This document shows positions 1 through 64,000 of a stretch of 64,000 bases of DNA, in pieces (within the stretch, counting starts at the first letter, position 1; the number at the start of each line of letters is the position of its first letter). The stretch spans positions 2,520,322 through 2,584,321 of the forward strand of contig NC_011138.3 of assembly GCF_000020585.3 (NCBI RefSeq), written 5' to 3'. The notes under the pieces were generated by a model. The model had not been told where the DNA came from. It searched no databases and saw only the letters and a list, made by a program, of their open reading frames with translations. Origin of the DNA: Alteromonas mediterranea DE. Lineage in GTDB: Bacteria; Pseudomonadota; Gammaproteobacteria; Enterobacterales; Alteromonadaceae. The translations under genes were made by a program, and so were the position numbers.

Positions 1-228
1 ATGTACTGTTTCGCCAAGGTGGATGAGAAGAAGTTTAACATTCACAATGATGAGCAAATGGTACTGGACTTATTAAGCTCCGAAAAAATTCTTTTGGTTC
101 ACGGTCGCGCGTTTAACCTAACCGAAGGTACCTATTTCAGATTGGTATTTTTACCTCACAGTGACGTACTCGTACCGGCATTGCACCGTATAGGCAACTT
201 CTTTAGAACCTATAAGCAAGGGACATAG
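1..228 (+). CDS. alaA: Alanine aminotransferase AlaA, C-terminal end (partial)
   Basis: Open reading frame entering from the left edge; only about the last 75 residues are present. The segment with [20 protein letters not shown] followed by a stretch on Leu-Leu-Val-His-Gly and FRLVFLPH resembles the C-terminal domain of class I PLP aminotransferases of the AlaA (YfbQ) type, which make alanine from pyruvate and glutamate. The catalytic lysine and PLP-binding part lie outside the window. The next gene is yfbR, one base after the stop, as in the E. coli alaA-yfbR order, which supports the call. The ATG at position 1 is internal, not the true start. Confidence 0.85.
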
Positions 229-229
229 C

Positions 230-829
230 GTGAGTGATAAAAGCCACTTTTTTGCCCATTTAGCGCGCTTAAAGCTTATTAACCGCTGGCCGCTAATGCA
301 TAACGTGCGTACAGAAAACGTGCAAGAACACAGTCTACAAGTGGCGATGGTGGCGCATGCTCTTGCACTTATAAAAAACAAGTTTTTCGGCGGTACGTTA
401 AACCCTGATCGTATTGCCACCATGGCGATTTTTCACGATGTGTCTGAGGTGCTAACGGGCGATCTACCTACCCCAGTAAAATATTTTAACCCTGCGATAA
501 AAGAAGAATACAAAAAAATTGAGAAGATTGCCGAGAACAAGCTTATTGAAATGGCACCTGAAGCATTTCGTGAAGACTATGCGGCACTGATTGATCACCA
601 CTACCACAGTGAAGAAGAAGCCTTCATCGTAAAAGCAGCAGATGTGCTTTGCGCTTATCTGAAAACGCTAGAAGAACTTGCTGCTGGCAACCAAGAATTT
701 AAGCTGGCTAAAAAGCGTTTAGATAAAACCCTTAAAGAGTATCATTCTGAAGAGGTAGACTACTTTTTAACACGCTACGTACCAAGCTTTTCATTAAGCC
801 TTGATGAAATCACACAAGACGATATGTGA
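230..829 (+). CDS. yfbR: 5'-deoxynucleotidase YfbR
   Basis: Encodes 199 residues, the usual length for YfbR, an HD-domain phosphohydrolase that removes the 5' phosphate from deoxyribonucleoside monophosphates in the cytoplasm. Metal ligands are visible as His34 (VQEHSLQVA), His69-Asp70 (IFHDVSE) and Asp138 (KAADVL). The substrate-side NRW motif is at residues 18-20. The GTG start lies one base after the alaA stop, so the two genes are probably translated from one message. Together with dgt downstream and the dUTPase at 53096 it serves dNTP-pool control. Confidence 0.95.
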
Positions 830-908
830 TTAAGGTGAGTAACAGTCCACAAGTTACTTTATTGATGTAACAGAAACAGCAAACATCCAGCATGGCAGCG
901 AGGTTTTT

Positions 909-2252
909 TTGGCAACAAGCAAATGGGAATTAGCATTACACGAGCGTCGTTTACCACGTAGTGAAACAAGAGACGGCGATCATCGCAATCCGTATCAGCG
1001 AGATAAAGCACGCGTGCTTCACAGCGCTGCCTTTCGCAGGTTACAGGCGAAAACCCAAGTACTTGGCGTGGGGCTAAGCGACTTTTATCGTACACGGCTC
1101 ACCCACTCGCTAGAAGCCGCCCAAATTGGTACAGGCATCACCGCTCAACTATGGGTGAAATTTCCTGACATTACCAGTAGGTTGGCACTCGACCCTACGT
1201 TAATTGAAACCTTGTGCTTAGCTCACGATATTGGACATCCGCCCTTTGGTCATGGCGGTGAAATCGCACTCAATTACATGATGCACCAATACGGCGGGTT
1301 TGAAGGTAACGGGCAAACGTTTAGGATCATTACTCAGCTTGAGCCCTACACTGCCGAGCACGGTATGAACTTGTGCCGAAGAAGCGTGTTAGGCTTAGTC
1401 AAATATCCAAACTTCATTGATGCCTTACATAGTAAAGGTCCTACACCTGAACGCCCTCTTTCACTTCGTCAGGTTAAAGCCCATGACTGGCACCCGCCAA
1501 AGGGGCTTTTTCGCTGCGACGAACCTTTATTCGACTGGTTGCTTGCCCCCTTTAGCAATGAAGATAAAGACGCGTTTATGCAGTTTACGGCAAAACCGAA
1601 TGGTCACAGCAAAACCCGGTTTAAGTCGTTTGACTGTTCAATAATGGAGTTGTCGGACGATATTGCCTATGGCATTCACGATTTAGAAGATGCCATTGTT
1701 ATGGACATGGTAAGCAAACATCATTTTGTCGAGGACGTAACCACCCCACTAAAAGCCCTTGACGTACCATGGTTGTCAGACAATATAGAAGCCCTAACAA
1801 ACAAGCTATTTAGCGCAGCACATCACGAAAGGAAGAATGCCATAGGTGCGCTGGTAAATAGCTTTATTACCGCTATTGAGATTAAGGGGGTAGACGGCTT
1901 TTCTCATCCACTACTTGCGTTTAACGCGGTTATGCCACAGCTGTTTGCCGAAGCGCTAGAGCTTTTCAAACGGTTTGTGTTTAACAAAGTAATACGCCGC
2001 CCCGACGTTCAGCTTCTTGAGTACAAAGGACAGTTGGTGGTTATGGAGCTGTTCGAAGCATTTGCGTCAGACCCAGACCGCCTGCTCCCTGAGAACACCC
2101 AAGAGCGATGGCGCAAAGCCTGTGAAGACGATAACGGCATGCGCGTACTGGCAGATTATATATCTGGCATGACCGACGAATTTGCCTCTCGCTTATACAG
2201 CAACATATTTTCCCCTAAACAAGGCGGCATTCAAGATAGTTTGCACATGTAA
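909..2252 (+). CDS. dgt: dGTP triphosphohydrolase (dGTPase)
   Basis: 447-residue HD-superfamily protein of the dGTPase family, which hydrolyses dGTP to deoxyguanosine and tripolyphosphate. The N-terminal signature HRNPYQRDKARVLHSAAFRR is clear. Metal ligands are at His66 (RTRLTHSLE) and His106-Asp107 (LAHDIGHPPFGHGGE), with a later aspartate in the MELSDDIAYGIHDLEDA segment. The TTG start at 909 is preferred because GCGAGG (898-903) sits five bases upstream and the frame has no suitable ATG there. A hairpin terminator follows at 2284. Length and motifs match the Shewanella-like branch. Confidence 0.93.
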   Translation: MATSKWELALHERRLPRSETRDGDHRNPYQRDKARVLHSAAFRRLQAKTQVLGVGLSDFYRTRLTHSLEAAQIGTGITAQLWVKFPDITSRLALDPTLIETLCLAHDIGHPPFGHGGEIALNYMMHQYGGFEGNGQTFRIITQLEPYTAEHGMNLCRRSVLGLVKYPNFIDALHSKGPTPERPLSLRQVKAHDWHPPKGLFRCDEPLFDWLLAPFSNEDKDAFMQFTAKPNGHSKTRFKSFDCSIMELSDDIAYGIHDLEDAIVMDMVSKHHFVEDVTTPLKALDVPWLSDNIEALTNKLFSAAHHERKNAIGALVNSFITAIEIKGVDGFSHPLLAFNAVMPQLFAEALELFKRFVFNKVIRRPDVQLLEYKGQLVVMELFEAFASDPDRLLPENTQERWRKACEDDNGMRVLADYISGMTDEFASRLYSNIFSPKQGGIQDSLHM

Positions 2253-2283
2253 GCTAGCTTACTTTTTATAAATTTTTGAAATG

Positions 2284-2309
2284 AAAAGGCCGCTGCTTCG
2301 GTCTTTTTT
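2284..2309 (+). terminator. Rho-independent terminator after dgt
   Basis: Stem AAAAGGCCG (2284-2292), loop CTGCTT, and return arm CGGTCTTTT (2299-2307) with one G-U pair, followed by a T run. It lies 31 bases after the dgt stop. Confidence 0.85.
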
Positions 2310-2378
2310 ATAATCTCGGTGTCAATAAATAACAATGCTATTGAAACTTAAACCCATTGTTCACGTAGTTAACACTGT

Positions 2379-2412
2379 TAGATACTCCCCAAGATAGTGA
2401 ATATAGATACTC
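2379..2412 (+). promoter_or_regulatory. Direct repeat TAGATACTC upstream of msrP
   Basis: The 9-mer TAGATACTC occurs at 2379-2387 and again at 2404-2412, a 25-base period, ending 40 bases before the msrP start. Spaced direct repeats of this kind can be response-regulator sites. The sequence does not look like the known E. coli HprR box, so the assignment is only a suggestion. Confidence 0.25.
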
Positions 2413-2452
2413 GAGTGGGTAAATCAGCCGTTTTTGTAAGTAAGGTGATGTA

Positions 2453-3460
2453 ATGCCAAAACCATTTAAAGCCTCAGTAAAATTGACCGATAACGATGTA
2501 ACTAATGAAGGCGTTTATATGAATCGTCGTTCATTGCTCAAATCTATGGGCTTTGTAGGCGCGTCTACGTTACTTGCGAAGTCAGCTGGTGCAGCAGGTT
2601 GGTTTTGGGAAGACGAAGAAGAGAAAGCTGCCTTTAAAGGTAAGGCGCTTGAGTTTAGTCAGCCTCCCAGGTTTCAAATAGCGGAAACCCGTACGCCTGA
2701 AGATAAAGTCACCAGCTACAATAATTTTTATGAATTTGGTACGTCAAAAGATGCACCAGCTAAAAATGCGACTGAATTTCAAACCAACCCGTGGACGTTA
2801 AAAATTGACGGCATGGTAAAAAATCCACTTGAACTTGACCATGACGCACTAACAAAACGCTTTCCTCTTGAAGAGCGAATTTACCGCCTGCGCTGTGTTG
2901 AAGCGTGGTCAATGGTAGTGCCGTGGATTGGGTTTGAACTCGGCGCGCTATTAAAGCAAGCCGACCCGTTGATGTCAGCTAAATACGTGGCGTTTGAGGC
3001 CTTATACGACCCAGAGCAAATGCCGGGGCAAAGAAGTCGCTTTACCGGTGGCGGTATTGAATACCCATATATGGAAGGCTTACGTCTTGATGAAGCCATG
3101 CACCCGCTAACACTTATGTCTGTTGGTCTTTATGGTAAAACGCTGCCACCGCAAAACGGCGCGCCAATAAGATTGGTTGTCCCTTGGAAATACGGATTTA
3201 AGAGCATTAAGTCTATTGTTCGAATTCGCCTTACCGATAAAAAGCCCCCTACAACCTGGAATCGACTGGCAGCCAACGAATATGGCTTTTATGCCAATGT
3301 GAACCCTAACGTGGCACACCCTAGATGGAGTCAGGCCAGCGAGCGTAGAATTACAACAGGGGGGCTTCTTGCGAGAAACCGTATCGACACGCAGATGTTC
3401 AATGGTTATAGCGAAGTTGCGCCACTTTATAAAAGTATGGACCTTACGCGTAATTACTAG
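2453..3460 (+). CDS. msrP: Protein-methionine-sulfoxide reductase catalytic subunit MsrP
   Basis: 335 residues. MsrP (formerly YedY) is the periplasmic molybdopterin enzyme that reduces methionine sulfoxide in envelope proteins. A twin-arginine signal is visible at residues 24-48 ([10 protein letters not shown], then a small-residue hydrophobic stretch ending near AGAAG). Cys148 in [15 protein letters not shown] is the molybdenum-coordinating cysteine. The start at 2453 has an AAGGTG site five bases upstream and gives the pre-signal segment [17 protein letters not shown] that E. coli MsrP also has. It precedes its membrane partner msrQ. It depends on the molybdenum cofactor, whose genes lie at 17598-23567. 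Confidence 0.95.
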
Positions 3461-3568
3461 TTTCGCTGTTGCTAGTAGAGAAATTGCATTGCTTTGCATA
3501 GGTGTACATAACCAGCGCAGGTTACATGTACGCCCCGCTCGTTTTTATATTATCAGGTTGTGTTATTA

Positions 3569-4246
3569 ATGCGCTTAAGAAAAAAACCATTTAGATTTAC
3601 CCCATGGCAACGCCGCGGTTTAAAGGCCATCATCCACGGTTTTGCTTTAGGTTATGTCGCGTGGTTGTTTTTGGCAGGTATCACCGACCAGCTCGGCCCC
3701 GACCCCGTGAATACGTTAATCAACGAAACCGGCACATGGGCCATTCATTTTTTACTATTAACACTAACCCTAAGCCCACTTGCCAAATGGCTCCCCAGTC
3801 CAGAGCCAATACAATTCAGGCGCATGATTGGTGTTTACGCCTTCGTATATGCCTTTGCCCACTTGTTTACCTACATTTTCTTCGAACTTCAGCTAGATAT
3901 GGCATTGGTTGCCAGTGAAATAGTGAGTAGACCTTACATTATTGTTGGCATGATTGCGCTCATACTGCTTGTTGCACTTACGGCTACGTCATTTAAACGC
4001 CTTCAGCGAAAAATGGGAAGAAAATGGCAAACGCTACATAATAGTATTTATTTGGTTTTGCCCCTTGCACTGCTTCATTTTAGCTGGTCACAAAAAACCT
4101 TTTGGCAAGAACCTGTATGGTATTGGCTGGTAGGTTTGCTCTTAATGAGCCCTAGAATTAAGCGATGGTATTCAACTTACCAGAGAAAACAGCAAGGGAG
4201 AAAAAGCACGGCGAAAAAAGGAAGAGGTAAAGAGAATATCGCCTAG
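3569..4246 (+). CDS. msrQ: Heme-binding subunit MsrQ
   Basis: About 225 residues, polytopic inner-membrane heme protein of the ferric-reductase-like family (formerly YedZ) that passes electrons from the quinone pool to MsrP. Predicted helices carry histidines in AIIHGFALGY, GTWAIHFLLL, YAFAHLFTY and LALLHFSW, candidates for heme ligation. The ATG at 3569 is preferred over the GTG at 3560, because the CAGG at 3554-3557 is properly spaced only for the ATG. The C-terminus is a basic tail. It follows msrP after a 108-base gap and probably shares its message. Confidence 0.93.
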   Translation: MRLRKKPFRFTPWQRRGLKAIIHGFALGYVAWLFLAGITDQLGPDPVNTLINETGTWAIHFLLLTLTLSPLAKWLPSPEPIQFRRMIGVYAFVYAFAHLFTYIFFELQLDMALVASEIVSRPYIIVGMIALILLVALTATSFKRLQRKMGRKWQTLHNSIYLVLPLALLHFSWSQKTFWQEPVWYWLVGLLLMSPRIKRWYSTYQRKQQGRKSTAKKGRGKENIA

Positions 4247-4270
4247 TGCAAAAGTGATGCTCCCCCCTTC

Positions 4271-4702
4271 TTAAGACAAAACATAAAGCAGCGCAGCATA
4301 CCGTCCTGTTTTGCTTAGCGTGACTGCAAGCATAAAAAACCACAGGGGGCTTCTCAACACGCCCGCGACTAGTGTTATAGGGTCGCCGATGATCGGCACC
4401 CAGCATAAAAATAAGCTCCACTTGCCCCATCGCGTAAACACACTGCTCGCTCGATTAAATGTAGCCTCGCTAATATTAAGTTTTTGAGTGGCGATATCCT
4501 TTCCAAACGCATACCCCAGTAAATAGTTAACCAGCGACCCCAGTACATTTCCTATAGAAGCAACAACGAGCAATATTGCCCCATTTAAGCCACTACCATA
4601 CAGTGCGCTTAAAACAATCTCTGAACTAAAAGGCAAAATAGTGGCAGCTAAAAATGCCGATAAAAACATGCCTAAATAGCCTAAATGTATTAGTGCACTC
4701 AA
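4271..4702 (-). CDS. YqaA-family membrane protein (VTT/DedA-like fold)
   Basis: 143 residues, mostly hydrophobic, with about four membrane segments. The N-terminal LGYLGMFLSAFLAATILPFSSE and the GNVLGSLVNYLLGYAFGK segment match the small YqaA branch of the SNARE-associated/VTT domain family. Family members are inner-membrane proteins of uncertain activity; relatives in the DedA family act in lipid-carrier flipping and envelope homeostasis. Its end converges with msrQ 24 bases away. On the other side it is divergent from the LexA-controlled gene at 4974. The length is normal for E. coli YqaA. Confidence 0.8.
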   Translation of the reverse strand: MSALIHLGYLGMFLSAFLAATILPFSSEIVLSALYGSGLNGAILLVVASIGNVLGSLVNYLLGYAFGKDIATQKLNISEATFNRASSVFTRWGKWSLFLCWVPIIGDPITLVAGVLRSPLWFFMLAVTLSKTGRYAALLYVLS

Positions 4703-4869
4703 TGTTTTCCCACGTTTATACAGTAGTTAGTGTTGTGAAAATCATGCGCATTCTACCCTATCGAGTTCAGAAAAGTCTTTGAAAGAAATAAGCGGAATAA
4801 AAAACTTATTACTTTTTATAGAGTTACATTTCCTCCCGCAAATTGTGCGAAAAAAGTACAACTAACCAC

Positions 4870-4898
4870 TTGCCAAAACAGCAAATTATCAATACTGT
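4870..4898 (+). promoter_or_regulatory. Predicted sigma70 promoter overlapping LexA box 1
   Basis: TTGCCA (4870-4875) and TACTGT (4893-4898) are separated by 17 bases. The -10 hexamer is the left arm of LexA box 1, so LexA bound there would cover the promoter. The same overlap is known for the E. coli sulA promoter. Prediction from pattern only. Confidence 0.55.
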
Positions 4899-4912
4899 AT
4901 ACACATACACAC
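4893..4912 (+). promoter_or_regulatory. LexA (SOS) box 1
   Basis: TACTGTATACACATACACAC matches 15 of 20 positions of the E. coli-type LexA consensus TACTGTATATATATACAGTA, with a perfect left half-site CTGTATA. It lies about 60 bases before the start of the gene at 4974. Confidence 0.75.
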
Positions 4913-4929
4913 TGTATAAGAAGCCAGTA
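4910..4929 (+). promoter_or_regulatory. LexA (SOS) box 2
   Basis: CACTGTATAAGAAGCCAGTA matches 14 of 20 LexA consensus positions and retains both CTGT and CAGT half-sites. Its centre is 17 bases from that of box 1, so the two sites overlap by three bases. Confidence 0.6.
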
Positions 4930-4973
4930 TTAAGAAATTGGGCTTTAACGTTACATTCATTAAGGGTTTTATT

Positions 4974-5384
4974 ATGAGCACATCTTCAGTTTCACGATTA
5001 AATGCATTGCGCGCTTCGGTTTCAAATGTTGTTCAGCTTCCTCTACCTATAGAAGGTTTCCCTAGTGAAAAGAACAACACGGGAAAAGGCGCTAACGATA
5101 AAGGCTGGAATTACTTGCTTTCAAATACAGTTTCTTTTTCGAAAACGGTTGACCATGCCATACGTATTCAGAAGCCAGAAAAAGAAAAAATGCCGGAGTG
5201 GATCAGCAAGCTTATTACGGGTGGACAGTGTAAAACACTGTATGTCGAAAATATTGATCTAGACCTACAGCCTACTGACAGCGAGATGATTAGAAAACTT
5301 TGTGAACTTTATTCCGTTAGCTTAGTTAACGTGCGCGTAGATAGCGTAAACGATGTACAGAATGTTGCGTTAGGTCCGTGGTAA
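4974..5384 (+). CDS. SulA-like SOS-regulated protein (putative cell-division inhibitor)
   Basis: 136 residues. The ATG at 4974 is chosen because TAAGGG (4961-4966) lies seven bases upstream; a longer TTG start at 4938 has no such site. No signal peptide or membrane segment is visible. The C-terminal half, with KTLYVENIDLD and IRKLCELYSVSLVNVRV, resembles the degenerate RecA-like fold of SulA proteins, which block FtsZ assembly during DNA damage. Two adjacent LexA boxes sit directly upstream, so SOS control is well supported. The functional name is an inference from weak similarity plus regulation. It could instead be a lineage-specific SOS protein of another role. Confidence 0.6.
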   Translation: MSTSSVSRLNALRASVSNVVQLPLPIEGFPSEKNNTGKGANDKGWNYLLSNTVSFSKTVDHAIRIQKPEKEKMPEWISKLITGGQCKTLYVENIDLDLQPTDSEMIRKLCELYSVSLVNVRVDSVNDVQNVALGPW

Positions 5385-5528
5385 GTAGTTTTTCCCTAAC
5401 CAGCGGTGCTAGCTCTTTTTTGGCAGGTATCGTGCCATGCTTGCGCGTAACAACAACAGCATATATTCAAAAAGTTTGGGCCTAATGGCACATGCAATTA
5501 TACTGTGGCGTTTTGTACACCGTTATTT

Positions 5529-6044
5529 ATGAGTTGCCCTATGCGCTGTTTTTGTTGCTCTTCAAAACCCTTCCAAGCATGTTGCGAGCCTTTTATAAAA
5601 GGCGATAAAACCCCTGTTACTGCCGAGCAACTTATGCGTTCGCGATTTTCTGCCTACGCCACTGCGCAATACGCCTATATTCTCGACACCTATACTCAAG
5701 AAAAACAGCAAGGTCTGTCTGTAGATGATTTAGCGCAAAGCGCTCAAGGCGCTAAGTGGTTTGCTCTTCAGGTACATTATGCGCAATCTGAAGAAAGCGC
5801 AGAGCCAAATACAAGCGCTACTTTACATTCAGATACCGTTGAATTTACAGCCTTTTATTTTGAAGATAAAAAAATGTATCAGCTGCATGAAACCTCCAAC
5901 TTTAGAGTTGAAAACGGCGCGTGGCGGTATCATGATGGCACACTGCACGATGACTGCGGAAAAGTTAAATATGGCAGGAACCTTCCCTGTGTATGTGGAA
6001 GCAATAAAAAGTTCAAGCAATGCTGCGCTAATAAAAGCCATTAA
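5529..6044 (+). CDS. YchJ-family protein with SEC-C zinc motif
   Basis: About 171 residues from the ATG at 5529; a GTG at 5505 would add eight residues that homologues lack. The N-terminus carries a cysteine cluster (RCFCCSSKPFQACC). The middle has EQLMRSRFSAYATAQYAYIL, the YchJ core signature. The C-terminus has a SEC-C zinc motif (CVCGSNKKFKQCC). This order matches E. coli YchJ (UPF0225), whose central domain is NTF2-like and whose function is not established. No clear Shine-Dalgarno site is seen at either start. It stands alone. Confidence 0.85.
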   Translation: MSCPMRCFCCSSKPFQACCEPFIKGDKTPVTAEQLMRSRFSAYATAQYAYILDTYTQEKQQGLSVDDLAQSAQGAKWFALQVHYAQSEESAEPNTSATLHSDTVEFTAFYFEDKKMYQLHETSNFRVENGAWRYHDGTLHDDCGKVKYGRNLPCVCGSNKKFKQCCANKSH

Positions 6045-6306
6045 CTACGTGCAAACGACACGCTTCATGTTCTAACGTATATCGGTTCAATAAGCTCCTT
6101 TAACAGAACAAAGCAACCAACTTTCCCCCTCTCGTTAACGATTCACTTTTTAGTCAATGGTGCTATTATAAAAAGTGAGCTGATTTTTTTAACCCGTTGA
6201 TCTAAAAAGTTTGTTCGCCAACACAGTACTGCGAAAGGGTTGCTAGCACCTTTGAATTGCTGAATACCCTCTGCAGTATTTAAAACATGCTAAAACAAGG
6301 ACAGTT

Positions 6307-6502
6307 ATGAAAAGCTTCGTACGATTTGCGACAACACTTATTGCCACTACTTTGCTTTTTGGATGCGGAGGTAGCGACTCGAGTAATACACTCGATGAAC
6401 TTAATAAAAATCGAGCAAAATGGGAGAACGCGAATATTGATAGCTACCAGTTCGAGTTTAGGGTTGTATGCTGAAGTAAATGTTGAATTGATCCCCGAAT
6501 AA
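6307..6502 (+). pseudogene. Truncated DUF6174-like lipoprotein remnant
   Basis: The ATG at 6307 follows an AAGGA site and encodes a lipoprotein signal with lipobox LLFGCGG (Cys20), then LDELNKNRAKWENANIDSYQ. This stops at a TGA ending at 6474, after only 55 residues. The W-x5-I-x-SYQFEFR segment resembles the start of DUF6174 lipoproteins, which normally continue for another 50 or more residues. A one-base shift just before the stop opens a short frame reading AEVNVELIPE that ends at 6502. This fits a gene damaged by frameshift and deletion. A functional 55-residue lipopeptide is not excluded. Confidence 0.5.
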
Positions 6503-6522
6503 TTTAACCTTGATACGTTCAA

Positions 6523-6556
6523 AAAAGCCTAAACACACTGTCGTGTTTAGGCTTTT
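6523..6556. terminator. Bidirectional Rho-independent terminator
   Basis: Perfect 10-bp stem GCCTAAACAC (6527-6536) / GTGTTTAGGC (6543-6552) with loop ACTGTC, flanked by AAAA and TTTT. It can stop transcription from the lipoprotein remnant and from the minus-strand operon ending at 6649. Confidence 0.9.
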
Positions 6557-6648
6557 CTATAGATTAAACCATTGCTAATAAGACGCTTTTTTAGAACATA
6601 ATCAGTGCTAGCGCACGGTCTTTACTACTGCTCACTCAACCGTCGTCA

Positions 6649-7623
6649 TTAAGGCACTAACACCATCTTGCCTTTTACCTCTCGATTCATAACTTTAGCC
6701 ATGGCTTTGGTCGCTTGCTCTAATGGCAGCGCTTCATCTACCACCACTTTAACTTTGCCTTGCACATACCAGGTAAGAAGCTCTTGCATATTTTCAGCGA
6801 ACCCTTTCGGGTCGTGCTGAGTAAACGAACCCCAGAATACGCCCATAACTGAGTAACCTTTAACCAAAGCAAGGTTAACCGGAAATTTAGGTATCTCACC
6901 ACCGGCAAAACCAACGACAAGTAACCGTCCTTCCCATGCCATGCTTCGGCTACATGCGTGAAAGGTATCGCCACCAACACATTCATAAACGACATCAGCG
7001 CCTTTCCCGCCAGTTACTTCTTTCAGCGTTTCTTTTAGGTCTTTTTCTTTGTAGTTAATTAAAACATCAGCCCCGTACTCTTTAGCAAGGGCAAGCTTTT
7101 CTTCCGTTGAGCAAACGGCAATAACTTTAGCGCCCATTATCTTGCCTATCTGCACAGCCGCCAAACCAGTACCACCAGCAGCACCGGTTACAACCAGTGT
7201 TTCACCAGGTTGCAGCTTCGCGCGCTGTTTCAAAGCGTGATGCGCTGTTGCATGGGCAGTTACAAGGGCTGCCCCTTCATTCACATGAATAGGGTCAGGT
7301 AATGGCATAACATGGGTGGCTGGAATAAGTGCTTTTTCTGCATAGCCACCTAAGTTAGAAAGCGCAATAACGCGCTGACCTTCTTTTAGATGACTCACAC
7401 CCTCGCCCACTTCGGTGATTGTACCCGCCACTTCGTTACCCGGAATAAATGGGAAGTCGGGCTGCATCTGATACAAACCCTGCACTAAAAGCCCATCAGG
7501 AAAGTTAACCCCTGCCGCTTCTACATTAACAACGACATGGCCCTTTTTTACTACTGGGTCTGCAACATCTTTAAATTGAAGGTCATCAAGTGGACCAAAG
7601 GCTTCACATACAATTGCTTTCAT
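6649..7623 (-). CDS. NADPH:quinone oxidoreductase-type MDR dehydrogenase
   Basis: 324 residues of the zinc-independent medium-chain dehydrogenase/reductase family (QOR branch). Visible parts are the GroES-like N-domain with PGNEVAGTITEVGEGV, the Rossmann motif GAAGGTGLAAVQIGK near residue 147, and GGKGADVVYECVGG. No zinc-ligand cysteines of alcohol dehydrogenases are present. Members reduce quinones or alpha,beta-unsaturated carbonyls with NADPH; the substrate here is not known. It is the last gene of a minus-strand set with an APH-like kinase and acyl-CoA dehydrogenase, which suggests a role in fatty or branched acid breakdown. Confidence 0.85.
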   Translation of the reverse strand: MKAIVCEAFGPLDDLQFKDVADPVVKKGHVVVNVEAAGVNFPDGLLVQGLYQMQPDFPFIPGNEVAGTITEVGEGVSHLKEGQRVIALSNLGGYAEKALIPATHVMPLPDPIHVNEGAALVTAHATAHHALKQRAKLQPGETLVVTGAAGGTGLAAVQIGKIMGAKVIAVCSTEEKLALAKEYGADVLINYKEKDLKETLKEVTGGKGADVVYECVGGDTFHACSRSMAWEGRLLVVGFAGGEIPKFPVNLALVKGYSVMGVFWGSFTQHDPKGFAENMQELLTWYVQGKVKVVVDEALPLEQATKAMAKVMNREVKGKMVLVP

Positions 7624-7697
7624 ACTGTCTCCAGTTTTTTGTTCGACCCGTAAGTTGAGTTGAGCGAATACAGGCCGTTAAATGGGTTATATTTCGT

Positions 7698-8756
7698 TTA
7701 TTCGCTATGGTGTATGGTTTTATTGGCAATTTGCGCAAGCGGGCGCACCATTGCACCTAGCTGCATGGCTTTTTCACTTGATGCATTACCCTCGTGTGCG
7801 CGCTTTACTACACCTTGTAAAATAGCGGCTAATCGGAAAAAGCTAAAGGCAAGGTAAAACGTCCAATTATCGATAGCGTCAATACCTCTGCGCTGGCAGT
7901 AGGTATTTATGTATTCCTGTTCACTGGGAATGCCTAACTGCTTCCTATCTAGCCCTCCTAGACCAGCAGCATGCGCAATATCAGACGGAAGGCGCAGCTG
8001 CATACATTGGTATGCTAGATCGGCATACGGATGCCCTAGGGTAGATAACTCCCAATCCAAAACGGCAACAACCTTTGGCTGTTCGTTGTTAGACATATCA
8101 AACATCATATTGTCTAAACGAAAATCACCGTGAACTAAAGACACCTGCCCATCGTCTTCAGGTAAATTCGACTCGAGGTACTGAATTAAACTTTCAATTT
8201 CTTCGATATGCTCTAATTCAGACGCTCGGTACTGCTTTGTCCAGCGACTTAGCTGACGTTCAAAGTAGCTGCCCGGTTTTCCGTAATCACGTAAACCTGC
8301 ATTTTCGATATCTACACTGTGAAGCGCGGCCAGCACGCGGTTCATTTCATCGTACATAGCACCGCGAGTAGCACAAGACGCAATTTCAGGTAGCGCACTA
8401 TTCCAGTAAATGTCACCTTCAACAAAGGCCATTATGTAAAACATACTTCCGATAATGCTGGTATCTTCACACAAATGGTACACTTTAGGCACCGGCACAT
8501 CAGAGCCTTGCAGAGCGTTAATAACCCGGAATTCCCGGTCTACCGCATGGGCAGATTTTAACAGTTTGCCCGGAGGTTGACGGCGTAGTACATATACGCC
8601 GTTATCCGTCGTTAACTTAAACGTTGGGTTTGACTGTCCGCCTGCAAACTTATCAGCACTTTCTACGTGGCCAACACTGGGGCATGCCTTAGCAAGGTAT
8701 GAATTTAGCACCGCCAAATCTATTGCATGGGCGTTTTTAGTATTGTCTTGAGACAC
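7698..8756 (-). CDS. APH-family kinase-like protein (ACAD10/11 kinase type)
   Basis: 352 residues with an aminoglycoside-phosphotransferase fold. The catalytic loop HGDFRLDNMMFD and the metal-binding DWELSTLGHPYADLAY are intact, and the N-terminal GGQSNPTFKL corresponds to the nucleotide-binding loop. This branch matches the kinase domain fused to acyl-CoA dehydrogenase in ACAD10/ACAD11, and LvaA of the levulinate pathway, which phosphorylate 4-hydroxyacyl-CoA. The GTG start is two bases after the upstream dehydrogenase stop, with AAGGAG (8762-8767, minus strand) at five bases. That fixes the start and implies coupling. Antibiotic resistance is unlikely given the context. Confidence 0.85.
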   Translation of the reverse strand: MSQDNTKNAHAIDLAVLNSYLAKACPSVGHVESADKFAGGQSNPTFKLTTDNGVYVLRRQPPGKLLKSAHAVDREFRVINALQGSDVPVPKVYHLCEDTSIIGSMFYIMAFVEGDIYWNSALPEIASCATRGAMYDEMNRVLAALHSVDIENAGLRDYGKPGSYFERQLSRWTKQYRASELEHIEEIESLIQYLESNLPEDDGQVSLVHGDFRLDNMMFDMSNNEQPKVVAVLDWELSTLGHPYADLAYQCMQLRLPSDIAHAAGLGGLDRKQLGIPSEQEYINTYCQRRGIDAIDNWTFYLAFSFFRLAAILQGVVKRAHEGNASSEKAMQLGAMVRPLAQIANKTIHHSE

Positions 8757-8758
8757 AC

Positions 8759-9994
8759 TTACTCCTTAGGCATTTTTTCAGCAATCAGGTTACGCCCAAG
8801 CTGCATCATATGAACCTCGTCAGGGCCGTCAGCCAACTTAATTGTGCGTGCATAGGCATACATAGCAGATAACACGAAATCCTGACTGGTTCCCGCCGCA
8901 CCGTGCATTTGAATCGCTTGATCAATGACTTTACACGCCATAGTAGGTGCCACTATTTTGATGGCAGCAATGATGTCTCGCGACACTTTGTTCCCATAGC
9001 GGTCCATCTTGTCTGCCGCTTTTAGCGTAAGTAACCGCGCTTGCTCAATATCACAATGCATTTGCGCAATGTTTTCTCTTATCGACTGCTGTTTAGCTAA
9101 CGGCTTACCAAACGCCACGCGTTGTTCAACACGCTCACAGGCCATGTCTAATGCACGCTGGGCGCATCCAATTAAGCGCATACAGTGATGAATTCGACCC
9201 GGGCCCAAACGGCCTTGTGCTATTTCAAAGCCTCGCCCTTCACCGAGTAATAAATTTTCAGCCGGTACGCGTACCTCTTCGAACAATACTTCAGCATGAC
9301 CTACAGGCTCGTCGTAATAGCCCATTGCGGCCATTGGGCGAACAATGGTTACGCCTTTGGTATCCATAGGTACCAGAATTTGTGACTGCTGTTGGTGACG
9401 AGGCGCATCGAAGTCTGTCTTACCCATTACCACCATAATTTTGCAGTTTTCGTTCATCGCTCCGCTGGTGTACCACTTACGACCATTGATCACGTATTCA
9501 TCGCCATCGCGCTTTATCGAAGTTTCAATGTTGGTGGCATCACTCGATGCTACAGCCGGCTCAGTCATTGCGAACGCTGAGCGAATTTCGCCGTTTAACA
9601 AAGGCTCTAGCCATTGCTTTTTATGACTGTCGTTGCCGTATTTGGCTAATACTTCCATATTGCCGGTGTCAGGTGCGCTACAGTTAAATATTTCAGCGCT
9701 GAATAGCACGCGCCCCATCTCTTCACAAAGGGGCGCGTATTCTGCGTTAGTAAGCCCTGCACCATAGGGTTTGTACTCTTCTGGTAAAAACAAATTCCAA
9801 AGACCGGCGTCTTTGGCACGCTGTTTCAGCGTTTGCATCATTTCAGGCGTTTTCCAACGACCTTCGCCGTTGGTCGCTGAGCTATTTTCTACGGCGTGAA
9901 TATATTCCTTTTCAATTGGATACACTTCGTCTTTCATAAACGCTTTTAGCTTTTCTAAAAGTGCTTGGGTCTTTTCATTATATTCAAAGTTCAT
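8759..9994 (-). CDS. Acyl-CoA dehydrogenase (ACAD10/11-like)
   Basis: 411 residues, a standard length for FAD-dependent acyl-CoA dehydrogenases. Typical segments are [49 protein letters not shown] and the C-terminal [12 protein letters not shown]. The GRIHHCMR region is typical of the ACAD10/11-like group rather than of short-chain enzymes with a mid-protein catalytic glutamate. It lies 11 bases after the histidine phosphatase and overlaps the ribosome-binding site of the APH-like kinase, so the three are probably one operon. Expected role: removing the phosphorylated hydroxyl or oxidising the acyl-CoA in fatty acid breakdown. The substrate is inferred. Confidence 0.9.
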
Positions 9995-10005
9995 AATTGC
10001 CCCAT

Positions 10006-10692
10006 TTAGCTGTAGGTAATGGCGTGCAACCTGTCAGTCACATCCAGGTGAGGTACGCTGTTGAAGTTATTTAAATGAACACCTCGCGCATTAGCGAAGC
10101 ATTGCGAAAAACTGGCGTTTCGTATCTGCAAGTTCATATTCACAACCGTGGCTGAATCGTAGCCAAGTATATGTTTAAGCATCATGGCAATAGCGCCCCC
10201 AGAACTAACCACTAATACCCGTTTAGCGTCGGTACTTTTAAGGTGAGTGAGCATTGAATGCACTCTATCTTCAAACTGTCCCCAAGTTTCATCGAGCAGA
10301 TCGTGGGCAAGTTCGTCTTGCGACCACGCAATCATGGCTTTTTTGAGCAGCCGGTAATATTCGGATGGCGACGCCCCTTCCGGCACTTTCGCTTCGGGGT
10401 AACGGATTAAGTACGCTTTGGCTACGGCTTGAAAGTTAAATTCATTTAGCGCACTGTTTACCGATGCTTCGGGTAATGTGTATCGGTTTGACGCTAGGCC
10501 AGCGGCTATGCCGTCTTTGGTTTCGTGATGGCGCACCATATCGCCAGTGAAGACTTCATCGAAATGAATATCGCGGTGTTTGAAATAATCCCCAAGCCAA
10601 ATGGCTTGCTGCCCACCTAAGTCGCTAAGTTTGTCATAGTTAGCTTTACCAAATGATGCTTGACCATGGCGCACTAAGTAGATGTCTGTCAT
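10006..10692 (-). CDS. Histidine phosphatase family protein (phosphoglycerate mutase-like)
   Basis: 228 residues. The N-terminal [11 protein letters not shown] holds the phospho-accepting histidine of the histidine phosphatase superfamily, and [14 protein letters not shown] near residue 165 occupies the place of the second catalytic segment, though the usual SHG histidine is replaced here by SSGG. It is the first gene of the minus-strand operon with an acyl-CoA dehydrogenase and a kinase. A phosphatase beside a kinase that acts on acyl-CoA would be reasonable, but the substrate is not shown. The start is the only ATG fitting the RHG motif at its usual distance from the N-terminus. Confidence 0.82.
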
Positions 10693-11026
10693 ACCACTGC
10701 CTGATGTTATTAATATGTTAACTTGCTTTCACCATACTAAGGAAAACAGCAATATAAGTTTAATTGATATTTTGAATGAGTATGCATCAGGTGAAACTAT
10801 TCGCTGAAGCGAGTTGAGCATTTTTGATACGTTCAAAACAAAATTGGACATGGTGAGATCAAGTACGTGCAATTTTAGTGCTTAAGATTGTATATTAATG
10901 CAGCATTAGTGATGTCGTATGGATGTAGACAAAGGAAAAGTGTAAGGGACTGCGCGCAATTGGACGCGACCTCGTCGTGATAAGTTTTGCTGGAAGCGCA
11001 CGGCTTCCCCACTCAAAAGAAACAAA
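10693..11026. other. Divergent intergenic region before a TonB-dependent receptor
   Basis: 334 bases with no gene. It must hold the divergent promoters of the phosphatase/dehydrogenase operon and the receptor at 11027. A hairpin GGAAGC (10992-10997) / GCTTCC (11003-11008) lies just upstream of the receptor start. No operator or riboswitch is recognised with confidence. Confidence 0.4.
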
Positions 11027-13609
11027 ATGAAATCGCCTACACCTGCTCTACCTACGTTAAATAAAATCACATTTTACCTATTGGGTGCGCCTTTACTCGT
11101 GGCTATACCTATTCTGGCTTATGCAGAAGTTGATGATGTTTCTCAACCCACTACGAGCACGCTTGAGCACATTGTTGTTCATGCCCAGAAAACACCGCAG
11201 AATTTGCAGGATGTGCCAGTGGCAGTTACTGCGTTATCTGGCAAGGATTTAGTCGAAACCGTAAGCAGAGATGTGTTTGACCTTCAAAATTACGTGCCTG
11301 CTTTCGGCGCGTTTCAAAACCAAAGTGTAACTAACTCAGGCTTTTCTATACGAGGTATCGGTACTTCTTCACAAAACTTTGGTTTCGAGTCTTCTGTTGG
11401 ACTCTATGTTGATGGCGTTTATCGCTCTCGGCAGAATGCTCTTATCAATGATGTAGTCGATATTGAATCGATAGAAGTTTTACGCGGCCCGCAGGGCACC
11501 TTGTTTGGCAAAAATACTGCTGCGGGGGCCATGACACTTACCACTACTCCCCCTTCCCATAACGATCGCGACGGTTTTGCTGAAGCTATTGTCGGGAACG
11601 ATGCGCTTGTGCGCTTAAGCGCCGGCTCGTCCTTTTCACTTGTTGAAGATATTCTGGCGCTTCGCCTATCCGGCTTCACGTCGCACAGCGACGGCTTTAT
11701 TACAGACAAAGAAAGTGGAAAAACGCTTAACAACCGAAATCGCTCTGCTATCAAAGCGCAGTTGCTGTATACACCTAGTGACAGCGTTAGCGTAAAGGTA
11801 ATTGCCGACTATGGCGAGTTAGACGAACGCTGCTGCGGCGCTCTTACCTACCAAAACAATATACAAGCAAACCAAGTAGAGGGTAAGTTCGGTACTGATG
11901 CGTTACTTTTACAGCCCCCCTTCGACGCCACGGTATACGGGCGCGAAGACTTTTACCGTTTCAATACGTCGTTGTCTCAAACGCCCATATCTCAAATGGA
12001 AGATAAAGGCCTATCGGTTCAAGTTGATTTCGATATTAATAAGGCGTGGCATTTAGTAAGTATAAGTGCCTATCGGGCATTTGACAGCCTAGACTCGGTA
12101 GATACTGACTTTTCTAACGCGGATTTACTTAATGCGACCAACGATGCGCAGCAACAGTCGTTCTCTCAGGAGCTAAGGCTTCACTATCGCAGTGGTGTAC
12201 TTGAAGGACTCATTGGTGCCTACTATTACAGTCAAAATTTAGACCTTACTTTTGATACAACAACTCAGGCCGATTTCAGCGTGTTTTTTAATGCGGTCGC
12301 AGGTGACTTACTCCCATTAGCAAACGCTATAGATGAACTCAGTGCGCTAACCTCTGGTCTTATTGCCCCTTCTGCTTCTCCAGCGCCACCCAACACCGCT
12401 TTTATACATAATGCAGATCAAGAGCAAGACAGTTTTGCAGTGTTTACTCAATTCGATTGGCGGTTTAGCGATATGCTAACCCTGACCTCGGGGTTACGAT
12501 TTACGCAAGAAAAGAAAACAATTAAAGGCCAATTTGATGAACAAGGGCCAGGGATTGATGGCCTGGAACAAGATCCTACAAAGTGGCCGAATATCAACAT
12601 CGCTCTCCTTGGCTTGCAAGAAATTGGGGCCGCATTGGCGCAAGGGGACTTTCCTTCACAAAGTTCGCTTAACGCCATAGCCCCCTTCCAACAAACGGGC
12701 TGGGGTTACTTCTTTTTCGGCTCAGCTGCCGTAATGCCCCGCCCAGATTTGAATGAAAGCATAGAAGATGACCAGCTCACAGGTACAGTAAAGCTAGCTT
12801 ACCACCCTCAAGACAACACCTTAGCGTATGCAAGCTTCGCCACTGGCTATAAAGCGGGAGGGACTAACACAGATAGAATTCTTCCGGGCCTAAGCCCGCT
12901 ATTTAACGCAGAAAAATCTCGAAGCACTGAAGTCGGTATAAAACACGACTTTGAGGACGTCGGCCTTAGGGTAAATGCGGCGGCGCACTACACAAAAATT
13001 CAAGATTTTCAGGCAACCACGTTTACTGGCACCGGGTTTAACTTGCAAAACGCGGGAGATATCGCGGTTAGAGGTATTGAGCTAGAAGCAACGTGGCTAA
13101 TCACATCAAACACAGAATTACACGCTAACGCATCGCGCACGCTTGCTAATTTTGACGAGTTTAAACAAGGCACGTGTTGGGTGGCTTACACCTGGCATAC
13201 CGGCATCGACGACCCGGGCCGGGTTAATCCTGGCGATCCGTTTTGTGCAAGAGACGGCGATCGCGTGGGGTTCGAGCCGCAAAATTCTCTATCACTGATG
13301 CTTAACCACCATTTTGCGCTTGGTAATTACCCGCTTACCGCCAGTATTGACTATCAATACACAGGTGATGTTTTTCTTGATGATGCCAACGACCCTTACA
13401 AATACTCAGGCGCATTTTCGCAGTTTAATGCAAGATTACGCGTGAAGATTACTCAATGGGACAGCGAAATCATAGCGTGGTCGCGCAACCTATTCGATGA
13501 ACAGTACGTTGCGCGAAGCGGTTTCGACGTGCCGGTACAAACCGGCAAAATCATGGCCTATCCCGGCGCACCAAGAAGCTTTGGCGTGACTTTCAGAAAG
13601 ACGTTTTAA
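11027..13609 (+). CDS. TonB-dependent receptor
   Basis: 860 residues. It has a signal peptide (hydrophobic core around residues 15-30, ending near AYA) and a plug domain with QDVPVAVTALSG, FSIRGIGTSS and IEVLRGPQGTLFGKNTAAGA. The long beta-barrel has YASFATGYKAGGTN and RNLFDEQYVARSG near the C-terminus, and it ends in the phenylalanine typical of outer-membrane barrels. The FQNQSV / EVLRGPQGTLFG style matches receptors for organic nutrients in marine bacteria as well as siderophores. The substrate cannot be told from sequence. It is divergent from the acyl-CoA dehydrogenase operon, which hints at uptake of a compound handled there. Confidence 0.92.
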   Translation: MKSPTPALPTLNKITFYLLGAPLLVAIPILAYAEVDDVSQPTTSTLEHIVVHAQKTPQNLQDVPVAVTALSGKDLVETVSRDVFDLQNYVPAFGAFQNQSVTNSGFSIRGIGTSSQNFGFESSVGLYVDGVYRSRQNALINDVVDIESIEVLRGPQGTLFGKNTAAGAMTLTTTPPSHNDRDGFAEAIVGNDALVRLSAGSSFSLVEDILALRLSGFTSHSDGFITDKESGKTLNNRNRSAIKAQLLYTPSDSVSVKVIADYGELDERCCGALTYQNNIQANQVEGKFGTDALLLQPPFDATVYGREDFYRFNTSLSQTPISQMEDKGLSVQVDFDINKAWHLVSISAYRAFDSLDSVDTDFSNADLLNATNDAQQQSFSQELRLHYRSGVLEGLIGAYYYSQNLDLTFDTTTQADFSVFFNAVAGDLLPLANAIDELSALTSGLIAPSASPAPPNTAFIHNADQEQDSFAVFTQFDWRFSDMLTLTSGLRFTQEKKTIKGQFDEQGPGIDGLEQDPTKWPNINIALLGLQEIGAALAQGDFPSQSSLNAIAPFQQTGWGYFFFGSAAVMPRPDLNESIEDDQLTGTVKLAYHPQDNTLAYASFATGYKAGGTNTDRILPGLSPLFNAEKSRSTEVGIKHDFEDVGLRVNAAAHYTKIQDFQATTFTGTGFNLQNAGDIAVRGIELEATWLITSNTELHANASRTLANFDEFKQGTCWVAYTWHTGIDDPGRVNPGDPFCARDGDRVGFEPQNSLSLMLNHHFALGNYPLTASIDYQYTGDVFLDDANDPYKYSGAFSQFNARLRVKITQWDSEIIAWSRNLFDEQYVARSGFDVPVQTGKIMAYPGAPRSFGVTFRKTF

Positions 13610-14598
13610 CGCTTTAAATTCGTAGGTTTCGTGTGAAAAACAGCGTGGCACTGTGCTATCACAGACAAGGCAATGTGCTCAGGCAGTTCGCCACCAATAT
13701 CGAAGCCCGCGGGACTGGCGAAGTACTGGCTAAAGTCGGTGTCTTGAATGCCCGCTAAATCCATAATTTCTTGCTTGCGATGAAGGGGCCCTAACATGGC
13801 CGTATAGGTTAACGCGCGTTTACTCAGTACTTGCAAGGCTTTGGCGTCTATTTCACGGTGGTGCGACATCAGCACGGCAGCTTGAATGTTATGCTCGCTT
13901 AAGTGTAAGCGCAAACCTTCAACAGATGGGTCTTCTATTAAATAATTAACCTCGGGGAAATGCTCAATTCTGGCTTGGGCGGGCCTTGGGTCCCAAAGGC
14001 TTACCAAATACCCTTGAAGGCTGGCAAGGCGCGTCATAAAGGTAGCGTCATAGCCCCCACCAATAACAAGCAGGTGAATAGGCGGAAGCATTAGTACCGA
14101 TAAAGTACGCATTCCCTTGATGGTTTCAAGCGATGCCTTCCTTGGTTTAGCATTCGAATACTCTACTGCCTCGCACACGCCTCGCGTGCCGTCTACCGTA
14201 CAGGCCCACTCGCACGCATCGCCATTTGTTAGCGTTTTACTGACCGCATCAAGAGAAAGGTACTGATTGTCTTGGTTAACCGGTACAAGCGATAGGTGCA
14301 CCACGCCACCACAACCTACGCCCAATTTAAAGGCGATATCTTCTTCATCTTCATCATCGTAAACCGCCGTGCGACTCACACCATCAGTCATTACCCGCTG
14401 CGCTTTTTTAACAATGTCACTTTCTAAACACCCACCACTTAAAATACCAAGTTGATGGCCCGCATCGCTGAAAAGCATCATGGCGCCCGCTTTTCGATAG
14501 CAAGACCCCTCAGTCTTAAAAATGAAACCAAGCACCCACTTGTGCTTATCTTTTAGCGGTAGCCACTGCGACAGCAGATGATTAACGTGATTGCTCAT
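13606..14598 (-). CDS. XdhC/CoxI family protein
   Basis: 330 residues. The N-terminal XdhC_CoxI domain shows FKTEGSCYRKAGAMMLFSD and LGILSGGCLESDIV. A Rossmann-type C-terminal domain has LLVIGGGYDATFM. Family members bind molybdenum cofactor and help sulfurate and insert it into xanthine-dehydrogenase-type enzymes; related members take part in nucleotidylation of the cofactor. No xdhA/xdhB-type subunits occur in the window, so the client is unknown. Its end overlaps the receptor stop by four bases in convergent orientation. A DsbA-like gene lies 30 bases upstream in the same direction. Confidence 0.85.
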   Translation of the reverse strand: MSNHVNHLLSQWLPLKDKHKWVLGFIFKTEGSCYRKAGAMMLFSDAGHQLGILSGGCLESDIVKKAQRVMTDGVSRTAVYDDEDEEDIAFKLGVGCGGVVHLSLVPVNQDNQYLSLDAVSKTLTNGDACEWACTVDGTRGVCEAVEYSNAKPRKASLETIKGMRTLSVLMLPPIHLLVIGGGYDATFMTRLASLQGYLVSLWDPRPAQARIEHFPEVNYLIEDPSVEGLRLHLSEHNIQAAVLMSHHREIDAKALQVLSKRALTYTAMLGPLHRKQEIMDLAGIQDTDFSQYFASPAGFDIGGELPEHIALSVIAQCHAVFHTKPTNLKR

Positions 14599-14628
14599 AA
14601 TTACCCTAGCGCTTGTTTAAACTGCTTA

Positions 14629-15264
14629 TTACTGCGATGCTGCTTCTTTGATAAATGACGCAAGTGTGGCTGGCTCTTGTGCCCCCGCTACGCCCTGATT
14701 GCCAATCACAAAGGTAGGAACACTTTGAATTCCTCGCTGCATCCACAGTGTTTCTTCTTCACGCACAACAGACGCGTATTTACCGCTTTCTAGCACTTCG
14801 CTGGCCTGTGACTTATCAAGCCCTGCCCCTGCGGCAAGCTTTACTAGCACGGCATTATCATTTATGTCTTTGCCATCGGTAAAATAAGCGCTAAACAAAC
14901 TTAGCTTCATCTGTTCTTCAAGCCCCTTCTCGGCTGCAAAGTGAATAAGTTGATGGGCTTTAAAGGTATTTTGCATGCGAGAGTCGTCGTCGAAATTAAA
15001 CGCAAAGCCCACGTCTTTGCCTGCTTCTACAAGACGTGCTCTATTCTGCGCGCTTTGTTCTGCACCAATGCCATATTTCTCCATTATATGCTCACGTAAG
15101 TTCTGTCCTTCTTCAGGCATGTTTGGGTTTAGCTCGAAGGGGTGAAACTTAATGTCGACTTCAATATCGTCAAGCGTTTTAATGGCTTCTTGTAAACGCT
15201 GGTACCCTACGATACACCACGGACAAACCACATCGGACACCATATTTACGGTCACTTTCTGCAT
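14629..15264 (-). CDS. DsbA family oxidoreductase, FrnE-like
   Basis: 211 residues with a thioredoxin fold and a CPWC active site (Cys14-Cys17) at the very N-terminus. There is no signal peptide, so it is cytoplasmic. The helical insert (FKAHQLIHFAAEKGLEEQ) and the cis-proline loop GIQSVPTFVIG match the FrnE/polyketide-type DsbA branch, which acts in thiol-disulfide exchange or isomerisation, often in oxidative stress. The length is normal. It may share a message with the XdhC-like gene downstream, from which it is separated by 30 bases. The ATG start is unambiguous because the active site lies so near the N-terminus. Confidence 0.88.
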   Translation of the reverse strand: MQKVTVNMVSDVVCPWCIVGYQRLQEAIKTLDDIEVDIKFHPFELNPNMPEEGQNLREHIMEKYGIGAEQSAQNRARLVEAGKDVGFAFNFDDDSRMQNTFKAHQLIHFAAEKGLEEQMKLSLFSAYFTDGKDINDNAVLVKLAAGAGLDKSQASEVLESGKYASVVREEETLWMQRGIQSVPTFVIGNQGVAGAQEPATLASFIKEAASQ

Positions 15265-15400
15265 ATTTGCTCTCTTTTATTGAAATCGTTATTACTTAGT
15301 TAAGGTTAGTAACTAGATAAGGTTGGTAACAAAATGAGGTTACTAAAAGAAACTTCAACCCCAAGGGATGCTTTATTTAGAGCTGCCGTAGAAAAATAAA

Positions 15401-16054
15401 TTATCGTTTTAATCGCTCTAGCGCATGCTGTGCCCACAGTTGATATCCCTCTGCAGACGGGTGAAAGCCGTCTTCTGCCATTAGCCCACTTTGCTGAACA
15501 CCTTGAACCGAACCCGTTACCTTAAGCGCTGGTACATAAAGCACTTCAGTGTTAGCCCAATTTACAACACACTGCTCAAGCACTTGATTTAGCAGAAGCG
15601 CCCTTAACCCAAGTAGCGCCCGCAAAGGCTGGGGTAGTGCGGGAAAACTGTGGATTGGTGGCAGCGCGGTAAACACGATTCGTTGGCAGTCGAATTTTTG
15701 GGTTAAGAGCTTATGCACAATTTCTATATTTTTTCGCCAGCGGGCTATCGAAACAAACTTAGTGACATCGTTTACACCAATAGAAACCAATGCTGATGCG
15801 AAGCTTTCAGCAGGTAGTCCATGTAGAAGCGCTATCACATCTTCACTTTTATAACCCGTTTTGGCATGTAGCGATACGTGGGTGGGGCTATGCTTAGACA
15901 AGCCAGCATACAGCAGCCCTGATAGCGCACGGTGCTGTGTATCAGCCCCAACGCCCGCGGCCGCTGAGTCGCCCACAACTAAAACACGATTTGATGTTGC
16001 CTTAATGTTTTTAAAAGCGGCAAATACCCGCTCCCCCCTAGGCTCAGGCAGCAC
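15401..16054 (-). CDS. SGNH/GDSL hydrolase (esterase-like), 5' end probably frameshifted
   Basis: The open frame gives 217 residues with the SGNH blocks: VLVVGDSAAAGVGA (serine block), VSIGVNDVTKF (asparagine block) and DGFHPSAEGY (Asp-x-x-His). Members are lipases or esterases; this group is usually membrane-tethered or cytosolic. The frame can open only at a GTG at 16054 without a ribosome-binding site. A better start is the ATG at 16103 (MPLILVQGLWVRKK), which is one base out of frame because of a run of eight T on the plus strand (16060-16067). With seven, the protein would read on as VRKKTQVLPEPRGER, close to the usual N-terminus of this family. Reported as a gene; the 5' disruption is treated in the findings. 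Confidence 0.8.
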   Translation of the reverse strand: MLPEPRGERVFAAFKNIKATSNRVLVVGDSAAAGVGADTQHRALSGLLYAGLSKHSPTHVSLHAKTGYKSEDVIALLHGLPAESFASALVSIGVNDVTKFVSIARWRKNIEIVHKLLTQKFDCQRIVFTALPPIHSFPALPQPLRALLGLRALLLNQVLEQCVVNWANTEVLYVPALKVTGSVQGVQQSGLMAEDGFHPSAEGYQLWAQHALERLKR

Positions 16055-16137
16055 TTGCGTTTTTTTTGCGAACCCAAAGCCCCTGTACCAGAATTAAGGG
16101 CATAAGCAAAACTGTAACTATATTTAACGCAAAAACC

Positions 16138-16151
16138 TTGAAGTAGATCAA
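16138..16151 (+). promoter_or_regulatory. FNR-type site for hemN (class II position)
   Basis: TTGAAGTAGATCAA matches the FNR consensus TTGAT-N4-ATCAA at nine of ten positions. A -10-like TATGCT lies at 16174-16179. A transcription start at about 16186 would put the site centre at -41.5, the classical activating position. Oxygen-limited induction of hemN is therefore predicted. Confidence 0.75.
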
Positions 16152-16234
16152 AACAAGCCCCTGCCTTATTCATTATGCTAAATCTATATTGGTGAATAAC
16201 CACCAAGATGGTTCAACATAAGTGTAGATAAAAA

Positions 16235-17611
16235 ATGAACACCATTGCTATAAAACAACTTCGCGATAATTCCACTATAACCAAATATGCGCAACATGCA
16301 CCTCGTTATACCTCGTACCCTACTGCACTTAAGTTCGAATCGCTAAAAGAAGATTTATCCCCTCACGCGCTAACCGTGTCTAAAGCGAAAGCCGTGAGTT
16401 TGTATGTGCACATTCCTTTTTGTAAAACGCTTTGCTATTACTGCGGCTGCAACAAACTTGTGACTCGGCACAACGAAAAGGCAGACGACTATTTAGACTA
16501 CTTAGAAAAAGAGATAGTTTCTAAGCGTTATTTAGCAGACGATAAGCCTGTAGTTTCGCTGCATTTAGGCGGTGGGTCGCCCAGTTTTTTAAATAAAGTT
16601 CAGCACACTTTTTTAATGTACCTTTTGAAAAAACATTTCACGTTTGAAGTAGGCGCTGAATTATCTATTGAATTAGACCCAAGAAACGTTGATAAAACCT
16701 ATTTACAAAATCTGAGGGGCTTGGGCTATACCCGTATCAGCTTTGGCCTTCAAGACACTGACTACAACGTGCAAAAAACAATAAACCGTGTTCAAAGTAC
16801 TTCGCATATCGCAGATTTAGTGTCCGAAGCCCGTACTTTAGGTTTCGAATCGGTGAATTTGGATTTAATTTACGGCCTGCCTAACCAATCAGAAGAGACT
16901 TTTGCATCTACCATAGCTGCAACTAAAGCAATGATGCCAGACCGTATCTCGCTCTTTAGCTACGCTCATCTGCCAGAGCGCTTTGCCGCACAGCGAAAGT
17001 TTGCGCCAGGAACTCTTCCTAGTAGCGAAGAGAAAGCAGCCTTGTACAACCTTGCTGTAAATGGCTTTAAAAGAGTGGGGTATGAAATGATTGGGCTGGA
17101 TCATTTTGCGTTACGCAGCGATTCACTCGCCATCGCTAAGCACAAAGGTAAGCTTCACCGAAACTTCCAAGGCTATACTTTGCGCGGAGATACCGACCTA
17201 ATTGGCGTCGGCGTGTCTGCTATTAGCACAATAGGTAATGCTTTTACTCAAAACGCCAAAGATTTGAAAGAGTACTATAAACGTATAGACAGACAATTAC
17301 CCTCAGCCAAAGTTGGGCTTTCGTTAACACCAGACGACCTCGTTCGTCGTGATGTAATATCAAGCTTGATGTGCAACCTGTCTGTAGATAAACAGAGTAT
17401 TTCCAGCAAGCATCATATTATTTTTGACGAGTACTTTTCAGAAGCATTAAGTAATTTAGAGCGTCTTGCAGACGATGGAATCATTGAAATTTCGGCGCAC
17501 CACATACGGGTACCAGAACATGCTCGGATATTTATTAGAGCGGTATGTGCCCGTTTTGATGCCTACCTAAATGCGACTGAAACGCTTAGTAATTACTCTA
17601 AGGCAATTTAA
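16235..17611 (+). CDS. hemN: Oxygen-independent coproporphyrinogen III oxidase
   Basis: 458 residues, normal for HemN, a radical-SAM enzyme that decarboxylates coproporphyrinogen III to protoporphyrinogen IX in anaerobic heme synthesis. The cluster motif CKTLCYYC (Cys63, Cys67, Cys70) is preceded by SLYVHIPFC. YTSYPTALKF at residues 25-34, LHLGGGSPSFL and the C-terminal HemN domain are also present. An FNR-type site lies about 90 bases upstream. The 3' end overlaps modC by 14 bases in convergent orientation. Confidence 0.96.
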   Translation: MNTIAIKQLRDNSTITKYAQHAPRYTSYPTALKFESLKEDLSPHALTVSKAKAVSLYVHIPFCKTLCYYCGCNKLVTRHNEKADDYLDYLEKEIVSKRYLADDKPVVSLHLGGGSPSFLNKVQHTFLMYLLKKHFTFEVGAELSIELDPRNVDKTYLQNLRGLGYTRISFGLQDTDYNVQKTINRVQSTSHIADLVSEARTLGFESVNLDLIYGLPNQSEETFASTIAATKAMMPDRISLFSYAHLPERFAAQRKFAPGTLPSSEEKAALYNLAVNGFKRVGYEMIGLDHFALRSDSLAIAKHKGKLHRNFQGYTLRGDTDLIGVGVSAISTIGNAFTQNAKDLKEYYKRIDRQLPSAKVGLSLTPDDLVRRDVISSLMCNLSVDKQSISSKHHIIFDEYFSEALSNLERLADDGIIEISAHHIRVPEHARIFIRAVCARFDAYLNATETLSNYSKAI

Positions 17612-18743
17612 ACCGGGCAATAACTTTATCGCCAACATTTAAGTTAAGGCGCGATAAAGAAATATGACTAATACTTGCGTAAAGTGCTTGGCTGTCATTC
17701 TCTAAAATAAGCTTCAAAAGCACTTTACCGCCCCATGTAACTTGCTGATGCGACTTTTTGTTTTGGCTAGAAGTGAGCCGTACAGGCTCAATACTTGTTA
17801 TCGTGCAAGGTAGCGCATTTAAAATGCTAACCGTGCTCGCGCTGTTAAACCCTCCCACATTAATATCTATGCTCACATCGCAGGCTTTTACCGCAAAACG
17901 TACTGGCGCAGGCCCGTTATCCTGCTCTGGGTTACTCACCTCTGTAATGCTGTGTGCCCTGTAAGCGCTCTTAATATTTTCCGTGTATGATATTGCTTCT
18001 TCTGTAACAAATACCTCATGACCTGCAACCATAACTCGGGCTATGCCGTGCATATTTTCAACTTGCGTAACGCTTTCAGAGCACTTATGCCCCTCTAATA
18101 CGGCTGAAGGTATTGCAACCCCTTCTTTTTCGAATACTTGAGAAAGCACATCTGTTGTCGCACCGCAAAGCGATACCTTACCTTGCTCTACATAAACCAG
18201 TTCATCACTAAAGAGTGCTAAATCATCTAAATCATGAGAGATAACAAAGCAAGTAAGCTGGCCAGACACACACAGAGTATTTAAGAACTGATAAATTTTG
18301 CGCCGGGTAAAAATATCGATGGCGCTTAGTGACTCATCTAGCAATAAAACGGAAGGGCCATTCACCAAAGCCCGCGCTATCGCCACACGCTGTGCCTCCC
18401 CCCCTGATAGTGAATCAATAGGCTTTTCTAAAAGGTGCTCGCAGTAACACCCTTTTACACACGCCTCTACTGATAAGGCGTTGGGGCTAGCATGACGCTG
18501 CGCCAAGGCTAAATTACCCCGCACGTTAGTATGCGGAAACAACATGGGCTGCTGAAACACGATGCCTATCTTTTCAAAAGACCATGATTTAGCCACCTTG
18601 GCGCGTTTTTCTACGCAGGCTAAAGCCCGAAAAAGGCTACTTTTACCCGCCCCGGAAGGGCCGGTAACGCCAATGAAACGGCTTGCGGGATGAAGCGTTA
18701 TTTGGGCATCAATTCTGTTAGGCAAGAAAGCGTGAATTTCCAT
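17598..18743 (-). CDS. modC: Molybdate ABC transporter ATP-binding protein ModC
   Basis: 381 residues from the ATG at 18743. A longer frame to 18815 runs back into modB and is rejected; the ATG is preceded by GAGG and follows the modB stop by one base. The ATPase domain shows Walker A GPSGAGKSS, signature LSGGEAQRVAIARAL and Walker B VLLLDESLSAID. The C-terminal part carries a TOBE/Mop-type molybdate-binding domain (LNALPCTITSIEPVRL). It energises molybdate import with ModA and ModB. The final gene of the moa-mod operon; it ends within hemN. Confidence 0.94.
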   Translation of the reverse strand: MEIHAFLPNRIDAQITLHPASRFIGVTGPSGAGKSSLFRALACVEKRAKVAKSWSFEKIGIVFQQPMLFPHTNVRGNLALAQRHASPNALSVEACVKGCYCEHLLEKPIDSLSGGEAQRVAIARALVNGPSVLLLDESLSAIDIFTRRKIYQFLNTLCVSGQLTCFVISHDLDDLALFSDELVYVEQGKVSLCGATTDVLSQVFEKEGVAIPSAVLEGHKCSESVTQVENMHGIARVMVAGHEVFVTEEAISYTENIKSAYRAHSITEVSNPEQDNGPAPVRFAVKACDVSIDINVGGFNSASTVSILNALPCTITSIEPVRLTSSQNKKSHQQVTWGGKVLLKLILENDSQALYASISHISLSRLNLNVGDKVIARFKLP

Positions 18744-18744
18744 A

Positions 18745-19485
18745 TCAACCCTCGCCCTTGCTTGGGGCGGAACGAGGTATTTGTGACCTGCTGCCGAAAT
18801 GGCTCGCAATGCCATTAAAACGGTATAGGGCAGCTAGCAGCACAAACGAGAATACCAAAAGTGCTATGGCAAGATTATGCGCTTTTTCGTACTCCAACGC
18901 TTCGACTTGCTCGTAAAGGGCTATGGAGAGCACTTGAGTTTCGCCAGGAATATTTCCGCCTATCATAAGCACCACGCCAAACTCACCGATGGTGTGGGCA
19001 AAGCTTAACCCCAAGGCAACGATAATGGGCGCTTTGCTTAAGGGTAATACAATTCTCACAAATGCTTCGGTTGCCGAAAAGCCCAACGTTTTAGCCACAT
19101 CTAAATAACGAGAGTCTAATTGAGAAAAGCCACCATAAAGGGGCTGAAGCGCAAACGGTAAAGAATAGAGAACCGAACCTAACACCAAACCTTCAAAGCT
19201 AAAGGCCAAATTACTTCCCGTTAAGGTATGCCACCCCTGACCCAAAGCACTTTGCGGTGAGAATGCAATGAGTAAGTAAAACCCCAGTACCGTAGGTGGA
19301 AGCACTAACGGCAGTGCCAACACCGACATAACAAACGGCTTGGCTTTACTATGCCAGTTCGCTAAAAACCATGCTAAAGGTAAGGTAACAAGCAACAGCA
19401 AGCCACTGGTGATTAGCGCCAGCTTAAGCGTAAGCCAAATGGCGTCAAAAGCATATACTCCAAAGAATTCGCTAAGCGCGTTCAT
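18745..19485 (-). CDS. modB: Molybdate ABC transporter permease ModB
   Basis: 246 residues with about five to six membrane helices. The cytoplasmic coupling loop LDVAKTLGFSATEAFVRIVLPLSKAPI and the motif SFAHTIGEFGVVLMIGGNIPGET are typical of ModB. The start overlaps the modA stop (ATGA), and the stop is one base before the modC start, so the three transporter genes are tightly coupled. Length is slightly longer than E. coli ModB because of a polar C-terminal tail. Confidence 0.94.
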   Translation of the reverse strand: MNALSEFFGVYAFDAIWLTLKLALITSGLLLLVTLPLAWFLANWHSKAKPFVMSVLALPLVLPPTVLGFYLLIAFSPQSALGQGWHTLTGSNLAFSFEGLVLGSVLYSLPFALQPLYGGFSQLDSRYLDVAKTLGFSATEAFVRIVLPLSKAPIIVALGLSFAHTIGEFGVVLMIGGNIPGETQVLSIALYEQVEALEYEKAHNLAIALLVFSFVLLAALYRFNGIASHFGSRSQIPRSAPSKGEG

Positions 19486-20870
19486 CCATGCGCACCGTTA
19501 AGTTCAAAGCGATTACGCCCATGGGCATCTAAACTGCCGGCTTTACCAGTTAGGCTGCCTATTTCAGAAGCAGCCTTTACCGGTGTGTTAGCGCTATTTT
19601 TTATTTGCCTTTCTGCATGGGTTTGTATGTCGAGCAACGCAGGCTGGTAACCCCACTCGGCTAACCCGTGCTGTACCCTTTGCGACAGCAAATACTGCAC
19701 GAACAAACTCGGCGATGATACGCCTTCGGCCTTCGTCATATCAAACCGAGTTAGCCCACTTGTTTTGGCTTGATTTGGGGTTCGGGTTTCAGTTTGCACA
19801 TCAAACGCGTTTGGCGAAAGTGTTGCTGCCGTTTTAGCATTAATTACAAGCGACTGAACAATCGGTTGGTATAAGTTTTCTGGTACAGGAATAATAACCG
19901 TTGTAGCGCCCTTGCCGTCAGCGAAGCTTTTATCCGAGGTTGGCGAATTCAAATTCGGTAAATCAAGCGCCAGCGAATATGCCACAAACGCTCCTCTAAC
20001 ACTGCCGGTGGAATAGAACTGCAGGGTTTGCAGTACATTTTTACCCATCACTCTGTGCGGTAAAACGTGCTGCCATAGCGATAAGTTTTGTAGGGTTTGT
20101 TGCGCTGCTTCGCCGTAAGGCGCCAGTTTAGGGTTAGCAATGGCAATTTTGCTACCTGGGGTATCAGTTAACTGAATAAGCTGTTGACTAAGCTGTTTTG
20201 AAAGTTGTGCGTTTATCTTACCCTCAAGCGGCTTACTTTGCCCGCCAGCCTGCGTTTTCTGCTCTCCGCCTTGCTGATTTTCAGCCGTGCGCCGAGCTTC
20301 TCTGGGAACGCTTTCGTAGCCATTAGCGTTAGCGTTAGCGTTAGCGTTAGCTGGCAGCTTACCGGTATATACAAACGCCAGCTTGCCTTTAGCATAATCT
20401 ACCACATTACTTTCGTGTACTAGATTATTGTTAACCAGTGCCTGTGGCCTGGCACGGTCTGCCGATAAAAACACATCGAACGCGGCTCCATGCTGAATTT
20501 GAGCGTACAGCGTACCGCTAGAGGACACGGTTACCGCCACGTCTATGCCCGTAAGCTGCGTAAACTGCTGGGCAATGCGTTTTAAAGGTTTAGCGAAGTT
20601 TGCCGCTACGGCAACGTTAATTTTATCGTGCCGTTTAACCGGTAATGAAGGGTTTTGCTTATCGGCACTAGTGAAGAGTTTCGCACTTTTTGTGTAGCTG
20701 GCCGTTTCTGTAGCGCTAGCAACGGCGCTAGCGCTTGTTAAAACTACCACGTTTATGAAAACAGACACGCTTATAAATCGCATAGAGCAAGCGCGGAATA
20801 TACTACTCACGAAACTAAAAACGAAAGGATAGCGCCTTGTTAATAAGCGCTTAAAACCTACAGCCGCCAT
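19482..20870 (-). CDS. modA: Molybdate-binding protein ModA with low-complexity inserts
   Basis: 462 residues, against about 250 for ordinary ModA. The core is recognisable: INVAVAANFAKPLKRIAQQF, DVFLSADRARPQALV, IAIANPKLAPYGEAAQQTL. The N-terminus has a signal-like segment after Met30 (RFISVSVFINVVVLTSASAV). The ATG at 20870 overlaps the moaE stop as TAATG, so it may be the coupled start, though Met30 would give a cleaner signal. A run of five Asn-Ala pairs plus about 45 polar residues interrupts the core at about residues 172-225. There is also a polar insert near residue 355 and a 50-residue C-terminal extension. Periplasmic molybdate capture is the expected role. Confidence 0.88.
   Translation of the reverse strand: MAAVGFKRLLTRRYPFVFSFVSSIFRACSMRFISVSVFINVVVLTSASAVASATETASYTKSAKLFTSADKQNPSLPVKRHDKINVAVAANFAKPLKRIAQQFTQLTGIDVAVTVSSSGTLYAQIQHGAAFDVFLSADRARPQALVNNNLVHESNVVDYAKGKLAFVYTGKLPANANANANANGYESVPREARRTAENQQGGEQKTQAGGQSKPLEGKINAQLSKQLSQQLIQLTDTPGSKIAIANPKLAPYGEAAQQTLQNLSLWQHVLPHRVMGKNVLQTLQFYSTGSVRGAFVAYSLALDLPNLNSPTSDKSFADGKGATTVIIPVPENLYQPIVQSLVINAKTAATLSPNAFDVQTETRTPNQAKTSGLTRFDMTKAEGVSSPSLFVQYLLSQRVQHGLAEWGYQPALLDIQTHAERQIKNSANTPVKAASEIGSLTGKAGSLDAHGRNRFELNGAHG
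20321..20350 (+). repeat. Hexanucleotide tandem repeat inside modA
   Basis: About five copies of the hexamer GTTAGC on the plus strand, encoding an alternating Asn-Ala run in ModA. A multiple of three keeps the frame, so copy-number changes would only alter linker length. Confidence 0.85.
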
Positions 20871-21343
20871 TATTTTTTAAGCATCCACTTAAGCGCCGCT
20901 TTATCGTCAGACGCTTTTGCAGCAACCCACTCAGAGTTATCGCCTTTAAACTCTTTTTTCCAAAGCGGGACAGACTGCTTAAGCATATCCATTAAAAAGC
21001 TGGCGGCATCAAACGCCGCTTGGCGATGTTGGGCAGCAGCACCTACCCATACAATTTGCTCGTTATTATAAATGCGCCCCACTCTGTGTAGCGCGCCAGC
21101 ACTGTTCAGTGAAAAACGTACTACCGCTTGTTCAACCAGCTTCATCAGCGCTTTTTCTGTCATACCTGGGTAGTGCTCTAGCTCAATGCCGTCTATATCG
21201 CCTGCGTTATTGAAATCTCGCACTAGCCCAGTAAAGGTAACAATAGCGCCTGTATTGCCGCTTGCTCTTTCGTCTGCCGACTGCTTTAGACGAGCATACA
21301 ATTCGCCATGATCGAAATCTGCATCTTGAACAAGTGCGAACAT
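20870..21343 (-). CDS. moaE: Molybdopterin synthase catalytic subunit MoaE
   Basis: 157 residues, normal length. MoaE transfers sulfur from MoaD thiocarboxylate to cyclic pyranopterin to give molybdopterin. GAIVTFTGLVRDFNN, GIELEHYPGMTEKALM, HRVGRIYNNEQIVWVGAAAQHRQAAFDA and the lysine-bearing LWKKEFKGDNSEW are all family signatures. It follows moaD by two bases and overlaps modA (TAATG). Confidence 0.96.
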   Translation of the reverse strand: MFALVQDADFDHGELYARLKQSADERASGNTGAIVTFTGLVRDFNNAGDIDGIELEHYPGMTEKALMKLVEQAVVRFSLNSAGALHRVGRIYNNEQIVWVGAAAQHRQAAFDAASFLMDMLKQSVPLWKKEFKGDNSEWVAAKASDDKAALKWMLKK

Positions 21344-21345
21344 AA

Positions 21346-21594
21346 CTACCCCCCAGTTACAGGTGGAAATAGCGCCAGCTCGTCACCATCGCTAAGTACG
21401 GTATCGGTATCGCAAAGCTCTTGATTACGGGCAGTCAGCACACTGCCTTCTAAGGCTAATGTCCACTTGTCGCTGCGAGTTTTAAGCTGCGATATCACGG
21501 CTTCAATGGTGCTACTATCACTTAGGTTAAGCGCAATATTATCTTCACCCGTGATCTCTCGGGTTTGCGCAAATGTTTTAACCGTTATCTGCAT
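21346..21594 (-). CDS. moaD: Molybdopterin synthase sulfur carrier subunit MoaD
   Basis: 82 residues with a ubiquitin-like fold, ending in the FPPVTGG tail whose terminal glycine is thiocarboxylated. The ATG at 21594 (MQITVKTFAQTREITG) is preferred; a longer frame starting at 21627 adds a basic segment absent from the family. Its partner MoaE starts two bases after its stop. MoeB, which adenylates the tail, is encoded divergently at 22797. Confidence 0.93.
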   Translation of the reverse strand: MQITVKTFAQTREITGEDNIALNLSDSSTIEAVISQLKTRSDKWTLALEGSVLTARNQELCDTDTVLSDGDELALFPPVTGG

Positions 21595-21680
21595 GGTTCG
21601 CCTTTTGGTATATTCCGTTAACGTCATTGTACACGTCTACGTGCAAGCGCTAGCTTTGTTCCAACGTTTTTACTGGGTAA

Positions 21681-22169
21681 CTAAGCCTGTTGCCGATCAG
21701 ATTGCCAGTGGCCGGTTTTACCGCCTTTTTTCTCTAGCACCCGGACCCCTTCCATGTGCATGCCAGGGTCGATGGCTTTGCACATATCAAACAAGGTTAA
21801 CAGCGCCACATTTACGCCCGTGAGCGCTTCCATTTCAACACCGGTTTTACCGCTTAGTTTACAATAGCAAGTGGCTTTAATACGGTTTTTATCAGCTTGA
21901 ACGTCAAAGTTAATATCCACTTTCGATAGCGCTAAAGGATGACAAAGTGGAATAAGATCTGCGCAACGTTTCGCCCCTTGAATACCCGCTACTCGAGCAA
22001 CAGCGAATACATCACCTTTTGCGATTTTTGCTTCAGAGATTTGGCGAATAACGTCTTCGCTTACGTATAAAAAACCTTCTGCTGTAGCTTCGCGTTTAGT
22101 AACGTCTTTGTCGCTAACGTCTACCATGTTGGCCTCGCCACCAGCATTTAAATGACTAAAGGTACTCAT
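21681..22169 (-). CDS. moaC: Cyclic pyranopterin monophosphate synthase MoaC
   Basis: 162 residues. MoaC completes formation of cyclic pyranopterin monophosphate from the MoaA product. FSHLNAGGEANMVDVSDKDVTKREA, the catalytic segment DLIPLCHPLALSKVD, and GVEMEALTGVNVALLTLFDMCKAID match closely. The start overlaps the moaB stop as ATGA. moaA, its usual partner, is not in this operon or window. Confidence 0.96.
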   Translation of the reverse strand: MSTFSHLNAGGEANMVDVSDKDVTKREATAEGFLYVSEDVIRQISEAKIAKGDVFAVARVAGIQGAKRCADLIPLCHPLALSKVDINFDVQADKNRIKATCYCKLSGKTGVEMEALTGVNVALLTLFDMCKAIDPGMHMEGVRVLEKKGGKTGHWQSDRQQA

Positions 22170-22672
22170 GCTTCCACCAAGTGCTTTACAAAGTTACACG
22201 GCCTAAAGTCGGCATCTAGCTGGCTAGCAATGATTTTTTCCCACGCCGTGCGACACGCGCCGGTTGAACCTGGCAAGCAGAAAACAACGGTATTGTTTGC
22301 AAAGCCAGCTACCGCACGAGACTGAATCGTAGACGTGCCAATTTCTTCATAGCTAATTTGGCGGAATAGCTCACCAAAGCCGTCGACTTCTTTGTCGAAC
22401 AATACGCTAATGGCTTCTGGCGTTGAGTCGCGGTGGGTAAAGCCTGTACCGCCGGTAATTAATACTGTGTGAATGTTTTTATCAGCAATCCACTTCGACA
22501 CCACGGCGCGCTGCTGATAAATATCGTCCTTTACTAAGTCGCGGTCGTAAAGGTTATGGCCAACCGAGGTAAGCGCCTCTTTCAGGTAATCTCCTGACTT
22601 GTCGTTTTCGAGGGTGCGCGTATCTGAAATAGTAAGAACGGCAATGTTAAGGGGTTGGCTGACAGCTGACAT
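22166..22672 (-). CDS. moaB: Molybdenum cofactor biosynthesis protein MoaB
   Basis: 168 residues from the ATG at 22672, which has an AGGA site upstream; an in-frame start at 22729 adds 19 residues not seen in the family. MoaB belongs to the MogA/MoaB group that adenylates molybdopterin before molybdenum insertion. NIAVLTISDTR, LITGGTGFTHRDSTPEA and VVFCLPGSTGACRTAWEKI are visible. First gene of the seven-gene moa-mod operon. Confidence 0.95.
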   Translation of the reverse strand: MSAVSQPLNIAVLTISDTRTLENDKSGDYLKEALTSVGHNLYDRDLVKDDIYQQRAVVSKWIADKNIHTVLITGGTGFTHRDSTPEAISVLFDKEVDGFGELFRQISYEEIGTSTIQSRAVAGFANNTVVFCLPGSTGACRTAWEKIIASQLDADFRPCNFVKHLVEA

Positions 22673-22697
22673 ATGAAATCCTAATTTGATATGCGAC

Positions 22698-22732
22698 ATT
22701 TTGGCGGTTTTTGATAAAGTACCAGCCAAAAT
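22698..22732. promoter_or_regulatory. Inverted repeat in the moaB-moeB divergent region
   Basis: ATTTTGGC (22698-22705) and GCCAAAAT (22725-22732) form an 8-bp inverted repeat with 19 bases between, placed between the divergent moaB and moeB starts. It does not resemble a Moco riboswitch and cannot be matched with confidence to a ModE site. It could bind a shared regulator. Confidence 0.3.
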
Positions 22733-22796
22733 ACTATTTGGTAATCACTTTATAAGGGTGCATGCCATGAATTCAACAACTAAGTTGGCATAAACT

Positions 22797-23567
22797 ATGT
22801 CTAAAAGCCTAACTAATCAGCAGGCTATGCGCTATAACCGCCATATTGTGCTTCCCAAAATAGACCTAGACGGTCAAGAAGCGTTACTAAACGCCAATAT
22901 CTGTATCATTGGTATTGGCGGGCTTGGCACCGCGGCCGCCACTAGCCTTTGCGCAAGCGGCGTGGGCTCGCTTACGCTTATAGACCACGACACGGTTGAG
23001 GCCACCAACCTTCCAAGGCAAATCTTGTTCAGCGAACAAGATGTCGGGGTAAATAAAGTAGAAGCTGCAAAAGCACGACTTCACGCAATAAATAGCGACT
23101 GTGACATTACCGCAATAGCAGAACCGTTTTCAGCGCCTAACGCAGCTGAGCTATCCCCAACGTCAAAACAGGCTATAGAAGGTGCCGACGTGGTATTAGA
23201 TTGCACCGACAATACCGACTCGCGAGATTTAATAAACGTATTGTGTTTTGAATTAAATACTCCGCTTGTATCGGGCGCAGCCATTCGCTTTGAAGGCCAG
23301 CTTTTCGTAGCTATACCCGGTGAAAGCCGTTGCTATGCATGCTTACGAACGCTATTTGCATCGCCCGATTTAAGCTGTGTTGAAGCAGGTATATTCTCGC
23401 CAGTAGTAAATATTATTGGTACTTACCAAGCAATGCTTGCCATGCAAGTACTGATGGATTTCGATAATATTCCTAAAAATACGTTAATGACGTTTGATGC
23501 TTTGTCGCACGAGTGGCGAAACTGGAAGCTACCTAAAGGCGTGAACTGCGAGCTATGTGCTTGCTAA
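22797..23567 (+). CDS. moeB: Molybdopterin-synthase adenylyltransferase MoeB
   Basis: 256 residues of the ThiF/MoeB E1-like family. MoeB adenylates the C-terminus of MoaD. RYNRHIVLPKIDLDGQEAL, the nucleotide-binding GIGGLGTAA (residues 39-47), TNLPRQILF and VLDCTDNTDSRDLIN are present. Zinc-binding pairs are CYAC and the C-terminal CELC. LSCVEAGIFSPVVNIIGTYQ carries the conserved cysteine. It is divergent from the moa-mod operon across about 124 bases and has only a weak ribosome-binding site. Confidence 0.93.
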   Translation: MSKSLTNQQAMRYNRHIVLPKIDLDGQEALLNANICIIGIGGLGTAAATSLCASGVGSLTLIDHDTVEATNLPRQILFSEQDVGVNKVEAAKARLHAINSDCDITAIAEPFSAPNAAELSPTSKQAIEGADVVLDCTDNTDSRDLINVLCFELNTPLVSGAAIRFEGQLFVAIPGESRCYACLRTLFASPDLSCVEAGIFSPVVNIIGTYQAMLAMQVLMDFDNIPKNTLMTFDALSHEWRNWKLPKGVNCELCAC

Positions 23568-23658
23568 CTATACGTACTTCCGCAGCATTAATGATAAAAG
23601 CTGTGTTTAAAAGCAGCATCTTTAAACAAAGAATAAAACAGAAAATAGGTTGATTTAA

Positions 23659-24777
23659 ATGACAACCCAAGTAGTAAAAAAACACATGGTAGTGGCGCAA
23701 AACGCGTCTGGCCGTAACATGAACGTGCCAATTTATCGAATGAAGGGCGCGCGCCCTGGCCCCACCGTGTACATTCAAAGTTCTATTCACGGTGCTGAAG
23801 TGCAAGGTAACGTGGTTATTTACCATCTTATTCAGCGCTTAAAAGACATGGATATTTGCGGTGAAATTATCCTAGTACCCAACTGTAATCCCATTGGTAC
23901 TAACATTAAAGCCGGTGAGTACACGTTAGGCCGCTTCGACCCTGTAAACGGTACAAACTGGAACCGGGGTTACTTCTTCGACAAAGGTGCAGTAGAACAT
24001 TTCGCCAAAACCGTCACACGCGAAGAGTCGATAGATGGTATTAAGCAGCGTTTTCGCGCGCACTTGTCGAACGCTATCGACAACAAATTGGCCGAGCCGT
24101 GGGGTTTGGGCCTAGCGCAGCAGCTAAACCTTAAGCTTCAGCAAATGGCGGTAAACGCCGATTTAGTGTTAGACCTTCACAACGGGCCGGTGTCTACCCG
24201 CCACGTTTATATACCTGAATACGCCAAAGACAGCGCCAAGCTGTTTAACATCCCCCATTGTATTTTTATACCTAACGTATTTGCAGGTGCATTAGACGAA
24301 GCCACCTTCTGCCCATGGTGGACACTGCAGGAAAGTATCAAGAGCAATTTAGAGCGTGAAGTTAGCTTTAACGTTGAAGCCTTTACCTTGGAAATGGGTA
24401 GCCAAGAGGTTATCGACTTTAACGAGGGTAATATAGATGCCACCAGTATTCTTAGCTACCTAAACGCCAAAGGTGTATTACACGAATGTGATATTAAACC
24501 CAAAGAGATGCAGCGTTTAAGCGTGTATTTAAAAGACTATAAAACCCTGTTCACCAACTGGGGTGGCATGGTGGAATACATGGCAAAACCCGGCCAAAGC
24601 GTTAAAAAAGGCGAACCGCTGGCGCAAATTTTAAATATAGATGACCTAGACAATGATAACGGCAGCAGGACGCTAGAAGCGCCTTGCGATTTGATCCCTA
24701 TTCTGCACTTCCCGTCGGCTTCAGTATTGAGCGGAACGCAGCTTTACAAGGTGTTTACTAATTATAAGGAGTTGTAG
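23659..24777 (+). CDS. Succinylglutamate desuccinylase/aspartoacylase family zinc deacylase
   Basis: 372 residues of the M14-like AspA/AstE deacylase family. Zinc ligands are His44 and Glu47 (SSIHGAEVQGN) and His174 (LDLHNGP). FTLEMGSQEV supplies a likely catalytic glutamate. The C-terminal beta domain (PGQSVKKGEPLAQI) is biotinyl-lipoyl-like, as in AspA relatives. The enzyme hydrolyses an N-acyl amino acid or similar amide; the substrate is not apparent. No ast operon or related genes surround it. It starts 91 bases after moeB and appears to be a separate unit. Confidence 0.85.
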   Translation: MTTQVVKKHMVVAQNASGRNMNVPIYRMKGARPGPTVYIQSSIHGAEVQGNVVIYHLIQRLKDMDICGEIILVPNCNPIGTNIKAGEYTLGRFDPVNGTNWNRGYFFDKGAVEHFAKTVTREESIDGIKQRFRAHLSNAIDNKLAEPWGLGLAQQLNLKLQQMAVNADLVLDLHNGPVSTRHVYIPEYAKDSAKLFNIPHCIFIPNVFAGALDEATFCPWWTLQESIKSNLEREVSFNVEAFTLEMGSQEVIDFNEGNIDATSILSYLNAKGVLHECDIKPKEMQRLSVYLKDYKTLFTNWGGMVEYMAKPGQSVKKGEPLAQILNIDDLDNDNGSRTLEAPCDLIPILHFPSASVLSGTQLYKVFTNYKEL

Positions 24778-24885
24778 GTTTTTATAGGCAAGTTGATGGA
24801 GTAAAACGTTAATTACAACATGGTTGATTAGAGTACGTAGAAACGTCTCGCGCAAGTTACTGGTTTATTTTTCGAATTCTGTCAT

Positions 24886-24912
24886 GCCGTTCAATTTATT
24901 GTATTGAACGGC
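24886..24912. repeat. Perfect hairpin after the deacylase gene
   Basis: GCCGTTCAAT (24886-24895) and ATTGAACGGC (24903-24912) form a 10-bp stem with a seven-base loop. There is no T run, so it is a poor intrinsic terminator; an mRNA-stabilising or REP-like hairpin is possible. The remainder of 24778-25129 holds no gene I can support. Confidence 0.5.
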
Positions 24913-25069
24913 GGCGTTGTGCCTATCGATTGAACTCAAGGCGTAAAGCAGACATCTCATTTTCTTTCCTATGAACACGCCGAATATAGTTTTTAAGGGA
25001 AAGCGGGTGTTACTATGAAGTATAAGTAATAAGCTGTTAGCTGCCATGGCGCCGTAATGCACAACATCC

Positions 25070-25116
25070 TGTACATGTGCTCATTTCCGATCTAAACTTG
25101 TCCCATATAATGTACA
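25070..25116 (+). promoter_or_regulatory. Putative YefM operator and promoter
   Basis: The palindromic core TGTACA occurs at 25070-25075 and 25111-25116, 41 bases apart. TGTACA is the core of the YefM binding palindromes in E. coli, although the spacing there is shorter. A perfect -10 hexamer TATAAT (25106-25111) touches the second core, so antitoxin bound there should shut the promoter. The -35 is weak. Confidence 0.55.
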
Positions 25117-25129
25117 AGTGAGATGCAAA

Positions 25130-25384
25130 ATGAGGATAGTCTCTTTTACCGAAGCAAGAAATGGTCTAAAGGCCGTTTTGGACAATGTAATCAACGATGC
25201 AGATACAACAGTAATCACTCGTCGTGACTCTGAAGATGCTGTTGTAATGTCATTAGATTACTACAACAGCCTTATGGAAACCGTTCATCTACTTCGTTCT
25301 CCAGCGAACGCTGAACACTTAAATCGTTCAATAGCACAGTTTAAAGCGGCAAAAACGGCCCAGCGAGAACTTATTGATGAGTAA
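25130..25384 (+). CDS. yefM: Antitoxin YefM (Phd/YefM family)
   Basis: 84 residues from the ATG at 25130. An upstream GTG at 25118 is possible, but MRIVSFTEARNGLKAVLDNV aligns with the start of E. coli YefM. The N-terminal part is the DNA-binding Phd fold and the C-terminal part (LLRSPANAEHLNRSIAQFK) is the toxin-binding tail. It neutralises YoeB and should repress its own promoter. The 3' end overlaps yoeB by eight bases. Confidence 0.93.
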   Translation: MRIVSFTEARNGLKAVLDNVINDADTTVITRRDSEDAVVMSLDYYNSLMETVHLLRSPANAEHLNRSIAQFKAAKTAQRELIDE

Positions 25385-25640
25385 CAGGTTGTTATCATGG
25401 ACTGATGAAGCTTGGAATAGCTACGTTTATTGGCAGACTCAAGACAAGAAAACCTTGAAACGTATCAATAAGTTAATTTCCGATGTTAAGCGCTCTCCAT
25501 TTGATGGAATAGGAAAGCCGGAACCTCTTAAAGAAAATCTTTCAGGTTTCTGGTCCCGCAGAATAGATGACACCAACCGTTTGGTATATACCGTGGACGA
25601 TACCGCAATTACAGTTATCTCGTGTCGTTACCATTACTAA
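25377..25640 (+). CDS. yoeB: Toxin YoeB (Txe/YoeB family mRNA endoribonuclease)
   Basis: 87 residues from the ATG at 25377. RelE-superfamily toxin that binds the ribosome and cuts mRNA at the A site. The active-site residues known from E. coli YoeB are kept: Glu49 (KPEPLKENLSG), Arg68 (NRLVY) and His86 with the terminal tyrosine (CRYHY). The toxin therefore looks intact. It overlaps yefM, the typical arrangement for coupled translation. No mobile element borders the pair. Confidence 0.95.
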   Translation: MSNRLLSWTDEAWNSYVYWQTQDKKTLKRINKLISDVKRSPFDGIGKPEPLKENLSGFWSRRIDDTNRLVYTVDDTAITVISCRYHY

Positions 25641-25779
25641 TAGGTGGCGGCTGACAATCAATTAAAGTCGCTCGCGGTAATTGAGAGAGGGTAGCTCAGT
25701 AACCCAAACAGGCTCATTTAGTATCACTCAATGATTACCACACAAGGTTTCACTTACTCAACGTAAATTTACAAGGTAA

Positions 25780-26436
25780 CTAGCCACACCCTACTCCACC
25801 TAAACTAACTCGATACCCAAACTCATCACGCTGGTTAAACACATCAAAGCCGTCATCAGAATCTTTAAGCTCTACATCCCCTACCCACTTTGCTTTATCG
25901 ATAAGCTCCAGCTTATAGCGGTTTAAAGGAAGTGGACATTTTAAATAAAAATAATGGTAGGCCGTACCCATGGCACCTGGATCTGCGGTAAACACGTAAA
26001 TAGTATTATTTTCTATTGCAAATTCTTTATGAAAGTAGTCTCGGTTAGTTCCTAGTGTTGCATCAATCAGTACACCTATTAAACCTATCGCAATCTGAAT
26101 GAGTGCCACTATTGCTAAAACACTGCTCAAAACAATAGATAACCATTTACTTTTAACAAGAAGCCTAAATATACCGTGCTGCGTAAAAAGCAGGTACACA
26201 CCTGCGCAAAGCGCTATGAGCTTGACTAAGGCTAACGCGTCGCCGACCTGTGACATGAACTTGGGGGAATGGTAGTTTAAGCCCCACAGCACACCGCCAT
26301 GCAGACTTTCTACTAATGGAACAGTTACTAGAAGTAGCACAGCGAGTAAGGGAGTGATCAAAGCCGCAAAGGTTCTTTGCGGCACTTGCTTGTTACTCGG
26401 GCTATGGTTTTGCTCTAATTGCGTTGTCCCTAACAT
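25780..26436 (-). CDS. Membrane protein of unknown function
   Basis: 218 residues, not recognised. A polar N-terminus of about 24 residues is followed by three hydrophobic segments (near residues 25-42, 68-86 and 98-125), then a polar C-terminal domain of about 90 residues containing NRDYFHKEFAIENNTIYVF and ending in a glycine- and cysteine-rich tail. Topology suggests an inner-membrane protein with one soluble domain. It begins 15 bases after the stop of the zinc protease and is probably co-transcribed with it. Confidence 0.7.
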   Translation of the reverse strand: MLGTTQLEQNHSPSNKQVPQRTFAALITPLLAVLLLVTVPLVESLHGGVLWGLNYHSPKFMSQVGDALALVKLIALCAGVYLLFTQHGIFRLLVKSKWLSIVLSSVLAIVALIQIAIGLIGVLIDATLGTNRDYFHKEFAIENNTIYVFTADPGAMGTAYHYFYLKCPLPLNRYKLELIDKAKWVGDVELKDSDDGFDVFNQRDEFGYRVSLGGVGCG

Positions 26437-26451
26437 TAATTATCAGCTTTT

Positions 26452-28899
26452 CTAAATCGGCGAACCTGGCGGCAGCGGTTCTACTTCAAAGGTACTTGGC
26501 CATGTTTTGCTGGCCCAATAAGTATCAAACTGCTGTTTCAGTATTTCATACTGATTGTCGTCAGCCTTATCGTCTAGCCATTCGCTAAATTCAAGTAAAG
26601 CAAGTTCAGCTTCCATTCTTACTTCGGGCGCCAACTTATCGCTAGTTACCGCTTTCATCACTGCATTTAACGCTACTAGCTGTAAGCGTTTTGCTAATGG
26701 GCTTTGCGACTTATTTTTATACCAGTGTACGCTAAGTATCTGCTTCACAAGCATGGAAACACCTACTTTTTTGCGTCGGTCTTTAGTGCTTCTTGTTTGC
26801 CACTCTAAACGGTTTAAGCGTTCTGGGTGTAATAACAACTCAAAAGCAAAGTTGGATGCCGAAGCAGCGGCAGAAACAGGGTCCAACATTAAGCCCATTT
26901 TGCCCTTAAAATGCTCGCGAGTAATGTCGTCACCGTAGGCTGTAGGTGGAATAAGCGTGAGTACCGATTCAGGTATAGTGAGATAGTCTGCGGTAGTAGC
27001 GGTCAGTAACTGTTGCATTGCACGTTGCTGCACCGCGGGTGCTACAAACTGCTGGCCCTGCGCCTGGGTATAGTCGCCTTTGCGCTCGTACTCATAAACT
27101 AAACCGCCTACTTGCTTTGCTACGGCTTCTAACTGGTAACGGTGAAGTAAGTAAATAGGCACTAAAGCATTTTCAAGGGACGACAAACTGCTGCTTGGGC
27201 TTAAGGTGTCCAAACCTAAGTTGGCTAATGCCTGTTCGCGCACTTGTGAAATTTCATCGAAAGCATCTAGTGGGTTGCTGCCATTTTCCCACATATGGCC
27301 GTTTGCTGATGCATGTCGGCTGCTGCGGGTATCTGGGTCTGACTTAAAGCTTAAACCTTCGTTGCGACCTTTTACGATAATCTTTGCCAAGGCTTCGGCT
27401 TCTTCTACGTCGCTGGTAAAGTCTTGATAACCATATGCTACGGCGTGTATATCCCATGCGCCTATACCTTTGTCATAAGCGCTTTCCAGGCTTATTTTGC
27501 CATTTTTAATGCTAATTTTGGGGTGGGGATAATCCATCACAGACGCACGGTTGTTTTCACTTGCTGCAAAATTATGTGCTATGCCTAACGTATGCCCTAC
27601 TTCATGAGCAGACAACTGCCTAATACGATCTAGCGCCATTTCTTGCTGCACAGTGGTGTCGGTATTACCCTCTTTAAACGGGCTGGTTAGGCCAAGGGCG
27701 ATTAAATAGTCTTGTCTTACACGCAGCGAACCTAAAGTAACGTGACCTTTGATAATTTCGCCCGTACGTGGGTCGACAACCGACGAACCATAAGACCAGC
27801 CGCGGGTTGCGCGATGTACCCAGTTAATCACGTTGTAGCGCACGTCCATAGGGTCGGCACCTTCAGGCAGTACTTTGACCTGAAACGCATCTTTATAGCC
27901 TGCGGCTTCATAGGCTTGGTTCCACCAGCTTGCGCCTTCTTTAAGCGCGGTCATTACCGGCTCTGGAATACCTGGGTCAAGATAATACACAATAGGCTCA
28001 ACTGCTTCGCTCTTCGCCGCATGAGGTGTTTTCTTGTGTAAACGGTGGCGGGTAATAAAACGCTGTTCAGTAGGCTCGTTGATAGGTGTTGAGTAATCGA
28101 AATAACTGAACTTCCAGTAGCCTGAGTATGGGTGATACTCTCTGGGTGTGTAGTTATCGTCTGGCAGTGCCACAAACGAGTGATGCAAGTGAACCGTCAC
28201 ACTTTCTGGATCGGGCGTAACTTGCTGCACGTATTCGCCCGGCTTTTTACCAGCAAAAGTGACTAAAGCCTCTAATTCAGTATTCTTTTCGAAGCCTTTG
28301 GTTTTAGGTAAGTATACGCCACTGCGCATTTTATCTACGCTGAAACTACCTTGGTTGGTGCGCGCCATACGGTTGCCAATGCCGTGAATATCACTTAACA
28401 AGAAAGGCGTATAATCAATAAGGCTGGCGCTGTCGTTTTTAGCCACCAGCGTAAAGCCAGCTATGACCGAGTCTGCAAAAGCCTCATCAATACTCTGCTT
28501 TTCAGCGTCGCTGCCGTGGGCCGCGCGGTATTTGGTGTTGTGCTGCTTTAATAAAACCTTATTGCCAAATTTTTCAAAGCTGACTAAGCGCGTATCACCC
28601 AACTGCCCGCGATCAAGGCCTATATCGTTTGAACCTACGCCATAAGGCAAACTGCTTTGGAACAAATATTCGGCATCGCTTGTAGGCACGGCCAAGTAAA
28701 CTTTGTCGCTTTCATCGTCATAGTAAACGGGGATTAAACCATCTTTTTTGGTCATATCGCTGGTGAATTCACCAATGCTTGGTAACGCTGCCCAAGCTGA
28801 AGACGTAGACACGACAAACAATAGCGTAATCGCAATGGCAAATTTGCCAGAAGCTTTTACTTGTCGCGCCGCTTTATGAAAAATGTTCAATTGCAGCAT
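26452..28899 (-). CDS. Secreted zinc-dependent metalloprotease (DUF5117/DUF4953 type)
   Basis: 815 residues. A signal peptide is seen near residues 14-38 (KFAIAITLLFVVSTSSAWAA). The catalytic motif HEVGHTLGIAHNF, near residue 430, is the extended HExxHxxGxxH of metzincin-like peptidases, followed by SVMDYPHPK, a possible Met-turn. The domain order (N-terminal beta-rich part, then peptidase, then helical C-terminus) matches the DUF5117/DUF5118/DUF4953 family of marine bacteria. It should act in the periplasm or outside the cell; substrates are unknown. An AAGGACT site precedes the ATG. The membrane protein downstream may work with it. Confidence 0.88.
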   Translation of the reverse strand: MLQLNIFHKAARQVKASGKFAIAITLLFVVSTSSAWAALPSIGEFTSDMTKKDGLIPVYYDDESDKVYLAVPTSDAEYLFQSSLPYGVGSNDIGLDRGQLGDTRLVSFEKFGNKVLLKQHNTKYRAAHGSDAEKQSIDEAFADSVIAGFTLVAKNDSASLIDYTPFLLSDIHGIGNRMARTNQGSFSVDKMRSGVYLPKTKGFEKNTELEALVTFAGKKPGEYVQQVTPDPESVTVHLHHSFVALPDDNYTPREYHPYSGYWKFSYFDYSTPINEPTEQRFITRHRLHKKTPHAAKSEAVEPIVYYLDPGIPEPVMTALKEGASWWNQAYEAAGYKDAFQVKVLPEGADPMDVRYNVINWVHRATRGWSYGSSVVDPRTGEIIKGHVTLGSLRVRQDYLIALGLTSPFKEGNTDTTVQQEMALDRIRQLSAHEVGHTLGIAHNFAASENNRASVMDYPHPKISIKNGKISLESAYDKGIGAWDIHAVAYGYQDFTSDVEEAEALAKIIVKGRNEGLSFKSDPDTRSSRHASANGHMWENGSNPLDAFDEISQVREQALANLGLDTLSPSSSLSSLENALVPIYLLHRYQLEAVAKQVGGLVYEYERKGDYTQAQGQQFVAPAVQQRAMQQLLTATTADYLTIPESVLTLIPPTAYGDDITREHFKGKMGLMLDPVSAAASASNFAFELLLHPERLNRLEWQTRSTKDRRKKVGVSMLVKQILSVHWYKNKSQSPLAKRLQLVALNAVMKAVTSDKLAPEVRMEAELALLEFSEWLDDKADDNQYEILKQQFDTYWASKTWPSTFEVEPLPPGSPI

Positions 28900-29080
28900 G
28901 CAGTTAGTCCTTATTATTGTGAGTTTCTAGCCTACCCTATGTGGTGACGTTTGCCCATGGTAATTCATCGTTTTAACGCGCCTGGCATACTAAGCGAGTT
29001 TCTTTTTCTCTAAAGAATTTACTTGAATCACAACCAAGAGTAAGCCCTAATTGCGTTATCGATTTAACAGCTCAAACTAT

Positions 29081-29086
29081 GAAGGG
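29081..29086 (+). promoter_or_regulatory. Ribosome-binding site deciding the aminotransferase start
   Basis: GAAGGG lies seven bases before the TTG at 29094 and inside the longer frame that opens with an ATG at 29079. No such site precedes that ATG. Confidence 0.6.
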
Positions 29087-29093
29087 TTTAATT

Positions 29094-30311
29094 TTGAAGT
29101 TTACTTCTCGCGCTACCGCTATTTCTCCGTTTCTCGCCATGGCCTACGGTGAAAAAGCCACAGTACTTGAACAGCAAGGTAAAGACGTTATTCGACTAAA
29201 TCTTGGTGAGCCTGATTTCGGCGCACCCGCACCCGTACTTGCGGCAATGAAAGAAAGCATGGACACCCCTGATTTTCCCTATACCTCTGCATTGGGTATT
29301 CCTGAACTACGCCAAGCAGTTGCTAGCTTTTACGAAACTAAACACGGCGTAAAGATAAGCCCTTCACGCGTGGTCGTAACCGCTGGCGCGTCTGGTGCGT
29401 TACTTTTGGCAAGCGCAGCATTGGTTGAGCCAGGCGACAACGTGATTTTGGGCGACCCGTCTTACCCGTGTAATCGACGCTTTTTAAACGCATTTGGCGC
29501 AGAGGTAACGCTAGTACCAACACGCAGTGAGGATAATTTTCAGCTAACCGCAGCAAGTGTTGCAGACAATTGGAAGCAGAACACCAAAGGTGTACTTATC
29601 GCCACACCAGCCAATCCAACAGGCACGGCGATAGATAAAGACGAACTGTATAAGATTGGACAATACTGCAAAGCCAAGGGTGGCTTTTTAATTGTTGATG
29701 AAATTTACTTAGATCTTTCGCTTTCTGCCGATGTTGATTCTACAGATTCCCAAGCAACCCACAACACCGACACTAAACTTCAAACCGTGCTTGCCAGCGC
29801 AGACTTGCAAGATACCGTGGTAGTCATTAACAGTTTCTCTAAGTACTTTGGTATGACGGGTTGGCGTCTTGGTTGGTGCGTAGTGCCTGAAGCAATGACA
29901 CCCGTCATTGAAAAGCTCGCGCAGAATTTGTTTATCTGCCCCTCTACCCTTTCTCAAAAAGCCGCACTTGCGTGCTTTACCCCTGAAGCGTTGGCGCAGT
30001 GCGAGCAAAACCGCAATACGCTGATAGAGCGTGCAACTCTTGTTTTTGATGCACTTCAAAATATGGGGCTTAGTTTAGATGCAAAGCCTGACGGCGCGTT
30101 TTACGCTTACATCAATATCAAACATACAGGCATAAGTGCTATCGAATTCTGTGATGCCCTGCTCTCGCAATATTATGTGGCGCTTACGCCGGGTAATGAT
30201 TTTGGCGAACACAATGCTGATCAGTACGTAAGGCTGTCTTTCGCTACCAGCATTGAACGTTTGAATGAAGGCCTGTCGCGGCTAGCAAAGTTCGTTGAAT
30301 CATTAGGCTAA
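29094..30311 (+). CDS. Class I PLP-dependent aminotransferase
   Basis: 405 residues from a TTG start that has GAAGGG at an ideal distance; an ATG at 29079 would add five residues. The fold-type I signatures are visible: LNLGEPDFGAPAP, PANPTGTAID, LIVDEIYLDLS and the PLP lysine in INSFSKYFGMTGWRLGW. The C-terminal arginine segment QYVRLSFATS contacts substrate carboxylate. This places it among aspartate/aromatic-type aminotransferases; the specific amino acid is not clear. It stands alone between the divergent protease gene and a dehydrogenase-like gene. Confidence 0.88.
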   Translation: MKFTSRATAISPFLAMAYGEKATVLEQQGKDVIRLNLGEPDFGAPAPVLAAMKESMDTPDFPYTSALGIPELRQAVASFYETKHGVKISPSRVVVTAGASGALLLASAALVEPGDNVILGDPSYPCNRRFLNAFGAEVTLVPTRSEDNFQLTAASVADNWKQNTKGVLIATPANPTGTAIDKDELYKIGQYCKAKGGFLIVDEIYLDLSLSADVDSTDSQATHNTDTKLQTVLASADLQDTVVVINSFSKYFGMTGWRLGWCVVPEAMTPVIEKLAQNLFICPSTLSQKAALACFTPEALAQCEQNRNTLIERATLVFDALQNMGLSLDAKPDGAFYAYINIKHTGISAIEFCDALLSQYYVALTPGNDFGEHNADQYVRLSFATSIERLNEGLSRLAKFVESLG

Positions 30312-30446
30312 TGGCTTTATGCCCCTCGTTTAATTTCGTGAATAGACAAATATTACCTAAAAAAATGATAGGTATCGGCACTAGTGCGTATATTGGGATA
30401 ATAGATTGGCGAGAACTGCCGAAGCGAAATAAAACAGGATAAAACA

Positions 30447-31622
30447 ATGAGTAACGAACGCGAATTTGATGTAGTTATTTTTGGTGCTACAGGTTTTACA
30501 GGCCAGTTAGTGGCGGAGTACTTTCAAGCTCAGTATGGTAGCGACAGCAGTGTGAAATGGGCAGTGGCAGGTCGTAACGAAGCCAAGCTTAACAAACTAA
30601 AACAAGAATTAGGCATTAGCGATAGCGTTGCTAGCATTGTAGCAGACGGCGACGACGCTGAAGCACTTGATGCCATGACCAAGCGCACAGCGGTGGTACT
30701 TACCACTGTAGGCCCGTATCAAATTTATGGCGAAAAATTGCTTTCTGCGTGTGTAGACAATGGCACAGGCTATACAGACTTATGCGGTGAGCCAGCGTGG
30801 ATGCACCAAATGATCAAGAAGTACGAAGCGAAGGCCAAAGAAACTGGCGCAAACATTGTATTTTCTTGCGGCTTCGACTCAGTACCGTTTGACTTAGGTG
30901 TTCACTACTTACAAGCGCATGCTAAAAAGCAAACTGGCGACGTGATTGAATACGTTAAAGGTCGCGTTCGCAAGATGCAGGGAACCTTCTCTGGTGGCAC
31001 GGCTGCCAGCTTAAAAGCGACCATGGCGGCAGCGCACAAAGATAAGTCGGTAATGGCGGCGCTTGTTAACCCGCATTCGTTAACCGACGGCGCTTCAAAT
31101 CAGCCACAGCCAGACGGCAACAAGCCTTATTTCGATGAACAATTAGGTACATGGGTTGCGCCATTTATTATGGCGGCTATCAATACTAAGAACGTTCACC
31201 GCTCTAACTACCTAGCAGAATACGCTTACGGTAAAAACTTCCAGTACGATGAAATGATGATGACGGGGCCTGGCGAGAAAGGCGAAGCCATGGCGAATCA
31301 CGTAGCAAAAGATAAGTCGCTTGCCAGCGATGATGGCCCTAAACCTGGTGAAGGTCCAAGCAAAGAAGAGCGTGAAAACGGATTTTACGATGTAATGTTT
31401 GTGGGCACAGCCACCAATGGCGATATGCTTGCGATATCGGTAAAAGGCGACAAAGACCCAGGCTATGGCTCTACCAGCAAGATGATTTCAGAATCGGCCC
31501 TTTGCTTGTGTAAAGACGTTAACCTGCAAGGCGGCTTTTTTACACCAGCGGCAGCCTTTGGCGATAAGCTAATTAGCCGCTTGGAGGAAAAAGCGGGCTT
31601 AACCTTTGCTATCGAGAAATGA
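30447..31622 (+). CDS. Saccharopine dehydrogenase-like oxidoreductase
   Basis: 391 residues. An N-terminal Rossmann motif (VVIFGATGFTGQLVAEYF) and a SCGFDSVPFDLGVHY segment are typical of the saccharopine dehydrogenase-like group that includes mycobacterial trans-acting enoyl reductase and eukaryotic SCCPDH. These act on lipids or polyketides rather than on saccharopine. FSGGTAASLKATMAAAH is also characteristic. An AGGA site lies seven bases before the ATG. No partner genes identify the substrate. The gene is probably monocistronic and followed by the terminator at 31787. Confidence 0.85.
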   Translation: MSNEREFDVVIFGATGFTGQLVAEYFQAQYGSDSSVKWAVAGRNEAKLNKLKQELGISDSVASIVADGDDAEALDAMTKRTAVVLTTVGPYQIYGEKLLSACVDNGTGYTDLCGEPAWMHQMIKKYEAKAKETGANIVFSCGFDSVPFDLGVHYLQAHAKKQTGDVIEYVKGRVRKMQGTFSGGTAASLKATMAAAHKDKSVMAALVNPHSLTDGASNQPQPDGNKPYFDEQLGTWVAPFIMAAINTKNVHRSNYLAEYAYGKNFQYDEMMMTGPGEKGEAMANHVAKDKSLASDDGPKPGEGPSKEERENGFYDVMFVGTATNGDMLAISVKGDKDPGYGSTSKMISESALCLCKDVNLQGGFFTPAAAFGDKLISRLEEKAGLTFAIEK

Positions 31623-31786
31623 GGTTTAAGAACGAAATTAAAAGCAGCGGCGGCCAGTTTAAGCGTGGATAAGCTTTTAACTAAAACCTGGGCTGCTGCA
31701 TAACCGCTAGAGATAGCGCTTTGTTCGTGTGATAAGCGCGATGCTATAATTCGAAAAGCTGCGTTGGTTAGCGCTTTGGAGATTTT

Positions 31787-31824
31787 AAAAAAAGGCTGAA
31801 CACAATTTGTGCTCAGCCTTTTTT
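31787..31824. terminator. Bidirectional Rho-independent terminator
   Basis: AAAGGCTGA..CAC (to 31803), loop AATTT, and GTG..TCAGCCTTTTTT (31809-31824), with one A-C mismatch in a stem of about 16 pairs and A/T runs on both sides. It serves the convergent genes ending at 31622 and 31849. Confidence 0.9.
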
Positions 31825-31848
31825 CTGCGCTAGGTGTTATTATTTTTT

Positions 31849-33030
31849 TTAAGCAAGTACTGCTTTTAATGCTTTAACGCAAGCATCTGTTTCTGCGGGC
31901 GTGCCTACGCTGATGCGCGACCATGAGTCATAACCGGGCCATGTGCGCCCTACAACCTTTATGCCTTGGGCTTTCATTTTTTCCGCGAATTTATCGTGCG
32001 GCATGCCCGTATCCATGTAAATGAAATTACCTTGAGGGTTCGGCGCATAAGGCTGCTTCAATTCTTTAGCTACGTTTACTAATTTGTCACGCTCGGTTTT
32101 AATCCGTGAACGCATGGTATTTAGGTTTGCATGGTCGTCCATACTTGCCATACCTGCCACGAGTGCCAAGTAGTTCACACCGCCCATTCGCAACATACCG
32201 CCCATGGTTTTAGCTTGCTCAGACGGCATTATGGCATAACCTAAGCGCTGGCCTGCCATGGCGTGAATTTTCGAAAACGTACGGCAAATTACCACGTTGT
32301 GCCCCTCTGCGACTAGCTTCGATTGCACATTAGCCGGGTAAGCATCAGACATTTCAATGTAGGCTTCATCAATAAATACCTGTGCTTTTTTCGACACGCG
32401 TTTTGCAAAAGCGGTAAGTTTGGCTGCATCTACCACGCTACCCGTCGGGTTGTTCGGGTTGCACACGTAAACCGCAGTGGTATCTTCAGTTACCGCTGCT
32501 TCAATTGCATCTAAATCGAAAGTCATATCGGCAGCAAGGGGTACGTAAGTAACATCGGCGCCCATAAATTCAGCGCCTCGCGGTACACCTTCGTAAGTGG
32601 CCATAGACGTTACCAGCTTATTACCGTTTTTCGTGATCCAGTCGGCATAACCAAATAATATAGGTGAAGAACCGTTCGTGATAACGATTTGATCGGCAGA
32701 GACACCCTCTTGTTTGGCAATTTTCTGCGCTAACACTTCAACCGTAGCATCGGTATAGCGAGCAAGATTCAAAAGCTCACTTTGCATGGCTTTTGCCGCT
32801 TTTTTAGACGGGCCAAACGCATTTTCATTCGACGATAAACGAACAAGACCGTCATTTACATTAGGGGTTGCAGATGGAAAGTGTTCGGTTGGCATACCGG
32901 CCGCTCGTAGGTCGCCCATAATACTGTCGACACTCGTCGTTAGCGCTACCGCACCTGCTCCTAAGCCCACTGATTTTAACCAATTACGACGTGAAGAATT
33001 CACCGAGGTTTGTTGTACGTTTTTATTCAT
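31849..33030 (-). CDS. Tat-exported HisC-like PLP aminotransferase
   Basis: 393 residues. The N-terminus has a twin-arginine signal, SRRNWLKSVG at residues 13-22, then a hydrophobic GLGAGAVALTTSV segment. The remainder is a histidinol-phosphate-aminotransferase-like fold-type I enzyme: RLSSNENAFGPSKKA, YVCNPNNPTGSVVD, FIDEAYIEM and the PLP lysine in RTFSKIHAMAGQRLGYA. Export through Tat would let the enzyme fold and take up PLP before transport. The substrate in the periplasm is not known. It lies alone. Not a duplicate of cytoplasmic hisC, as no his genes are near. Confidence 0.87.
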   Translation of the reverse strand: MNKNVQQTSVNSSRRNWLKSVGLGAGAVALTTSVDSIMGDLRAAGMPTEHFPSATPNVNDGLVRLSSNENAFGPSKKAAKAMQSELLNLARYTDATVEVLAQKIAKQEGVSADQIVITNGSSPILFGYADWITKNGNKLVTSMATYEGVPRGAEFMGADVTYVPLAADMTFDLDAIEAAVTEDTTAVYVCNPNNPTGSVVDAAKLTAFAKRVSKKAQVFIDEAYIEMSDAYPANVQSKLVAEGHNVVICRTFSKIHAMAGQRLGYAIMPSEQAKTMGGMLRMGGVNYLALVAGMASMDDHANLNTMRSRIKTERDKLVNVAKELKQPYAPNPQGNFIYMDTGMPHDKFAEKMKAQGIKVVGRTWPGYDSWSRISVGTPAETDACVKALKAVLA

Positions 33031-33292
33031 ATTTCGCTCTGCCTTCCATCTAGATTCTCTTTAGACTAAAGGCTTAATTTTGGGTGCGCAATAGCGGAAA
33101 ACACCTAACCCATTGAGCCAAATGCACTTTTTGCGTGCATGAAACGCACTAAAATTGACAACATAAGAAGTTTTAACGTGTTAAGCCGGTACATAACGGT
33201 GCAGTGTTCTCGGAACCAGTTTACTGTTTGCGATGAATGACATTTTTTACAGTCCCAGCTGCCGCCTCAAGCTACTCTCATTTGGTGGTATC

Positions 33293-33311
33293 TCCAATAC
33301 TCAGTATTGGA
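33293..33311. promoter_or_regulatory. 19-base palindrome upstream of the Rho_N-type gene
   Basis: TCCAATAC (33293-33300), centre TCA, GTATTGGA (33304-33311): perfect 8-base arms. It lies about 90 bases before the gene at 33402 and 260 bases from the divergent aminotransferase. Shape and size fit a repressor operator; the factor is unknown. The remainder of 33031-33401 shows no gene. Confidence 0.5.
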
Positions 33312-33401
33312 TAACTAAACGTAAACCATCTGCTCAAATACCGAGTAAGAATCACTACAACACATGATTTATTCACTTACTTTGTACAACAGGAGTTAAA
33401 C

Positions 33402-33665
33402 ATGGCTAAGGATCACGGTAATCAAATTAAGAACGATGACACGTATGAGGCACTTCGTGACGAGGGCTACAGTAAAGAAAAGTCTGCACGTATCGCTAAT
33501 GCACAGGCAAATAGTCAGCAAACGCCGTCTAAAGATGGTGGTAAAGCCAATAAATACGAAGAACGCACCAAAGATGAGCTGTATCAAAAAGCCAAAGAAG
33601 TAGGTATCGAAGGTCGCTCTACGATGAGCAAAGACGAGTTAATCGATGCACTGCGCAATCATTGA
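33402..33665 (+). CDS. Small Rho_N/DUF7218-type protein
   Basis: 87 residues, strongly polar, no membrane segment. The N-terminal half (DDTYEALRDEGYSKEKSARIANA) resembles the short DUF7218-like family. The C-terminal half (KDELYQKAKEVGIEGRSTMSKDELIDALRNH) is a Rho-termination-factor N-terminal (SAP-like) helical motif that can bind nucleic acid. An AGGAG site sits seven bases before the ATG. Similar small proteins are often stress-induced, but that is not shown here. A palindrome upstream may control it. Confidence 0.8.
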   Translation: MAKDHGNQIKNDDTYEALRDEGYSKEKSARIANAQANSQQTPSKDGGKANKYEERTKDELYQKAKEVGIEGRSTMSKDELIDALRNH

Positions 33666-33808
33666 TGCGCTTAGCACAACATTTCCAGCGAAGGCCGCAC
33701 GCAGGAATTATAGCTTCCTGATAGCTTAGCGAAGAACAACCTCTGCCTGGTGCATTATTGTTTAAATTGCTGAGCTTAGGGAAATGCCCCATCGCTTCAA
33801 CAAACTCA

Positions 33809-33821
33809 TGAAATTCGTTCA
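33809..33821 (+). promoter_or_regulatory. MetR box 1 upstream of mesX
   Basis: TGAAATTCGTTCA is a perfect match to the MetR consensus TGAA-N5-TTCA, including a T at the centre. MetR is the LysR-type activator of metE that senses homocysteine. The site is 116 bases before mesX. Confidence 0.7.
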
Positions 33822-33829
33822 TGCAAAAA

Positions 33830-33842
33830 TGAAATTAAGTCA
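33830..33842 (+). promoter_or_regulatory. MetR box 2 (imperfect) upstream of mesX
   Basis: TGAAATTAAGTCA matches seven of the eight defined MetR positions. Its centre is 21 bases from box 1, two helical turns, which suits a LysR-type tetramer binding recognition and activation sites. Confidence 0.5.
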
Positions 33843-33936
33843 TTTTTATTCATAAATAAAACAGCGTATAACGTACTCATTGCTTTTACAGCATTGACGA
33901 TACTCAGTTTAACTTTAGGAATAGAAGCGCATTCTC

Positions 33937-34926
33937 ATGAACAAAAACGTGAACACTGAATTTTCATTTACCATTAACAGCGTTAAGTTTAATGAAGATT
34001 ATCGCCCTTCAGATAACACGCGTATTACCACTAACTTTGCAAACCTAGCCCGCGGAGAGCGCCGTAAGGAGAACCTACGGGACGCCCTAAGCATGATTAA
34101 TAATCGCTTCAATGCATTAGCTAGCTGGGATAATTTAAGTGGCGATCGGTATTCTGTTGAACTGGAAATTATATCTGTAGATATTGATGTAGAAGGTAAT
34201 GGCAACACCTTTCCTACTATCGAAATATTGCAAACCAACATTATTGACACCGAGACCGGCAAGCGCACACAAGGTATTGTCGGTAACAACTTTTCTTCCT
34301 ATGTTCGTGACTATGACTTCAGCGTACGCCTGTCTAATCACAACCGCGGCCAGTCTTCGTTCAGTGTGCCTAACGATTTCGGCGACCTACACGGTAAGCT
34401 ATTTAAATACTTCGTGAATTCTGACGCGTATAAAGCACACTTTTCTAAGCTGCCAGTTATTTGCTTAAGCGTTTCAGACAACAAAACCTACCGTAGAACC
34501 GAAAACCAGCACCCTGTATTGGGGTTTGAATATCAGCCTAATGAGTCGTCGCTAACGGAACAGTACTTTAAAAAAATGGGCTTAAATGTGCGTTACTTTA
34601 TGCCGCCTAACAGTGCAGCTCCTTTTGCATTTTATTTCTTTGGTGACTTGTTAAACGATTACACCAACTTAGAGCTTATTAGCACTATCGCGACGATGGA
34701 AACGTTTCAGAAAATCTATCGCCCTGAGATTTACAACGCGAATGCGCAAGCAGGCCTTTACTATAAGCCTAACTTAAAAAACAGCGATCACTCGCTAACA
34801 CGCATCGTCTACGACCGCGAAGAACGTTCTCATTTAGCTGTAGAACAGGGTAAATTTGTTGAAGAGAACTTTTTAAAGCCCTATCAGCACAAGCTGGAGC
34901 AATTTACGGCAAGTTACGCCAGATAA
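33937..34926 (+). CDS. mesX: MesX (DUF1852), partner of methionine synthase MesD
   Basis: 329 residues of the DUF1852 family. From published work on folate-independent methionine synthases, MesX is required with MesD in aerobic bacteria and is thought to take part in an oxygen-dependent step. Recognisable family stretches are FTINSVKFNEDYRPSDNTR, TTNFANLARGERRKENLR and YFMPPNSAAPFAFYFFGDL. No signal peptide, so cytoplasmic. MesD follows after a 139-base spacer. A two-site MetR-type operator lies upstream. The family assignment is from memory of conserved sequence and of the gene pair. Confidence 0.85.
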   Translation: MNKNVNTEFSFTINSVKFNEDYRPSDNTRITTNFANLARGERRKENLRDALSMINNRFNALASWDNLSGDRYSVELEIISVDIDVEGNGNTFPTIEILQTNIIDTETGKRTQGIVGNNFSSYVRDYDFSVRLSNHNRGQSSFSVPNDFGDLHGKLFKYFVNSDAYKAHFSKLPVICLSVSDNKTYRRTENQHPVLGFEYQPNESSLTEQYFKKMGLNVRYFMPPNSAAPFAFYFFGDLLNDYTNLELISTIATMETFQKIYRPEIYNANAQAGLYYKPNLKNSDHSLTRIVYDREERSHLAVEQGKFVEENFLKPYQHKLEQFTASYAR

Positions 34927-34940
34927 ATTCTCTGACAATG

Positions 34941-35022
34941 GCAATTCGCAACTTACGAATTGCAATGTTCAACGCGTTCAGTTTGAACCATCAAATTTTG
35001 ATGGGGCGGCACGGTTCGCCCC
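34941..35022 (+). other. Cluster of four hairpins between mesX and mesD
   Basis: Successive inverted repeats: GCAATTCG/CGAATTGC (34941-34963), GTTCAA/TTGAAC (34968-34988), CCATCAA/TTGATGG (34988-35004) and GGGGCG/CGCCCC (35003-35022). None has a following T run. They fill most of the 139-base spacer and may stabilise or process the message, or attenuate mesD. Confidence 0.6.
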
Positions 35023-35065
35023 AGATGCACTAATACAAATTGTCGACTAAAAGAAAATAAATCAC

Positions 35066-36106
35066 ATGAAAAAGCTACTACCAACATCTATATCAGGCAG
35101 TCTTCCAAAGCCTTCATGGCTCGCACAGCCCGAGACCCTATGGTCGCCGTGGAAATTAGAAGGTGAAGCACTTGAAGAAGGCAAAAAAGACGCCTTACGC
35201 GTTACGCTACAAGAGCAAACTACGTCGGGCATTGATATTGTTTGTGACGGTGAGCAAACCCGTCAACACTTTGTGACCACCTTTATAGAGCATCTTGACG
35301 GTGTTGATTTTGAGAGCCGAAAAACGGTAAGAATTAGAAACCGCTATGATGCTAGCGTACCGGTTGTAACACAAGCGGTCACACGGCCAAAATCGGTGTT
35401 TGTAGAACATGCTAAGTTTCTTAGAAGCCAAACCGACCAGCCAATTAAGTGGGCGCTACCTGGCCCTATGACTATGGTTGATACCTTGTATGACAACCAC
35501 TACAAAAGCCGCGAAAAGCTCGCGTGGGAATTTGCCAAAATTCTAAACCAAGAGGCGAAAGAGCTAGAGGCTGTGGGTGTAAATATAATCCAGTTCGACG
35601 AACCTTCGTTTAACGTGTTTTTCGACGAAGTAAATGAATGGGGTATAGCCGCCCTTGAGCGCGCCATTGAAGGGCTAAAATGTGAAACCGCAGTTCATAT
35701 TTGCTATGGATATGGCATTAAGGCCAATACAGATTGGAAAAAGACGCTGGGCGCTGAGTGGCGTCAATACGAAGAAAGCTTCCCAAAACTTGCAAAGTCG
35801 AATATCGATATGGTGTCGTTAGAATGCCATAACTCCCACGTGCCTATTGAGCTTATTTCATTGCTCAAGGGCAAAAAGGTGATGGTTGGCGCTATTGATG
35901 TAGCCACCAACACAATAGAAACGCCAGAAGAAGTCGCCGCTACATTACGTGAAGCCCTTAAATACGTGGATGCCGATAAGCTTTACCCTTGTACTAACTG
36001 CGGTATGGCGCCACTGCCCCGTTCTGTCGCAAGAGGTAAGCTTGAAGCGCTTAGCGCTGGTGCTGAAATAGTAAGGCAAGAATTAGCGCAAAAGCTAAGT
36101 GCCTAA
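35066..36106 (+). CDS. mesD: Folate-independent methionine synthase MesD
   Basis: 346 residues of the MetE C-terminal-domain superfamily, without the MetE N-terminal half. Zinc and homocysteine ligands by analogy with MetE are His211 and Cys213 (VHICYGYG), Glu253 (SLECHNSH) and Cys312 (TNCGMAPLPR). The N-terminus LPTSISGSLPKPSWLA is typical. MesD methylates homocysteine without a folate methyl donor and needs MesX, encoded just upstream. The pair order matches the known mesX-mesD locus of Acinetobacter-type bacteria. A hairpin with weak T run follows at 36195. A generic MetE-like annotation would miss the partner relationship. Confidence 0.87.
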   Translation: MKKLLPTSISGSLPKPSWLAQPETLWSPWKLEGEALEEGKKDALRVTLQEQTTSGIDIVCDGEQTRQHFVTTFIEHLDGVDFESRKTVRIRNRYDASVPVVTQAVTRPKSVFVEHAKFLRSQTDQPIKWALPGPMTMVDTLYDNHYKSREKLAWEFAKILNQEAKELEAVGVNIIQFDEPSFNVFFDEVNEWGIAALERAIEGLKCETAVHICYGYGIKANTDWKKTLGAEWRQYEESFPKLAKSNIDMVSLECHNSHVPIELISLLKGKKVMVGAIDVATNTIETPEEVAATLREALKYVDADKLYPCTNCGMAPLPRSVARGKLEALSAGAEIVRQELAQKLSA

Positions 36107-36194
36107 TCTAATAGACGATAAATAGACGATAAATATGCCTAACACGCGTCTTGCTTAAGCTGCTTGCTGAGGCTCATTTATTATTTACGCAACT

Positions 36195-36213
36195 TGCCCA
36201 CTTTACGTGGGCA
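36195..36213 (+). terminator. Probable terminator after mesD
   Basis: TGCCCAC (36195-36201), loop TTTAC, GTGGGCA (36207-36213), followed by TTTATTTA. The stem is good and the T run imperfect. Confidence 0.6.
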
Positions 36214-36816
36214 TTTATTTAGTTGTGACGCACAGCAGAATAAAGGTTTAAAAAATACACTAATTCTATTTTTCTTTATTTAATTTAGAGCGAAAATACA
36301 GCACCTCCCAACCGCAAAAACAAAATATTTTTAACAAACCGGTTAACAATTTAAAGCAAAGAGGTGAATGAACAAATAATTAAGTTAAACTGCGAAACAA
36401 ATTACATGGTGCTTTATTATTAAGCTACTTGTACTAATGCTTTCTAAAAACATTGCAAAAACCCATTGACGATACTTTCTCAAAATGAATCAACCCTGCA
36501 TAAAATAAGCGCAATAGAGATACAAATTGACCGCCTGGTCAACATTAAAACAATGCTCGTATAGTTTTAAAACAACGCCAAGAAATATAACTAAAAACTA
36601 CTATTTATAAATACTTTAACAGTACGTTAAAAGGTAAGGCTTACTTCTTTTATTCATCGCAAAAAATTGATTTGGGCTAATTCAGCTCACTAAAATGCGC
36701 GCCCACCTAAACATAAGTAAAAAATTTACGTAATGCATTTTGGACAGCCCTTGCCTAAAAAAGGGGGGCATTTACCAAACAACAAGCATGTAAATAAAAT
36801 TCACTAGGAACAAACC
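36214..36816 (+). other. Long AT-rich leader region before a TonB-dependent receptor
   Basis: About 600 bases with no supportable gene. It contains a palindromic operator-like site at 36527-36542 and must hold the receptor promoter. No riboswitch motif is recognised. Confidence 0.4.
36527..36542. promoter_or_regulatory. TetR-type operator candidate
   Basis: TTGACC (36527-36532), GCCT, GGTCAA (36537-36542). The GACC-N4-GGTC core is the same as in the NemR box and similar TetR-family operators. It lies about 275 bases upstream of the receptor start. No TetR-family gene is in the window. Confidence 0.4.
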
Positions 36817-39657
36817 ATGAAAAAAGTAGCAACTGCTGTTCAGTTAGCGCTGGCAGGAAGCGTGGCATTAACGTCTGCTAACGTTATCGCTCAAGACGCT
36901 GCGACAGAAAGCGCCGATGTTGAAAAAATTCAAGTTACCGGTTCACGTATTTCTCGTCAGGGCGCAATTGCACCTTCACCAGTAACCGCAATTTCTGGCG
37001 AGTCACTGCTCAACTCAGGCGCGATGAACATTGGTGAGGTTCTAAACGAACTGCCGTCATTAGCAAATACGTTCTCGCTAGGTAACTCAGGGCAATTCAT
37101 TGGTACTGCAGGTCTAAACATCCTGGATCTTCGCGGCATGGGTACAGACCGCACACTTGTATTGGTTGACGGTAAGCGTCATGTGTCTTCATCAGCAGGC
37201 ACAGCTGCCGTTGATACGAATACCATTCCAACTACATGGATTGAGCGTGTAGAAATCGTAACTGGCGGCGCATCTGCTGTATACGGTGCCGACGCGGTGA
37301 CCGGTGTGGTTAACTTCATTCTTAAAAAGAATATTGAAGGGTTCGACATTAGCGCAACGCAAGGTTTCGCGCAGGAAAACGGCTACAAAAACGATAAGTA
37401 CCAAGCGTCTTACGGTTTTAACTTTGACAACGACCGCGGTAACATCGCCTTCGCAGCTGAATATAGCTCACAAGAATCGCTAGATGCCTTAGACAACCCG
37501 TGGACTGCTACGGCGTACCGCAACATGAGCTTCGAAAGCATCATGGGTTATGAGCGCGAGGAAGACCAGCTTAATTCAACGGCGTTCCCTGACAACTTCT
37601 ACACGCCTAATGCAGGTTACTACGTACTAAATAACGCAGGTGTATTTGGCGGCGGAACAAAAACCTTTAACGCTGACGGCTCAATTAAAGACATCTATAT
37701 TGGCGATCAGGTAGATGGCGTTTTCTGCGCTAACTGTGACCTTTTCAACCTTCGTCAGTTCACGCAGTTACAGCCTGAGTTTGATCGTACTAACCTAAAC
37801 GTTAAAGGTAACTACGAACTTAACGACGATACTACGGTTTACGCACAGGCAAAATACGCCCGCACGCGCGCTATCTCAATGGCGCAGCCAGCGTTTTTCT
37901 TCTATAGCGATGAAACAACTATAACACGCAACAACGCATTTTTAGACGACAGCGTTGCTGAGTACATGGACGCAAACGGCCTTGAAAGCATCGAGCTAAA
38001 CCGCATGATGACCGACCTAGGTCGCCGAACTGAAGCTGATGAACGCGAAACTTATCGCTACGTTTTAGGTGTAGAAGGTTACATCAATGATGAGTGGAAC
38101 TACGAGGCGTTCGTAAACTACGGTAAAACTGAGCTAGAGCGTGAGAACCGCAACAACCTTATTCTTCAGAACTTCTATAATGCAATAGACGCTATTGAAG
38201 ATGACAATGGCAACATTGTTTGTGCATCAGGCAGCGAAGATGGCTGTGTGCCGCTTAACATCATGGGTTACGGACAGCCTTCACAAGACGCTATTGACTA
38301 TGTGAATACCACCTCTGTGGGTACAAGCAAAATCGAGCAATACAATGCGGGCGCAACGATTGCTAACTCTGGTATTTACGAGTTGCCAGCGGGCTACGTA
38401 GGTTTTGCCGCAGGTGTAGAATACCGCAAAGAAAAAAGCGCAATTGAAGAGCCAGACAACGCAGCAGGTACGTTTTTCAATGCACTAGGCGAAGACAAGG
38501 GTGAGTACGATGTCTCTGAAGTATTTACCGAAGTAACGGTTCCGCTTCTTGAAGGCTTACCGGGCGTGGATATGCTAACCTTCGACACCGCTGCCCGTAT
38601 TGCTAATTACTCATCTATTGGCAACGCGAAAAGCTGGAAACTTGGTCTAGATTGGCAAGTTTTCGAAGACTTGCGTGTTAGAGCGACTAAGTCATCGGCC
38701 CTTCGTGCACCGAACATCAGCGAACTTTACGGTGAAGCAAGCCAAACGTTCTTTAGCGTCAGCGACCCTTGTCGTACAGACGAGCTAGAAGACCTTGCTA
38801 ATGCCGACCAGCGCATTGCAAACTGCGCAGCGTTAGGCGTTCCTGCAGATTTTAATTCTGACTATGACTCGGCAACGCTGGAAGGCGTAAACGGCGGTAA
38901 CATCGACCTTCAGGCAGAACAGTCTATCTCTAAAACCCTAGGTTTGGTTTACACACCTGCTTGGTTTGAAGGCTTCACTGCAACAGTCGACTACTGGGAA
39001 ATTGAACTTACCGACGCTATTACCAATATTGACGGTCAAACGATCCTTGATCGCTGCGTAGACTCTGAAACGGGCATCAATAACCCTTACTGCGGTCTTA
39101 TCGACCGTGATTCAGAAACCGGCGAAATTACGCAAATTCGCAGCTACGCATTGAACATTGCGGGTCAAGAAGCGAAAGGTGTCGATTTCGAGCTAGGCTA
39201 CGACTTCGATGCACTTGAAGGTGCATTCCGTACAAGCCTAATTGCAACTTACCTTAAAGACCGTAAAGAATTCCCATTCCAGGACAACCCAGAGCTATTT
39301 TATCAAAACGCCGGCACTGCTGGTGAGTCTGACTGGCAAGGTGTCTTCACGGTTAACTACAGCCGTGGCGATTGGGAAGCAAGCTGGAAAACGCGCTACA
39401 TTGAGCGCGCGAGCCTTTACGACAACCAAGAGCTAGCACGTAACCCTAACCCAAGTAACCGTATGGAGCTTGCATCATACGCAGTAACCGATGTAACTGC
39501 GGGTTACAACTTTAAAAATGGTGTAAGCCTAACCGTGGGTATTGATAACCTGTTTAACCGTGCGCTACCTAAAGGTACAACGGGTACGGGTGAAATCGAC
39601 GGCGCATACGACAACATTGGCCGCTTTGGCTATGTAACCGTAGCATACAAAATGTAA
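36817..39657 (+). CDS. TonB-dependent receptor
   Basis: 946 residues. Signal peptide (ending near VIAQ), then a TonB-box-like segment VEKIQVTGSRI. The plug domain has SPVTAISGESLLNSG, LDLRGMGTDRTLVLVDGKRH and ERVEIVTGGASAVYGADAVTG. The barrel ends with VTVAYKM. The VTGSRI plus VYGADAVTGVVNFIL style is typical of Alteromonadales receptors for carbohydrate, peptide or other large organic nutrients rather than iron. The substrate is not identified and no degradative enzymes are adjacent. AGGA precedes the ATG by eight bases. A strong terminator follows. Confidence 0.92.
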   Translation: MKKVATAVQLALAGSVALTSANVIAQDAATESADVEKIQVTGSRISRQGAIAPSPVTAISGESLLNSGAMNIGEVLNELPSLANTFSLGNSGQFIGTAGLNILDLRGMGTDRTLVLVDGKRHVSSSAGTAAVDTNTIPTTWIERVEIVTGGASAVYGADAVTGVVNFILKKNIEGFDISATQGFAQENGYKNDKYQASYGFNFDNDRGNIAFAAEYSSQESLDALDNPWTATAYRNMSFESIMGYEREEDQLNSTAFPDNFYTPNAGYYVLNNAGVFGGGTKTFNADGSIKDIYIGDQVDGVFCANCDLFNLRQFTQLQPEFDRTNLNVKGNYELNDDTTVYAQAKYARTRAISMAQPAFFFYSDETTITRNNAFLDDSVAEYMDANGLESIELNRMMTDLGRRTEADERETYRYVLGVEGYINDEWNYEAFVNYGKTELERENRNNLILQNFYNAIDAIEDDNGNIVCASGSEDGCVPLNIMGYGQPSQDAIDYVNTTSVGTSKIEQYNAGATIANSGIYELPAGYVGFAAGVEYRKEKSAIEEPDNAAGTFFNALGEDKGEYDVSEVFTEVTVPLLEGLPGVDMLTFDTAARIANYSSIGNAKSWKLGLDWQVFEDLRVRATKSSALRAPNISELYGEASQTFFSVSDPCRTDELEDLANADQRIANCAALGVPADFNSDYDSATLEGVNGGNIDLQAEQSISKTLGLVYTPAWFEGFTATVDYWEIELTDAITNIDGQTILDRCVDSETGINNPYCGLIDRDSETGEITQIRSYALNIAGQEAKGVDFELGYDFDALEGAFRTSLIATYLKDRKEFPFQDNPELFYQNAGTAGESDWQGVFTVNYSRGDWEASWKTRYIERASLYDNQELARNPNPSNRMELASYAVTDVTAGYNFKNGVSLTVGIDNLFNRALPKGTTGTGEIDGAYDNIGRFGYVTVAYKM

Positions 39658-39680
39658 TTTACGGTTTAGTACGTAACCTG

Positions 39681-39710
39681 AAAAAACCGGCGTTTTTACG
39701 CCGGTTTTTT
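39681..39710 (+). terminator. Rho-independent terminator after the receptor
   Basis: AAAAAACCGGCG (39681-39692), loop TTTTTA, CGCCGGTTTTTT (39699-39710): perfect 12-bp arms with a T run. Confidence 0.95.
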
Positions 39711-39750
39711 GTTTGAATAAAGCGAAAACTGGCCGAACAATTCGACCGGG

Positions 39751-40053
39751 TTAACTGTTTTTATCGAGCATATCTGATAAAGGCATAAGTTTTACTACTA
39801 GATTGAGTTCGTCCCCTACTTTCGCCGGGTTAACGAAAGTAAACTCATAAACTGAATATTGTCTTTGCTCAATGGCAGATGCACTTTGATTTATCTGGGC
39901 TTCTACATAAAGACCAAGTTGAAACCCCAGCGCGATGGTGCCTCGAAACGGGTTACATGATATGCGCTGCCAACGCATAGGATCGTGAAATAAATTAAAA
40001 TCGTCCGTGGCGTTTCGAGCGATGTCTATATGTAATTGAGTAAGCGTATGCAA
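39751..40053 (-). CDS. Hotdog-fold (MaoC-like) protein, apparently truncated
   Basis: 100 residues from a TTG start that has AAGGAA about six bases upstream. RNATDDFNLFHDPMRW and NPFRGTIALGFQLGLYVE resemble the helix and following strand of MaoC-like hotdog proteins that act on acyl thioesters. Proteins of this style are normally longer. The frame ends at 39751, with only about 40 bases before the receptor terminator, so a C-terminal part seems to have been lost. Whether the fragment is functional is unknown. Confidence 0.5.
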   Translation of the reverse strand: MHTLTQLHIDIARNATDDFNLFHDPMRWQRISCNPFRGTIALGFQLGLYVEAQINQSASAIEQRQYSVYEFTFVNPAKVGDELNLVVKLMPLSDMLDKNS

Positions 40054-40642
40054 TTGCTTTCCTTAAAAGAGGAAACATCAACTGATTATTTAGTACTTAC
40101 ACACAAACCTCGTGTATTTAAAATCATTGAAATTAAATGGATATCGACGACTTCACGCCATAATCTACATTTTAGTATAGAGCATGCGAGCAATAGCAAC
40201 TAGTTTTCAAATTTACGTTTATGCAGATTAATGCAAATTTGCTGAAAAGCGTTATTTTATTCCTATGTATACATCAATGTGATTACCGTTAACATAGTGT
40301 TCGAAATCTACCGCGGATGCCCTTTCATAGTTAAAATACACCCCATACACACGGTCACCAACCAAGTGCTTATTGCTCTGCTTTTAGGCGGAATGTTTCG
40401 GAATGTGGCAGAATATCACATGACTATTGAACGGGTTCCCGATCGGTTCGATCCAACGCTACGAAGCCTAATGGCCCATTTCAAATTGTAGTGATGTGAA
40501 ATAATGATACGAGTACATAATCAACTAGTGTCAGTAGGCACTCGTTGTTAACGTTAATTTTCAATATTTTCTCTTATCAACGAGCATTTCACTTTCAGAA
40601 CAAATATAATTCAGCTTTATCTCTTTCAAGCTGTAATATATT
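40054..40642. other. Intergenic region with no supportable gene
   Basis: About 590 bases between the truncated hotdog gene and the exporter at 40643. A 70-residue open frame at 40279-40491 (plus) has no ribosome-binding site and no recognisable family. The stretch may be decayed coding sequence. No terminator or operator is evident. Confidence 0.4.
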
Positions 40643-41515
40643 GTGAATCAACGTTTTTTACTTGCCATCGTTGCCGTGCTTTTGGCAATGGTAACCATTC
40701 AATCGGGTGCATCGTTTGCTAAACAACTTTTCCCTGTTGTAGGGCCAGAAGGTACCAGTGCTTTACGTGCTTTTTTCGCAGCATTGATTTTGACTGTTAT
40801 TTTTAGGCCTTGGCGAGCACGCTTAAGCGCAAAAGGTTGGCGAAACGTCTTTTTTTACGGCGCTTGCTTAGGGGCAATGAATATCATCTTCTACCTTGCC
40901 ATTGAGCGAATTCCGTTAGGTATAGGCGTGGCGCTTGAGTTCACAGGCCCCCTGGCTGTTGCGTTTTTCAGCGCCAGAAAGAAGCGAGACTTCGCTTGGG
41001 CGCTGTTAGCCGTAGCTGGCGTTTGCTTATTACTTCCTGATATTGGCGGGGCTTCTGCTGAAAGCTTGGACCCACTCGGCGTGCTTTTGGCGCTTACGGC
41101 AGGCGCTTTTTGGGCAGGCTACATTGTATTTGGCAATAAAACAGGCAACGAAGGGTCAGGCGGAATTACGGTAACCTTAGGCATGTTGGTAGCCGCTATG
41201 TGTGTAGTACCTGTGGGTGTAATCACTCAAGGGAGTGCTTTGCTTGCCCCAGAAGCGGTGTTGATTGGCTGTGCCGTAGGCATATTTTCATCTGCTATAC
41301 CCTACACATTAGAAATGAGCGCCATGCGCAATATGCCAAAGCAAACGTTCAGTATCATGATGAGCGTAGAGCCTGCTGTTGCAGCTATAGCAGCGTTTAT
41401 CATTATTGATGAAAGTCTTACGCTTTCTCAATGGTTTGCAGTGGCTTTAGTGGTCATAGCTACCGCTGGAAGTTCTATAACGCAAAGACAAAAGCAGGTC
41501 GAAACCCTCGCTTAG
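40643..41515 (+). CDS. EamA family exporter, RhtA-like
   Basis: 290 residues with about ten membrane helices in two EamA repeats. GPEGTSALRAFFAALILTVIFRPWR, ERIPLGIGVALEFTGPLAVAF and SAIPYTLEMSAMRNMPKQTF are close to RhtA, the inner-membrane threonine/homoserine exporter. The GTG start at 40643 places the first helix correctly. Export of homoserine or related amino acids is the likely role, known only from family. It is monocistronic. Confidence 0.85.
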   Translation: MNQRFLLAIVAVLLAMVTIQSGASFAKQLFPVVGPEGTSALRAFFAALILTVIFRPWRARLSAKGWRNVFFYGACLGAMNIIFYLAIERIPLGIGVALEFTGPLAVAFFSARKKRDFAWALLAVAGVCLLLPDIGGASAESLDPLGVLLALTAGAFWAGYIVFGNKTGNEGSGGITVTLGMLVAAMCVVPVGVITQGSALLAPEAVLIGCAVGIFSSAIPYTLEMSAMRNMPKQTFSIMMSVEPAVAAIAAFIIIDESLTLSQWFAVALVVIATAGSSITQRQKQVETLA

Positions 41516-41674
41516 CGCAAAAAGCCTGCTGTGCTTTTGCCCTGCCCTATGAACTCAATCCCTATCGTTTTCGTTAAACATCTATATCGGTAGCAATATT
41601 AAACGTACAGGGAATAGTTATGCCCAATTGCCTTGGCGGTTTACACTAGATAGCGCGCGTAAATAGTGTTGGTG

Positions 41675-41992
41675 CTATGCAGAAAACGCGTAAGTTAACT
41701 TACAGTCGATATACTTAAGCAGTTTATTGACTACTTTTGGTACTGTTATCTCACCGTCAGCGCGCTTCGCTTTTACATGAATATCGCAGGCGTCATAATG
41801 AATTTGTTGGCGAATGAGGTAGTCATTTAACTCATCAAACAAGGTTTCTTTCAAAGGCACCATACCAACAAAAATGTCAGAACCTTCGTGTTTAACAAAG
41901 TATGCTCCTTCAATTTCTCTTTTTAGCGTATACGCCTGCATGGCATCTAATTTTGTTAAGCGAAAATGCACGCTAATTTGGGATTCTGTCAC
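41675..41992 (-). CDS. Conserved-looking small protein of unknown function
   Basis: 105 residues from a GTG start with a GAGAG purine stretch upstream. Not recognised. Soluble, mixed alpha/beta, with the segment AMQAYTLKREIEGAYFVKHEGSDIFVGMVP, no signal peptide and no membrane segment. Codon use is like that of its neighbours, which supports a real gene. It converges toward the exporter and is divergent from the gene at 42109. Confidence 0.6.
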   Translation of the reverse strand: MTESQISVHFRLTKLDAMQAYTLKREIEGAYFVKHEGSDIFVGMVPLKETLFDELNDYLIRQQIHYDACDIHVKAKRADGEITVPKVVNKLLKYIDCKLTYAFSA

Positions 41993-42108
41993 TATTACTC
42001 TCAGTATTTATTTCTTTATTTCCACTTTCCAAGGCGGGTTCATTCTATTTTCGCCCGGCCAATACAGCATTCAACTCTGCTTGATCCACATCAACGCAAC
42101 ATTGCCTT

Positions 42109-42561
42109 ATGTCCGCCACAATAAACCATCAGTACTACCATGCGAAACTTTGTATGCTTACGTTAGTGAATAATACAGATGCAAACGACGACCTTGTGCC
42201 CGAAGCACACGGGCTATACCGATTGTATTTAAAGCCTAACACGCAAATGGCGATTGAAACTAAACCCGTTTTCGGTGCCAATATCACGCTTCACAGCAAT
42301 GTGCTGAAGCACAATAACTTTGTGGCCACACCAGACAATATATTGGGCTGGCTAGATCATGGCGGCTTGTCATACTTTGACGTAAAAGTTGAAACATCTA
42401 ACTCCGAAAGCGGCGAAGCACCCGTGCTGCTACCATCTCAGTTTTTAAAAGCAGAAGGCGGTATACTGCGGGTTACATCACCAACTCGTATCTATTTAAT
42501 AAGCAAAACGCCTATTGATATCAACAAGCGCGGCCTTTGTCTATTCACGCCAGTAGAATAA
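42109..42561 (+). CDS. Protein of unknown function
   Basis: 150 residues if the ATG at 42109 is used; alternatives are an ATG at 42154 and a GTG at 42166, none with a clear ribosome-binding site. Not recognised. The main body (HGLYRLYLKPNTQMAIETKP, then ANITLHSNVLKHN) is rich in beta strands, has no signal peptide or membrane segment, and ends with RGLCLFTPVE. The gene is followed by the long terminator at 42570, shared with recD. Confidence 0.6.
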   Translation: MSATINHQYYHAKLCMLTLVNNTDANDDLVPEAHGLYRLYLKPNTQMAIETKPVFGANITLHSNVLKHNNFVATPDNILGWLDHGGLSYFDVKVETSNSESGEAPVLLPSQFLKAEGGILRVTSPTRIYLISKTPIDINKRGLCLFTPVE

Positions 42562-42569
42562 TCATCAAG

Positions 42570-42615
42570 AAAAGTACTCTGCCCTCCCCCGAGTTGGGGG
42601 GTCAGAGTACTTTTT
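42570..42615. terminator. Long bidirectional terminator between the 42109 gene and recD
   Basis: Outer stem AAAAGTACTCTG (42570-42581) / CAGAGTACTTTT (42603-42614) and inner stem CCCCC (42586-42590) / GGGGG (42596-42600), with A and T runs on the outside. The right arm overlaps the last codons of recD. Confidence 0.85.
42598..42614. repeat. 17-base repeat, copy 1
   Basis: GGGGTCAGAGTACTTTT, identical to 48134-48150 inside recB. Here it forms the right arm of the terminator. Confidence 0.8.
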
Positions 42616-44797
42616 CAGCGCATCGGCTTATTGCGCTAGATAAGCCTGAATAGCGTTTATCAACCGTTGCCACCATGCCGCTGAATGTATTGCTATCGGA
42701 AATAATTAAGCACCCGTCTTTTGCCCGCGTTAACCCTGTATAGACTAACCCCCGGTGAAACAGGTTAGCGGCTTTTTCGCTTTCGGGTTTGGGCAAAATA
42801 AGCACAACGTGATTAAACTCAGAGCCCTGAGACTTGTGAATAGTCATGGCATACACGGTTTCAAACTGCGGTACTCTTGATAGCGATATGCTGCGTAGCG
42901 CTTGCTTCTGTTGCCCTAGATTTTGCGCGCTACTGTTATTTGAGCTATCGTTCAAGCTCTTGCCTGCTTGTTGTCCTTCGACATACGTATCCTGGTAGAA
43001 CCACGCATACAATTTGCCCGTGCTATCCGGCCAAATTACACCTACCTCGCCGTTGGACAAACGCTGTGGATGATGATTTTTTACAATCATAATAGGCTGA
43101 CCTTGATAGAAGTGTCCCTCACGTCGCCTGATCTTGTGCTTAATGGCATCGAACACCAAGTTATTCAAACCTTCCACCCCCATGGCGCCTTTACGTATAG
43201 GGGTTAACCACCTAACGTAATTAAGGCGGTTGAGCGCCTCCTCTGCACTTTGGGCTTCAAATAGGGGTAAGAAGCTCTCTTTCGCTAGCTGCTGTAGCTC
43301 ACGACCACCAAGTTGACTTTCTGGCCATAAGTGAACACCAGGCTGTAAACGTGAGCGGCTATTAGTATTGATGCTTTTTTCATCAGCGCTTTTCGGCTGT
43401 GAAGCATTATCGCCTTGCTTACTGCCACTATTCTTTTGTGCAATAGCAGCAAGCGCACCGTTCGCATCGCCGCGCTGAATTGCCGTTGCCACCCGAGCCA
43501 CCTGCCCTTTAAAGCGTTGCGGCGCTTGCAACGTTGCTACGTAGCTTTTTGCCTGTTCATTTACAGGTAACAGAGGCAAATGCGGGCAAAGCGTGGCAAT
43601 ATGCTGTCGCATTGAAGAAGGTACACCGCCAAGTGTACGCTCATTACTACTGTTTTCACCGCCGGCTAATGGGTTTTCGTGAGAAAAATCCAGCGCAGTT
43701 TCATCGCTAACTAACTGTTCAAGCACATTGCCTAGCTCAACCGCTGGAAGCTGATCAGCATCACCAATGAAATATAACCGCGCGTGGTCAGGTAACGCCC
43801 GAACTATGCGCGTCATTAGGGCTAAATCAACCATACTGGCTTCATCAACAATAAGTACGTCGGCAGATAGTTTGTTGTGTTGATTGTACTTTGTCGCAAC
43901 GCCATGTTCTCTGAGTCCTAACAACCTATGCAGGGTAACGGCCTCTGTAGGCACACTATCAAGCGCGGTATCGCTTACCTTACCGCGAAGCCCTTCTACG
44001 CTATTCATGATAGACTCAGTCATACGCTGCTGCGCTTTGCCCGTAGGGGCTGCCAGTACAATTTTTAGCTCTTCATCGCAGGCCTGTAGCGCAAGTAATA
44101 AACGCAGCACGGTGTAGGTTTTACCTGTACCCGGCCCGCCGTTTATTACGCAAAATCGCTGCATTAAACTTTTGGCTACCGCTATTTGCTGCCAGTCTTG
44201 TTGATCTGTAGTGGTGGTAGGAAATATAGCAGGCCACAAGGCTTTTACGTTGTCGGCTACGTCATCATGTAAAGGGTGAAGTACTGCGCGTTCTACTACG
44301 CTTCTCGCCACTTCTTGTTCAAATTCATAGTACCGGCGGCTATAAAGTCTGCCATTGTCGTATACGAAAAGCTTGGCTAATTGCTCGTTGCCAAGGGCGC
44401 TTTTCACTATTTTAAGCAAAGGCGTTAACTCTGGTACCTCAAAGCCTGTTTTAGGCGCTTTTTCCCCTTTATTTTGCTGTACCTTAGGCTCCATGACTTG
44501 AGTGAGAGCCATATTTTGCTCACTGGCACTGCTTTTTGCTGAAGGCGCTGACGCATTATTTTCTAAGGCAACCGCGTCTTCAAAAAGCGTGGTTCCCGCC
44601 ACGTCTTTCAAATAGATACAGCTATGTCCATTTCGCTGCATATACGACAGGTATACCAATATTCCCGCCCATATAAACGCGTCCTCTTGAGACAGTTGCT
44701 CTATAAAGCCAAATTCTTTTGCCACGAATTTGTCGATGGCTTCAATGCCAAATAAGTTATCGAAAAACGACGACACTGAATGTTGATTGTTATTCAT
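42602..44797 (-). CDS. recD: Exodeoxyribonuclease V subunit alpha, RecD
   Basis: 731 residues, somewhat longer than E. coli RecD (608). Superfamily 1 helicase, the 5'-3' motor of RecBCD. Walker A GGPGTGKTYTVLRLL is near residue 220, LIVDEASMVDLALM is motif II and YAMTIHKSQGSEFNHVVLILP is near the C-terminus. Extra length comes from low-complexity serine-, alanine- and asparagine-rich linkers (around residues 85-115, 370-385, 450-475 and 615-635). The gene follows recB by eight bases. Function in double-strand break repair is known from the family. Confidence 0.95.
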   Translation of the reverse strand: MNNNQHSVSSFFDNLFGIEAIDKFVAKEFGFIEQLSQEDAFIWAGILVYLSYMQRNGHSCIYLKDVAGTTLFEDAVALENNASAPSAKSSASEQNMALTQVMEPKVQQNKGEKAPKTGFEVPELTPLLKIVKSALGNEQLAKLFVYDNGRLYSRRYYEFEQEVARSVVERAVLHPLHDDVADNVKALWPAIFPTTTTDQQDWQQIAVAKSLMQRFCVINGGPGTGKTYTVLRLLLALQACDEELKIVLAAPTGKAQQRMTESIMNSVEGLRGKVSDTALDSVPTEAVTLHRLLGLREHGVATKYNQHNKLSADVLIVDEASMVDLALMTRIVRALPDHARLYFIGDADQLPAVELGNVLEQLVSDETALDFSHENPLAGGENSSNERTLGGVPSSMRQHIATLCPHLPLLPVNEQAKSYVATLQAPQRFKGQVARVATAIQRGDANGALAAIAQKNSGSKQGDNASQPKSADEKSINTNSRSRLQPGVHLWPESQLGGRELQQLAKESFLPLFEAQSAEEALNRLNYVRWLTPIRKGAMGVEGLNNLVFDAIKHKIRRREGHFYQGQPIMIVKNHHPQRLSNGEVGVIWPDSTGKLYAWFYQDTYVEGQQAGKSLNDSSNNSSAQNLGQQKQALRSISLSRVPQFETVYAMTIHKSQGSEFNHVVLILPKPESEKAANLFHRGLVYTGLTRAKDGCLIISDSNTFSGMVATVDKRYSGLSSAISRCAEKVL

Positions 44798-44805
44798 TGC
44801 TTCTC

Positions 44806-47800
44806 CTATTCGTCGTCGAAACTAAATTGCTGCTGACCCGAAGGTTTTTGGCTTTCACTTGAAGAATTAGCATTCGTATCTTTTTGAAGTGGGTCAGCCG
44901 AATCTGGTTCACTTAACGGTGCCTCGTTTTCTTCCCCATTATCTAGCGGGTCTGGAGGGGTGTGCGTAGCGCTTTTACTTGCGAAAATAGCGTCCAGTTG
45001 ATGAAGCAAACTGGATGGAATATGGGTATAAAACACCCCTTCACCTTGCTCGTTCTCTGGGTGCATACCACGTAAATAAAGGTAATAAACGCCGCCAAAG
45101 TGGATATCGGGTTCATAATCAGGCAGCGTATTGCTTAAATAGCGGTGTAACGCTAAACAGTATATTAAATACTGAAGATCATAAAGGTGGTGCTGATTAT
45201 TGTGAAACAGCGCTGAAGGCATGTAGCTTTCAAGGGTATCACCCAACCAAGTTGACTTGTAATCGGCTACAAAGAACTGACCGTCATGTTCAAAAATTAA
45301 ATCGATAAATCCATGCATCATACCTTTAAGTTTAGCCGTAATGAGCTGGGGAGCCGGTTCAGCCTCACCGCCTAAGGTTTCCGCCACGCTTTGCCGATGG
45401 GTATTAAGCACTTCTCGAAGCTGTTTCCACTGGGTATCGTTCATTGGAAAATAAAACTCAGCCTCGCGCAGAGTTTGCTCTAACGTCAAGTCACTCATAC
45501 ACAGTTGCACATTGGGGTACAAAGGCGTTTGTAAAACTTCTTCAAGCCACTCGTAAAGAAAAGGCGTACGCTTTTCCTCTAACCCAAAGCGATTCACTAA
45601 CTCTTTGCCAGTTTCTTCCCAAACCGGCGCACTAAAATCACTGTGTTCTAAGATATCGTGAAGTAAGTTACCTGCACTTGCGCCCTTTTCTAGCGTAAAG
45701 CGCAAGTCATTTTTCGTTACTGCGCTCGTTTGTGTCAACGGGGTGTGAGAGTCTACATCTATAGCACCAAGTATCTCTCCGTCAGTGGAAAGCGTATCGA
45801 GCGCGTACACTTCTTCATCGCGTACGGTTCGAAGTACAGGTACGCTTGGAAGGCTTTGACCCGCGCCCTCAACAGTATCTGTACTTTTCACCGAGCCTAC
45901 GGTAGTTAAACGGCTCATGGCTGAAAATGAATAGAGCCGCCATTCTTCGCTTGCAGTACCCGTAAATTGTAGTGCTGTGAGTTGAGGTATCGCGTCACCT
46001 TGTTCAAAACCTGAATAGATTTCTTCAAATTCATCGCCGTCAATATAGCTAGCATGAGACTCATCCTCCTCGGCGACACGGCGTAATACACTCGGCCAGT
46101 CTCTGTTCGTACTCTCATCGCCACTCAAGCCCAAGGCGCGGGCCAGCGCGCTTTTTTCGTTATTAGCCAGTGGAATAACCCCCATATAACAACGGTGTGC
46201 CGCACGCGTCACCGCAACATAAGCAAGGCGCATGTCTTCTGCTTCGCTTTCGCGTTGAACACGAGCTATAGCTTGAGCGGTCTGTCCTAACTGCATTTGC
46301 AAATCTTGCTTGTCTTCATCGTAAAAGGTAAATATTTGTGACGTAGATTTACCATTTTTCGATGCATCCTTATAGCCGGTTGCGTAAGGAACAAACACGA
46401 TGGGGTATTCAAGGCCCTTTGAACCGTGCTGGGTAATAAGGCGAATTAGCTGGCTGTCACTTTCAAGGCGTAACGTAAGTTCTTCATCACTTTCTGGCTT
46501 GTGAATTTGTTTATTTAACCAGTCGAGTAGCTGTTCGGGTCGCTGGTGCGTGGTACTGGCTTTTTCCAGCACTTCGGCAAGATGCTGATAGTTTGTAAGC
46601 GCGCGCTCCACGTTATCAGCATGGGGGACGTAGCTGTCTTGCATTAGGTGCAAAAGCACGCTCATACAGCCTTTTTGAAGCCACATGTCGCGTAAAGACA
46701 ATACTTTGTCCATCGCTTTATCCCACATAGCATCATCTTCGTGGTAAAGCAGTTCAATGAGGGTCTGCGGGCTATAGCCCCAAAGCGGAGATGCTAAGCT
46801 AGAGGAAACGTTGCTGGTATCGTTCGCATGCCATATACCGTTAAGAAGCCTGAGGACATCTTTCGCTTCGGCACTGGCAAACAAGTTGCTGCGATCACTT
46901 AAATAAACGCAGGCTAACCCTTTTTGCTGTAGAACGTTTTTAATAGCGCCGGCTTCGGTCCTGTCTTTTACCAAGATAGCGATATCTTGCGGCTTTACCG
47001 GTTTTGTTTCGCCGTTGTCCAATTGAAATTGAGCCTCGTTTAGCAGGCGATAAATCTCTTGCGCAATCCACTGCGCCATTTTACGACGCATAATGTTGGT
47101 ATTTTCTTTCTCTTCCAAGCACAGGCTCACGTAATTCATCGCGCTACGCTGCGCTGCAGGGTCTCTCAATGGGGTTTTAGCCGCTGCCGCTTTGGGCGTA
47201 AATTCAACGGGGTTGTATTTGATATCAAAGCCAAACACATCAGTTGGGGTATTTGATGCCACAGGTGCACCATAAAATAACCGGTTATAGGCTTTTACCA
47301 TCCCCTCTACCGAGCGCCAGTTGGTGTTCATTACCCAGCGATAGTCTGCTTGTCTGCCCGCTTTCAAGTAGGTGAAGATATCCCCTCCGCGAAAGCGATA
47401 TATCGCCTGTTTAGGGTCGCCAATCATTAATAACGCACTGACTCTTGCCGACGCGCTCTCCTCGTTATCGTTTGAAAGATCTGTTTCTGTTTGTGAGGCC
47501 GAATTGCTCGATGCATTGGGATAAACCGCGTCCAAAATAGCGTATTGCTTGGCATCGGTATCTTGGAACTCATCAATAAGCGCCACAGGAAATTTTTTAC
47601 GAAGTTCAGGGACAAGCGTATTGTTAGGCTTAACCACCTCATCGGCTAACATGCGAATAAGATCGTCAAAATCGATAACACCAAGTTGCTTTTTCTGTTT
47701 ATCAACGCGCCCTTTAATGAACGCAATGGCTTCTATAACCAGCTTAAACACGGGTACTTTAGCCAGTGCCTTATCCTTTTCGCCGAATACTTTTTTCAAT

Positions 47801-48816
47801 GCAGTAGCAAATTCTTTAATCGGCGTTAGTATTTCTTTTACCCCTGAAGAATTTCTCGCGTAGCGAGTGCCTTTAACAAATGCCTCTGCTTCAGGCGGGG
47901 GTAAGTAATATTGCCCGCTATCTGCGCATGAACGTAGCCAGCTCTTTAATGCGGCCAATTCCTGCGGCCTTTCTTTCTTATGAGCAGGTGTTTTAATAAG
48001 CTGCTCAACTAACAACCCCTCATTATCTTCTACGCTTTGCGATAGCGTTTTTACGTAGGCCACAGAAGTATGCGGCGATTCATCTAGCTGCCTTTGATAG
48101 GCAAGCTCAATATCCTGCTCGCTAAGCATTAATGGGGTCAGAGTACTTTTAATGCTGGCATTAAACTCCAGTAACAGCCTTTCAGGTGTATGCCACCCTG
48201 ACTCTGCCAACAGCCTAAAATCGTCTTCGTTCTTGCTCACCTTTCGAATGTAGTCTTCTGCCGCCTGAAGGTACAAATCGCTAGTGTCATTACCTAAGTT
48301 TAACGACATGGCAAAACCACTGTTAAACGCCAATTGGGTAATGACGTGCTGGCAGAAGGCGTGAATAGTGAAAACCGACGCTTCATCAAGTTCTAACTGT
48401 GCAGCTTTTAGCAAAGCCATGCTTTCGTCGGTATTACAGCGAGTAAACAAATGCTGATAAACAGGGTCGCAGTTGCTGTCAATTTGATTGTCATTCTCTT
48501 TGGCTTGCTGCCAAATCAGAAACGCCTCTCTTAAGGTTTTGGCAATACGCCCTTTTATTTCTTCGGTGGCAGCTTTGGTGAACGTCATTACCAATATTTC
48601 TTTTACCGTCAGCTTTTTTTCTAACAGTAAGCGCAAATATAACCGGGTAATGTTAAAGGTTTTACCCGTCCCTGCGCTGGCTTCTATTAGATGCCGCCCT
48701 TTTAATGGCATTGCTACCACATCAAGCAGTTGCGCGTCATTGTTGGCCTTTTTATTGGTTTCAAGCTGGGTTTGGGTTGCCATATCGCTTGCAGAGGATG
48801 GGGTAATATTGCTCAT
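44806..48816 (-). CDS. recB: Exodeoxyribonuclease V subunit beta, RecB
   Basis: 1336 residues, somewhat longer than E. coli RecB (1180). 3'-5' helicase and the only nuclease domain of RecBCD. Walker A EASAGTGKTFNITRLY is at residues 45-60, FDDLIRMLADEV and LIDEFQDTDAKQ are helicase motifs, and DYKSTWLG near residue 1183 is the nuclease motif. Added linkers and a polar C-terminal tail account for the extra length. A 17-base motif shared with the downstream terminator lies inside the coding region (48134-48150). The start overlaps the end of recC. Confidence 0.96.
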   Translation of the reverse strand: MSNITPSSASDMATQTQLETNKKANNDAQLLDVVAMPLKGRHLIEASAGTGKTFNITRLYLRLLLEKKLTVKEILVMTFTKAATEEIKGRIAKTLREAFLIWQQAKENDNQIDSNCDPVYQHLFTRCNTDESMALLKAAQLELDEASVFTIHAFCQHVITQLAFNSGFAMSLNLGNDTSDLYLQAAEDYIRKVSKNEDDFRLLAESGWHTPERLLLEFNASIKSTLTPLMLSEQDIELAYQRQLDESPHTSVAYVKTLSQSVEDNEGLLVEQLIKTPAHKKERPQELAALKSWLRSCADSGQYYLPPPEAEAFVKGTRYARNSSGVKEILTPIKEFATALKKVFGEKDKALAKVPVFKLVIEAIAFIKGRVDKQKKQLGVIDFDDLIRMLADEVVKPNNTLVPELRKKFPVALIDEFQDTDAKQYAILDAVYPNASSNSASQTETDLSNDNEESASARVSALLMIGDPKQAIYRFRGGDIFTYLKAGRQADYRWVMNTNWRSVEGMVKAYNRLFYGAPVASNTPTDVFGFDIKYNPVEFTPKAAAAKTPLRDPAAQRSAMNYVSLCLEEKENTNIMRRKMAQWIAQEIYRLLNEAQFQLDNGETKPVKPQDIAILVKDRTEAGAIKNVLQQKGLACVYLSDRSNLFASAEAKDVLRLLNGIWHANDTSNVSSSLASPLWGYSPQTLIELLYHEDDAMWDKAMDKVLSLRDMWLQKGCMSVLLHLMQDSYVPHADNVERALTNYQHLAEVLEKASTTHQRPEQLLDWLNKQIHKPESDEELTLRLESDSQLIRLITQHGSKGLEYPIVFVPYATGYKDASKNGKSTSQIFTFYDEDKQDLQMQLGQTAQAIARVQRESEAEDMRLAYVAVTRAAHRCYMGVIPLANNEKSALARALGLSGDESTNRDWPSVLRRVAEEDESHASYIDGDEFEEIYSGFEQGDAIPQLTALQFTGTASEEWRLYSFSAMSRLTTVGSVKSTDTVEGAGQSLPSVPVLRTVRDEEVYALDTLSTDGEILGAIDVDSHTPLTQTSAVTKNDLRFTLEKGASAGNLLHDILEHSDFSAPVWEETGKELVNRFGLEEKRTPFLYEWLEEVLQTPLYPNVQLCMSDLTLEQTLREAEFYFPMNDTQWKQLREVLNTHRQSVAETLGGEAEPAPQLITAKLKGMMHGFIDLIFEHDGQFFVADYKSTWLGDTLESYMPSALFHNNQHHLYDLQYLIYCLALHRYLSNTLPDYEPDIHFGGVYYLYLRGMHPENEQGEGVFYTHIPSSLLHQLDAIFASKSATHTPPDPLDNGEENEAPLSEPDSADPLQKDTNANSSSESQKPSGQQQFSFDDE
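48134..48150. repeat. 17-base repeat, copy 2, within recB
   Basis: GGGGTCAGAGTACTTTT on the plus strand, read in recB as part of SIKSTLTPLML. Identical to copy 1 at 42598-42614. Confidence 0.8.
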
Positions 48817-51800
48817 AACTTCTCCTCTTGAGACGCGTTGTTTACCATGGCGAGTAGTAAAAAGGCACTTAAATGCGGCACATCACTCCAATTGATACCT
48901 TGAGGAAATAGCCAGTTAAGATAAGGGTTATTAGCCATGTCAGCGCTATACTGCCCGCTACTTTGCTGCCAATCGGTTAGCGACCGTTGTAATTCTACCG
49001 TGTCGAAAAGCCCAGCCGCTTGAGTTATGATTTGCTGTGCTTTTTCGCTTGCTTCATCGACAGTGTCGTTATCTGCAATTGGGCAGACTTCATCAATAGC
49101 CTGCTTTACTTGATAAATAACCGCTTTGTCGGTTTCACAGGAATTGTCAGCACTCAATAGCGCCCTAAGTAGGTGTCCAAACATTTCAGGTTTTATACTG
49201 TCGACAACTGGTTTACATTCTGAATTTCTCTTACCAGGTATAATGCTACCAAACAAACTTAAATGCACGGGGGTTGGCGCGGTGTAAATAGCCATGTAAA
49301 GCTGCTCTATAAACAGGAGTAACTGAACGGCGGTCTCGCGCTCAACTGCAGCAAATTTCTGTTTTTTCAGAATAGTTTCGCCTTTTTCCCAAGAGCAGGC
49401 GTAAATTTCTAATGGGTAATGGGTGTAACTAGTTGTTTCATCGCTACTTGAAAATATCAATTGAGAGATGAAAAAGCCTAGCGCCCGATGAGCGTCAACT
49501 TTCCCGGCGCAAAGCTCGACTAATGCGTCGCTGCCTTCTAGGGCCGAAGTCGTGAAGGTAATATACTTACCTTGAAACTGTGCCTTTTTGGGCTCGGCAT
49601 CGTGAGGGCCCATAGCTTGACTTAGCGCTAGCGCTCCCTCTTTCCACATTTCAACTTCATCCATTGCCACTGGGTTATTGGGAATATCCCCTCTAAGCGA
49701 AGCAAATGTAATTACTTGCTCGCTGTATGTAAGTTCACTGGCATCAAGTTCTGACGAATTATTGCGCTCAGGCGAGGAAAATATAGCGTCGAGCACCTGA
49801 TAACGCAGCAATGCATTGGTTTCGAAAGGTTCGCTGTTCTCAAGCAGGGTAAATGATTGCGATAAATTCACGCCAAGCCTTTGTATGGAAAAATGCTCAA
49901 GCGGATCTTTAAATGCTCTGGCGATTTGCATATTCGACAAACGTAGCGCTTGTGTTGCAAGTGCGCGGGGCGACTGGCTAATATCAGCTGTCGCCGTATC
50001 GAGGGAGGTATCAACAACATCAGCGTTTTCATTCGTATCAGCCGCGTTAGCACCAAATTTGTTGTGCTGAAGCGCATCGGCTAGGCGAAGCCACCCCGTT
50101 TCATAACTGGGCAACGCCCCAGCAAAAACCGGTTCACTGAAGGGATGTAACGGCGCATGAACCGCGTATTTCTCTAGTGACAATGCATAGTTATTTTCAA
50201 GCATATCCATGAACTCAGCCAAAACGAGACTGGGCTGTCGTTCGCTGTTATTCGTTACATCGTTACCTTGATAGCTTAAATACAGGCTTTCCCGGGTTGA
50301 GATAATAGCTTCTAGGAATAAGTACCTGTCTTCCAATCGTCTAGAGCGATCGCCAACCCTGCGACCATCACTTGCCATTAAATCGAGCCCTAACGGGCTT
50401 GATTTACGAGGAAACTCACTGTCATTCAGGCCTAAAATACACACTTTTTTAAACGGTATGCTTCGCATTGGAAGCATAGAACATACCGTAACCTGACCGG
50501 TCATAAAGTGGTTTCCGGCATCTGGAGATGAAAATCGATTGAGCAAAAGATCTCGAACCTGTCGCAAGGTTAATTCGTGCTCATAGTTAGCTTCTTCACA
50601 CCGGGCGGCAAGGTCTGCGGCGACTTTGGCGATGAGATCCCAGCTTTGCTGCTGATCTTTTGTAGGCATAAAGCAGGCGTCACGAAGCGCAATCAATGCT
50701 TTAGACCACTGTTCTGGCGTTCGGGGTTGGGTTAACTCTTGAGCAAATTCCCCCAGTAACGCCACCACTTCTATGAGCTTACCTAACGTTAACGCGCTTT
50801 GCCCTTCCACATCGGGAATGGTAAGTACATCACTCACTATCATTTCGCTATCTGGCGCAAGCATGCCCATAAGTAAACGGCGAATGCCCCACCACCAGCT
50901 ATAGGTGTCGTCTAGATTTACGCCTTCTGACACCGCAGTTTTATGAGCGCTATTAAGGCCCCAATGAATGTGTGCCTGCTTTAACCAAACGACCATTTGC
51001 TCTATATCATCTTGAGACACGGAAAAGCGCTTTTGAACCGAGTCGAGCTGTAAGTAATCCAAAATATCCGATACACCAAAGCGGCTATCCGGTAACTGTA
51101 GCAAGGCCATGAATGCTGCAATAAGGGGCTCTGCATCCATGGGGCTTCTGTCAGCAATAGTACAAGGAAGACGTACCTGCCCAGTAGCGCCTAAAGATTT
51201 GGTACCCACACGGTGAAATACTGCATCAACAAACGGCGCGTAATTCTCAATCGCCGGGCACATCACCAATATGTCAGAGGGTGTGCGGGTTTTGTCTTGA
51301 GACAACCAGTGCAGCAAGTGGTCATGTAACACTTGAACTTCGCGCAGTGCAGAATGGGTGCACATTACGGTGACACTGTCGTCTTTGTTCTTTGATTGGT
51401 GAATCAGTGGCTGGGGGTGAGCAGCCTGAAGGATATCATTGTGAATGTAGTCGAGTAGGCCTCTGGAATGACACTGTCCGTGTTCATCCTCTCCCTCACC
51501 TGCACTTTCGAAATCTGGCGAGTCGAATGCACTTATTTCAAACGTATCCAGCTCGGTGAGTAAGTTAAACAGTTCTCGGCCCTGCTTTCCTAAGTTGCCA
51601 AGCAGTGGGTTGGATTGGTCTTCTTCCATCCACTTTTTAAGTCCTTCTAAACGAAGCAGCTTGGCTTGCTCACTACTACTTTTTGCTTCACCCCAATAGT
51701 TAACACTGGGGTTGAGGTGAAAGATATGTATATCGATGTGCTGGGCAAGGGCATCGAAAAACGCAATGAGTTGGGGCGCCATGGTGTTTATGGCAAAAAC

Positions 51801-52433
51801 AATAACGCGCTTGGGCAAATGAGCAGGTACGTTACCCGCTTCTAGCGCTTCTAGCATCATTTGATGTAAGCGTGCGGGATGCAAAGGCTGGTCTTTCGCT
51901 AAAATTCGCCAAATTTCACTTTGCCACACTTCCATATCGTCGAATACGGCTCGCTCGTTATTTTCCCATTTAAACAACCAGTCAGGGCGATACAGCAAGT
52001 ATTGTTCGTATACGTCAGCCAGTGCCGTAGCAAGCTGAAGCCGCTGCAGCCCCTGCTCTTGTTCACTACCTGCACTTTGCCAGTATTTGTTAACCTGCTC
52101 GAATGCATCGCTATCCATTAGCGCATTATCTTGAAGAACATTATCTATACGCCACGTGAGTACTTCGCGGCGATAAGGCGATTGTTTCGGTACCTTGTCA
52201 GCCCCCAATACAGTACGTGCTGTATTCCACATAAAACGCACGGGCAGTGGGAAGTCGATGTTCATGGCTACGCCTTGTTTGTTAGCCATCTGCATGCTTA
52301 CCCAATGTTGCATACCTGGGCTTTCAACCAAGATCGTTTCTGGGGTAAATACGTCTAAAGGCTGTTGACGTAAAAGCGTAGTAAGAAGAAAACTTAAGTG
52401 TTCTAATTTGTTAGAGGGATATAGCGCAAGCAA
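48813..52433 (-). CDS. recC: Exodeoxyribonuclease V subunit gamma, RecC
   Basis: 1206 residues, near the E. coli length (1122). RecC recognises Chi and holds the complex together. The N-terminus LALYPSNKLEHLSFLL matches the E. coli MLRVYHSNRLD pattern. This fixes the TTG start at 52433, which has AAAGGAT eight to nine bases upstream. SPGMQHWVSMQMANKQGVAMNIDFPLP and CILGLNDSEFPRKSSPLGLDLM are characteristic. First gene of recC-recB-recD; no ptrA protease gene lies between recC and recB. Confidence 0.95.
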   Translation of the reverse strand: MLALYPSNKLEHLSFLLTTLLRQQPLDVFTPETILVESPGMQHWVSMQMANKQGVAMNIDFPLPVRFMWNTARTVLGADKVPKQSPYRREVLTWRIDNVLQDNALMDSDAFEQVNKYWQSAGSEQEQGLQRLQLATALADVYEQYLLYRPDWLFKWENNERAVFDDMEVWQSEIWRILAKDQPLHPARLHQMMLEALEAGNVPAHLPKRVIVFAINTMAPQLIAFFDALAQHIDIHIFHLNPSVNYWGEAKSSSEQAKLLRLEGLKKWMEEDQSNPLLGNLGKQGRELFNLLTELDTFEISAFDSPDFESAGEGEDEHGQCHSRGLLDYIHNDILQAAHPQPLIHQSKNKDDSVTVMCTHSALREVQVLHDHLLHWLSQDKTRTPSDILVMCPAIENYAPFVDAVFHRVGTKSLGATGQVRLPCTIADRSPMDAEPLIAAFMALLQLPDSRFGVSDILDYLQLDSVQKRFSVSQDDIEQMVVWLKQAHIHWGLNSAHKTAVSEGVNLDDTYSWWWGIRRLLMGMLAPDSEMIVSDVLTIPDVEGQSALTLGKLIEVVALLGEFAQELTQPRTPEQWSKALIALRDACFMPTKDQQQSWDLIAKVAADLAARCEEANYEHELTLRQVRDLLLNRFSSPDAGNHFMTGQVTVCSMLPMRSIPFKKVCILGLNDSEFPRKSSPLGLDLMASDGRRVGDRSRRLEDRYLFLEAIISTRESLYLSYQGNDVTNNSERQPSLVLAEFMDMLENNYALSLEKYAVHAPLHPFSEPVFAGALPSYETGWLRLADALQHNKFGANAADTNENADVVDTSLDTATADISQSPRALATQALRLSNMQIARAFKDPLEHFSIQRLGVNLSQSFTLLENSEPFETNALLRYQVLDAIFSSPERNNSSELDASELTYSEQVITFASLRGDIPNNPVAMDEVEMWKEGALALSQAMGPHDAEPKKAQFQGKYITFTTSALEGSDALVELCAGKVDAHRALGFFISQLIFSSSDETTSYTHYPLEIYACSWEKGETILKKQKFAAVERETAVQLLLFIEQLYMAIYTAPTPVHLSLFGSIIPGKRNSECKPVVDSIKPEMFGHLLRALLSADNSCETDKAVIYQVKQAIDEVCPIADNDTVDEASEKAQQIITQAAGLFDTVELQRSLTDWQQSSGQYSADMANNPYLNWLFPQGINWSDVPHLSAFLLLAMVNNASQEEKL

Positions 52434-53095
52434 TCGAAAAATCCTTTGTAGAACGAGCCCTTAGATAATGTATAGATAGCGAACATTCATCTTAGATATT
52501 CAAATTAGTGTAGCGCAATCAGCGAAGTAGTTAAGTGATTTCTTTCCAATTTAGCTAAGTAAATTGCTTATGCCGTCTGGACCGGGTAAATCGTGTACTC
52601 TTAAACCAAATACAATGCTTTTTGAAAGCGTAAAAATGAAAAATACTGCAGAACGAAACGAGTGGGGTTTTACGAAGGAAAGCAACGATAGAAAATCGAG
52701 ACCGTTGTAAAAAAACCCATACAGACCTCAGGACACGAAAAATCTGTATGGGTAAGGTTTACGGTCTACTCAGTAACAACGTGAATAAGCGTTGCCTGGC
52801 ACTCATTCACGTTAGCGCTACTGCGCAGCACTGTTAACAATGATTGTTTTGCAGATAGAGTGCCAGTTTTTTACCTTATATAATTCAATAACTTAGAAGA
52901 AGCAAAAAAAACATGACCAATAGGTCACAGTTGCACCGTGGTGCAGGTGCACCAAGAGCAAGCAGTCCGTAAAGAAAATGCTAAGCCATTACCGACTAAA
53001 ATTTATCAGTTTCTCAGTAAGCGTCATTCAAGTACAATTTGCCCTTTACAAGAATCACTGCAATTTCGCGTGCCACTTCACGGTCAGGAGCAATA
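52434..53095. other. Structured intergenic region between recC and the dUTPase gene
   Basis: 662 bases with no supportable gene. It contains inverted repeats ACCCATACAGA (52715-52725) / TCTGTATGGGT (52743-52753) and AACGTGAAT (52778-52786) / ATTCACGTT (52805-52813). Two nearby palindromes follow: TGCACC-GT-GGTGCA (52932-52945) and GGTGCACC (52946-52953). A small RNA, a repeat remnant or divergent regulatory sites are all possible. Confidence 0.4.
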
Positions 53096-53749
53096 ATGTT
53101 AACCGCCCAACAACTCGCCACTATGCTTTCTCTTCAAGACAAAATGAACGCCAAAGTAAACCCCGATTGGCTGAATGCGGGCTATGGATACTTGCGTGCC
53201 GCCATGGTTGAGTCGGTTGAAGCTATTGAGCACCACGGTTGGAAATGGTGGAAGGCGCAACAAAAAGACTTACCGCAACTGCAAATGGAATTAGTTGATA
53301 TATGGCACTTTGCCCTAAGCGCCTGCATCATTGAATATAACGGTGACATTGAAGCGTCAGCTAAAAGCATTGCTGCTGAGCTAGCAAGTGGCGATACATT
53401 AGTAACGTTTGACGGAAAAGATTACGACGCAGCAAACCAGTCACTGCTGGACAACCTAGAGTTGATGACTGGCTTATGTGCAGCAAAACGCTTTAGCGTG
53501 CCGTTGTTTATGTTTATTGTGAACCAATGTGAAATGAGCGCAGACGAGCTCTACCGACAATATGTGGGTAAAAACGTACTGAACTTCTTCCGCCAAGACA
53601 ACGGCTATAAAGAAGGTACCTACGTTAAAGTATGGGAAGGCCGCGAAGATAACGAGCACTTAGTTGAAGTAATGGATGCCCTTGATTTAACTAAGCCCGA
53701 ATTTAGCGACTTAGTTTATGAAGGTCTGCGCAATCGCTACCCTTCATAA
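53096..53749 (+). CDS. Dimeric dUTPase (dUTP diphosphatase)
   Basis: 217 residues from the ATG at 53096, fixed by CAGGAG (53085-53090); a longer frame from 53039 has no such site. It is an all-alpha NTP-pyrophosphatase of the dimeric dUTPase family rather than the trimeric Dut. Metal-binding residues are seen in ESVEAIEH and in QLQMELVDIWHFAL. NVLNFFRQDNGYKEGTYVKVW is a C-terminal family motif. It removes dUTP and so limits uracil in DNA. It joins yfbR and dgt as the third nucleotide-pool enzyme in the window. Confidence 0.88.
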   Translation: MLTAQQLATMLSLQDKMNAKVNPDWLNAGYGYLRAAMVESVEAIEHHGWKWWKAQQKDLPQLQMELVDIWHFALSACIIEYNGDIEASAKSIAAELASGDTLVTFDGKDYDAANQSLLDNLELMTGLCAAKRFSVPLFMFIVNQCEMSADELYRQYVGKNVLNFFRQDNGYKEGTYVKVWEGREDNEHLVEVMDALDLTKPEFSDLVYEGLRNRYPS

Positions 53750-53881
53750 GGTAGGCTTTTCACGAAATCACGGGGTGTTAGAAAGCGCCCCTGCCTACTA
53801 TCACCCGCCTACAAGCGGCGAAAGCACCGAACGCCACCAGCTTAAAGGGGTATGATTTCAAAACACAGTCCCTTATATGTA

Positions 53882-53910
53882 AAAAAGCTCTGCAAGTTGC
53901 AGAGCTTTTT
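53882..53910. terminator. Bidirectional Rho-independent terminator
   Basis: AAAAAGCTCTGC (53882-53893), loop AAGTT, GCAGAGCTTTTT (53899-53910): perfect 12-bp arms. It serves the convergent dUTPase and acyl-CoA synthetase genes. Confidence 0.93.
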
Positions 53911-53940
53911 ACTATGAACTTAGCTAAATAGCGCGGGTCT

Positions 53941-55620
53941 CTACGCGTTTACCCACACAAGTTTTTCGGAGTAATCGCCTTGAATAATACCTTCGAAACG
54001 CTCTTCTAAAACGTGTCGTTTCACTTTCAACGTGGGTGTAAGTAAGTCGTTTTCAATACTCCACTCTTTTTTCATGACCACAACACGATCCATCACTTGA
54101 TGGCTTTCCAACTTAGCATTTATGGCATCAAAGGTTTTCTTAAGGCTCGATTCAATGCTTGCCTTATCTTTCTTGTGCGCCTCTTCGCTAAGCACTAGCA
54201 GAGCCACAGGTTGAGGAAGGTTTGTACCTGTTACACATACCTGCTCTACGATAGGGTTTTCCATAAACTTCGCTTCAATTGGCGCTGGCGTCACGTACTT
54301 GCCTTTAGCCGTTTTGAAGATGTCTTTTAAGCGGCCTGTGATTTTTACGTAACCATCAGCGTCGATCACCCCTTTATCGCCAGTACGCAAGTACCCATCT
54401 TCGGTAAACACTTCAGCGGTTTTTTCCGGCTCTAAGTAATATTCCAGCATATTACATGGCGACTTAACCTGTATCTCACCCTCTTCAGACGTTCGGATAT
54501 CTACGCCATCATAAGGCTTCCCAATGCAACCTATTTTATCGTGGCGGAACGGAACACTACCTGTGCCATAAGCACTGTTTTCGGTCATGCCCCACCCTTC
54601 AGAAATATTAATACCTATTTTAGCAAACCACTCGATTACGGCAGGCGCTAACGGTGCAGAACCACTGGCCCACAAACGCGCGTTGTTTATGCCTAAACCA
54701 TTGCGAATTTTTTTCGCTACAATTTTGTTGAGAATTGGAATTTTCAACAAGGTATCGAGTTTCTTTTGCGGCATTTTCGCTAGCACGCCCATTTGGAACT
54801 TCGTCCATAAACGGGGAACAGAAATAAATAGTGTTGGCTGACAATGCCCCACATCTCGCTGAAATGTAGCCAGGTCTTCGACAAAGTGAATCTTTCCACC
54901 GCTGTAATAGCTGGAAAGCTCTACAAGCACTCGTTCCGTGATATGCGCCAGAGGCAAGTAACTCATTGTACGGTCGTTTTCATTAATGCCGAGCTGGTCC
55001 AACGAGCGGCGAGCAGCCCAACAAGCAGTATTGTAGCTGTGTACTACGCCTTTTGGCTGACCTGTACTACCTGATGTATAGATAATGGTCATGATGTCGT
55101 CCATATCTGGTACAGGCGAATCTTTAATAGGCGCAATATCCATAAACTCAGCCCATTGTTGCTTGGTAGCAATGTTGGGGTAAGGAAACGCCACCGTTAG
55201 GTATTCAGTTGGAATAGACGCTACCTGCTCCGCGGTATTATCTAGCTTGCCCACAAAAAGTAACTGTACATCAGCGTGCTTTAATACGTATTGAACAGTG
55301 TCTGGCCCCGCCGTAGAGAAAATAGGCACCGAGACATGACCTGCCATCATTATGCCTAGGTCGGTAATAAACCATTCGGCGCAGTTTTTTGAAAAAATTC
55401 CAATTCGGCTACCTTGTGGAAAATTGAATTCACGCAGGCGGGCCGCTACCTTTCTGGCTTGTTCGGCGACTTGCTTCCACGTGTAATCGTGATATTCACC
55501 TTTAATAGGCTGGGTAAGGAATACATCGTTCCCACGGTTCTGTTCCCAGTGGTACAACATACTTAATGGCGATGTTATTACTTCCGTGGTATTTGCGTTT
55601 GCTGTCATGTCTAGCGGCAT
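53941..55620 (-). CDS. Long-chain acyl-CoA synthetase (AMP-binding)
   Basis: 559 residues of the ANL adenylating-enzyme family. The phosphate-binding loop TIIYTSGSTGQPKGVVHSY is near residue 180, SEGWGMTEN is the A5 motif, and LRTGDKGVIDADGYVKITGRLKDIFKTAKGKYV holds the hinge and C-terminal motif. The protein resembles FadD15-type long-chain fatty acid CoA ligases. It activates fatty acids for degradation or lipid synthesis. It stands alone, but functionally fits the acyl-CoA dehydrogenase operon at 6649-10692. The start is the only ATG near a plausible N-terminus. Confidence 0.9.
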   Translation of the reverse strand: MPLDMTANANTTEVITSPLSMLYHWEQNRGNDVFLTQPIKGEYHDYTWKQVAEQARKVAARLREFNFPQGSRIGIFSKNCAEWFITDLGIMMAGHVSVPIFSTAGPDTVQYVLKHADVQLLFVGKLDNTAEQVASIPTEYLTVAFPYPNIATKQQWAEFMDIAPIKDSPVPDMDDIMTIIYTSGSTGQPKGVVHSYNTACWAARRSLDQLGINENDRTMSYLPLAHITERVLVELSSYYSGGKIHFVEDLATFQRDVGHCQPTLFISVPRLWTKFQMGVLAKMPQKKLDTLLKIPILNKIVAKKIRNGLGINNARLWASGSAPLAPAVIEWFAKIGINISEGWGMTENSAYGTGSVPFRHDKIGCIGKPYDGVDIRTSEEGEIQVKSPCNMLEYYLEPEKTAEVFTEDGYLRTGDKGVIDADGYVKITGRLKDIFKTAKGKYVTPAPIEAKFMENPIVEQVCVTGTNLPQPVALLVLSEEAHKKDKASIESSLKKTFDAINAKLESHQVMDRVVVMKKEWSIENDLLTPTLKVKRHVLEERFEGIIQGDYSEKLVWVNA

Positions 55621-55839
55621 AGGTCACTCATATGTTGTTATAATGTAGCTCATTTTTACAATGATTTCACAGACTTCTAATAAGCCTTATTTTTTATTGA
55701 AAAACAAGCTTTTTAAACAAGCGTTTACATTCTATGCGACGAATGACGGGGCTTGAGCCCCTTAATTTAGTTTTCTTATAGATTGGGCTTTTGCATTTTT
55801 ATGGGCTTATTAGCTTAAAATCCCTGCCCATAAATGCCT

Positions 55840-58800
55840 TTATGACCAAGATTTAAACAGCAGCGGAGCCACCTCACTCGCCGTGCAGGGTTTGGCATAA
55901 AAATAACCTTGGTGGAAAAAACAGGCTTTATCGATTAACTCTTTTACCTGCTCTTGTGTCTCTACGCCTTCCGCTACGCAACTCATATTTAGATTACTAG
56001 CTAGCGTGATTGTTGTGGTTACTAAGGCTTCATTAGCATTTCCCGCCGCCATTTCGTTAACAAAACTTTTGTCTATTTTGAGTACGGATAGCGGATAGCG
56101 CTGCAAATAGCTTAACGATGAATAGCCCGTTCCAAAGTCATCTAACGCAAGGATAAACCCTTCCTTAACAAAGCGCTTTATCTGCCTTAACGCATTATCA
56201 CTGTCGTCCATAAGTACTCCTTCCGTAATTTCAAATCGGAAGGCCGATTTAGGAAGCTTAAACTCTTCAAGCACGCTCAGCACACCACCAAGATCAAACT
56301 CGGTTTTAAAGTGTAATGCAGATAGGTTAATGGAGACGTATCCGTTAAACCCTTGCTCGTACCACTGTGATAAGTCTTCGGCTGCTCTGCGCATCGCTTG
56401 CCGCGTCACTTCTATAATGTACTTAAGCTCTTCGAGAACAGGAATAAACTGATCTGGGTAGAGCGGTTCATCGTTTAGCTTTCCACGTAATAGTAGCTCT
56501 ACGCCTATTGTCGTGTTGGTACGGGCATCAATGATTGGCTGGTAGTGATTAAAGAAGCAATCATCTGAGTAGGCACGTTTTACCTTATTCTCTAGCAACA
56601 GACGCGTTTTCGCCCGTTCGTTCATATCACGGGTAAAGTAAGTAAAGCCGCTAAGGGCATCTTTTTTCGCGCTATACATGGCAACGTCGGCCTGCTTTAT
56701 CAATTCAGCAGGTTCAGAGGCATCCTCTGGATAAAATGCCACGCCAATGCTACAAGAAACACGAAGTACTTCTTCTGCTAACGAGATGGGTGTTTCAACC
56801 GATTCAATTATTTGCCCTACAAAAGAGCTTAAATCGTCGTCATTTAGCACTTCTTCAATAACAATGACAAATTCATCTCCACCTAACCGCGCAACCGTAC
56901 CCGACTCGGCCACCAAATTTCTCATTCGATTGGCAACGATGCGCAATAGCTTATCGCCGTAGTCATGACCTAGCGAGTCGTTAATGCCTTTAAACCTGTC
57001 TAGGTCTACAAACATCACGGCTACGCGATGCTTATTGTGACGAGCAAGCCCAATAGCATGCTCTAGCCTATCGAGTAACAAAGTACGGTTAACCAACCCG
57101 GTTAAGCTGTCGTAGGTGGCTATTTTCAGTAATTTACGTTCAGCATTTTTTTGTTCAGTGATATCTGAGATAACAATTAGGTAATGGTCGGCTGCATTGC
57201 TTTCGCCGCTTACTGCTGTGATATCAATTAGTACATCGTAACGTTTACCGTCAGCGCCATCGATAACCGCCTCGTCTTTCCAAAAGTCACCGCCTTGCAT
57301 CTCAGGAAGTTTTCCAGACAGCTGGCGATTTAAGTTCGGATAGCGCATATACAACTTAGCGAGTTGCTTGGGTAAGGGCTCTTTATTGTTAAAACCAAAT
57401 ACTTGTTCGAAAGCAGGGTTAGCTGCGACTAAGCGCTTTTCTTTATCGAAAATTAATACCCAATCGCGGGTTTGTCTGAAGGCATCGCTAAATAGCGTAA
57501 CCTGTTGTTTCGCCTTTTGTAATTTGAACAACTGACGCTGTCTGGAGAGTAAATAAGCGACGAATAAGCCAATAACAAGCGTTGCATAAATAGTGTAAGC
57601 CAACGGTGAGCGCAGCGGCGCATAGGGCATAGAAAGAGTTATCTCGGCCGGTAACACGTTAAAATCGAAGCTGCCCGGGGTGGGTACCACAGAGAAGACG
57701 TAATCGCCGGGCGATATGTTGGTAAACGTAATTTTCGCGTCTTCCGTAACCCCTTCGGTCGCCACTTTGTCGCCATTTAATAACTTGTAATAGTATTTAA
57801 CTTTCCCGACGCCCGACATAGTCAACGAAGAAAAGTGGATAGTTAAACCATAATCTTCGTAGTTTAAGTCGAAGTGGTGCCCATTTAAGTTCCTTAAGGG
57901 TTGATTCAATACTCGATTGTCTACCGCCACTTCAGTAATCGCGGTTTGCTTACCAAGTAAACTCCCTTCAGGCTCTAAACTTTCTAATTGTGACGGAGAA
58001 AAAACCACAGCCCCGCTTGTAGAGCCGTAGGCGAGTCGCCCGTCTTTCAACTTAATTGAAGCACCTTGATTAAACTCGGACACGCTAAGTTCGCGGCCAT
58101 AAATAAAGTTTTTAATTTGGCCTGTTGATGGGTCGTATTTATGTAGCCCCTTATGCGAGCTGAACCAAATATTGCCAGACTCATCTTTTTGCAGCCCATA
58201 AACAATGTTTGAAAGTAATATGTTGCTGTCATTTAAGTTGTAAAGGGGTTCAAAGGTATCAGCGTCTACGCCAATTAACCCCACGCCGCTATAAGCAAGC
58301 CACAACACACCTAAATCGTCGATTACCCAAGAACCAATAGAGCGGTCCCTTCCTCGATGAACCTCAGAGAAACGGTATACGATTTCGTGCTGGCTCGTCT
58401 CTGGATTAATTAACCACAACCCACCCTCTGTTGCGAAAAACAACCTTTTTTGGTGATACTCAGACTCGCCTAAAAACCCGTAGGAGAAATTAATATCGAA
58501 AACACGAGGGTCGAGCTGTAACGACGAAATTGATTTTTCGGCGATGTCATATTTCCAATAACCTTCATTGCCAATAAAATACAGTTGGCCGTTGCTAGAG
58601 AGCGTCGCGCCCGGACCATAAGCATCGAAAACGCTGCTATCACCACCGTTTGCTATCTCTGGCCGTTTTGCTTCACCGCTATTTGGGTTAAAAATACGTA
58701 TACCATCATAGGTCTCAAGAAATATTGTTCCGTCCGGGCCAGGTATAATACCATCGACTGCGCCATCGCCTGCTATCGCATATTCACTGTTTGAATACAG

Positions 58801-60018
58801 GTATTTTTCAGCGCTTTTGGCCAAAAAGTCGTAATGATTTAGCCCGTTTTCTGTGCCTAGCCAAAGTTTATTTGGCTCTGTCTCTGCGAACGTCCATATA
58901 ACATGGCTAGTAAGAACGTCGTTACCGACAGAGCGCTCGTTTTGTATCGCAAAGATATTTGCGCTTTTAGTGCCGAAATACAACGCGCCTGCGTAGACCG
59001 AACTTAGCCACAAGTTATCAGATTCGTCTTTGGCAATTGCCGCAATCTTTTTGTTTGATATTTCTGTTAAGCCGTTATTAGGCTCAAGAATATGTTCGTA
59101 TTGCCAGCCATCATTTGCTGACCAGGTTAATTGATAAAGCCCCTTGTTAGTGCCCATCCAAAAAGCATCATCTTTATGCTGTACTAGCGTCCAAACGTTT
59201 CTATCTGCGACTACTTGCGTAAATACATGTTCTTTTTCGCCACGTACCTGCTGAAGGAAATCCTGTTTATTCGCTACAAAGACACCCAAAACAGTGGAAA
59301 TCCACACTCTACCGCTATCGTCTTCCAACAAAAACTTGGCATTTAAGTTATCCAAGTTGGCGGGAATATCGCCAAGATAGTCTAACTCTTTAAGCGGCTG
59401 CCCGATGTCGTTAACATTTTTGGTGTAGACGCCGTCAGTGGTTGCTACCACTAAGATATCTTCAACCGTTATCGCTGCCCGAATGGCTTGCTTATTGTCG
59501 AGCAACGTTTCGGGTAATTTAGCTAAGGTTTCAAGGGTGTCTGTCTGTGTATTGAACCGCTGTACTTCTTCGCTCAGCGCAATAATTAACTGCGTATCGC
59601 TCTGCCAATGGAAGGTTTCACCGTGCTGCACAAAACCTTCTAAATCGCGAAAGTCAGTAGGTTCGATTTGTACGACTTCTTGTGATTCTAAATCGAGGTA
59701 ATACACACCTCGGCCGTAAACACTAAACCAAAGCGCCTCTTCACCCTGTAGTGCTAAACGGTAGATTGAAGCGTCGAAAAGTAGGTTGTCCGGCCCAGCA
59801 ACACGCTTCGTTCTAATGCCATCCCAACGAACCAACCCACCGTCTGTCGCTATCCAAACAAATCCGTCGCTATTGATGACAATATCGTTGACGATATCCT
59901 GGGGAAGTCCGTTCTTTGTCGACAGTGATTGGAATACAGGGTTAGACAGCCGAGGCGCCGCCACCGCTTGCGTCGCGGTGATTGCCATCAGCAAAAATAA
60001 GTAAGCAAAACGTCTCAT
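55840..60018 (-). CDS. Periplasmic beta-propeller sensor with PAS, GGDEF and EAL domains
   Basis: 1392 residues. Signal peptide at 1-20. A long periplasmic two-component-regulator-propeller part follows, with many repeats of the GVVWIATDGGLVRWDG and NLWLSSVYAGALYFG type, then a YYY-like domain (about 690-790). Next come one membrane helix (about 805-828), a PAS domain (about 840-950), GGDEF (motif ARLGGDEFVIVIEEV near 1044) and EAL. The GGDEF motif is intact, so diguanylate cyclase activity is likely. In the EAL domain the signature reads ELLLRG rather than EALLRW, but DDFGTGYSSLSYLQRYPL and VAEGVETQEQ are kept, so phosphodiesterase activity is possible. It should couple an external signal to c-di-GMP level. 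It is monocistronic. Confidence 0.92.
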   Translation of the reverse strand: MRRFAYLFLLMAITATQAVAAPRLSNPVFQSLSTKNGLPQDIVNDIVINSDGFVWIATDGGLVRWDGIRTKRVAGPDNLLFDASIYRLALQGEEALWFSVYGRGVYYLDLESQEVVQIEPTDFRDLEGFVQHGETFHWQSDTQLIIALSEEVQRFNTQTDTLETLAKLPETLLDNKQAIRAAITVEDILVVATTDGVYTKNVNDIGQPLKELDYLGDIPANLDNLNAKFLLEDDSGRVWISTVLGVFVANKQDFLQQVRGEKEHVFTQVVADRNVWTLVQHKDDAFWMGTNKGLYQLTWSANDGWQYEHILEPNNGLTEISNKKIAAIAKDESDNLWLSSVYAGALYFGTKSANIFAIQNERSVGNDVLTSHVIWTFAETEPNKLWLGTENGLNHYDFLAKSAEKYLYSNSEYAIAGDGAVDGIIPGPDGTIFLETYDGIRIFNPNSGEAKRPEIANGGDSSVFDAYGPGATLSSNGQLYFIGNEGYWKYDIAEKSISSLQLDPRVFDINFSYGFLGESEYHQKRLFFATEGGLWLINPETSQHEIVYRFSEVHRGRDRSIGSWVIDDLGVLWLAYSGVGLIGVDADTFEPLYNLNDSNILLSNIVYGLQKDESGNIWFSSHKGLHKYDPSTGQIKNFIYGRELSVSEFNQGASIKLKDGRLAYGSTSGAVVFSPSQLESLEPEGSLLGKQTAITEVAVDNRVLNQPLRNLNGHHFDLNYEDYGLTIHFSSLTMSGVGKVKYYYKLLNGDKVATEGVTEDAKITFTNISPGDYVFSVVPTPGSFDFNVLPAEITLSMPYAPLRSPLAYTIYATLVIGLFVAYLLSRQRQLFKLQKAKQQVTLFSDAFRQTRDWVLIFDKEKRLVAANPAFEQVFGFNNKEPLPKQLAKLYMRYPNLNRQLSGKLPEMQGGDFWKDEAVIDGADGKRYDVLIDITAVSGESNAADHYLIVISDITEQKNAERKLLKIATYDSLTGLVNRTLLLDRLEHAIGLARHNKHRVAVMFVDLDRFKGINDSLGHDYGDKLLRIVANRMRNLVAESGTVARLGGDEFVIVIEEVLNDDDLSSFVGQIIESVETPISLAEEVLRVSCSIGVAFYPEDASEPAELIKQADVAMYSAKKDALSGFTYFTRDMNERAKTRLLLENKVKRAYSDDCFFNHYQPIIDARTNTTIGVELLLRGKLNDEPLYPDQFIPVLEELKYIIEVTRQAMRRAAEDLSQWYEQGFNGYVSINLSALHFKTEFDLGGVLSVLEEFKLPKSAFRFEITEGVLMDDSDNALRQIKRFVKEGFILALDDFGTGYSSLSYLQRYPLSVLKIDKSFVNEMAAGNANEALVTTTITLASNLNMSCVAEGVETQEQVKELIDKACFFHQGYFYAKPCTASEVAPLLFKSWS

Positions 60019-60230
60019 TGGGAATGGGTCGCACGTTTGAAATTGTTATTATAAGTCTAAGTGTAACAGAATGTTTGAAACTTGGGCAGTTTCATAACTA
60101 AGGTTTAACACAGAAGTTATTAGCGACTATCGTATTGATAATAATGGGCTATTTTTGCAATTTACGGGTGGTGCTATGTACTAAAGATCTGCAGCTCTAC
60201 GCCTTGCGCTATCTTTTAACTTCGATGTGG

Positions 60231-61616
60231 TTAATCTTGTTGAACGGGGATCCGGCCCACCGGGATAACCTGTCTTCTAATACTTGGCTGCGGCGCTAAC
60301 CGGTACAAGTCGCCGTTTTGCCCTACATAATGTTTTGAAACACCACTCGCTTTCGCAATATCTGCGTGAGCCTTAAGGTGTGAATGCTCACCATGGACCG
60401 GAATAGCAATCTCAGGCTTGACCCAGTGATACATAAGTTTGAGCTCTTCTTCACAAGGGTGACCGCTTGCGTGAATTGGCAATGTGCTATCCTCGCTATG
60501 GATAACTGCCACTCCTTTTGCCGCCAACGCTTTGCTTAACCGCTCTACACTTTCTTCATTGCCCGGTATGACTATTGAGGAAAATAATACGGTATCTCCT
60601 TTTTCCAGCTGTAAATGCGGATGGCAGTCTTTTGCTAGTCGTGCCAGCGCGGTATTTTTCTCCCCTTGACTACCTGTAGCCACTGCAAGTACTTCGTGAG
60701 GAGGTAAGTAGCCTAAATGCTGAGGATCGGTAATTGGCAAGTCATCGGGCCAAATACCCTGTTGCTTCGCAATACCGTACATGTTCATAAGCGAACGGCC
60801 ATACAGCGCCATGTACCGCTTAGTCTTTTTTGCCACTTTGGCTATTGAAATAAGCCTCGCAATATTACTGCCGAAACAACCTACCACCACCCTACCTTTT
60901 ATAGGAGCAATTGTGCTCAGCAATCCGTCGTAGCAATTTCTTTCGGAAATAGAAAAGCCAGGTTTGGGGGCATTAGTAGAATCTCCCACCATGGCGAGAA
61001 TATTTTCTCTACCTAATTGCTTATACAGATTTACATCAAACGGCAAGCCTGTGATGGGGTTAGCATCAATTTTCCAATCTGCGGTATGAAGGACAGTACC
61101 TACCGGCGTCGCAATTTTAAGGGCAAATGGTTCAGGCAACGAATGAGTAATGGCAAGCCAGTTAACGCTAAAAGGCCCAATTTGAAGGGTATCACCTGCA
61201 TCTACTTCTATTATCGGCACCCGGTTTGCCAATTTACTTCTTGCCAGCTTGCGCCTTAGTACCTCAGCGGTAAATGACGTTGTATAAATCGGCGTTTTAA
61301 ACCTTTCCCACAAGTAAGGAATAGCGCCCACGTGATCTTCGTGAGCATGAGTGATAACAATCCCCGCTAACGCGTCTTTTTGATTTGCAATAAAGGAAGG
61401 GTCTGGCGCAACCACACGATGTGTTGCGCCTTCAGATTCAGTGGAACCAATATTGCTGCCCTTTTTATAGGCTGGAACGAGAGGCTCGTCAAACGATACA
61501 CCGCAGTCCACCATTAACCAACGGCCATTGTGGCCGTACAAGTTGAGATTCATCCCTATTTCGCCAGTGCCCCCTAAGGGAACAAACCACAAGTCGTCAA
61601 TAGTTGGGTGCAACAA
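60231..61616 (-). CDS. Ribonuclease J-like metallo-beta-lactamase nuclease
   Basis: 461 residues of the metallo-beta-lactamase/beta-CASP family. The N-terminus LWFVPLGGTGEIGMNLNLYG and the metal motif HAHEDHVGAIP (His90, His92, Asp94, His95) match RNase J. The beta-CASP region has MVGDSTNAPKPGFSISE and VATGSQGEKNTALARLA, and IPVHGEHSHLKAHADIAKASG follows. It is shorter than typical RNase J (about 550), with the C-terminal domain missing. The TTG start is the best available; the ribosome-binding site is weak. Probable role: RNA processing or decay. RNase J is uncommon in gammaproteobacteria, which rely on RNase E. Confidence 0.85.
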   Translation of the reverse strand: MLHPTIDDLWFVPLGGTGEIGMNLNLYGHNGRWLMVDCGVSFDEPLVPAYKKGSNIGSTESEGATHRVVAPDPSFIANQKDALAGIVITHAHEDHVGAIPYLWERFKTPIYTTSFTAEVLRRKLARSKLANRVPIIEVDAGDTLQIGPFSVNWLAITHSLPEPFALKIATPVGTVLHTADWKIDANPITGLPFDVNLYKQLGRENILAMVGDSTNAPKPGFSISERNCYDGLLSTIAPIKGRVVVGCFGSNIARLISIAKVAKKTKRYMALYGRSLMNMYGIAKQQGIWPDDLPITDPQHLGYLPPHEVLAVATGSQGEKNTALARLAKDCHPHLQLEKGDTVLFSSIVIPGNEESVERLSKALAAKGVAVIHSEDSTLPIHASGHPCEEELKLMYHWVKPEIAIPVHGEHSHLKAHADIAKASGVSKHYVGQNGDLYRLAPQPSIRRQVIPVGRIPVQQD

Positions 61617-61684
61617 AATTGATATTACCTTTGATTAAAATAAAGCGAAGTAAAGAGATCGAAAACCGGTTTACAGGGCCACCG

Positions 61685-61918
61685 CTACTCGTGAAGCTCT
61701 ATGTTAAGTTGATCAATGACTTCGGCCCAAGCGGCATCTTCAACAATGGCGTCTTTTAAGAAAGCAGCTTGGCTCTCATTCCAGTAAGGGGCTTCGTGAA
61801 GATGTTGGCTCTTGTTTAGACCGCGATGTGTCTCGAAAAACTCGGCAATTTCTTCATCTGAACTACCTAAGCCAAGTTGACTAAACAAGCTATTCATTGT
61901 GGGTTGCTCGGTAAACAT
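61685..61918 (-). CDS. DUF2789 family protein
   Basis: 77 residues. MNSLFSQLGLGSSDEEIAEF, HLHEAPYWNESQAAFLKDAI and WAEVIDQLNIEL are close to DUF2789, a short all-helical family of unknown function in proteobacteria. A strong AAGGAGG site (61923-61929, minus strand) lies five bases before the ATG. It may share a message with the RNase J-like gene downstream, 68 bases away. Confidence 0.85.
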   Translation of the reverse strand: MFTEQPTMNSLFSQLGLGSSDEEIAEFFETHRGLNKSQHLHEAPYWNESQAAFLKDAIVEDAAWAEVIDQLNIELHE

Positions 61919-62061
61919 AACGCCTCCTTGATACTATAGAGATAGGGAGTACTTATTAAGCGTCGCTGGCGTATTTAAACCGGTGTTCAAATTTCCATAA
62001 TAAAGCAGCCTTACACTCCCTGCTTAATGTTTACCGAAGCAAAAGCCTCTAAGATCACACG

Positions 62062-62412
62062 CTATAAATACTCTGCGAACTCTTCAGGTGTAATCACCTC
62101 ACCTTCTTCTGCAGGTACCGGACATACTATAACCATTAGCTCATCTTGCGTCATTCCTGGTACCCATTTCGTTAAAAATTCCTGTGTGGTTAACTCCATA
62201 GCCTCGCAGTGAGCCCAATCTTCAGTGGCCCACAGTAGTGCTAGCTCAGCGTCAGGCCATACAGGTACGCCGTCTTCTTCATCGGTTGTCAGCATCACGC
62301 AGCCATGCTCATCTTTTAAAATGAATAATTTTTCTTCGGCTTTTATTGTAGCTAAGCTCGCTTCTAGGCGTTGAAAGGCATTTTTTTCTAATAATGGGTG
62401 TAATTGTGACAT
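62062..62412 (-). CDS. DUF2750 family protein
   Basis: 116 residues, acidic and soluble. EEKLFILKDEHGCVMLTTDEEDGVPVWPDAELALLWATEDW and FLTKWVPGMTQDELMVIVCP are the DUF2750 signature. The family has no established function. No signal peptide or membrane segment. It lies between DUF2789 and hdfR with gaps of 143 and 73 bases, so linkage is uncertain. Confidence 0.85.
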   Translation of the reverse strand: MSQLHPLLEKNAFQRLEASLATIKAEEKLFILKDEHGCVMLTTDEEDGVPVWPDAELALLWATEDWAHCEAMELTTQEFLTKWVPGMTQDELMVIVCPVPAEEGEVITPEEFAEYL

Positions 62413-62485
62413 AAGGTTCTCACTTAAATTCTGTCTTTTGCAGGCGCGATAGGCACATCATGCAAATTTCGTTTACTGGTCGCAG

Positions 62486-63316
62486 TTAGTACGCGGTAGA
62501 TACGCTGTCAATAATTTCAGCTAAACCTACGCGTCTCACTTGCTTCATGCTATGTACGTATACTTTTAGCGATACGTTTTCTACTGCCTTTATTTTCGTC
62601 ACCTTTATATGTTGCGGTAACTGCTTTTCAACGTGGATTGGCAAAACAGCTACGCCCCCCTCGCTTTGCAAATTGTTTAGTGCAAGATTAAGTGAATTTG
62701 TTCTCAACTTGGCGTCGCGCAGTTGAGGGTAAGCTGTCAGTAACCAATCTCTTGCTTTGGTTCCCCAATCAATAGCCACAAAGTCTGCCGCATCAATGGT
62801 ATCGGATGTCTCTCCAATGCGATAAAGCGCTAACTCTTGTTCTAGTAAAACCTCACTGTTTACTTCTTCTGACTTAAGCGGTTCGGTGGAAAAAGAAAGA
62901 TCGGTTACACGCTCATGAAGTTGTCTGGACAAGCTATCGAGCGTAAGTACTTCGGCTTTCACTGACCAATCGGGAAATGTACTGTGCAAGTGACTTAACA
63001 TTTGGGGTAATAATAACTCGCTCGCTAGTTGTGTGGCGCCGCACACAACATATTCAGATGACTGAATTTGTAGCTCTTGTTTTGCCTCGTTTAGCGTCGC
63101 GCAAAGCTGTCGAGCGTAGGGCAATAATTTTTCGCCCGATTGAGTAAGCTGGATACTATTTCTTTGCCTTATGAACAACGTGGTATGAAAGTACTCTTCA
63201 AGTAACTTTATGCGAGCGCTTACGGCAGACTGAGTGAGGTAAAGATTCTCTGCGGCTTTACCAAAGTGACGGGTTTTTGCCACTTCTATAAACGTGGTGA
63301 GAAAGCGTATATCCAT
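62486..63316 (-). CDS. hdfR: HdfR-type LysR family transcriptional regulator
   Basis: 276 residues, the usual length for LysR-type regulators. The N-terminal helix-turn-helix FIEVAKTRHFGKAAENLYLTQSAVSARIKLLE is very close to HdfR (E. coli), and the RQRNSIQLTQSGEKLLPYARQL segment follows. The remainder is the effector-binding domain. HdfR in E. coli represses flhDC and acts at other genes; its targets here are unknown. It is not MetR, so it is not the predicted mesX activator. Confidence 0.88.
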   Translation of the reverse strand: MDIRFLTTFIEVAKTRHFGKAAENLYLTQSAVSARIKLLEEYFHTTLFIRQRNSIQLTQSGEKLLPYARQLCATLNEAKQELQIQSSEYVVCGATQLASELLLPQMLSHLHSTFPDWSVKAEVLTLDSLSRQLHERVTDLSFSTEPLKSEEVNSEVLLEQELALYRIGETSDTIDAADFVAIDWGTKARDWLLTAYPQLRDAKLRTNSLNLALNNLQSEGGVAVLPIHVEKQLPQHIKVTKIKAVENVSLKVYVHSMKQVRRVGLAEIIDSVSTAY

Positions 63317-63390
63317 GCTTGTTGTACAACCAAATCAAAGTAAAACTAAGTTGACACAGATAATACGGCAAGTAAACACAAAAGCACAGA

Positions 63391-63415
63391 AGCGTACCGT
63401 TCGTAACGGTACGCT
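63391..63415. terminator. Hairpin between hdfR and the small basic gene
   Basis: AGCGTACCGTT (63391-63401) / AACGGTACGCT (63405-63415): an 11-bp perfect stem with a three-base loop, followed on the plus strand by TTATT. It probably terminates the small gene at 63443, though its T run on that strand is poor. Confidence 0.6.
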
Positions 63416-63442
63416 TTATTAAAATTTCACCAACTCGACGAA

Positions 63443-63610
63443 TTAATACTCTTCTTGGTGCAGGCGACGCTGTTTATCACGACGTTGCAGGTCACGCTTT
63501 TGCTTTGCCTTCACATCGCTATGACGTTTAGCATTTGGCTTTTTAGCGTGAAAACCTTCGTCTTCTACCGAGTCCCATTCTTCACGCTGGTAACGATAGT
63601 CTTTGCTCAT
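63443..63610 (-). CDS. Small, very basic protein of unknown function
   Basis: 55 residues, read directly from the sequence: MSKDYRYQREEWDSVEDEGF, then a highly basic stretch with KRHSDVKAKQKRDLQRRDKQ, ending HQEEY. About a third of residues are Lys, Arg or His. There is no signal peptide. The codon use and clean ATG-to-TAA frame support a real gene, although the ribosome-binding site is modest. The basic charge suggests RNA or DNA binding, which is only inference. It lies just upstream of hdfR in the same direction, but the hairpin at 63391 separates them. Confidence 0.7.
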   Translation of the reverse strand: MSKDYRYQREEWDSVEDEGFHAKKPNAKRHSDVKAKQKRDLQRRDKQRRLHQEEY

Positions 63611-64000
63611 TGCATTCTCTAGGTAGTTAACACGCCCTAATTATTATCCTAAGCCATAAAATGAAAAACGAATTTTAATCATCGTAGCGATAATAATTTT
63701 TGATGATTCACGCTTTGATTGGCTTAAAACTATGTTTATGCCTGTTAGCTGTACTATGGTGCACCGTAAGCGCGGAAGTTATAAAACCCTATAAAAATAA
63801 TTTTTATTGCTATTTTACAAGTAGTTAAAGCAATAACAGCGCCCCTTTCTCTTTGCCGAGCAACTGCTCAAAAAGCAAGCTACATTTTTATTTTTTTGTT
63901 ACTTTTTAAACCGTTAAAAATTTTTTATTGATAAGAGAAAAATCTTTTGTTTTATCTTCGTTTTTAATTGTCATAAAAGTGCGCTGAACAAAACATTACG
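63611..64000. other. AT-rich right edge with no gene
   Basis: 390 bases at the right edge with long A and T tracts and no convincing open frame. It probably contains the promoter of the small basic gene and perhaps of a gene outside the window. Confidence 0.4.

What the first reader, a model, noticed from the sequence alone, without database searches (positions are those of the whole stretch)
33809..36106. mesX-mesD locus behind a two-site MetR-type operator
The gene pair fits the folate-independent methionine synthase MesD and its partner MesX. A perfect MetR box and a near-perfect one, 21 bases apart, precede mesX, the geometry expected for a LysR activator. Seen in sequence: boxes, zinc ligands, gene order. 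Inferred: homocysteine-responsive control by MetR. Control of mesXD by MetR is not something I know to be described.
Basis: partly seen in the sequence, partly recalled or inferred. Interest (0 to 1): 0.7.

Follow-up and report, generated by a model that had tools for sequence, protein, structure and literature searches.

The report
MetR-type switch for B12-free methionine synthesis
A marine Alteromonas-type bacterium carries the vitamin-B12-independent methionine-making gene pair mesX-mesD behind a conserved double binding site for a MetR-like regulator; the regulatory link was already predicted in 2014, so the locus is largely expected, though its operator has more parts than first seen.

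Summary
mesX (33937-34926) and mesD (35066-36106) are clear family members with MetE's zinc residues. A perfect 15-bp MetR box (33808-33822) and a one-mismatch box 21 bases on precede mesX. One perfect box alone is within chance; the layout is not. Among the 80 closest mesX loci kept plus the window, 69 of 81 upstream regions have a box with at most one mismatch, against 3.15 in shuffles, and TATAA lies 58-61 bases from the box start in 69 of 84 loci. The genome has a MetR-like gene near metH, no metE and no CbiC. With only this MetR type, box pitch is 21 in 35 of 35 scored loci; with only the classical type it is 22 in 40 of 50. The pairing is not significant on supported tree branches. My searches found no experimental test.

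The parts
33808..33822 (+). MetR box 1, ATGAAATTCGTTCAT, perfect match to ATGAA-N5-TTCAT; proposed recognition site (RBS)
   Evidence: conserved in relatives
33829..33843 (+). MetR box 2, ATGAAATTAAGTCAT, one mismatch; starts 21 bp after box 1; distal part of the proposed activation site (ABS)
33844..33853 (+).
33867..33872 (+). -10-like TATAAC, 59 bp after the start of box 1; spacing fixed in relatives. Not picked up by the sigma-70 consensus scan, as expected of a weak, activator-dependent promoter but no proof of one
   Evidence: against:
33937..34926 (+). mesX (DUF1852, PF08908), 329 aa, putative oxygenase partner of MesD
   Evidence: ORF, 578 bits against cut-off 25
35003..35022 (+). Hairpin GGGGCGGCACGGTTCGCCCC in the mesX-mesD gap; role unknown
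35066..36106 (+). mesD, folate-independent methionine synthase, 346 aa
   Evidence: NF006589, 682 bits against cut-off 392, 3RPD 640 bits; residues
36195..36213 (+). Terminator-like stem-loop after mesD
   Evidence: 5 such sites found in the region, 3.8 expected, so weak

Best explanation
mesX-mesD is an operon-like pair whose promoter is activated by the genome's MetR-like LysR regulator (G000:C1:1220245-1221129, minus strand). One dimer is proposed to hold the perfect palindrome, centred about 64 bases before the likely start of transcription, and a second dimer the proximal element ATGAA-N5-GTCAT-TTTTATTCAT that reaches the -35 region; a -10-like TATAAC lies at a fixed distance. Homocysteine, which should build up when B12-dependent MetH is idle, is the expected co-activator. 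MesX, which is thought to need oxygen, then helps to supply a methyl group to MesD, which makes methionine without folate or B12 (Price et al.'s prediction for the methyl transfer). Shown here: genes, sites, spacing, conservation, presence of the MetR-like gene and metH, absence of metE and of one corrin-ring marker gene. Inferred: DNA binding, homocysteine response, activation, start site, and the roles of the sites. The three half-sites of the proximal region, ten bases apart, would allow two registers for the second dimer; that is inference from recalled knowledge of LysR regulators.
For: Families. MetR-like gene: best genome hit to E. coli MetR, 183 bits against 64 for the next; recognition-helix motif TQSALSH identical to E. 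coli. Operator conservation; present in 10 of 10 Alteromonas or same-genus loci (L003-L006, L019, L050, L071, L130, L139, L147). Box-to-TATAA distance 58-61 in 69 of 84 loci. Only exact paired box in 4.48 Mb; 9 of 12 perfect single boxes lie inside ORFs. No metE, metH present, no CbiC. mesX lies in the fetched flanks of 17 of 50 loci of this MetR type. The one genome without any MetR hit (G371) also lacks a box with at most one mismatch. Prior prediction in other Proteobacteria. MesD needs MesX and oxygen, not MetF (PMC7857596 section 12).
Against: No binding or expression data exist here for this organism. The MetR-like protein scores 193 bits, below NCBIfam's MetR equivalog cut-off of 382. 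In one search, 8 of the 17 mesX genes near this MetR type show no box with at most one mismatch (L159, L160, L180 have two-mismatch boxes as L041, L027, L080; L171, L189, L190, L191, L197 none). Of 33 loci without the box-TATA cassette, 13 have no box with at most one mismatch, most of them in genomes that do have a MetR-like gene. This genome's metR has no such box before it, although 31 of 50 of its type do. The sigma-70 scan does not list the proposed promoter. MetR hits occur in 123 of 124 genome entries, but no base rate was measured in genomes without mesX.
Confidence: 0.8

Rival explanations
1. Only box 1 is a MetR palindrome. The 'second box' is the left part of a longer activation element, ATGAA-N15-TTCAT, and its palindromic look in this lineage is secondary.
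For: In the other common operator type box 2 is not a palindrome, yet a TGAA and a later TTCAT-like half-site keep about the same distance. In 40 loci of the window's type the columns of TTTTATTCAT are 95-100% conserved, against 65-98% for the right half of box 2.
Against: In the same 40 loci the C and A of the right half of box 2 are 98% and 92% conserved, so that half may be read as well.
Confidence: 0.45
2. Another LysR-type regulator, not the MetR-like one, uses the site, or the site is a relic.
For: The genome has 20 hits to MetR at E up to 0.001; LysR boxes of several families look alike (recalled).
Against: The second-best hit is far weaker (64 against 183 bits). The operator spacing goes with MetR type. 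The site is present in 10 of 10 Alteromonas or same-genus mesX loci.
Confidence: 0.1
3. mesX-mesD is controlled by MetJ or a riboswitch instead.
For: The metA-like/metH stretch in this genome has tandem MetJ-like boxes; B12 strongly lowers mesX in Acinetobacter baumannii (PMC12892962, passages), whose family lacks MetR according to PMC4239095.
Against: No MetJ pair with up to 4 of 16 mismatches in 33640-35066; no Rfam match at E up to 1 in 33000-36900.
Confidence: 0.04

Closest known systems
Predicted MetR regulon member 'PF08908-metE2' (Leyn et al. 2014, PMC4239095)
   Same: Same gene pair, same 15-bp motif ATGAA-N5-TTCAT, same proposed homocysteine logic (section 7 read, passages elsewhere).
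   Different: In what I read there is no second site, third half-site, -10 spacing or MetR-lineage pairing; figures and supplementary tables were not available to me.
MetR control of metE in E. coli K-12
   Same: Two MetR-like elements 21 bases apart lie before metE (L002 2316-2330 and 2337-2351); the same geometry.
   Different: There the target is metE, divergent from metR. In this genome metE is absent and metR lies elsewhere, about 1 kb past metH. In E. coli the right half of the second element is poor.
MesD/MesX of Sphingomonas koreensis and Acinetobacter baylyi (Price et al. 2021, PMC7857596)
   Same: Same two families, adjacent; zinc and substrate residues conserved (sections 10-13 read).
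   Different: A find in that paper for MetR, MetJ and binding site returned only the word 'metrics': its main text does not treat MetR control. A flavin reductase gene, often near mesX-mesD there, was not found among the eight neighbouring ORFs searched here.

Membership tests
MesD | Sequence in the MesD family | tested here: met
   NF006589 682 bits against cut-off 392; 3RPD, called a MesD structure in PMC7857596, 640 bits
MesD | Zinc ligands H, C, E, C and substrate residues S, E, D | tested here: met
   H211 C213 E253 C312 and S12 E63 D178 aligned to MetE
MesD | Adjacent mesX (DUF1852) | tested here: met
MesD | Methionine synthesis that needs MesX and oxygen but not MetF | not testable with these tools
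   Shown for S. koreensis genes in E. coli
MesX | PF08908 match | tested here: met
   578 bits against cut-off 25
MetR (NCBIfam equivalog NF011950) | Score above the curated cut-off | tested here: not met
   193 bits, cut-off 382, though it is the best model (next 119 bits). The protein is therefore called MetR-like.
MetR-like regulators | Groups with MetR proteins in a tree | tested here: inconclusive
   48-row clade with SH-aLRT 100 among 99 MetR-like rows, but only one outgroup row, a quick tree and warnings of long branches
MetR-like regulators | Recognition helix motif | tested here: met
   TQSALSH here and in E. coli; TQSALSH or SQSALSH in 96 of 99 MetR-like rows
MetR regulon | Conserved ATGAA-N5-TTCAT upstream of the target | tested here: met
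MetR regulon | Homocysteine-dependent activation | not testable with these tools
   no expression data for this organism

The most novel reading that the evidence does not exclude
This genome's regulator belongs to a distinct MetR-like lineage that has made mesX-mesD its main target in place of metE, and the lineage and the operator spacing have co-evolved (box pitch 21 with this lineage, 22 with most of the classical one), with repeated switches between bacterial groups.
Probability: 0.35. Interest if true: 0.5.

Novelty: new member of a known kind. Interest (0 to 1): 0.32.

Why it matters
MesX-MesD makes methionine without B12 or methyl-folate, and its methyl source is unknown (PMC7857596 section 13). 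A defined, conserved operator gives a handle on when cells use it; the expected signal is homocysteine that builds up when B12-dependent MetH is idle. Among the mesX genomes examined, those with only the MetR type seen here show no metE (0 of 42), and five others keep only broken metE pieces beside metR, so one methionine synthase may be replacing another under the same regulator.

Tried and rejected
Single-box significance: rejected, since perfect boxes are at chance level in window and genome. Riboswitch: none found. MetJ control of mesX: no box pair found; one lies before the metA-like gene. Statistical test of co-evolution: association 85 of 91 scored loci, but on supported branches only 2 pairs (MesX tree, median p 0.5) or 3 pairs (MesX+MesD tree, median p 0.25); on all branches of the MesX+MesD tree, without a support filter, 6 of 7 greedy pairs agree and one does not differ in spacing. 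Plasmid search with the mesX-mesD gap: no match. Paper searches that gave only listings and led nowhere; PMC13059711 passages treat MesD and nitrous oxide, not regulation.

Rows dropped or lost: the region meant for G411's MetR ended before the gene through my error (L170). The neighbourhood count covers 96 of 102 loci: L170 had no MetR and five (L204, L208, L225, L230, L243) failed my ORF rule. L201 (short) and L250 (split MetR) were left out of the MetR tree. Eight long or distant MesX rows were left out of the MesX+MesD tree; MesD was not used for L129, L146, L152 (under 60%; the last two are among those eight) nor found for L016 and L024. In the spacing table 32 of 124 loci had no scored operator under my rule and one more had no MetR class. 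The 124 entries are not all different genomes: L011 and L124 are identical in mesX, metR position and contig length. MetR class was set by percent identity and entered by hand, as was metE presence (broken pieces counted as absent, G419's copy with one stop as present); regions were fetched for 100 MetR hits. Four Colwellia genomes with weak MetR hits (29-36%) were put in the classical class.

Full report
What is there. The window lies in a single-contig genome of 4.48 Mb whose nearest named relatives by MesX are Alteromonas sp. IB21 (99%), A. marina (95%) and A. abrolhosensis (94%). mesX (33937-34926) scores 578 bits on PF08908; mesD (35066-36106) scores 682 bits on NF006589 (cut-off 392) and is closest among solved structures to 3RPD, which PMC7857596 calls a MesD protein (section 11 read). 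MetE residues H641, C643, E665, C726 and S433, E484, D599 align with H211, C213, E253, C312 and S12, E63, D178 of MesD. MesX has no convincing solved relative: two hits, E 0.26 and 0.28.

The operator. Box 1 is ATGAAATTCGTTCAT (33808-33822), box 2 ATGAAATTAAGTCAT (33829-33843), followed directly by TTTTATTCAT (33844-33853) and, 59 bases after the start of box 1, TATAAC (33867-33872). Alone, a perfect box means little: 2 in the window against 1.38 expected and 12 in the genome against 14 for a reversed control, 9 of the 12 inside ORFs of at least 100 codons. The pair box-N6-ATGAA has one exact match in the genome, this one; the next independent match has one mismatch and lies inside an ORF, and at two mismatches counts are near the control. 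Conservation is the real evidence. In 80 mesX loci of named genomes (the closest of 591, from a capped list) plus the window, the best upstream box has 0, 1, 2 or 3 mismatches in 16, 53, 11 and 1 regions; dinucleotide shuffles give 3.15 regions with at most one mismatch, maximum 5 in 20 rounds. In 80 regions with an anchor box, a second match with at most two mismatches lies most often at offset 21 (25 regions), then 31 (12). In 84 loci with a box of at most one mismatch and room downstream, TATAA starts 58, 59, 60 or 61 bases after the box start in 4, 28, 30 and 7 loci; the next most frequent offset has 2. The sigma-70 consensus scan does not list this promoter.

Two main operator types. All 124 mesX regions (80 named, 43 from a phylum-wide draw of 398 genomes of which 44 had mesX, and the window) were scored for a box with TATA at 55-64 bases: 40 at 59, 38 at 60, 8 at 61, 4 at 58, 1 at 56, 6 with a three-mismatch box only, 27 with none. 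The 59 type, to which the window and 10 of 10 Alteromonas or same-genus loci belong, reads ATGAA-N5-TTCAT, six bases, ATGAAATaAaaTCAtTTTTATTCAT, 12 bases, GTATAA; the ten columns of TTTTATTCAT are 95-100% conserved in its 40 loci. The 60 type, in Vibrio, Shewanella, Pseudoalteromonas and Colwellia among others, has the second TGAA one base further away and no clean second palindrome. Of the 33 loci without the cassette, 13 have no box with at most one mismatch; one of these, G371, is the only entry with no MetR hit, but most of the others do have one. E. coli metE shows two elements at pitch 21, so the geometry is that of classical MetR control.

The regulator. The genome's best hit to E. coli MetR is G000:C1:1220251-1221129 (36%, 183 bits; next 64 bits). 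It lies about 1 kb past metH, on the opposite strand, 17 bases behind another LysR gene. Its best NCBIfam model is MetR, 193 bits, below the cut-off of 382, so I call it MetR-like. Its recognition helix TQSALSH equals E. coli's. In a quick tree of 99 MetR-like proteins and one outgroup row it falls in a 48-row clade with SH-aLRT 100, apart from the E. coli and Vibrio proteins; the tool warned of long branches. A box with at most one mismatch lies in the 320 bases before 31 of 50 metR genes of this type, but not before this genome's metR. MetR hits at E up to 1e-20 occur in 50 of 50 and 73 of 74 mesX genomes; genomes without mesX were not examined for it.

Regulator type and target. Of 50 counted loci of this type (at least 49% identity), mesX lies in the fetched flanks of 17, metE of 2 (L161, L166) and metH of 5; of 46 other MetR loci, mesX of 2 and metE of 23. 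All genomes here were chosen for having mesX. Among the 124 entries, 0 of 42 with only this type have metE, 43 of 59 with only the classical type, 3 of 6 with both, 4 of 12 with the third type (40-44% identity) alone, 0 of 2 with third and own, 1 of 3 without a class. metE pieces with stops lie beside metR in G411 (below the cut-off), G431, G456, G463 and G465, and a short metE-like piece beside metR in L177.

Regulator type and spacing. With only this type, the second TGAA lies at offset 22 (box pitch 21) in 35 of 35 scored loci (7 unscored). With only the classical type it lies at 23, 21, 22 in 40, 7 and 3 loci (9 unscored). With both: 1 at 22, 2 at 23, 3 unscored. Third type alone: 1 at 22, 11 unscored. 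Third and own: 2 at 22. No class: 1 at 22, 2 unscored. Counting presence of this type against offset 22, 85 of 91 agree and 6 do not. On the MesX tree the type changes at least 12 times and the offset at least 11; on the MesX+MesD tree 8 and 9. The neighbouring pair Colwellia L068/L081 differs in both. But on supported branches only 2 or 3 independent pairs remain, too few for significance. Against the pairing: P. luteoviolacea L016 and L024 have this MetR type but offset 23, though they also carry a classical MetR; and of the 17 mesX genes near this MetR type, 8 show no box with at most one mismatch (three of these have two-mismatch boxes; three further ones were cut off in the fetched stretch, but their named loci L022, L073 and L081 have boxes).

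Physiology. The genome has metH (in two ORFs), no metE and no CbiC, so by this one marker it makes no corrin ring and MetH would need external B12. The stretch before the metA-like ORF (named by me from its sequence) and metH carries tandem MetJ-like boxes and no MetR box with up to two mismatches; mesX has no MetJ pair and no known riboswitch. In Vibrio campbellii metE, metF and metR rise without B12 (PMC11837498, passages); in Acinetobacter baumannii B12 lowers a mesX gene strongly (PMC12892962, passages). In Shewanella oneidensis MetR-type sites TGAANNNNNTTCA were tested by gel shift, without mention of mesD or DUF1852 (PMC13393422, passages). These fit homocysteine build-up as the signal but do not prove it here.

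What is known. MesD needs MesX and oxygen, not MetF (PMC7857596 sections 10-13 read). Leyn et al. [quoted passage not shown] Searches for DUF1852 with methionine, MesD with MesX, PF08908, core methionine synthase with MetR and MetR with metE2 showed no experimental test of MetR on mesX-mesD in the held library; the supplements of Leyn et al. were not readable. The operator anatomy and the lineage pairing were not seen in what I read. I rate this a new member of a known kind with an open, testable extension.

Noticed in passing
34927-35065: The mesX-mesD gap is 139 nt here against a median of 29.5 in 122 loci. It holds a hairpin whose stem differs at paired positions in A. marina and A. abrolhosensis (compensatory by eye), and the stretch folds better than shuffles (z -3.3).
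   Followed up: partly
L108:5542-9243: metH is split into two ORFs (355 and 874 aa), matching MetH model positions 4-352 and 358-1230.
   Followed up: no
L016, L024, L171, L197: In Pseudoalteromonas luteoviolacea loci L016 and L024 no mesD was found beside mesX; a second mesX with mesD stands near a MetR-like gene of the window's type in L171 (genome of L024) and L197 (genome of L061).
   Followed up: partly
genomes G411, G431, G456, G463, G465: Pieces of metE with stops lie beside metR in genomes that keep mesX, suggesting repeated loss of metE.
   Followed up: partly
33402-33665: Small gene before the operator encodes an 87-aa protein with DUF7218 and Rho_N domains.
   Followed up: no
26452-28899: Large protein with Met-zincin (DUF4953) and DUF5117 domains, minus strand.
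   Followed up: no
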